From the IMG/VR virus record IMGVR_UViG_3300022074_005186, positions 1 through 27,074 of that record: 27,074 nt of DNA; one strand, 5' to 3'. Below are positions 1 to 27,074 of the stretch, piece after piece. Below the pieces are notes generated by a model. It had not been told where the DNA came from. It ran no database searches and saw nothing but the letters and a program-made list of their open reading frames with translations. Origin of the DNA: a virus. Positions within the stretch are counted from its first letter, which is position 1. Each line of letters opens with the position of its first letter. A program made the position numbers and the translations under genes.

Positions 1-181
1 CTGGCCCACCTTTGCACCTTGGTACAATATGATCGATTGTTAGTTCAGCATCAGAACCACAGTAAGCACACTTATAATTCCATCGTTCTTTTATCTTTTG
101 CCTCCACATTCGTCTCGCTTGTCCAGTATTTGTTGTATGTAAATTAAACAGGTACTGTTGAGGTGAGTGAAGGATATCCAT
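1..181 (-). CDS. HNH endonuclease, N-terminal part (cut by window edge)
   Basis: The first 60 residues of a protein that continues past base 1. The ATG is at 181-179. The visible part contains a zinc-type CAYC pair (about residues 38-41) followed by a [10 protein letters not shown] motif (about 50-59), the start of the HNH nuclease fold in which the Asp-His pair binds metal and activates water. HNH enzymes in T-even-like phages are usually homing or nicking endonucleases that spread by cutting related genomes. It lies downstream of psbA-psbD, and homing endonuclease genes are known next to psbA in other cyanophages, so its position may not be accidental. No good Shine-Dalgarno sequence precedes it. 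The family is clear; the exact role is not, because the C-terminal half is missing. Confidence 0.8.
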
Positions 182-208
182 AGAATATTGCGACTTACCG
201 TTATTTAG

Positions 209-475
209 TTAAATGCCATTCCAGAAAGTATCACCTATAGGTTGCATGTTTCTTGATATAAAATACAATCCTACATTACATAAGAACCAGTTAAGATTGA
301 TCACCCATGTTTGTCTCCATAGGTACTTTCGATTTGTCTCGACTATGTAAATATTTCTTTCGTTGTCAGCTCTTTTCACGATCTGCTCAAGTCCTAATGC
401 AATAACGAAACCGACTGCATAGATATAAAAAGCAAAGTTCAAAAGACTTGAACTGAAGAGTAAAAAAGATAGCAT
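209..475 (-). CDS. Small two-helix membrane protein, unknown function
   Basis: An 88-residue protein that I do not recognise. Residues about 3-30 form a strongly hydrophobic N-terminal helix. A basic and polar stretch follows (KRADNERN, then TNRKYLWRQ), and residues about 57-74 form a second, weaker hydrophobic segment, which suggests a small inner or thylakoid membrane protein. It follows the 71-aa gene by about 50 bases and precedes the HNH gene by 27 bases. Upstream there is a near-match to the late promoter (TATAAATT, minus strand, around 491-498) but no clear ribosome-binding site. Holin-like behaviour is possible on size and topology but nothing specific supports it. Confidence 0.6.
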   Translation of the reverse strand: MLSFLLFSSSLLNFAFYIYAVGFVIALGLEQIVKRADNERNIYIVETNRKYLWRQTWVINLNWFLCNVGLYFISRNMQPIGDTFWNGI

Positions 476-523
476 AGAATTAGCGTTTAAAATAATTTAT
501 AATATAGAAGAGGTTGGATAACC

Positions 524-739
524 CTACCCAAAACCTTTTTTCTTTTTAGGTTTATCTAGGACTTCAACATGTTTGAGCATCGATGAGTCATAGTTCCACC
601 ACATATTCCTCATGTCTTCATAGTTATCGAATACATAAGAGTTTGTAGTTGTAACAACTTTATAGTCATGTCGATCATATGATCCACTCCATGTCTCCTC
701 AAAGAACTGAGGATCACTTCTTCCAATTAATTTAGTCAT
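524..739 (-). CDS. Small hypothetical protein downstream of psbD
   Basis: A 71-residue soluble protein of unknown function. It is rich in Asp, Tyr, Asn and Trp (for example FEETWSGSYDRHDYK near residues 13-27 and MRNMWWNYDSS near 43-53) and ends in a lysine cluster followed by GFG. The coding sequence looks real: it is placed directly behind psbD with a promoter and hairpin of its own (740-792), and its composition is protein-like throughout. The ATG at 739-737 abuts a T-run, so there is no ordinary Shine-Dalgarno sequence; the GAGGG at the 5' side of the hairpin is the only candidate. No membrane segment or signal peptide is visible. Confidence 0.65.
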   Translation of the reverse strand: MTKLIGRSDPQFFEETWSGSYDRHDYKVVTTTNSYVFDNYEDMRNMWWNYDSSMLKHVEVLDKPKKKKGFG

Positions 740-764
740 AAAAAAAGAGGGTTATTATACCCTC
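740..764 (-). terminator. Hairpin plus T-run between psbD and the 71-aa gene
   Basis: On the minus strand GAGGGT, a six-base loop and ACCCTC (747-764) are followed by seven T (746-740). This is a textbook intrinsic terminator for psbA-psbD transcripts. The T-run runs straight into the next start codon, and a -10 box sits immediately upstream of the hairpin, so the same hairpin would also form the 5' end of a transcript for the 71-aa gene. Confidence 0.7.
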
Positions 765-792
765 ATTATAACATATAATTTGTTAATTACAA
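765..792 (-). promoter_or_regulatory. Extended -10 sigma70-like promoter overlapping the end of psbD
   Basis: The minus strand reads TTGTAA (792-787), a 16-base spacer ending in TGT, then TATAAT (770-765). The TGnTATAAT arrangement is an extended -10 element. The predicted start falls at or just before the hairpin at 747-764. The -35 box overlaps the psbD stop codon. Confidence 0.5.
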
Positions 793-1863
793 GGCATTAC
801 CACGAGGTAATACTTCTTCTGGGAACACGAAGTTCTCATGTGGTTGGTCAACTGATGACATCCATGCTCTCATACCTTCATTAAGAAGAATGTTCTTCGT
901 GTAGAAAGTCTCGAACTCTGGGTCTTCTGCTGCTCTTATCTCTTGAGATACGAAGTCGTATGCTCTGAGGTTAAGTGCTAGACCTACAATACCAATTGAT
1001 GATGTCCACATACCCATCACAGGTACGAACAACATAAGGAAGTGTAAGAATCTTTTGTTTGAAAATGCTATACCAAATATCTGTGACCAGAATCTGTTTG
1101 CTGTAATCATACTATAAGTTTCTTCTTCCTGTGTAGGGTCAAATGCTCTGAATGTAGAACTCTGAACCTTTCCATCAGTATAGACTGATGTGTCTTCATA
1201 CAAAGTGTTCTGTACTGTTGCACCGTGAATGGCACATAGTAATGCTCCACCTAGTATACCTGCTACACCCATCATATGAAATGGATTGAGAGTTATATTG
1301 TGGAAACCTTGAATGAATAAGATATAACGAAAGATTGCTGCGACACCGAATGAAGGTGCGAAGAACCAACTATGCTGCCCTAGTGGGTAGATTAAAAAGA
1401 TGCTAGTGAAGACTGCGATAACAGCAGAGAATGCAAGAGCATTGTAAGGACGAATCCCAACAAGTCCTGCGATCTCAAATTGTCTGAGCATGAATCCTAT
1501 AAGACCGAATACACCGTGAAGTGCTACGAAGTTCCAGAGTCCACCGAGTTGTAACCAACGAACGAATGAACCTTGTGCTTCAGGCCCCCATAAGAACATA
1601 AGACTATGACCCATTGCATCTCCGGGTGTGGAGACTGCTGCTGTCAAAAAGTTTGCTCCTTCAAGATATGAAGATGCAATACCATGTGTATACCATGATG
1701 TCACGAAAGTAGTTCCAACGAACCAACCTCCGATAGAAAGGTAAGCACAAGGTAGAAGTAGAAGACCAGACCATCCGATGAATACGAAACGATCTCTCTT
1801 TAACCAGTCATCAAGAACATCGAACCAACCCCTTGTAGGTGCTTGTAAGGTAGATGCTACCAT
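787..1863 (-). CDS. psbD: Photosystem II reaction-centre protein D2
   Basis: A full-length 358-residue D2, the partner of D1 in the photosystem II core, carrying the P680 and plastoquinone QA side. It matches D2 from end to end, from [16 protein letters not shown] near the N-terminus to the terminal VLPRGNAL. His196 in [10 protein letters not shown] corresponds to the chlorophyll ligand His197, His188 to the partner of Tyr-D, and Tyr159 to Tyr-D itself. The loop around 222-235 ([14 protein letters not shown]) is longer than in freshwater cyanobacteria, as in marine picocyanobacteria. The start ATG has an AGGAG at 1874-1870. It lies 60 bases behind psbA with a terminator hairpin between them. 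During infection it would resupply D2 as host protein synthesis falls. Confidence 0.97.
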
Positions 1864-1877
1864 TAATTTCTCCTATG

Positions 1878-1901
1878 AAAAAGGGGTCACGAAGACCCCT
1901 T
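1878..1901 (-). terminator. Intrinsic terminator/attenuator in the psbA-psbD gap
   Basis: On the minus strand AAGGGGTC, a TTCGT loop and GACCCCTT form an 8-bp stem (1901-1881) that runs into a T-run at 1882-1878. It lies just upstream of the psbD ribosome-binding site. It should end a fraction of psbA transcripts, making D1 message more abundant than D2 message, or protect the psbA 3' end after processing. Confidence 0.75.
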
Positions 1902-1923
1902 GATTTATTATTTGATTAATGAA

Positions 1924-3012
1924 TTAACCAATTGCAGGTGCTGTTAAAGCAACTGTTGTAGACTCAGCAGATGCTAGGTCTAATGGGAAGTTGTGTGCAT
2001 TTCTTTCGTGCATTACTTCCATTCCAAGGTTTGCTCTGTTAAGAACATCTCCCCATGTTGGTACAATCTTACCGTTTGCATCTACAACTGATTGGTTGAA
2101 GTTGAAACCGTTAAGGTTGAATGCCATTGTACAGATACCCATAGAGGTTAACCATACACATACAACTGGGAACACTGCTAAGAAGAAGTGTAATGATCTA
2201 GAGTTGTTGAAAGAAGCATACTGGAAGATAAGACGACCAAAGTAACCGTGTGCAGCTACAATGTTGTATGTTTCTTCTTCTTGTCCGAACTTATAGCCGT
2301 AGTTTTGACTCTCTGTTTCTGTAGTTTCTCTGATTAGAGATGAAGTAACTAAAGAACCGTGCATTGCACTGAAGAGACTACCACCGAACATACCTGCTAC
2401 TCCTGCCATGTGGAAAGGATGCATTAGTATGTTGTGTTCTGCTTGGAACACGAACATGAAGTTGAACGTACCTGAGATACCTAGAGGCATACCGTCTGAG
2501 AAAGATCCCTGACCGAATGGGTATACTAAGAATACTGCAAATGCTGCAGATACAGGTGCTGAATATGCTACACATATCCAAGGTCTCATACCTAAACGGT
2601 ATGATAATTCCCACTGTCTTCCCATGTATGCTGAGATACCAATGAGGAAGTGGAAGATTACCAACTGGTAAGGGCCACCATTATAGAGCCACTCATCTAC
2701 GGTTGCTGCTTCCCAAATTGGGTAGAAGTGTAAACCGATTGCGTTGGAAGATGGAACTACAGCACCAGAGATGATGTTGTTACCATATAAGAATGAACCA
2801 GCTACTGGTTCTCTGATTCCGTCGATATCGACAGGAGGTGCTGCTATGAAAGCAACGATGAAACATGCTGCTGCTGCGAGTAAGCATGGAATCATGAGTA
2901 CACCGAACCAACCAACGTAGATTCTGTTGTTTGTTGATGTTACCCATTCGCAGAACTGTGGCCAGCCTGCTAGTAGACCTTGCTGTCTACCTTGTTTTGA
3001 AAGAGTTGTCAT
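1924..3012 (-). CDS. psbA: Photosystem II reaction-centre protein D1
   Basis: A full-length, uninterrupted 362-residue D1, the high-turnover photosystem II subunit that carries P680, Tyr-Z, QB and most ligands of the Mn4Ca cluster. Numbering is three higher than the usual D1 scheme. Tyr164 is Tyr-Z (161), Asp173 is the Mn ligand Asp170, Glu192 and His193 are 189 and 190, and His201 is the P680 ligand 198. Gln133 equals position 130, giving the D1:1-type (low-light, Gln) form. The C-terminus has [13 protein letters not shown] followed by a 15-residue extension that CtpA would remove. No group I intron is present. The ATG lacks a strong Shine-Dalgarno sequence and follows a long structured leader (3013-3190). 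Confidence 0.98.
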
Positions 3013-3033
3013 TAGTAAGACGTTTTAAATAGG

Positions 3034-3048
3034 GCATCAGGGAGATGC
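3034..3048 (-). promoter_or_regulatory. Hairpin just upstream of the psbA start codon
   Basis: GCATC, a TCCCT loop and GATGC on the minus strand, ending 21 bases before the psbA ATG. It occupies the region where a ribosome would load, so it may modulate translation. The stem is only 5 bp. Confidence 0.35.
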
Positions 3049-3050
3049 GA

Positions 3051-3058
3051 TATTTATT
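3051..3058 (-). promoter_or_regulatory. Second late-promoter-like box inside the psbA leader
   Basis: AATAAATA on the minus strand, matching the late box seen before the tail-fibre gene at 26248 and the oxygenase gene at 6525. If used, it would give a psbA transcript with a leader of about 30 nt that skips the upstream hairpins. Confidence 0.4.
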
Positions 3059-3193
3059 TCCAGTAATCCCTCACTACTGGATATGAAAGACGAAGTATTA
3101 TAGTGCCTACGGAGGTCTTGGTTGGGAGCACTTTGTAGTCAGGGTTACGATTGTTTCGAGTCCGTCCTAATGGTGAGGAAACCCTCACTGATG

Positions 3194-3201
3194 TATTTAT
3201 A
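3194..3201 (-). promoter_or_regulatory. T4-type late promoter for psbA
   Basis: A perfect TATAAATA on the minus strand (plus strand TATTTATA). T4 late promoters place this box at about -13 to -6, so transcription should start near 3188, the first base of the 3188-3173 hairpin. It overlaps the -10 region of a sigma70-like promoter at 3199-3227. Confidence 0.7.
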
Positions 3202-3227
3202 TTAACAAAACTTTACATATATGTCAA
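3199..3227 (-). promoter_or_regulatory. Sigma70-like promoter for psbA overlapping the late box
   Basis: TTGACA (3227-3222), a 17-base spacer and TAATAT (3204-3199) on the minus strand. The -35 is perfect; the -10 matches four of six consensus bases. It lies in the short gap after the 907-aa gene and overlaps the late TATAAATA, so psbA may be expressed both early and late. The spacer contains an 11-mer (3205-3215) also found in the hli promoter. Confidence 0.55.
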
Positions 3228-3236
3228 TGAGTATTA

Positions 3237-5960
3237 TTACTTACCTAAAAGATTTTTAATTTTTCTTGCTTTCCTCTTACTATCTGTTGCCTTTTGAATA
3301 TTAGCATCTATTTCTGGATCACCCTGCATTGGCATACCTTCTGCACTCTGAGGATCAAGTTTATCATACTTATATCTCTTTCCATACTTTGGATGCATAC
3401 CTGTGTTTGGATCTATCTTTGGTGGTGCTTCATTTGGATATCCCTTTGCAGCAGGTTTCTTTGGATAGTCAATCTCTTTCTTCAAACGCTTTGCGACCTT
3501 TGTGAATAGAGGATCGTTAATCTTATTATCATAAGTTTCTGATTCATCTATGAAATTTTCATACTCCTTGATACCATAAACTTCTCTCAATGCTTTTTGA
3601 TGTGCCAACATATTCAGATGTTCTTGCACTTCTCTTGACTTCTTATTTTTTAGTCGAACATTCTCACCAACGATACGATCAAAGTATTGTGAACCATGAC
3701 CAAGATTATCATAGATGATGTTCATTCTTTCAGTGGTTTCATATCCTTTCCAATACTTATCTTTTGCTGTCCATATTTGTCTTGAAGCATTTTTACCAGA
3801 AACAATATCATCACTCTTCTTCGATGCTGTAACATCAGGAGTGTTCTGTGGACTAAACTTACCTTTAAAGTTTGGACGATAACCTTTTAACTTCGTTGTC
3901 TTTGGTAATTCTTTAATCTCTTTGAGTGGTTGTCTAATCTCACGAAGTATTCTTGTCTTGCTTTCTGTGATGACTGATTCTTGAATACCATATAATTCAT
4001 CTAATTTATTCTTTACTTCTGGTTTCAAATCATTAACATCGATAATTGTTTCTCTTCTTACATGACCAAAACCACCTGCATTTTGTAAAGGAGTTGGTTC
4101 CATTAAACCTAAATTAACTTTTATTTGATTGTAAAGTAAGGCACCAGCAGCAGCACCGTTTACAGCTCCAGTAGATGAACCTGAAACGAAACTTCCCCCA
4201 ATGGTATCATTATCAAGAACTGTCATTAGATTCTGATAAGTAGGACTATCAACAACTTGGTTTGTTATGTCATTAACTATAGATGAATTATAATTAGCGT
4301 CATTCGTTTGTTGATTTAACAACTTAGTTAAACCATCCGCAAATTTTCCACTATTCACCATTTCATCCACAATACCCATAGCATTACCACTTGAAGGTAT
4401 ATCTGTGAAGGTTTGAGTATTAATATCAAATCCCTCTCCAGACTCACCACCTAATCTTAAAAATTTATCACCAACATTACTTATTGCTAATTTACCTTTA
4501 TTATCAATGAATGGAGTCATAATGGATCCACCTTCTCCTCCAAAACCATCTCCCATGTATGGTTTCTTGACCACACCATCTTTATTTGGATTTAAAATAT
4601 CATCAACACCCATTCCAATATTAGGCATACCATTTTGAGGGGTTTGATTGGTTTCATGCATCATAGTTATATCATCAACGGATATATTTTGAGCGACAGC
4701 TTGTGAGCTCACAACACTATTATCCATCACAACTGGTCTGCCATTTCCAATACTTTGAGCTAATGACATTGCCAGATTCATTGCATATGCAAATTGATTG
4801 TTAGATGAAGAAAAAGCAGGTCTATCACCAAACTCACTTTGTCTACCACCAATATATGATCTTATATCATTTGCAGCAGTTGTCACTATCCCTAACACAA
4901 ATCCTGACTTTGATCCTATAAATTGACCAAACTTTTCAAACGCTGGTTCTAATACATCATTAGAAAGAGCAGTGTCGGAAAATTTATCATAAAGATCAAC
5001 CAAATCATTTTTCACAAAATCTGCAATTGATCCAAAAGGATCTATAGCAAAATCTCCTAAAGCAGTAATTCCTTTTTTAATCAAACCCATCAAATCCAAT
5101 GAGTTTATATCATTCACATCAGCAGGATCTTGTGGAGTTCCTATGTTATCATTTGCTCCACCAAACAATGCATTAAATATTCCCATGATGACTCCCATAC
5201 CCATAGAATTATTATCTGGATGTCTCTCAACAGGTACTCCACCAGAAAAATTAAAAGGGAAATTGTTGGCAAAATCATTTTTATTATATCGATCTAGCAT
5301 CCAAAGTGCATGTTCTAATTTAAAATTAGAATTGTATGATATAAATTGAGATTCAGTGCCATCAAAAGTTCTTGCATTTCCTCCACCAAAAGAAGTTCTT
5401 GGTCTATCTTCACCCTTAAAAAATCCATCTATTCTTGCTAATAAAACAAACTGTCTTGTATCTTTTTGTATATACCCTATATTTGTAAAGTCATCATATC
5501 CATGATTAATTGCATAGTTTCCTACCAGTGGCCCTAATATAAAACTCTCTGTTCCCTCTGGAAGTGCTGTGTATGGTTTTCCATCAGAAGGTCTAATAAA
5601 AGTATTCGTGCTAGATGTACCGTTTGCTGTTACGTCATCATATGAAAAATCTCTAGAGACAGGAGTTTGATTTGTTGGTACTGTTCCTTTTCCTGAATCA
5701 AAATATCCTCCTTTTCTAGTATAAACTGTATCACTTGCGTTTGCTGGAATGCCTGAAGGCCATGTACCATCTGCTTTTGGATAAAATTTCTTATCTGGAT
5801 CACCAGCATCCATGCGAAATGCATCGCCAGTGCTTGGAGTCACCTGATACACACCACCCATACTGTTAGTGGGGACTGCTTCATCCAAACTTTTTATTTT
5901 ATCATCAATCTTTTTAGACTTCAGATGTTTTAATGCTTTACTGAATTTGTTTCTCTTCAC
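3237..5960 (-). CDS. Large probable virion structural protein, unknown
   Basis: A 907-residue protein without a domain I can name. The N-terminus is basic (lysine-rich over residues 1-24). Residues about 35-260 are Gly/Asn/Asp/Thr-rich with aromatic residues, as in beta-structured virion proteins. Several glycine-alanine hydrophobic patches follow (for example MGMGVIMGIFNALFGG near 253-268, and an SGSSTGAVNGAAAGALL segment later). The C-terminal third is charged, and the last residues are again lysine-rich. It lies 10 bases after a 2OG-Fe(II) oxygenase gene and shares its late promoter. Large unannotated structural proteins near psbA are common in cyanomyoviruses, so a virion-associated or ejected protein is the best guess. 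No protease, lysozyme or polymerase motif was found. Confidence 0.55.
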   Translation of the reverse strand: MKRNKFSKALKHLKSKKIDDKIKSLDEAVPTNSMGGVYQVTPSTGDAFRMDAGDPDKKFYPKADGTWPSGIPANASDTVYTRKGGYFDSGKGTVPTNQTPVSRDFSYDDVTANGTSSTNTFIRPSDGKPYTALPEGTESFILGPLVGNYAINHGYDDFTNIGYIQKDTRQFVLLARIDGFFKGEDRPRTSFGGGNARTFDGTESQFISYNSNFKLEHALWMLDRYNKNDFANNFPFNFSGGVPVERHPDNNSMGMGVIMGIFNALFGGANDNIGTPQDPADVNDINSLDLMGLIKKGITALGDFAIDPFGSIADFVKNDLVDLYDKFSDTALSNDVLEPAFEKFGQFIGSKSGFVLGIVTTAANDIRSYIGGRQSEFGDRPAFSSSNNQFAYAMNLAMSLAQSIGNGRPVVMDNSVVSSQAVAQNISVDDITMMHETNQTPQNGMPNIGMGVDDILNPNKDGVVKKPYMGDGFGGEGGSIMTPFIDNKGKLAISNVGDKFLRLGGESGEGFDINTQTFTDIPSSGNAMGIVDEMVNSGKFADGLTKLLNQQTNDANYNSSIVNDITNQVVDSPTYQNLMTVLDNDTIGGSFVSGSSTGAVNGAAAGALLYNQIKVNLGLMEPTPLQNAGGFGHVRRETIIDVNDLKPEVKNKLDELYGIQESVITESKTRILREIRQPLKEIKELPKTTKLKGYRPNFKGKFSPQNTPDVTASKKSDDIVSGKNASRQIWTAKDKYWKGYETTERMNIIYDNLGHGSQYFDRIVGENVRLKNKKSREVQEHLNMLAHQKALREVYGIKEYENFIDESETYDNKINDPLFTKVAKRLKKEIDYPKKPAAKGYPNEAPPKIDPNTGMHPKYGKRYKYDKLDPQSAEGMPMQGDPEIDANIQKATDSKRKARKIKNLLGK

Positions 5961-5970
5961 TTATAGAATT

Positions 5971-6525
5971 TCATTCCGTAAATATATTTATGTATTCTAC
6001 ACCAGTGGGGTCATTTGTTAATGTAGCACCAAGAAATCCCAAGTTTGTAACTCTTGCATGACCTGCATCAGAAGACGTAGTTGATATGTCATGTTTGACT
6101 GTCGGATTCATCCAAATAAAACGATTTGGTTTTGCAAAAATACCCTCACGATACTGTGAATCAACTGCATCAGTAATTTTTATCTTTCCTTCCCAGTTCT
6201 CATCCCAGTCTGGATGTATATAAAAGACATAAGAACCATTGTCTACGTGCGGGCCATACATGTTACCATGACCATAGTTTGGTGGACGGAATTGATTATA
6301 AGAAAAACTTGCTATCTTTGATGCCTCTTCAAAATGAAATTGATATAAATTTATTTCTTTTAAACGATTAAAAACTAAATTAGTTACATCAGTCCACAAA
6401 TCGTCACGCATATCATGATGACTTGTATCATAATACTGTTCGGAAGATACTACTCTTGATGATATTGAATTAAAATCTGACGCTGATAAAAAGTTGTCTA
6501 TTAATATTGTTGATCTACAAGACAT
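5971..6525 (-). CDS. 2OG-Fe(II) oxygenase superfamily protein
   Basis: A 184-residue enzyme of the 2-oxoglutarate and Fe(II)-dependent dioxygenase fold, which couples decarboxylation of 2-oxoglutarate to hydroxylation of a substrate. His93 and Asp95 in GPHVDNG form the first two iron ligands, His145 in PTVKHD the third, and Arg158 is a plausible 2-oxoglutarate anchor. The surrounding FYIHPDWDENWEG and NRFIWMNP segments fit the jelly-roll strands of the prolyl-hydroxylase-like group. A late-type AATAAATA lies only 9 bases upstream of the ATG, which gives an almost leaderless transcript. The gene is followed closely by the 907-aa protein. Substrate unknown; modification of virion or host protein is possible. 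Confidence 0.8.
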   Translation of the reverse strand: MSCRSTILIDNFLSASDFNSISSRVVSSEQYYDTSHHDMRDDLWTDVTNLVFNRLKEINLYQFHFEEASKIASFSYNQFRPPNYGHGNMYGPHVDNGSYVFYIHPDWDENWEGKIKITDAVDSQYREGIFAKPNRFIWMNPTVKHDISTTSSDAGHARVTNLGFLGATLTNDPTGVEYINIFTE

Positions 6526-6534
6526 TTTATTAAT

Positions 6535-6542
6535 TATTTATT
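6535..6542 (-). promoter_or_regulatory. Late promoter for the oxygenase/structural gene pair
   Basis: AATAAATA on the minus strand, 9 bases before the ATG at 6525 and directly after the terminator of the hli cluster. It matches the late boxes in front of the tail-fibre genes. Confidence 0.55.
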
Positions 6543-6549
6543 CAAGGAC

Positions 6550-6586
6550 AAAAAAATACCTCACCCTATTTAAAGGCATGAGGTAT
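6550..6586 (-). terminator. Intrinsic terminator of the hli cluster
   Basis: ATACCTCA and TGAGGTAT form an 8-bp stem (6586-6579 with 6563-6556), with a 15-base loop that can add two G-C pairs. A seven-T run follows on the minus strand (6556-6550). It lies 11 bases after the last hli stop codon and separates the hli unit from the late gene at 6525. Confidence 0.85.
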
Positions 6587-6597
6587 ATAAAGTCAAG

Positions 6598-6696
6598 TTA
6601 AAGTGTATGTTTTGTTATAAAGATTAGAATTCCTAACATTGCCAATCTGCCATTTATGAGTTCGGCATATCTCCAATAAGAGTGATTCCAATCCAT
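6598..6696 (-). CDS. hli: High-light-inducible protein, very short
   Basis: A 32-residue HLIP, the last gene of the cluster. HLIPs are single-helix relatives of LHC proteins that bind chlorophyll and carotenoid and protect photosystem II or assembly intermediates in the thylakoid. The core YAELINGRLAMLGILIF carries the Glu...Asn-Gly-Arg...Met chlorophyll-binding motif. It stops soon after the helix (KHTL) and lacks the TTGQIIPG tail of the other family members, so it is a near-minimal version. Its ATG overlaps the previous stop codon in a TAATG arrangement, which indicates translational coupling. It is too short for most automatic gene callers. Confidence 0.8.
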   Translation of the reverse strand: MDWNHSYWRYAELINGRLAMLGILIFITKHTL

Positions 6697-6800
6697 TATA
6701 TTAGTCCTGCTGATCCTGCTGCAGTTCCTACTACAACAAAGAATGCGAACTCTGCAAGTCCCAACCATGCAGGTGGGATCTTTAAAAATTGTTTGGTCAT
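6696..6800 (-). CDS. 34-aa single-pass membrane protein, unknown
   Basis: A short protein: a polar N-terminus (MTKQFLKIPPAW), then a hydrophobic helix over residues about 13-34 rich in Ala, Gly and Val. I do not recognise it. A GAGGAG lies 11 bases before the ATG, and an in-frame stop immediately upstream fixes the start. Its stop overlaps the next ATG (TAATG). Its place among hli genes suggests a thylakoid membrane partner or a small photosystem-type subunit, but this is inference only. Confidence 0.55.
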   Translation of the reverse strand: MTKQFLKIPPAWLGLAEFAFFVVVGTAAGSAGLI

Positions 6801-6829
6801 TTAAGCTTGTACTCCTCAGCTATTAAGTT

Positions 6830-6904
6830 TTATGAAAATACGAACGGTAGTCCGTTGACTGCAGTGAATGCTACCGCACACGCAAAAGTAATTTGATAGA
6901 TCAT
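6830..6904 (-). CDS. 24-aa hydrophobic micropeptide
   Basis: A candidate gene of 24 codons encoding an almost wholly hydrophobic peptide (MIYQITFACAVAFTAVNGLP...). Its ATG overlaps the stop of the 57-aa gene (TAATG), the same coupling used across this cluster, and a 29-base gap with a GAGGAG follows before the next gene. The length is enough for one membrane helix. It could be chance; the coupling and composition are the only support. Conservation in related phages would settle it. Confidence 0.45.
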   Translation of the reverse strand: MIYQITFACAVAFTAVNGLPFVFS

Positions 6905-7077
6905 TATGCTCCTTGGTAAACTGGTGTCATTACTCCACCGCCTTCATCATCATCGTCATCGTCATCAGCAACACGAAAGAACATTTCAACTGCAACAAGA
7001 ACACTCATAGGATAAAAAACCCATGCAATGGCTTTCCATACTGGAAATGAATCTGATGCTAATTGGAAATCAATCAT
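6904..7077 (-). CDS. 57-aa membrane protein with acidic tail, unknown
   Basis: A short protein with a hydrophobic helix (about residues 14-35, WKAIAWVFYPMSVLVAVEMFF) followed by a run of seven Asp and a Glu, then GGG and a polar end. I do not recognise it. The acidic patch would sit at one face of the membrane and could bind cations or basic partner proteins. It starts after the one real gap in the cluster (7078-7121), and its stop overlaps the next ATG. A small accessory protein of the photosynthetic membrane is the natural guess from context. Confidence 0.65.
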   Translation of the reverse strand: MIDFQLASDSFPVWKAIAWVFYPMSVLVAVEMFFRVADDDDDDDEGGGVMTPVYQGA

Positions 7078-7121
7078 ATTAATTGTGACAATTTGTTAAT
7101 AATATTTAGTTTTGTAAAGTT

Positions 7122-7211
7122 TTAAGCAAGAACACTTGTAAAAGTACTTGTTCCCAGTGCCAACATAAAGATGTATGGCACTACTTTAAATGGTACTGGA
7201 TGTCTTTTCAT
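7122..7211 (-). CDS. 29-aa single-pass membrane protein, unknown
   Basis: A 29-codon gene coupled by TAATG to the preceding hli. A basic N-terminus (MKRHPVPFK) is followed by a hydrophobic stretch (residues about 10-29) ending in SVLA. This resembles a signal anchor or the very small subunits of photosystem or cytochrome b6f complexes, but I cannot match it to a named one. N-in topology would be expected from the positive N-terminal charge. Confidence 0.5.
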   Translation of the reverse strand: MKRHPVPFKVVPYIFMLALGTSTFTSVLA

Positions 7212-7339
7212 TATACGAAACCGGGAATAATTTGGCCTGTTGTTAAGTAAGCACCTAATCCTGCGATGATACCTAGCATTGCTAGTCTACCGTTAAGTTT
7301 TTCAGCAACTAACTTTTCCTTTTCAATTTCTTTTTTCAT
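7211..7339 (-). CDS. hli: High-light-inducible protein
   Basis: A 42-residue HLIP. A charged N-terminal helix start (MKKEIEKEK) is followed by the complete chlorophyll-binding core AEKLNGRLAMLGIIAG (about 12-27) and the viral-type tail TTGQIIPGFV. It would insert in the thylakoid membrane and bind chlorophyll and carotenoid near photosystem II. It starts 4 bases after the previous small gene and its stop overlaps the next ATG. Confidence 0.9.
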   Translation of the reverse strand: MKKEIEKEKLVAEKLNGRLAMLGIIAGLGAYLTTGQIIPGFV

Positions 7340-7343
7340 TTTT

Positions 7344-7436
7344 CTATTTAAAATCTTGTAATTGTTTTTTGGTATAGATGAGTATCGTTACAGTGAATGA
7401 GATTACTAAAAATAAAAATTCACCTAATGGACTCAT
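7344..7436 (-). CDS. 30-aa single-pass membrane protein, unknown
   Basis: A 30-codon gene: a short N-terminus (MSPLGE), one hydrophobic helix (residues about 7-21) and a basic-polar C-terminus (YTKKQLQDFK). The size and layout resemble low-molecular-mass photosystem II or cytochrome b6f subunits (PsbT, PetN, PetL class), but there is no residue-level match that I trust. The ATG overlaps the stop of the preceding hli (TAATG). Confidence 0.55.
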   Translation of the reverse strand: MSPLGEFLFLVISFTVTILIYTKKQLQDFK

Positions 7437-7591
7437 TAAAATATACCGGGGATGATTTGACCTGTTGTTGCGTATGCACCGACTGCTGCTACGAAACCTA
7501 ACATTGCTGCCCAACCATTAAATCTTTCTGCTTCTGGAGTCATGAGTTTTTCCTCTTTGTAATTAATTGTGAATTGTGAATTGAATTTCAT
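7436..7591 (-). CDS. hli: High-light-inducible protein with altered core motif and two possible starts
   Basis: A 51-residue HLIP. In the core AERFNGWAAMLGF the usual Arg of NGR is replaced by Trp. In LHC-type helices that Arg forms a salt bridge with the chlorophyll-binding Glu of the partner helix, so pairing may differ. The tail TTGQIIPGIF matches the other members. There are two good starts: the ATG at 7591, preceded by AAGGAG, and an internal ATG at 7543, preceded by AGAGGA, which would give a 35-residue form. The longer form adds a polar stretch (KFNSQFTINYKEEK). I list the longer frame, but both may be made. Confidence 0.85.
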   Translation of the reverse strand: MKFNSQFTINYKEEKLMTPEAERFNGWAAMLGFVAAVGAYATTGQIIPGIF

Positions 7592-7601
7592 CTAAGTCTC
7601 C

Positions 7602-7715
7602 TTAGAATAGGCCTGGAGCGATCCAACCTGTAAGTCCGTAGTTGACTACGGCTGCGAAGAAACCAATCATTGCTAAACGACCATTGATTTGTTCTGCGTT
7701 CTTCCAATAGTTCAT
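7602..7715 (-). CDS. hli: High-light-inducible protein
   Basis: A 37-residue HLIP with the core NAEQINGRLAMIGFFAAV followed by NYGLTGWIAPGLF. The Glu, Asn and Arg of the chlorophyll-binding motif are intact. The start chosen here is the ATG at 7715-7713, which overlaps the stop codon of the preceding hli (TAATG). A longer in-frame start exists inside the upstream gene but adds only an implausible His-rich stretch. It should act in the thylakoid as a dimer or with another single-helix protein. Confidence 0.9.
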   Translation of the reverse strand: MNYWKNAEQINGRLAMIGFFAAVVNYGLTGWIAPGLF

Positions 7716-7912
7716 TAGAAAATACCGGGGATGATTTGTCCTGTGGTGATGTATGCACCGAGTAGTGCAACGAAACCGATCATTGCCCAACGACCGTTTA
7801 CTTTCTCAGCGTTTTGAGGATAGCTGTCGTATGAAACTGACTTATCAATGTAAGGTCTTGTTTCATTTGGAAAAGCATTTTGTCTTCCACCACTTTCTGT
7901 TGTAACAGTCAT
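7715..7912 (-). CDS. hli: High-light-inducible protein, first gene of the hli operon
   Basis: A 65-residue HLIP and the longest of the five. A polar N-terminal region of about 33 residues (MTVTTESGGRQNAFPNE...) precedes the core NAEKVNGRWAMIGFVALLGAY and the tail TTGQIIPGIF. It resembles ordinary cyanobacterial Hli proteins, which carry such N-terminal extensions. It lies about 20 bases downstream of the start predicted from the perfect sigma70 promoter at 7940-7968. No clear Shine-Dalgarno sequence is visible. During infection it would help protect photosystem II from excess light. Confidence 0.93.
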   Translation of the reverse strand: MTVTTESGGRQNAFPNETRPYIDKSVSYDSYPQNAEKVNGRWAMIGFVALLGAYITTGQIIPGIF

Positions 7913-7939
7913 TGAAGTTTTATTAATTTATGTAACAAT

Positions 7940-7968
7940 ATTATATAGTAATTATAAAGTTTTGTCAA
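7940..7968 (-). promoter_or_regulatory. Perfect-consensus sigma70 promoter of the hli cluster
   Basis: TTGACA (7968-7963), exactly 17 bases, then TATAAT (7945-7940) on the minus strand, with the start expected near 7933. Both hexamers match the bacterial consensus fully. This points to transcription by unmodified host RNA polymerase, that is, early expression of the photoprotection genes. The -35 box lies inside an inverted repeat (7956-7973). Confidence 0.88.
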
Positions 7969-7973
7969 ACTTT
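7956..7973. promoter_or_regulatory. Inverted repeat over the -35 box of the hli promoter
   Basis: AAAGTTT-TGTC-AAACTTT on the plus strand: 7-bp perfect arms with a 4-base centre that lies on the -35 element. It could be an operator for a host or phage regulator. Part of it (7955-7965) is the same 11-mer found in the psbA promoter spacer. AT-rich symmetry can arise by chance. Confidence 0.35.
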
Positions 7974-8031
7974 TTGTTGTAAAAGCATGACATTCTTAAG
8001 GTTATCTTAATATTTGTATCAGAAAAACTTA

Positions 8032-8835
8032 TTATTGGGGGGTTTCTGGGTTACTTACCCTGTTTAGGTATGGATCGTAGTTTAACAGATCTGTTACATT
8101 AAAGTTACACCCTTGCTGTTGCCACCAGTTCCATTGCCCTTCTCGGTTGCTTCGATGGATTGCATCTATATGCTCTGGATGAATTGAAGATCCAAGTTCT
8201 AACTTGTAAAGAAACAAAGGCATTGAATAGGTATTACCTGAGTTGTATATTAAATCATCAGCCACTGCTCTTGGTTTTGCACCATTATCAAGTTTGTATT
8301 TACCATTCCTCTCATGAAACTTAAGTAACTTCTCTGCATGATGACGATTGATCATATAACATGCTGTAGAAAAATCATTTACAAATCTTCTGTGTAGTTT
8401 AACATGAATCGATCCTGTACATATGATTGCAAGTTGAACTACATCCCAATCATAAGGAAGATTTGCCATGAAGTCTCTCCATGTAAAGTTCCAAAACTTA
8501 ACTAAATCAAGATCAATATCATCTTCCATGATCAAAGCATAGGAACTATCAGAAGTATCATACCAATGTTTGATTGCTTTGAGATGTGATGTTGTACATC
8601 CAACCTCCCCAGATGTCATTGATTCTGGGTAAGTTCCTTTGATGATATCACTTAAGTCATCATCACGACCATCGTATGCAGAGATTCTTGTATAGTTTTC
8701 AATCTCCCAATACTTAAAGTGATCCTCAACATACTTTCTTCTCTCAGGTTGCCCATCAATATTCAAGTAATAGATTGGAGGAATGTTTTGGAGTTTATAT
8801 GCTGCTTTGTTTTTATCCGTCATAAGAGTCATCAT
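8032..8835 (-). CDS. Glycosyltransferase family 25 protein
   Basis: A 267-residue GT25-type transferase, the family that includes LPS galactosyltransferases and collagen galactosyltransferases. The N-terminal IYYLNIDGQPERR (about 21-33) is the family opening, GEVGCTTSHLKAIKHW (76-91) is the second conserved block, and LIMEDDIDL (101-109) holds the acidic metal and sugar-nucleotide-binding residues. DDLIY near 194 is a further family element. It is the last gene of the glycan island, and no strong terminator follows before the hli promoter. Several in-frame ATGs (8835, 8832, 8823) overlap the preceding gene; the one at 8823 gives the shortest overlap. The sugar transferred cannot be predicted. 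Confidence 0.88.
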   Translation of the reverse strand: MMTLMTDKNKAAYKLQNIPPIYYLNIDGQPERRKYVEDHFKYWEIENYTRISAYDGRDDDLSDIIKGTYPESMTSGEVGCTTSHLKAIKHWYDTSDSSYALIMEDDIDLDLVKFWNFTWRDFMANLPYDWDVVQLAIICTGSIHVKLHRRFVNDFSTACYMINRHHAEKLLKFHERNGKYKLDNGAKPRAVADDLIYNSGNTYSMPLFLYKLELGSSIHPEHIDAIHRSNREGQWNWWQQQGCNFNVTDLLNYDPYLNRVSNPETPQ

Positions 8836-9436
8836 ACTTTAAAACAAAAAAACCATTACCATAAGGAAACTTATCTATCCACTTCTTCTTGATAGATCCG
8901 AACTCATAAGAAAACTTAACCAATTCAAATCCATTCTTTTCAAACATATTAATCCACCATTCCTCATCCTTCTTTGTCACATGAGTAACATCAACTTCAT
9001 ACTCACGAATACGAAAGCGATCATTATCACCAAGAGGTATAGTAAAAAAGAATTGATCAGACTTTTGTTTGAACAAATGTAAAACAGCAGGTATGTCAAC
9101 TTCTTCAACATGCTCTAACATATCTTTACATATGAGTAGATCATATATTTTTTTATTTGGTGCTGACAAATAATCCTTAACTGCAGGATGACAATTTGCA
9201 ATTGCATAGTCACTCATGTCCTCACCATACGCTTTCGATCCGAGTATACGAAGAGCATGTACAAGAAATCCTTTAGCACATCCATAGTCAACACAATTAT
9301 CAAAATCAAAATAATTTTGAATATCTAATGCTTCTGGTATTGATCTTGTTGGTTGCCAACTATAATTTTCATATCCAGAGATGTGCTTTCTCACCCCATC
9401 CTCATAGTAGTCTTTTGTAAAAAGATGCATAGTCAT
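8813..9436 (-). CDS. SAM-dependent class I methyltransferase
   Basis: A 207-residue Rossmann-fold methyltransferase. VDYGCAKGFLVHAL (49-62) is the glycine-rich SAM-binding motif I, and DLLICKDMLEHV is motif IV/post-IV with the acidic residue typical of Methyltransf_11/23-type enzymes. It overlaps the radical SAM gene by 4 bases (ATGA) and the GT25 gene at its other end. In this setting it most probably methylates a sugar of the glycan, as O-methylation caps many surface polysaccharides, but a small-molecule or protein target cannot be ruled out. Confidence 0.85.
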   Translation of the reverse strand: MTMHLFTKDYYEDGVRKHISGYENYSWQPTRSIPEALDIQNYFDFDNCVDYGCAKGFLVHALRILGSKAYGEDMSDYAIANCHPAVKDYLSAPNKKIYDLLICKDMLEHVEEVDIPAVLHLFKQKSDQFFFTIPLGDNDRFRIREYEVDVTHVTKKDEEWWINMFEKNGFELVKFSYEFGSIKKKWIDKFPYGNGFFVLKYDDSYDG

Positions 9437-10563
9437 GCAAAGTCATTATGTATTGTATCAGTAAGAACGTCATCTATCAACTCATTTTGGATTGCATACT
9501 TACAGTAGTGACAACCATGATGTCGAAGTGTGGGTGGCTTACTATAGAAATCTATTATACCATCAACATCGCAAACTGCAAACTGTGACTCTGGCACATA
9601 GTTATAATTGTTTTCAATTGATAACTCTGCAGATGGACAGGCATAGATGTAACCATCGGTGAATAGAAATGGTTTAACCATATGCATATAGCAATGATCA
9701 TTTCTTCTCTCACCTTTAAAGTTGAAGTCTGATAGGAATGCAGATTGTAATTTACGTCCTCTATCTTTTTCATACTCTTCTATAATACCACGGATTGTTT
9801 CAATATCCTTTGCGGTTTCTTTCACATCCTTAATTGCATTGAAAGCAATACGACATGGAATTTTATTCTCTTCAACCCAATCCAACATTCTTACAAAGTT
9901 GTCAGTCGTTTGAAATTTCTTTGATTGTATTCTCTTGTTCTTTACGTCAGTCCACTCACCTGTGATATTCGGATTGTTTGAAGTTGCTAGGTTCTCATCC
10001 CACACATATGCTGCTGATGGTTTACAATTAGTTCCTTCAAATACTCTTAGATCATATTCATATCCTTCATAAAAACCATACATTCCCATGCGAACCCAAT
10101 CAAAGAGTTCAACAATATCTTTTTTGATTGGACGATCCATTCCAAATCTTGCAGCATTAGTACAGATACCTAAACTAAATCCAAGATCCTTTGCATATCT
10201 TACAATCTTTTTAAAGTCTGGATGAATACTTGGTTCACCACCACCTGTAAACTCAACACCAGTAACACCAATTGCTTTGAAACTATCAAGTGCTTTGAGC
10301 ACTGTTTCTGTTGGCATCTTTTCTGAGATGTCACGATTCGCAAAACAACAAAATGAGCAAGTTAAATTGCAAGCATTTGTCAAAGAGATATGTGCCATCA
10401 CTGGAGAGGGTGGTTTACCCTGTTGGATTGCTTCCAACTTATCCATGTGCTTCAGCATCTTTGTCAGATTACTACTGAAACTACGTCCTTGTACTACGTC
10501 GTCTTCTTTTCTAAAAGTTCCGTCCTGATTAAAAACTGGGACTCCTTTATAAGGCACTGTCAT
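9433..10563 (-). CDS. Radical SAM protein with C-terminal cysteine cluster
   Basis: A 376-residue radical SAM enzyme (numbering from the ATG at 10563). Cys65, Cys69 and Cys72 in NACNLTCSFCC bind the 4Fe-4S cluster that cleaves SAM, and FTGGGEPSIHPDF is the SAM-binding GGE-type motif. The C-terminal region has further cysteines (HCYMHM, ACPSAEL, AVCDVDG, GCHYCKYA), like a SPASM-type auxiliary cluster domain. I chose this start because it forms a TAATG overlap with the upstream stop and has AAGGAG at a good distance; an ATG at 10581 is also in frame. Its neighbours are glycosyltransferases and a methyltransferase, so radical modification of a sugar (epimerisation, dehydration or methylation) is a plausible inference. 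The reaction is unknown. Confidence 0.85.
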   Translation of the reverse strand: MTVPYKGVPVFNQDGTFRKEDDVVQGRSFSSNLTKMLKHMDKLEAIQQGKPPSPVMAHISLTNACNLTCSFCCFANRDISEKMPTETVLKALDSFKAIGVTGVEFTGGGEPSIHPDFKKIVRYAKDLGFSLGICTNAARFGMDRPIKKDIVELFDWVRMGMYGFYEGYEYDLRVFEGTNCKPSAAYVWDENLATSNNPNITGEWTDVKNKRIQSKKFQTTDNFVRMLDWVEENKIPCRIAFNAIKDVKETAKDIETIRGIIEEYEKDRGRKLQSAFLSDFNFKGERRNDHCYMHMVKPFLFTDGYIYACPSAELSIENNYNYVPESQFAVCDVDGIIDFYSKPPTLRHHGCHYCKYAIQNELIDDVLTDTIHNDFA

Positions 10564-11261
10564 TAATAATGCTCCTTCCATTGATGAATCACGGGTAGGT
10601 CAGGATTACCTTCTCGAACCTCTCCTAACCAGAGTGCTACCTCATATTTATAACCTCTCTTGGCGAAGTGATATGTAAGATTTGCATCAACAGCACCAAG
10701 CATATTATACGATGCAGAATCCTCTTCCATCATACGATCCATATTATTTTGAATGTCTTCTACTACATCATTATACACGGAAAGAAAAGTTTTTGCATTG
10801 TAGATTGATCCTCCACACATTCCGTAATGTGTTGCAATTTGATTTGTACAATTGTAGATATCAGTAATCATCTTACCAGTAAATTGATTTCCAATTCTAA
10901 CACCTCTTAATTGAAATGGTGGATTGATATTAAATGGTCTTCTTACATATACATCATCTTCCATAATCATCGTATAATCTAATCCAGTTTCTTCACACAC
11001 AAGTTTTTGTCTCTTCCACCATTCAATTGTACGGTATGCATTGTATGGAAACTTTGGATAGTTATTGACATCATCACCAAATATATTTTCTCTCATAAAA
11101 AATTTGCATCCAAACTCATCTGCCATGTATGTAAAATCATCTCCTCCATCAGAGATTAAAACAACCGGATTATCTGGAAACTGTTTTCTAAAATTTTCTA
11201 ATACAAATCTAACTGCCTTGTGGTTTTTATAGACTTGATAAAATACTCCAAACTCTGTCAT
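10563..11261 (-). CDS. GT-A-like glycosyltransferase
   Basis: A 232-residue protein with the look of a short GT-A transferase: an N-terminal VFYQVYKNHKAVRFVLENF region, VVLISDGGDDF (33-43), and an acidic TMIMEDDVYVRRPF segment (97-110) that would hold the metal and nucleotide sugar. A later GMCGGSIYNAKTF region resembles the acceptor side of such enzymes. It overlaps the carbamoyltransferase by 4 bases and the radical SAM gene by 1 base (TAATG). I cannot assign a CAZy family or sugar from sequence reading alone. Confidence 0.72.
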   Translation of the reverse strand: MTEFGVFYQVYKNHKAVRFVLENFRKQFPDNPVVLISDGGDDFTYMADEFGCKFFMRENIFGDDVNNYPKFPYNAYRTIEWWKRQKLVCEETGLDYTMIMEDDVYVRRPFNINPPFQLRGVRIGNQFTGKMITDIYNCTNQIATHYGMCGGSIYNAKTFLSVYNDVVEDIQNNMDRMMEEDSASYNMLGAVDANLTYHFAKRGYKYEVALWLGEVREGNPDLPVIHQWKEHY

Positions 11262-12811
11262 GATGTAAACAAATAATCCTCAATAACAACGTAGTCCATC
11301 TCAGTATTTTCTAATGCATAAAGTGCATCTTCAATCGTTGAGAGAATTGGGTATCCACGAATATTAAATGATGTATTTAATAAAACATTTGTTTCTGATA
11401 GTTTACCAAACTCTGTCAACAATTCATAGAAATGTGAATGAGATTCTTCTGTTACGGTTTGTAGTCTTGCAGTTCCATCAACGTGTGTAATTGATGGAAG
11501 AGTATCAACCTTAACTCTTGGAGCATAACTCATAAACTCAAGGTTCTCAAAACTGTAAGAATCAAAATACTTAGGAGCATCCTCCTTCTTACAGAAAGGT
11601 GCGAATGGACGATACCATTCACGGAATTTAACTTTTGAATTAAGTATATCTTTCATATCAGGAATGTTAGGATCACATACAATTGAACGATTACCTAATG
11701 CTCTTGGGCCAACTTCTGAATCACCATAGACTAGTCCTATAATCTTACCATCTTTAATTAATTTTGCAATCTCTGCTTTAGTAGTTTTCTTAGCAGAATA
11801 CTCTTTGATAAATTCGTCTAAATCATTTTTATCGACAAGTGGTAAACCTTGATATGTAATATCAATCTTTTTAGATGGTCGATTGTATATCAACATGTGT
11901 CCTAATGATAATGAACCATCATGTGGATTGGGTGGTACAAAAATTTCACGATCATAATACTGTTTGACTTTCTCATTTACTAATACATTCAGTGCACATC
12001 CACCAGTCATAATTAATGGTATCTCAGTATCATACCTATCAAGCACACTAAAAAATGCATCTTCAAATCCTGCCTGTGCTGTTGCTGCAATATCATATCC
12101 ATCCTGTCCTTCAAAGATCCAGTTCTCTAATGGATTTTTCCAAGGACTATCAATATTTTTTAAAGGTAAATTAGTTTTCTTTGCTAACTTTTTATAGTCA
12201 CGATCAAAGAAAAATTCAGAGAATGCAGGGACTAAATCATAATCAATCTTTCCATACCCACACAGACCCATGAGTTTACCAGACAATGCTAATTGATGTC
12301 TACTCTTCTCTGCTACCTCACGAATTAGAGATCCACATAATAAATATCCACCACCAAAATCTGATGGAATATTTTTAAGTAATTTTATCTCAGTTCCATT
12401 CGCAGCATATATGTTAAAGTGTCCATCATCTCCACCACCATCATAAGATACAATGAGTGCCTGTTTAAATGGTGAGAGATAAAATGCTGCAGAAGCATGA
12501 GTCTGATGATGTCTTGCGACTGTGACTACATTATCAGTATTAAAAATTTCTTTTGGATCAACTTGAATAAATCCATCAGAAGAAATTAGAACTGCTTCAT
12601 AATCATTTTCAATACCCCAATCTTCTTCAGCAATCTCTTGACATAATGTAAGTATCTCCTTCTGATACTCAGGTGAATTATCAACATGTAATCTAAAATA
12701 TCTTTTCTTTACAAGTCTTTCTAATTCAATTAAGTGATACTCATCTTTATCAGCATTATAAAATGTGATATTCGCATCATGTCCTGCAAAAATACTAACT
12801 AAGTTTTTCAT
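11258..12811 (-). CDS. O-carbamoyltransferase, NodU/CmcH/TobZ family
   Basis: A 517-residue carbamoyltransferase. Enzymes of this family make carbamoyl-adenylate from carbamoyl phosphate and ATP in a Kae1-like N-terminal domain and pass the carbamoyl group to a sugar hydroxyl. Visible blocks are HHQTHA (101-106, Fe-binding His motif), DGGGDDG (124-130), TGGCALN (269-275), GDSEVGPRALGNRS (363-376), REWYRPFAP (398-406), HVDGTARLQTV (443-453) and NTSFN (479-483), all in family order. The length is slightly under the family's usual 550-600 residues, but no block is missing. It overlaps both neighbours by 4 bases. In this island it should carbamoylate a sugar of the glycan. Confidence 0.93.
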   Translation of the reverse strand: MKNLVSIFAGHDANITFYNADKDEYHLIELERLVKKRYFRLHVDNSPEYQKEILTLCQEIAEEDWGIENDYEAVLISSDGFIQVDPKEIFNTDNVVTVARHHQTHASAAFYLSPFKQALIVSYDGGGDDGHFNIYAANGTEIKLLKNIPSDFGGGYLLCGSLIREVAEKSRHQLALSGKLMGLCGYGKIDYDLVPAFSEFFFDRDYKKLAKKTNLPLKNIDSPWKNPLENWIFEGQDGYDIAATAQAGFEDAFFSVLDRYDTEIPLIMTGGCALNVLVNEKVKQYYDREIFVPPNPHDGSLSLGHMLIYNRPSKKIDITYQGLPLVDKNDLDEFIKEYSAKKTTKAEIAKLIKDGKIIGLVYGDSEVGPRALGNRSIVCDPNIPDMKDILNSKVKFREWYRPFAPFCKKEDAPKYFDSYSFENLEFMSYAPRVKVDTLPSITHVDGTARLQTVTEESHSHFYELLTEFGKLSETNVLLNTSFNIRGYPILSTIEDALYALENTEMDYVVIEDYLFTS

Positions 12812-13758
12812 ATCTTACTAATCAAATCCTCAACACAAGGAATATATCTATCCTTGATTACATTGACCCAATCAAAATTAAGTGCGTACTGTATTATAGC
12901 ATCTCGATGAACGATTGAGTATTCTCTGTTCTTAATTATCTCTGCTTCAAGATATTGAATATCATTAATCTTACTCTCAGGTATCACTGTAATGAAATCT
13001 TTTGTAGTATCAAGATTTGCTGCACCATATTCACATACAACAACACCAAGTCCTGCTGCTAATGCTTCCATACAAACAAGAGGATGTGCTTCACCGTCTG
13101 ATAGTAATACAAGATTTCCGTAGTCACTTAGATTCTTATAAAGATGTTCTTTACTCCACTCACCAAGATAATTAATGTTTATATTAAAGTTTGGATCAGC
13201 ATTGTTACCTGCGTAATACAGACTACTGATTGATTGAAACATACTTTGTCTCTTACGATAATCTATCTTTGCAAGATATAAACTACGATCAGGATGTTTT
13301 GGTTTATCTTTACAAACAAATTTACGAGTATTCACACCATTTGGTGTTACATATAAATTAGATTCTTCAATTAATAATTCATTCTTATATACATCTCGGA
13401 TACCGTCTGATAGACAGAAAATCTTTGGTGCTATTCTTTGGAATGGTTTTACAATTCGATCATGATAGTATCCCCATTTATTTGATTGCTCAAGGTATCC
13501 AAAGTGACTTGTGATTGCACAAGGATATTGAATGAAAGGATAGAGTTCGATAAAATCATCATACTGAATATGCACAAAGTCAGGACGATATGCATTTACT
13601 TTCTGTACGATCTCAATAGGACTTTTTGTATTGACAATATCAACTTCATGTCCTAGTTTTTCAAGTGCTAATTTTTGATCCCATATTAATATTTCAACTG
13701 CACCCCAACCAGTCGGAGGGATAGGCATAATACCGGGCCCTATAATTGATATCTTCAT
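12808..13758 (-). CDS. Glycosyltransferase family 4-like protein
   Basis: A 316-residue retaining GT-B transferase. The N-terminus ISIIGPGIMPIPPTGWGAVE (3-22) is the acceptor-domain glycine loop of GT4 enzymes. VTPNGVNTRKF (137-147) precedes the nucleotide-sugar domain. EAHPLVCMEALAAGLGVVV (223-241) contains the EX7E motif (Glu223, Glu231) that contacts the donor sugar. It overlaps both neighbours by ATGA. The donor is probably GDP- or UDP-sugar; which one cannot be told. Confidence 0.9.
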   Translation of the reverse strand: MKISIIGPGIMPIPPTGWGAVEILIWDQKLALEKLGHEVDIVNTKSPIEIVQKVNAYRPDFVHIQYDDFIELYPFIQYPCAITSHFGYLEQSNKWGYYHDRIVKPFQRIAPKIFCLSDGIRDVYKNELLIEESNLYVTPNGVNTRKFVCKDKPKHPDRSLYLAKIDYRKRQSMFQSISSLYYAGNNADPNFNININYLGEWSKEHLYKNLSDYGNLVLLSDGEAHPLVCMEALAAGLGVVVCEYGAANLDTTKDFITVIPESKINDIQYLEAEIIKNREYSIVHRDAIIQYALNFDWVNVIKDRYIPCVEDLISKI

Positions 13759-14552
13759 TCACTTAACTCCGTAAAGATATCCATGTGCTGTCCATTTGTT
13801 CTTGAATAAACTGCAAAATCATCTGGATATTTTTTGACAAGATATCCTAATGCAATCTGTTCATTGTTCACATTATTTTCTGCAATCATTTTATCCATCA
13901 ATACATCATCTACCATCTTCATAATCTTTGGTATGGAATTTTTATGTCCACCAAACATTGATCCTAAAACATAAGAACGATTATCATACAAATAATTTTC
14001 ATCTAATGTTTCTGCTTCATATAGATCAGTATAATATTCACAGTTCATTTGAATCAAAAAACTTTCACCCATACCCTCAAGTTGTTCCATTGCAGACTCA
14101 CCCGGATATGGTTCTGTCAAATCAAAGTTGTTAAAGAATCTTGATCCTCCTGCATCTAACCAAAAGTATACGTCAGAATCAAATGGATTTATTTTTGCTG
14201 CCTGATCTAACCAAGGAAACTTTGAATATTGAATGACAGAATACATTGCCTGTTTACATTCAATACGATCTGGATCTGAAATATTATTTTTATAATCATC
14301 AGAATCAAGTATATCTTGTATTGGTTCTTTTAAATGGTAATAAGGTATCTCTTCTGATGTAATGTGAACTGTCTTTGTAGGAAGATCTCCTCTTCTTTCA
14401 TCAACAAACTCTTGTAAATCTTCTGTGATAAACAATAACATTGGCACACGAAGTTTGAGTGTAACATCAAACCATTTAAGATACTGATCCCACTTACGAC
14501 CATCTACTCTATCAATGTCAAAGAGTGCAGAAACAAAGGTTACATTTTTCAT
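13755..14552 (-). CDS. HtrL/YibB (WlaTC)-like putative glycosyltransferase
   Basis: A 265-residue protein matching the HtrL/YibB/WlaTC pattern: an opening FVSALFDIDR (6-15), a WDQYLKWF segment with VPMLLFI (36-42), and DVYFWLDAGGSRFF (127-140) with the acidic DAG motif in the position of a DxD. Members lie in LPS and capsule loci and are thought to be glycosyltransferases, though few have been tested. It overlaps the GT6 gene by 4 bases and the GT4 gene by 4 bases. The reaction is unknown. Confidence 0.78.
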   Translation of the reverse strand: MKNVTFVSALFDIDRVDGRKWDQYLKWFDVTLKLRVPMLLFITEDLQEFVDERRGDLPTKTVHITSEEIPYYHLKEPIQDILDSDDYKNNISDPDRIECKQAMYSVIQYSKFPWLDQAAKINPFDSDVYFWLDAGGSRFFNNFDLTEPYPGESAMEQLEGMGESFLIQMNCEYYTDLYEAETLDENYLYDNRSYVLGSMFGGHKNSIPKIMKMVDDVLMDKMIAENNVNNEQIALGYLVKKYPDDFAVYSRTNGQHMDIFTELSE

Positions 14553-15265
14553 ACTTGATACGCGGAGTTGTCTTTTGCTAAGTGAACGATTCTTGGTTTG
14601 AATGTACAGTGTTCTTTAAAAACTTCTGGATATGCAAACTCAGGGCCAAAGGTATGAACCTTATCCTGATTTTCGATGAAGAAACGATTGATATGACTTT
14701 CATCATGCCAGACTGCAACGACCTTTCTCTTCAGATCATCATTCGTTCTTTCTTCTAACTCATCTATCATAGCACATACTTCGGGTACTTTGCCACCCCA
14801 GAAACATCCTTGATAATAAACCTGTGGTTGATACTTATCTAAGTCTAATGATGCAAGTGAACTTTCATTTGTTTCAAATGCTCCCGGTAATTTATTATGA
14901 GGATTCATACCTAAGAAGTGACATGGATGATGTACACCATACAAAGGTTTATCTGTAAAGAATTCTTCTTCTGTTATTGTATCTACAACTAACGCATCAG
15001 CATCTATGAATACTAAGTAATCACACTCTTTTATTTCTTCTCTTGCTTTATTGATGATCCTAAATCTCTCAAGGGTGATATAAGGCCACTCAAGATGCTC
15101 TTGCTCAAAGACTTTGACATCATCAGGGAAATCCCCATCACCATCCGTGAATACCAGAAAAACTTTTTCGGTGTTTGGTAAAAAATATTGTTTAATATTT
15201 TCATAATATCGTGGTAAAAAATCCAGATATTTATTTGTACCAATAAAGGTAATCGCTACTTTCAT
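14549..15265 (-). CDS. Family 6 glycosyltransferase (ABO/alpha-1,3-Gal(NAc)-transferase type)
   Basis: A 238-residue GT6 enzyme, corresponding to the catalytic domain of the vertebrate family (ABO A/B transferases, GGTA1, Forssman synthase) with no signal anchor or stem. Key blocks are ITFIGTNKYLDFLPRYYEN (5-23), YLVFIDADALVVD (83-95) with the Mn-binding D88-A-D90, YYQGCFWGGK (150-159) in the donor/acceptor site, and VWHDESHINRFF (185-196), the hallmark WHDESH motif. Most bacterial members have NxN in place of DxD; this one keeps DxD as vertebrate enzymes do. It overlaps the GT11 gene by 4 bases. Expected activity is alpha-1,3 transfer of Gal or GalNAc to a Gal that may carry alpha-1,2-fucose. 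Confidence 0.9.
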   Translation of the reverse strand: MKVAITFIGTNKYLDFLPRYYENIKQYFLPNTEKVFLVFTDGDGDFPDDVKVFEQEHLEWPYITLERFRIINKAREEIKECDYLVFIDADALVVDTITEEEFFTDKPLYGVHHPCHFLGMNPHNKLPGAFETNESSLASLDLDKYQPQVYYQGCFWGGKVPEVCAMIDELEERTNDDLKRKVVAVWHDESHINRFFIENQDKVHTFGPEFAYPEVFKEHCTFKPRIVHLAKDNSAYQV

Positions 15266-16050
15266 AATACAGTCCAGTTAGAACAGTAAATATCTGTAGT
15301 ATCTAGGTGTGAATTATCCGACCCCTCAAACCATCCTTTCGGTGCAATAACTTTTTTACTATTAGATAACCATGCACCCCACCATGAGAATGAACTATTT
15401 GCAATTATATGTCCAGTACACATTGTCATTAAACATAAATCAAGATACGCATCATCATTATCAGATATCATAAAACGATCATCCGCAAACAACTCATGTT
15501 CTTTACACCAATCAGGATCATCTGAAAATATCAGGACAGGGCCAACATCAAAATATGAGAGTGCTTTCTCATAATAATCCATACTTAAACAAGTATGATT
15601 TGGATTTGTAATATAATCTGTACGACGAATATGTAATGCTGTTGCATCACCAATACTCGACATCATCTCCTGACAAGGAATTTTTATATCATCACGGAAA
15701 GTAAAATCCTGTTTAATCTCATTCTTTATATGTTTAAAATATTTTTCTGTCTGAAAGAAACCTTGAACTGATACCCAATCAGGACACTTGTTAAATAAGT
15801 TCTGATCAAAACCAAATCCACTCTCTACAACAGTTGGACGATCAGGATCAATGTACTGTATGTTTAGTTCATTAGTACTACTTAACTTAAAAGGAATTAA
15901 TAATTGATGATCTCTCCATTCATCTTTATTTGCTGATGGAGGAAAGCAAAATTGATAACCATTATTTCGTGCAATACCTTTTAAGGATGCAAATTGAAAC
16001 ATCTGATTACCAAGTCTACCAAGTTGACCGAGTGCATTAAATCCTATCAT
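15262..16050 (-). CDS. Family 11 alpha-1,2-fucosyltransferase
   Basis: A 262-residue GT11 enzyme using GDP-L-fucose. GRLGNQMFQFA (11-21) is the N-terminal family block, ALHIRRTDY (138-146) the GDP-fucose-binding HxRRxDY motif, and ANSSFSWWGAWL (217-228) the C-terminal block. The start at 16050 is chosen because it forms the ATGA overlap with fcl; an upstream in-frame ATG (16065) adds only five residues. It follows the two genes that make its donor and precedes the GT6 gene. GT11 enzymes usually add fucose alpha-1,2 to galactose. Specificity is a family expectation, not visible in the sequence. Confidence 0.92.
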   Translation of the reverse strand: MIGFNALGQLGRLGNQMFQFASLKGIARNNGYQFCFPPSANKDEWRDHQLLIPFKLSSTNELNIQYIDPDRPTVVESGFGFDQNLFNKCPDWVSVQGFFQTEKYFKHIKNEIKQDFTFRDDIKIPCQEMMSSIGDATALHIRRTDYITNPNHTCLSMDYYEKALSYFDVGPVLIFSDDPDWCKEHELFADDRFMISDNDDAYLDLCLMTMCTGHIIANSSFSWWGAWLSNSKKVIAPKGWFEGSDNSHLDTTDIYCSNWTVL

Positions 16051-17042
16051 TCTTGATCCATCCAACTCATGAATCTTGAAATTGGATTTGCACTTTGTTT
16101 TGGTTCTTCATACCCAAGATTATTTTTATACCACTTATATGTTGATTCAATACCTTCTCTCAGACTAATCTTTGGTTCCCATCCAAGTGCTTTCATCTTA
16201 TCTACATTTAAGACTTTGCGTGGTGTACCATTTGGTTTTGATGTATCCCATTCATAGTCATTCTCATAACCAGTCACATCAATAATTGTCTCTGCCAGTT
16301 CTTTAATTGTCACATCTTCTCCTGTACCGATGTTGATGATCTCTTCGTCATCATACTTATCCATACAAATATACAATGCTTCTGCAAGATCGTCAACATG
16401 TAGAAACTCTCTCTTTGCAGATCCATCACCCCAGAGTTTGACTACCCATGCTTTACTCTTCTCCAATGAACCATGAAACTTAGATATCAATGCAGGAAGA
16501 ACATGAGATGAATTATGATCGAAGTTATCATTCGGGCCATAAAGATTTGTTGGCATTACAGAGATTGCATTGAAACCATACTGTTTACGATATGACTGAC
16601 ACATATTAATACCTGCAATCTTTGCAACTGCATATGCAGAATTGCTTGATTCAAGATGACCTGACATCAATTGATCTTCTGTGATTGGTTGGTTTGCAAA
16701 CTTTGGATAGATACAAGATGATCCTAAGAATAATAACTTCTTAACTCCTGACTTTGCAGCACTACTAATGACATTTGTTTGTATCATCAGATTCTCATAG
16801 ATGAAGTCAGCAGGATACTCAGCATTTGCACCGATACCACCGACCTTTGCAGCAGCAAGAAACACATACTCAGGTTGTTCCATCATAAAGAACATCTGAA
16901 CATCATGTAGTTTAGTCAGATCAAGTTTGATTCGATCCATTGTAATAATATTCGTAAATCCTTTTGATTCAAGATTACGAACGATTGCAGAACCAACTAA
17001 TCCGTTATGTCCTGCAACAAAAATTTTAGATTCACTGTCCAT
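16047..17042 (-). CDS. fcl: GDP-L-fucose synthase
   Basis: A 331-residue short-chain dehydrogenase/reductase that epimerises and reduces GDP-4-keto-6-deoxy-D-mannose to GDP-L-fucose with [15 protein letters not shown] (11-20) is the nucleotide-binding loop, GSSCIYPK (107-114) holds the catalytic Ser and Cys, and Tyr137-Lys141 form the YxxxK pair. The length is normal for the family (about 320). The gene overlaps gmd and ends in an ATGA overlap with the fucosyltransferase. The chosen ATG has GAGGA eleven bases upstream; a TTG at 17060 is a possible longer start. It makes the fucose donor for the gene behind it. Confidence 0.96.
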
Positions 17043-18036
17043 AGATACACATGTCCTCAACTAATTGATCAAATGTTGTTTTGGGTTCCCATCCTAACTT
17101 TTCTTTTGCTTTGCTCGGATCTCCTAACAAAGACTCGACTTCTGCAGGACGGAAATATCTTTCGTCTGTTCTAATTATATCTCTTGCAAGACTTCGACAG
17201 TAACCAACTTCGCCTCCATTTGACCATCTAAAATCAATTGAGAAACCAAAATAGGGTGCTGCTTTCATAATAAAGTCTTTCACAGAATACTGCTCACCGG
17301 TTGCAATCACATAATCATCTGGTTCATCTTGCTGTAGCATCAACCACATAGCCTCTACAAAGTCCTTTGCATGACCCCAATCTCTCTTTGCATTGAGATT
17401 TCCAAGAACTAATTCTCTTTGCATTCCAACAGAAATTTTAGATAGACCTCTTGTAATCTTACGAGTTACAAATGTCTCACCTCTTCTTGGTGATTCATGA
17501 TTAAACAAAATACCAGAACTACAATGCATACCATATGCTTCACGATAGTTCTTGATTATCCAGTAACCATATAGTTTTGCTACACCATAAGGTGATCGTG
17601 GATAAAAAGGTGTTGTCTCTGTTTGAGGAACTGCTTGAACTAAACCATAAAGTTCAGAAGTAGATGCCTGATAGATACGAGTCTTTTTCTCCATACCAAG
17701 AAGGCGAACAGCCTCAAGAACTCTCAGAGTTCCAAGACCATCCACCTGTGCTGTATATTCTGGTATCTCAAAAGAAACTTTTACATGACTTTGAGCACCA
17801 AGATTGTAGATTTCATCTGGTTCTATCTTTTTAATAACACCAATAATGTTTGTGGCATCAGTCAGATCACCATAATGAAGATGTATATCCTCATAGATGT
17901 GATCAATTCGATCAGTATTAATTAGAGAGGCACGACGAACAATTCCATGCACCTCATACCCCTTCTCTAAGAGAAGTTCGGCAAGATAAGAACCATCCTG
18001 ACCTGTAATACCTGTAATTAAGGCAACTTTAGACAT
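17032..18036 (-). CDS. gmd: GDP-mannose 4,6-dehydratase
   Basis: A 334-residue extended SDR enzyme that converts GDP-D-mannose to GDP-4-keto-6-deoxy-D-mannose, the first committed step to GDP-fucose and related deoxysugars. [15 protein letters not shown] (6-20) is the NADP-binding loop, STSELYG (125-131) carries the catalytic Thr and Glu, and Tyr150-Lys154 complete the triad. [15 protein letters not shown] (179-193) is a strongly conserved Gmd block. It is slightly shorter than enteric Gmd (about 370). No mannose-1-phosphate guanylyltransferase is in the window, so GDP-mannose must come from the host or from elsewhere in the phage genome. Confidence 0.97.
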
Positions 18037-18256
18037 CTTTTACATAACAAGGAACACCTGCAGGGTCTAACCACTTTGTATATTCAAAGTCATCAATCGC
18101 AGTTTTGAACTGCATGAAGTTATCACAGAGGTACATGTCCTTGTAACCATTGTAATTATTCCACTTCTGAATACGATAGTCAGGTTGACCATTCTCAAGT
18201 AAATCAGGCATCTTTACATACCTATATGGTTCATTCTGTAGGAGTACTTCAATCAT
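18029..18256 (-). CDS. 75-aa protein, first gene of the glycan island, unknown
   Basis: A small soluble protein that I do not recognise. It is rich in Tyr, Asp and Asn ([17 protein letters not shown] near 31-47) with two cysteines and no membrane segment. It overlaps gmd by 8 bases and is the first coding sequence behind the sigma70 promoter at 18278-18306. No Shine-Dalgarno sequence is evident. Its position suggests a role in the island or its regulation, but it could equally be an unrelated early-expressed gene. Confidence 0.6.
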
Positions 18257-18277
18257 AATAAAATAGGTTATATCACT

Positions 18278-18306
18278 ATTATACAGACTCCTTGTTCGGA
18301 AGTCAA
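18278..18306 (-). promoter_or_regulatory. Strong sigma70 promoter of the glycan island
   Basis: TTGACT (18306-18301), a 17-base spacer and TATAAT (18283-18278) on the minus strand: five of six and six of six consensus matches. The start is expected near 18271, about 15 bases before the first ATG. It is the only strong promoter I see for the following 10 kb, in which the genes overlap almost without gaps. Confidence 0.8.
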
Positions 18307-18326
18307 GTGTGCCAGTTCACAAACTG

Positions 18327-18611
18327 TCAGCGTCTTACTACGATATCTCCATCATCGTCATCTTCATCGTCATCTTCGATCTCTTCCATGCGTTCTCGTA
18401 ACGACTGATACAAGTCTGGTGACTGTTCAACTGGTTTTACACCCACATATAGTATCTCTTCTCCTTCTTTTGGTGCCTCTGGATGAGTTCTTGTACCATA
18501 TCTTCTCGTTGTTTCCTTTTTTATATCAGAAATATTTCTCCACATCAAAGAAAATGCTGCTCCCCCAATTGCAAAGAGAGAAGCAATATATAAAAATGCT
18601 AACATGTCCAT
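18327..18611 (-). CDS. Small membrane protein with acidic C-terminus, unknown
   Basis: A 94-residue protein: one N-terminal membrane helix (residues about 3-24), a basic segment (KKETTRRYGTRTH), and an extremely acidic stretch near the end (EEIEDDDEDDDDGD) before VVRR. It starts with a TAATG overlap behind the 128-aa gene, so the two are probably made together. I do not recognise either. A pair of small membrane proteins downstream of tail fibres could be lysis-related, but the order and motifs do not prove it. Confidence 0.65.
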   Translation of the reverse strand: MDMLAFLYIASLFAIGGAAFSLMWRNISDIKKETTRRYGTRTHPEAPKEGEEILYVGVKPVEQSPDLYQSLRERMEEIEDDDEDDDDGDIVVRR

Positions 18612-18997
18612 TATCGTTGAAATATTTTTTGAATCGGAACTTGTCTGATCTTATCAACCACATCAGTTTCGACTCTATCGACTATTCTTTCTAATATATT
18701 AACATCTAAATCCATAAATGGTGGAATAATACCTAAAACTCTTAACAAACCGTCAACAAATAATGCAAGAGTTGTGAATCCTAGAATCATACTGAGGACA
18801 GTTGCATCACGGTTATGCTTTGCCATTGACTCTTCATCAATCTTCCGTGCTTCATCGACTGCTTTCTCTACAGCAGCAGAGATTAGCACATCCACTTCAT
18901 CTTTCGAGTAAGTATACTTCCGAATTTTTTCCTCAGTGACAGTTCTTTCCACAGGAACATCAGTTAAAGGAAACTCAGTGATTAGTGCTTTGAACAT
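18611..18997 (-). CDS. Small membrane-anchored protein, unknown
   Basis: A 128-residue protein with a charged N-terminal half (VERTVTEEKIRKYTYSKDEVD..., probably helical) and a hydrophobic segment (about residues 67-94, TVLSMILGFTTLALFVDGLLRVLGIIPPF) that may form one or two helices. An amphipathic C-terminal helix follows (ILERIVDRVETDVVDKIRQV). No known motif is seen. It lies 23 bases after the last tail-region oxygenase and is coupled to the following 94-aa gene. The upstream spacer is A-rich without a good Shine-Dalgarno sequence. Confidence 0.65.
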   Translation of the reverse strand: MFKALITEFPLTDVPVERTVTEEKIRKYTYSKDEVDVLISAAVEKAVDEARKIDEESMAKHNRDATVLSMILGFTTLALFVDGLLRVLGIIPPFMDLDVNILERIVDRVETDVVDKIRQVPIQKIFQR

Positions 18998-19020
18998 ATT
19001 TTTTTTCTTTTTACTATGTA

Positions 19021-19671
19021 TTATACGGAACCTGTCAAGTTGTATGGATTCTGAAACAAGTCAGCAAATAAAGATCCTTTTGATGTCTTATCTCTTGAAT
19101 CTGGTATTCGATCATACATAAACCATCCAGTGGCAATATATTTAGTTTGAGTCTTACTTACAATACCATTATGAAAGTGAGTCCAAAACGCTGGCCAAAT
19201 TACACATCTTCCTCGAACTGCATTAATTGTTTTATCGTAATTTTCAAAATATGTACCTCCATCATCTGTAACAGTGTTTAAATAGATCATCCAAACAAGC
19301 ATTCTTCTAATACTGTGATGACAGTATCCTTGATTTTCAGCATGTGATACAAAATAACCCATGTTTGGATCGTATTTTTGTAAACAATAACTATTATCAA
19401 CTTGCCAAGATGAATCTGTTCTTTTTAATTGATGATGTTTTTCTACATATTTGTTAATACATCTGCTAAGAGCATTGTTAATTGCCACTGCATGAGGAGA
19501 TGGTTCAACTAAGAAAGTATCTTCAACATAATATACATCCTTCTTATGTCTTGTACCATGCTTTTGATTCTCATTAACTCTCCTTTTTGGAAGTTTATCT
19601 ATCATCTCCACAGTGTAATCACAATCATCAGATGATAGAGCATCATCATAAATTTCTATAAAATCTGTCAC
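19021..19671 (-). CDS. 2OG-Fe(II) oxygenase-like protein with HxE variant
   Basis: A 216-residue protein of the prolyl-4-hydroxylase-like 2OG-Fe(II) class. The usual HxD iron motif appears as His110-Ala-Glu112 in FVSHAENQGY. The distal ligand is His165 or His167 in WTHFHNG, and Lys177 lies 10 residues after His167, where P4H enzymes hold 2-oxoglutarate. VWMIYLNTVTDDGGTYFENY and GRCVIWPAFW are the expected core strands. Asp to Glu in the iron triad is unusual and may change activity. It begins with GTG, which overlaps the preceding stop and has AGGAG in front. It is the third of three tandem oxygenases. Confidence 0.8.
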   Translation of the reverse strand: MTDFIEIYDDALSSDDCDYTVEMIDKLPKRRVNENQKHGTRHKKDVYYVEDTFLVEPSPHAVAINNALSRCINKYVEKHHQLKRTDSSWQVDNSYCLQKYDPNMGYFVSHAENQGYCHHSIRRMLVWMIYLNTVTDDGGTYFENYDKTINAVRGRCVIWPAFWTHFHNGIVSKTQTKYIATGWFMYDRIPDSRDKTSKGSLFADLFQNPYNLTGSV

Positions 19672-20210
19672 AATAAACTCCTATTCATATTTGCATAGAA
19701 ATGAACTACCATTATTTTTTTAATACCTGATTTTACCTTCAATCCTCTATGTAGAAAAGACCAATTTGATGGGAAAATTAAAGTATAATTTTTTTTAGGT
19801 ACAATAATTTCACCCATGATTTCTGTTTCGCCACCATCAAAATCATCATTTAAATATGTGATTGATGACACGACCCTTTCAGAATTATCTTTTGATAATT
19901 CATCAACATGATATTTAAATTCATCATTTACATTATATCTAGCAAACTTTAAACTGTAAAAAAATTGGTTGGATGTAAAAAATTTAAGAAACTTAGATTG
20001 AACTGGGTGTATAAAATTTAAGTACGCATGTACTATATCATGTATGCGAGGTAAATTTTCTTTAACAATAAACTTTGAGTCATATACATCTCGGTTTGCA
20101 TTATCTGAATCGGGATTTTTAATCCAACAATCAGTGTGTATTGAATGATTAATTTTTACAAACTCATCCTCGGTAAAAATTTTGTCATAAAATATTATCT
20201 TATCAAACAT
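19668..20210 (-). CDS. 2OG-Fe(II) oxygenase (P4H-like)
   Basis: A 180-residue 2-oxoglutarate/Fe(II) dioxygenase with a complete apparent active site: His101 and Asp103 in KYHVDELS, His154 in SFLHRGLKV and Lys164 (ten residues later) for 2-oxoglutarate. SSITYLNDDFDGGETEIMG (115-133) is the typical P4H strand-turn block. It is coupled to the preceding oxygenase by TAATG and to the next by GTGA. Prolyl or lysyl hydroxylation of a phage or host protein is the family expectation; the substrate is unknown. Confidence 0.88.
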   Translation of the reverse strand: MFDKIIFYDKIFTEDEFVKINHSIHTDCWIKNPDSDNANRDVYDSKFIVKENLPRIHDIVHAYLNFIHPVQSKFLKFFTSNQFFYSLKFARYNVNDEFKYHVDELSKDNSERVVSSITYLNDDFDGGETEIMGEIIVPKKNYTLIFPSNWSFLHRGLKVKSGIKKIMVVHFYANMNRSLL

Positions 20211-20779
20211 TAAAATTCTTTCCCAATTGGTATCTCAGTTGATTGAAAATTAATATTCATCAAATATCTTCTAGGAAGATCTGTTTGAGATATACCAGCA
20301 TGTTTTTGATGAGAATTGAAAATAATCATTCTATTTCTTCTTGATTCTATTTCAGTTCCATCCTCGAATATAGTTTTACCATTACAATCATTAAAATATA
20401 GTATTGATGTAAAAGCAAAATCACTAAAGAGAACATTATCGGTATGAAATTCCCTTTGCTCTGGTGTTCTGGTGTATATGTCGCAGTTTAACTTGACAGT
20501 AATTAAATTTTGTATGTGTAAAAAATCAAATATAGGACTAAACTGTGAAAATTTATTGCTAGTGAATCCAGACTTTGAATGATAAACTGCGTTTGTAAAT
20601 CTCCAGTCATCACTCTCACCCTCATTCACAGTGCCCACAATCAAATTCCAAAATATATTACTTCCCATCACAAATGATGAAATGTTATCAAAAACCATTT
20701 CTGGTAGAACATTATCAATAATATATCTTTTTGTTTTTAAATTATTTGGTTTCTCAATTTTTACATAATTACTATTCAT
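20210..20779 (-). CDS. 2OG-Fe(II) oxygenase family protein
   Basis: A 189-residue oxygenase with His112 and Asp114 in EFHTDNVLF, a distal His160 (or His157) in NSHQKHAGIS and Arg170 or Arg171 as the 2-oxoglutarate anchor. FTSILYFNDCNGKTIFEDG gives the core strands. It is the first of the tandem trio and starts 3 bases after the tail-fibre chaperone-like gene. The use of Arg rather than Lys for 2-oxoglutarate shows that it is not a recent duplicate of its neighbours. Substrate unknown. Confidence 0.82.
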   Translation of the reverse strand: MNSNYVKIEKPNNLKTKRYIIDNVLPEMVFDNISSFVMGSNIFWNLIVGTVNEGESDDWRFTNAVYHSKSGFTSNKFSQFSPIFDFLHIQNLITVKLNCDIYTRTPEQREFHTDNVLFSDFAFTSILYFNDCNGKTIFEDGTEIESRRNRMIIFNSHQKHAGISQTDLPRRYLMNINFQSTEIPIGKEF

Positions 20780-20782
20780 TAC

Positions 20783-21232
20783 CTACGAAGGTTCAGTTGG
20801 CCATGTAAATGAAGTATAGTCTAAGTAACCTGTACTTGTCAAGTTTGGAGATGATGTCGAAGGTAAATCCCTAAGTGCCTGACGGTAAGTTTTCCAACTA
20901 TCTGAAACAGGAACACCAGTTTCATTTGATTTTATGACGACCCAATCAGTGTCAATTAATTTTTCATTCCTTTCAATCCTTAATATTTTGAGGGCCTCAG
21001 ATTTATCTAATTCATTTACTTTTTGATTTAATTCAGATTCTGTTGGGTTAAAAGATGTCAACCAAGTCATTCCACTATAATCTATACCATCCCATGTAAA
21101 AAGACACTCAGTCGTGCCAGCACCAATTGATATCGCTGCATCTGCTATATCATGTTTTCGGATATAATGTGTTGTACTTATTCCAGTATTTGAAGTGTAT
21201 TCTATTAAATTTAATTCTCTATTATATTTCAT
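20783..21232 (-). CDS. Tail-fibre assembly chaperone-like protein
   Basis: A 149-residue protein. Its C-terminal half (about residues 80-149) has the pattern of the phage tail assembly chaperone family: IERNEKLIDTDWVVIKSNE, then SWKTYRQALRDLP, and a closing FTWPTEPS. Such proteins help fibres trimerise or form part of the fibre tip. It lies 1 base after the small fibre gene at 21234-22106, the usual place for a fibre chaperone. The N-terminal half has no recognisable motif. Confidence 0.75.
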   Translation of the reverse strand: MKYNRELNLIEYTSNTGISTTHYIRKHDIADAAISIGAGTTECLFTWDGIDYSGMTWLTSFNPTESELNQKVNELDKSEALKILRIERNEKLIDTDWVVIKSNETGVPVSDSWKTYRQALRDLPSTSSPNLTSTGYLDYTSFTWPTEPS

Positions 21233-21233
21233 G

Positions 21234-22106
21234 TTACCTCATAAAAACTAAAACACAACTACTATATGGTCTATGATTTGAGTTCTGACCACGATTACCT
21301 GTACCCTCATCATAAAAACATCTATTATTGTCATCCCATCCAACCATTGCTGATGAATCAGTATCCTGTCCACAAGTGCTATCAGTCGCACTCACAGCCC
21401 ACTTCGCATCTTGAGCAGCATGATAATACCACATGCTAGTTGTTGGTTTTGAAAATCCACCCGGTCTCATGTAATTACTACCAGAGTTATCAGATATACG
21501 AATTGAAGTCAAATTTCTATTATCCCACCTACCTCTTCCATCTCTTGCTCCTGCAACTCTCACTCCCTGTTTACTATCACTTATCGCTGTAGTTCTAAAT
21601 GTTTGTGTGTTACCAGTTTGATTATTCGTACCATCTTGATTATCACCGTGGTTTGCATTCAACATCCACTCCCATAACTGAGGATGATACCTTTGATCTC
21701 CTTCATGATTTAAATTTACACAACGATATATCCAATCGATTGTGCGATTGCCCATAATATCAGATGCATTTGTATGACCTAGAAATCTTATTTCTTTTGG
21801 TTTAAAAGTTCCCCAGTCAGCAGACCAATAACTCGTTCCACCTGTGCTTACATCATCTAACCCTCTTACAGAATTTATCGTGCTAGTGATAGTGCTACTG
21901 GCATCTGCAGCATATCTTCCTATCAGAACCCAACCTTGATCTCCACCTTGAGAAGTACCTGAACATCTTAAAAAATATCCATCTTGTACTCCACCATCTG
22001 GAGTATTAAATTTATAAACACCAGATGTATCACCACCGTCCCATAATTGTTGTGGATGATCCACAACACCATGAAATCGTGTTCCGTTATCAAAAATTAC
22101 AGGCAT
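21234..22106 (-). CDS. Small tail fibre or adhesin with possible fibrinogen/intelectin-like head
   Basis: A 290-residue protein coupled by TAATG to the 759-aa fibre and followed by the chaperone-like gene, which points to a fibre tip or receptor-binding protein. GWVLIGRYA (58-66) resembles the GGWTVIQRR opening of fibrinogen-related domains, and a run of Trp, Gly and Asn residues with several cysteines follows. The end FYDEGTGNRGQNSNHRPYSSCVLVFMR is unusually close in style to intelectin/fibrinogen C-termini. This domain reading is tentative; no repeats of the ERLRI type are present. It would bind a host surface sugar or protein if correct. Confidence 0.65.
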   Translation of the reverse strand: MPVIFDNGTRFHGVVDHPQQLWDGGDTSGVYKFNTPDGGVQDGYFLRCSGTSQGGDQGWVLIGRYAADASSTITSTINSVRGLDDVSTGGTSYWSADWGTFKPKEIRFLGHTNASDIMGNRTIDWIYRCVNLNHEGDQRYHPQLWEWMLNANHGDNQDGTNNQTGNTQTFRTTAISDSKQGVRVAGARDGRGRWDNRNLTSIRISDNSGSNYMRPGGFSKPTTSMWYYHAAQDAKWAVSATDSTCGQDTDSSAMVGWDDNNRCFYDEGTGNRGQNSNHRPYSSCVLVFMR

Positions 22107-24385
22107 TACTGAACCTCCTTCAACATCATTTCGTATTTTTTACCATTTTTATTATTTATCATGTAAATTCCGTTCTCTCCTTCTTGCAATGTCCAGTTAC
22201 CTGTTGTACCATCCACACAGTTTGGATCTCCACCATCATTACTAAAGTGCATATCCATGACATGGATATTTCTCCATTTTAATGAACTTGTTCCTAAATC
22301 TCTTGCATTGTTTGCACCCGGAACAAAAGAACCATTGGTATCAAATTCAGCAAGTTTAGTATCACAAGTTTCTGCAGTTTCACTAGCACCGTTAGCCAAA
22401 TCCTGATAGAAAGCAATAGAACCATAAGATGACCATATTTTTAATTGTTCTGTATTAGAATGATCGTAAGCAATACCTGCTCTTAACTCTCTGGTTGCAC
22501 TTATTGAGGGTGCATAATGCCACATTAATCCCCAAGAACTATCACCACCACTAGTTCCTTGTAACCAGTTACCTTCTGTTTGTCCGATAGTCAAAAGATG
22601 TCTACTATCATAACCATCACTTGTTGAACAGTTTATTTTTACTGCTTCACGTACTACATTAGAATTTACAGAACCAGTTTGATTCCATCCACCTAATAAA
22701 ATAGTATCATCTGATTTAACACGAAGAGTTTCTCTATAAGTACTACCACCTGTTCTATGTTTAAAGAAGAAATCACCAATATTATTTCCAGTTCTAACAT
22801 ATCCTAACTGACCATAACTATTTGCACCACTTGCAACAACAAACTCTAATCCTGTGTGATACCCTACTCCACTATTATCTGTACCAGATGGATTATGAAT
22901 ACGAAGTAATGAATTGTCTGCTGCACTAAAACCTGTTACCTGATATGCGTTTGTGCTGCTTTGATGAATGTCAAGAATTCTATCGGCACTTGTTGCTCCA
23001 AGAGACATCTTACCATTTGAATCAATGTAAACATTTGATTCGGCATTTAAATTTGTTCCACTACCACCAGTGATAACTTTATTATCAGCATTATTTGCTA
23101 TCGTTACACCAGCAGAAGGTGTTGCCCAAGTAGGTGCCGATCCAGAACCTGCACTTGTTAATACCTGACCTGATGTTCCGTATGCACCAGCAACTCCAAT
23201 CGCACCAGCATTAGAAATATTGAATCTGTTTGAAAATGTTATATTATTATTTGCTGTACCACTTGCAGCAGTATCAAATTGGAATCCACTTTGATTTACT
23301 ACTATTCTTGTCGCACCTACACTACTGGTAATGTATTTCCAAGCACTGTTAAATACAGCATTTGTTACATAGTTTAATTGATGACTAACTGCTCCTATAG
23401 CAGCAGCATTTTTGATGTAAATATTTCCATTATCAGAAGAGGTTGGAGATGTTTGAGCACCAGTAACCAAATTTCCACTTCCGTCGATGCGAAGTGCTTC
23501 AGTTTCTCCAGAACCACCAATGTTTATGGTAAATGGACTGTTAGCATAACTTCTAATACTGGTTATACCAGTAGTTGCACTTAGATCAGCACGTAGTGTT
23601 GTGCCTGTGTGAAGAGCAAAGGATGGTTTAGTTGAATGACTTACATTAAGAGGATGAGATGTCTCCGAGAAATTGCCACCAATATTTAAATTACCATCAG
23701 ATGTGATGCGAAGTCTTTCTCCTTCAGTTCCAGAACTTCTTGTTAAGAATCTTAAGTTTGAATTATTAGTTGAACCAGCATTTTGTATTCTAGCATTACT
23801 GTTATTAAATCCATTCTGGAAATATAAACTCTCTCCATTAAAACCTACATGGACATTACCACTTGAGTCGACGTGAACTCTTTCTTGTGCACCACTTAAT
23901 GCTCCTGCAGTTATTGTATAGAGACGAACATCAGAACCAAGTAATGATAATGATCTATACCCATCACCACTACCATAGTTACCAACAAATAGTCCACTAG
24001 TTGATGGATCTGCAATAACTCTGAAACTAGCATTTGCACCTGCACGAATTTGCAAGTCACCATTAGGAGTATCAGTTCCGATACCAACTTTACCATCTGA
24101 TGCGATGCGAAGTCTTTCAACACCTGCTGTCTCTACTGTAAATGTATCAGCAGCGGGAAATCTTATTGAAGTATTCGTGTCCCCAGTATGAACTATTGAG
24201 TCGGCAATTGAAACTGTAGACCTTGCTGTGATTATTCCTATTGAATCTATATTCGTTACGTCTTCATATGTAAGTGTACCACCAATCGAAACACTACCAG
24301 TAAATGTAGTAATACCATTTACCTTTAAGTCTTCAACCTCAACACTTAGAGATTTTCTTATATCTGTTAACTTTGTTAGTGCCAT
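22106..24385 (-). CDS. Tail fibre-like protein with ERLRI repeats
   Basis: A 759-residue fibre. The N-terminus MALTKLTDIRKSLSVEVE with SVSIGGTLTYEDVTNIDSIGI is shared with the next fibre gene and probably forms the attachment part. The shaft has many repeats of the form ERLRI-x-SDG-x-x-x-IG, each a short beta unit of a trimeric fibre. The C-terminus has the cyanophage-type block ARDLGTSSLKWRNIHVMD and a closing LQEGENGIYMINNKNGKKY. A perfect TATAAATA lies 11 bases upstream of the ATG. Its stop overlaps the start of the small fibre gene. No S74 peptidase (auto-cleavage) motif is visible. Confidence 0.85.
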   Translation of the reverse strand: MALTKLTDIRKSLSVEVEDLKVNGITTFTGSVSIGGTLTYEDVTNIDSIGIITARSTVSIADSIVHTGDTNTSIRFPAADTFTVETAGVERLRIASDGKVGIGTDTPNGDLQIRAGANASFRVIADPSTSGLFVGNYGSGDGYRSLSLLGSDVRLYTITAGALSGAQERVHVDSSGNVHVGFNGESLYFQNGFNNSNARIQNAGSTNNSNLRFLTRSSGTEGERLRITSDGNLNIGGNFSETSHPLNVSHSTKPSFALHTGTTLRADLSATTGITSIRSYANSPFTINIGGSGETEALRIDGSGNLVTGAQTSPTSSDNGNIYIKNAAAIGAVSHQLNYVTNAVFNSAWKYITSSVGATRIVVNQSGFQFDTAASGTANNNITFSNRFNISNAGAIGVAGAYGTSGQVLTSAGSGSAPTWATPSAGVTIANNADNKVITGGSGTNLNAESNVYIDSNGKMSLGATSADRILDIHQSSTNAYQVTGFSAADNSLLRIHNPSGTDNSGVGYHTGLEFVVASGANSYGQLGYVRTGNNIGDFFFKHRTGGSTYRETLRVKSDDTILLGGWNQTGSVNSNVVREAVKINCSTSDGYDSRHLLTIGQTEGNWLQGTSGGDSSWGLMWHYAPSISATRELRAGIAYDHSNTEQLKIWSSYGSIAFYQDLANGASETAETCDTKLAEFDTNGSFVPGANNARDLGTSSLKWRNIHVMDMHFSNDGGDPNCVDGTTGNWTLQEGENGIYMINNKNGKKYEMMLKEVQ

Positions 24386-25669
24386 ATCTTTTTTTTTATT
24401 TATAGATTATCCAATCAAGAATCCAGCAAAACTTTCCCAATATCCAGAGTTCCATGCTCTTTTTGAACCTCCATCTTGATTGTTAGTGGTGCAATGAACC
24501 TTATCGCCAACTGCTAAAGGTATGACACAAGACAAATGATGATGATCCCACCAATTCTGACTAGTAGTTTCAGACTCACCACCATGATAATCTACTCCAT
24601 TTTTTACTATTCTTGTATCAACTCTTGCTGAATGGTTTTGTGATAGTGAAAAATAATAATTTCCAGCAACAGGAGCTACAAATTTATATTGATCTGATCC
24701 TGATGTTTTGAAATGACCACCGATATTTGTATTAGTTGTATTGAATGGCATTACTTGCATTCCCGTATTGGCACTCTCACTAGTAAATCCGTTTATATAA
24801 GCATTAAATGATGGTTGATTTGGTGTTGTAACTCTACCATATGCATCAATTTTCATACGCTCACCGGGAGTATTAGTGCCACCTCCTGTATAAAATGCCA
24901 TATAATCAGTATTGTGATCATAAAAAACTTTTCCAGCGTAAGAACCAGCGTCACCACTACTTGTGCTATCTGTGAAATATAATCTTCCAGAACCATTTGT
25001 GGCAGATCTTATCTCTATAGCGGTTGTACCACCAGAAGATACATCTGCAACCGATAATTTTCTTGATGAGAATGCAGCACCATCAGATGTGTTTATAAGA
25101 ACTCTTCCATCTCCAAGAATCCTCATTCTTTCTGCACCTGCTGTTCTTACATATAAATCATCAATATTATGATCATATGTAATTGCACCACGATATGCTG
25201 CATTACCTGAAGTTCCATCTGCAAAATATAAATTATTTCTCTTGTTGCTTCCAGTGCTTGCAATAGTTATTCCAGTATGGTCTGCTGAAGCAACAACAAA
25301 ATTTTCTGCTTCATTATCATAACCATCAGGTGCGTTTGTTCCCAGTCCCATTCGACCACTTGAGTCGATGCGAAGTCTTTCACCTAGTGAACCACCACTA
25401 GGGGTAGTTGCAAAAATTATATCAGCACCTGCAGAGCGATGTCTGATATTTAATTCATTTGTACGATATTGAATTTCTCCTAACCTTGTACTCTTATCTG
25501 CTTCATAAAAATCTATTGCACTAATATCATCTGATGCTCTACCGAACAAAACAATATTCTGTGCAGAACTGTCAGCAGCAACTTGTATTGGATGAGAAAG
25601 TGATGTTGAAGTTAGTGCTGCTTGACCTGATTTTAATAATCTACCACTTGAGTCGATGCGAAGTCTTTC
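23483..25669 (-). repeat. Dispersed coding repeats (ERLRI units) in the fibre genes
   Basis: Copies of a GATGCGAAGTCTTTC-type unit (plus-strand reading) occur at about 23486, 23705, 24104, 25367 and 25655, each encoding E/T-R-L-R-I plus flank. The copies at 25356-25382 and 25644-25670 are identical over 27 bases and lie 288 bases (96 codons) apart in frame. They are shaft repeats at protein level and homology for recombination at DNA level. Confidence 0.75.
24397..24404 (-). promoter_or_regulatory. Late promoter of the 759-aa fibre gene
   Basis: A perfect TATAAATA on the minus strand, 11 bases upstream of the ATG at 24385 and two bases after the stop of the previous fibre gene. The predicted start is near 24391, which leaves only a few untranslated bases, all A-rich. 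Confidence 0.7.
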
Positions 25670-26248
25670 AGTATTAGAATTATTTTTGAATATTATGTCA
25701 TGAGTATCAGAAGCAGATGCATTAGACACATATGAGATACCACCTTTTAAAGTTCCATCAATTAGGAACTCTATATGTGCTCCTGCTCCACCACCATTAG
25801 AAGTATCTAATGTTAATTTTGCATCAGATCCAGACTCTGATTCTAATTTTAATACCGCATCAGAAGACCCAGTAGAATTATTTAAATGTAATAATCCTGT
25901 TCCATCAAAAGTTAACTTTGATTCAGCATTTAAATTAACACCACTACCGCCAGTTATTACCCTGTTGTCACCATTGTTTGCAATGGTTGCCTGTGCTGGT
26001 AATGAAGTTAAGTTTGCACCACTTCCTACAAAACTTGTTGCAGTAATCACACCTGCATTTCCTAATTTAATATTATTTCCTACATCTACTTGACCAGCAA
26101 GTACTTTAATACCTGTTCTGAATGTACCAATACCTAATGCATCTACATTGGTGACATCCTGATATGTTAGTGTTCCTCCAACTGATACATTACCAGAAAG
26201 ACTTACACTATCTTTTATTACAGAACCAGTTACCTTTGTAAGTGCCAT
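24407..26248 (-). CDS. Tail fibre-like protein with C1q-like C-terminal domain
   Basis: A 613-residue fibre. The N-terminus MALTKVTGSVIKDSVSLSGNVSVGGTLTYQDVTNVDALGIG is clearly related to that of the 759-aa fibre. The shaft carries ERLRIDSSGR-type repeats and a TIANNGDNRVITGGSG block also seen (slightly changed) in its neighbour. The last ~130 residues look like a C1q/TNF-type jelly roll: YKFVAPVAGNYYFSLSQ, ARVDTRIVKNGV, then VIPLAVGDKVHCTT and a terminal FAGFLIG. Such trimeric heads bind surfaces or proteins. AATAAATA lies 14 bases upstream of the ATG. The two fibres probably arose by duplication followed by a swap of the heads. Confidence 0.85.
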   Translation of the reverse strand: MALTKVTGSVIKDSVSLSGNVSVGGTLTYQDVTNVDALGIGTFRTGIKVLAGQVDVGNNIKLGNAGVITATSFVGSGANLTSLPAQATIANNGDNRVITGGSGVNLNAESKLTFDGTGLLHLNNSTGSSDAVLKLESESGSDAKLTLDTSNGGGAGAHIEFLIDGTLKGGISYVSNASASDTHDIIFKNNSNTERLRIDSSGRLLKSGQAALTSTSLSHPIQVAADSSAQNIVLFGRASDDISAIDFYEADKSTRLGEIQYRTNELNIRHRSAGADIIFATTPSGGSLGERLRIDSSGRMGLGTNAPDGYDNEAENFVVASADHTGITIASTGSNKRNNLYFADGTSGNAAYRGAITYDHNIDDLYVRTAGAERMRILGDGRVLINTSDGAAFSSRKLSVADVSSGGTTAIEIRSATNGSGRLYFTDSTSSGDAGSYAGKVFYDHNTDYMAFYTGGGTNTPGERMKIDAYGRVTTPNQPSFNAYINGFTSESANTGMQVMPFNTTNTNIGGHFKTSGSDQYKFVAPVAGNYYFSLSQNHSARVDTRIVKNGVDYHGGESETTSQNWWDHHHLSCVIPLAVGDKVHCTTNNQDGGSKRAWNSGYWESFAGFLIG

Positions 26249-26262
26249 TATATCTTTTTAGT

Positions 26263-26270
26263 TATTTATT
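26263..26270 (-). promoter_or_regulatory. Late promoter of the 613-aa fibre gene
   Basis: AATAAATA on the minus strand, overlapping the stop codon of the upstream fibre gene and 14 bases before the ATG at 26248. The leader AAAAAGATATAATGG closely matches that of the next fibre gene. Confidence 0.55.
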
Positions 26271-27074
26271 ATGATCCTGATATATGATAAGTAAAAGATC
26301 CATATATCCATCTTCCAAATGACCATTGACCGTGTTGCAGATATCTAGATGACGCATAACCCATACCACTCTTGTCTGTAGGTTTCACCCAATATACTAC
26401 ATTATTACTACTTACACGATTGATATAATGAGTACCACCTACTATATCACCTAAACCACTACTAGGACTACTATGATCCACCCAAAATGATCCACCAATT
26501 TGAAATCCAAAACAAGTAAAAGGCCAACCTCTTAATCTCAAATCTCCTGTTTTACTTCCATTTTCTGCGTTTTGAATATTATAGTAACAGTAAACAAGAT
26601 TTCCAATTCTTACATATCTACATTCATTAGCAGTATAAGTAATAGAATAATTAGAACCATTTGCATCTATTACCTCTGGAACCCATTGTCCTGTTTGATA
26701 ATGATCTAGATAATTAACTGCATTTGCACTTCCAAATCTAATACCACCACTTAATACTACATCTCTCCAACGATAACCAGAATGATAACCTAAATCCATA
26801 TTTGCATCGGTTCTTGGGTAAGTATGTCCAATGAAAGAATTACCCTCACCATTCACATACCAAACATTTGATGATGAATCTGTATTGTACATCTGAATAG
26901 CAGATCCATGTGCGTTTTTGCTAGTAACTTTAATACCATCAGTTTTAACACGAAGTACTTCTGCTGTTCCTGATCCAGTTGTGTTTTGAAATATAATATC
27001 GTCACCACTCTTATATGATATAAAATATATTGCACCAGAAGCAGAGATTCTAAGTCTTTCTGATGAACCTGTGT
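26269..27074 (-). CDS. Tail fibre-like protein, C-terminal part (cut by window edge)
   Basis: An open frame of 267 visible residues that enters the window at base 27074; an in-frame ATG at 26892 is internal, not the start. The upstream residues read SSERLRISASGAIYF and later EVLRVKTDGIKV, the same shaft repeats as the other fibres. LGYHSGYRWRDVVLSGGIRFG is the pre-tip block, and GQWVPEVIDANGSNYSITY with RYVRIGNLVYCYYNIQ is the widespread phage-fibre C-terminal domain with a G-x-W-x-P motif. It is the third fibre in tandem and carries a third type of head. Confidence 0.85.
   Translation of the reverse strand, partial: TGSSERLRISASGAIYFISYKSGDDIIFQNTTGSGTAEVLRVKTDGIKVTSKNAHGSAIQMYNTDSSSNVWYVNGEGNSFIGHTYPRTDANMDLGYHSGYRWRDVVLSGGIRFGSANAVNYLDHYQTGQWVPEVIDANGSNYSITYTANECRYVRIGNLVYCYYNIQNAENGSKTGDLRLRGWPFTCFGFQIGGSFWVDHSSPSSGLGDIVGGTHYINRVSSNNVVYWVKPTDKSGMGYASSRYLQHGQWSFGRWIYGSFTYHISGS

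Follow-up and report, generated by a model that had tools for sequence, protein, structure and literature searches.

Conserved genes for single-helix microproteins interleaved with hli genes in a cyanophage operon, and their possible partnership with HLIPs

Few photosynthesis genes are carried by marine phages as commonly as those for HLIPs. In the 27,074-nucleotide stretch of DNA analyzed here (the window), a T4-like cyanophage fragment with psbD and psbA at 787-3012, a compact minus-strand unit at 6598-7912 holds hli genes together with other very short ORFs. What are these other genes, and do their products work with the HLIPs? The unit has ten short ORFs, every one starting at ATG, in the transcription order h1 h2 h3 u1 h4 u2 u3 u4 u5 h5, where h marks an HLIP gene and u one of the five others. 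The encoded lengths, in the same order, are 65, 37, 51 (or 35), 30, 42, 29, 57, 24, 34, and 32 aa, and each of u1-u5 has one 19-residue stretch with a mean hydropathy of 1.6-2.0. The initial annotation of this DNA, made from the letters alone, had the ten tiny ORFs right. Its description of HLIP and other genes as alternating holds as far as interleaving goes but not in the strict sense, the real order being h h h u h u u u u h; and its count of at least six TAATG junctions was too high, the actual number being five (at 7715, 7436, 7211, 6904, and 6696). The junctions lacking TAATG are gaps of ~4 to 45 nt.

A protein was called an HLIP if it had a single helix, an ExxNGR-type pigment-binding motif, and a match to PF00504 or phrog_178. 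All of h1-h5 match both families, two of them above the Pfam cut-off, bearing out the proposal that the unit encodes five HLIPs. The first, h1 (7715-7912), has a long N-terminus and the motif EKVNGR (phrog_178, E 1.7e-28). It is followed by h2 (7602-7715), which overlaps h1 through TAATG and has EQINGR (PF00504, 8e-05; also phrog_178), and by h3 (7436-7591), with ERFNGW (phrog_178, 4.4e-22). The h3 frame gives 51 aa from its first ATG or 35 aa from an internal ATG at 7543, where relatives start; its homologs in hosts and in P-SSM4 have 35 aa. Further along are h4 (7211-7339), with EKLNGR and a match to phrog_20629 (1.4e-21), and h5 (6598-6696), with ELINGR, a divergent C-terminus, a TAATG overlap with u5, and a PF00504 match above the gathering score (4.8e-06). 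By contrast, u1-u5 gave no PF00504 or phrog_178 match at E values up to 10, and all five lack the ExxNxR motif. The five h genes thus belong to the multi-copy hli family of cyanophages and Prochlorococcus (PF00504, phrog_178, T4-GC 267/436) and sit in the same island setting. Exchange of HLIPs between phage and host is already established, and the published hli reports that we found name the hli genes only, the interleaved microproteins not being treated as part of the unit.

Is the unit transcribed as such? Upstream of h1 on the minus strand lies a promoter, TTGACA-N17-TATAAT (7940-7968), that matches the consensus at 12/12 positions with a 17-nt spacer and is the sole perfect site of this form in the window. 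Its counterpart is present in 82 of 86 distinct relatives (12/12 in 62 and 11/12 in 20), relatives that are not independent because many were picked by h1 similarity; shuffled sequences reach 11/12 in ~0.6 of 86. At the other end (~6548-6586, minus strand), a Rho-independent terminator has the hairpin TACCTCATGCC...GGGTGAGGTA followed by U7 (RNA fold -17.2 kcal/mol, z -3.65). The unit therefore has its own consensus promoter and terminator, as had been proposed.

The next question is whether the u frames are genes at all. Viral loci were collected with u3 alone (39) and with h1 (80), isolates were added, and profiles were iterated; u2 and u5 were traced through the loci fetched with u3 and h1. 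The iterated profiles detected u3 in 118 phage loci, u5 in 104, u2 in 67, and u4 in 23. The order hli(3-6)-u2-u3-u4-u5 recurs in ~110 phage arrays, some members being absent in some phages, and hli genes lie close by in 39/39 of the viral loci fetched by u3 alone, a search in which hli was not used. P-HM2 carries the hli-u cassette. Within sets of equal length or close subfamilies, median dN/dS in frame is 0.27-0.33 for u2, 0.28 for u3, 0.16-0.22 for u4 within its subfamily, and 0.21 for the main length class of u5, as against ~0.8-1.8 in the other frames of the same alignments. Pooling over divergent subfamilies gives higher values for u4 (0.69) and u5 (0.61), which we ascribe to saturation and alignment. 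Judged by these substitution patterns, u2-u5 are real protein families under purifying selection. With the host homologs of u1 described below, all five of the 24-, 29-, 30-, 34-, and 57-aa frames are conserved, the property whose lack the initial annotation had named as fatal to its proposal.

Two of the families had been seen before, under other names. The u3 gene (6904-7077) encodes a single-helix protein with a poly-Asp tail and the C-terminus MTPVYQGA, and its residues 3-57 match phrog_7843 (5.7e-24). It thus belongs to phrog_7843 / T4-GC 437 and 273, with P-SSM4 gp181, P-SSM2 gp278, and PMED4_15491 of MED4. The latter is transcribed and is homologous to the P-SSM4 and P-SSM2 genes, and among cyanobacteria its homologs are confined to Prochlorococcus, many of which carry one (Steglich et al. 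2008, PMC2518516); in the parts of that report consulted here, this family is not linked to hli arrays, analyzed as a family, or assigned a function. An AlphaFold2 model of u3 amounts to one long helix (residues 2-10 and 13-37) with an extended acidic tail. Matches to rhodopsin helices in a PDB profile search were dismissed as due to chance. In one locus (L053:3573-3742) the u3 frame is broken within the Asp-codon repeat, a break that a sequencing error or slippage in the GAT/GAC tract would explain. The u5 gene (6696-6800) encodes a single helix with the motif EFxFFxxVGxxAGSxGL, and residues 4-34 match phrog_17067 (4.2e-08), placing it in phrog_17067 / T4-GC 594 with P-SSM2 gp279.1 and P-HM2 PHM2_203, which are described as hypothetical only. 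Another family of short proteins, MNYYQTLQMFIAIFSGTVILTSLFVVMMSSMMEE (phrog_28108), occurs downstream of u5 in some loci (L011:3565-3678, L068, L081, L127).

The suggestion that the non-HLIP members are too short for normal gene callers accordingly fails for u3 and u5, which some phage annotations list as hypothetical proteins and for which PHROG families exist, but stands for u1, u2, and u4. The u2 gene (7122-7211), which overlaps h4 through TAATG, encodes a single helix with the motif KRxPVPFKVVPYIF; S-SSM4 and S-SSM6b have no annotated feature at the u2 match, nor do P-SSM3, P-SSM4, and P-RSM3 at the u4 match. A u2-like N-terminal membrane anchor (KRPxxxRxxPRIF) is also present in a protein labeled 'carboxylesterase/esterase' (T4-GC 438, phrog_14182) that is encoded downstream of u5 in many arrays (for example L007:5128-5502 and L022:3313-3669); Pfam gave no esterase domain for it.

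The smallest member, u4 (6830-6904), overlaps u3 through TAATG and has its Shine-Dalgarno sequence inside the end of u3. Between u3 and u5, 93 phage loci have an ORF of 24-28 aa, exactly 24 aa in 46/56 distinct proteins and always with the ATG kept. These proteins fall into subfamilies so divergent that identity to the window u4 drops to 9% in the alignment; common descent of the proteins in this slot is likely. At 24 residues, u4 would rank among the smaller conserved membrane proteins. In 59/59 arrays with u3/u4 TAATG coupling, u3 has QG followed by a small residue at or close to its end, and the bases encoding this QG end also form the u4 Shine-Dalgarno sequence. Many arrays without the coupling have u3 ending in PSG. 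Host u3 proteins frequently end in QGA or QGS with no u4 there, so the ribosome site is not the sole reason for conservation of the tail. That the u3 C-terminus appears to double as the u4 ribosome site is new here. Might some of the short frames then be untranslated, conserved as leader or coupling signals between the HLIP genes? The Shine-Dalgarno overlap does amount to nucleotide constraint at the end of u3, but the coding-type substitution pattern confined to one frame, and the 24-aa length and ATG held across very different u4 sequences, make this explanation highly improbable.

Do the u genes belong to phages alone? For u4, searches of host genomes found none, with a 24-residue query that is a weak one. 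For the others they did: Prochlorococcus hli islands also contain u2, u3, and u5. In 300 sampled Cyanobiaceae genomes, u2 was found in 24, and the host u2 adjoins an h4-like hli gene directly on its 3' side, as in the window. The u3 profile matches 177/300 of these genomes, many of the weaker matches resting on the acidic tail. Of the 36 Prochlorococcus loci found with the u3 alignment, 12 have hli in the flanks, often with u5 as well (one, L137, has five hli genes, u5, and u3), and 24 have no hli within the fetched flanks (up to 3 kb), most of these representing a second context. The u5 gene occurs in 89/300 genomes, and most of its stand-alone loci have no hli nearby; this analysis adds the Prochlorococcus copies of u5 and the EFxFFxxVG motif as a shared feature. 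Host u5 is overlapped downstream by an ORF for a 33-35 aa single helix (L188:1492-1712, L137:2722-2927), possibly a further microprotein.

The most telling host arrangement concerns u1 (7344-7436), a single-helix gene overlapping h3 through TAATG. Profile scans, DNA patterns on viral contigs, and a scan with a u1-like host helix found no viral relatives, and homologs are present in 23/300 sampled Cyanobiaceae genomes. There, u1 is part of a two-helix protein of 86-92 aa, in which it supplies the N-terminal helix and an h4-like HLIP makes up the second half, and in 18/18 loci listed the gene for this protein is TAATG-coupled to the end of an h1-like hli gene; in one host genome a u1-like helix is joined to an h2-like HLIP. 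An ungapped alignment of window u1 with the host helix has ~40% identity and scores 57 against -15 +/- 12 (mean, sd) for shuffled sequences. In the host fusion the HLIP part has the lowest pN/pS (0.035), followed by the u1 part (0.19) and the linker (0.65). A possible distant resemblance of u1 to PsbN, noted by eye, did not show up in Pfam. The u1-HLIP fusion in Prochlorococcus is new here, as are u1, u2, u4, and the conserved cassette; literature searches, which were not exhaustive, found no description of a Prochlorococcus protein that joins an HLIP to a non-HLIP helix and no report of the hli-u cassette, of the u1-HLIP fusion, or of cyanophage small proteins near hli.

These host genes bear on the idea that u1-u5 are peptides with which the phage takes over the cell or acts on membranes (for example by inhibiting host membrane proteins, or in the manner of holins) and that they lie in a strongly expressed operon by chance. 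Small ORFs often gather in phage early and middle operons, which speaks for such a role, as does u4, seen in phages only. Against it, Prochlorococcus has u1, u2, u3, and u5 as genes of its chromosome, some of them in many genomes and under purifying selection, so a host-toxic role fits poorly; the hli neighborhood is also kept in hosts. We consider take-over peptides improbable.

What, then, might the u proteins do? The most likely reading, to which we give a probability of roughly 55%, is that they are partners or placement subunits of HLIP complexes. We favor it because of the hli linkage in phage and host and because of the u1 fusion, which makes the prediction concrete; the initial annotation had suggested HLIP partners, and on these genomic grounds the suggestion gains support, most strongly for u1. 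Only u1 has the fusion in its favor; the argument for u2-u5 is one of linkage. A further consideration is the precedent of Psb34 and Psb35, two small Synechocystis proteins with a single helix that are not HLIPs but tune how HLIPs bind to CP47-containing modules (PMC11449106); u1-u5 may be functionally analogous to them. The N-terminus of Psb34, like that of HliA/B, is considered to bind at CP47 (PMC9458560). The u1-u5 proteins differ from Psb34 in having no match to its family (NF033486). Of the nine window proteins scanned (h1, h3-h5, and u1-u5), one alone matches, h1 through its N-terminus (E 0.002, 18 bits against a cut-off of 45); given where the Psb34 N-terminus is considered to bind, this likeness speaks for the partner reading, though weakly, as it is below the cut-off.

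The u proteins could instead be thylakoid proteins of some other complex (photosystem I, cytochrome b6f, NDH-1, chlorophyll synthase, FtsH control) that are merely co-regulated with HLIPs. Sequence conservation by itself names no partner, and HLIPs are also active together with Ycf39 and close to chlorophyll synthase (PMC11449106). That hosts have copies of u3 and u5 with no hli nearby is in keeping with such a role and weakens the partner reading, as does the lack of a structural relative for u2-u5: their profiles matched no chain of photosystem I or II, b6f, or NDH-1 in the PDB at E values up to 10. The other suggestion of the initial annotation, that the u proteins may be new photosystem subunits, gains no support from these profiles and is not contradicted by them. 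Nor did u1-u5 yield a credible match in NCBIfam or Pfam. The PDB result cuts both ways, u2-u5 being unlike the solved subunits of the named complexes as well. Since hli is always present in the phage loci fetched with u3, and u1 is joined to HLIPs in hosts, service in another complex seems unlikely to us, if less so than a take-over role.

On the HLIP-partner reading, we infer that the u proteins are translated, lie in the membrane, bind HLIPs, and act at photosystem II. Host RNA polymerase would read a photoprotection operon from the consensus sigma-70 promoter, and the five HLIPs and five single-helix proteins would be made together, several of them via TAATG stop-start coupling. The non-HLIP helices would most likely insert in the thylakoid membrane beside the HLIPs and may act in HLIP complexes on assembly or repair intermediates of photosystem II, helping photosynthesis to continue during infection. 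The photosynthesis genes of P-HM2 fall in a middle expression cluster and are strongly expressed in light (PMC5082946). The cassette may be the phage version of the Prochlorococcus hli islands, with genes swapped between phage and host. More tentatively, and with less confidence, we propose that a class of HLIP complexes common to Prochlorococcus and its phages pairs the HLIP helices with dedicated 24-57 aa non-HLIP microproteins, separate or fused, and that phages deliver the full set from one operon, protecting photosystem II. If so, companion microproteins overlooked for their small size would widen the phage photoprotection toolkit, and P-HM2, P-SSM2, P-SSM4, and MED4-213 supply named candidates in cultured phages.

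Three other features of the window were recorded. Positions 8032-18256 (minus strand) hold an extended series of glycan-type genes (sugar-nucleotide enzymes, glycosyltransferases, a radical SAM protein), recognized by eye from the translations. Beyond it, at 18327-18611 (minus strand), is a gene for a 94-aa membrane protein with an Asp/Glu-rich C-terminus and a weak DUF2973 match. Just upstream of the D1 gene, at 3046-3147 (minus strand), lies a PhotoRC-II cis-regulatory RNA (RF01717, 61.9 bits).
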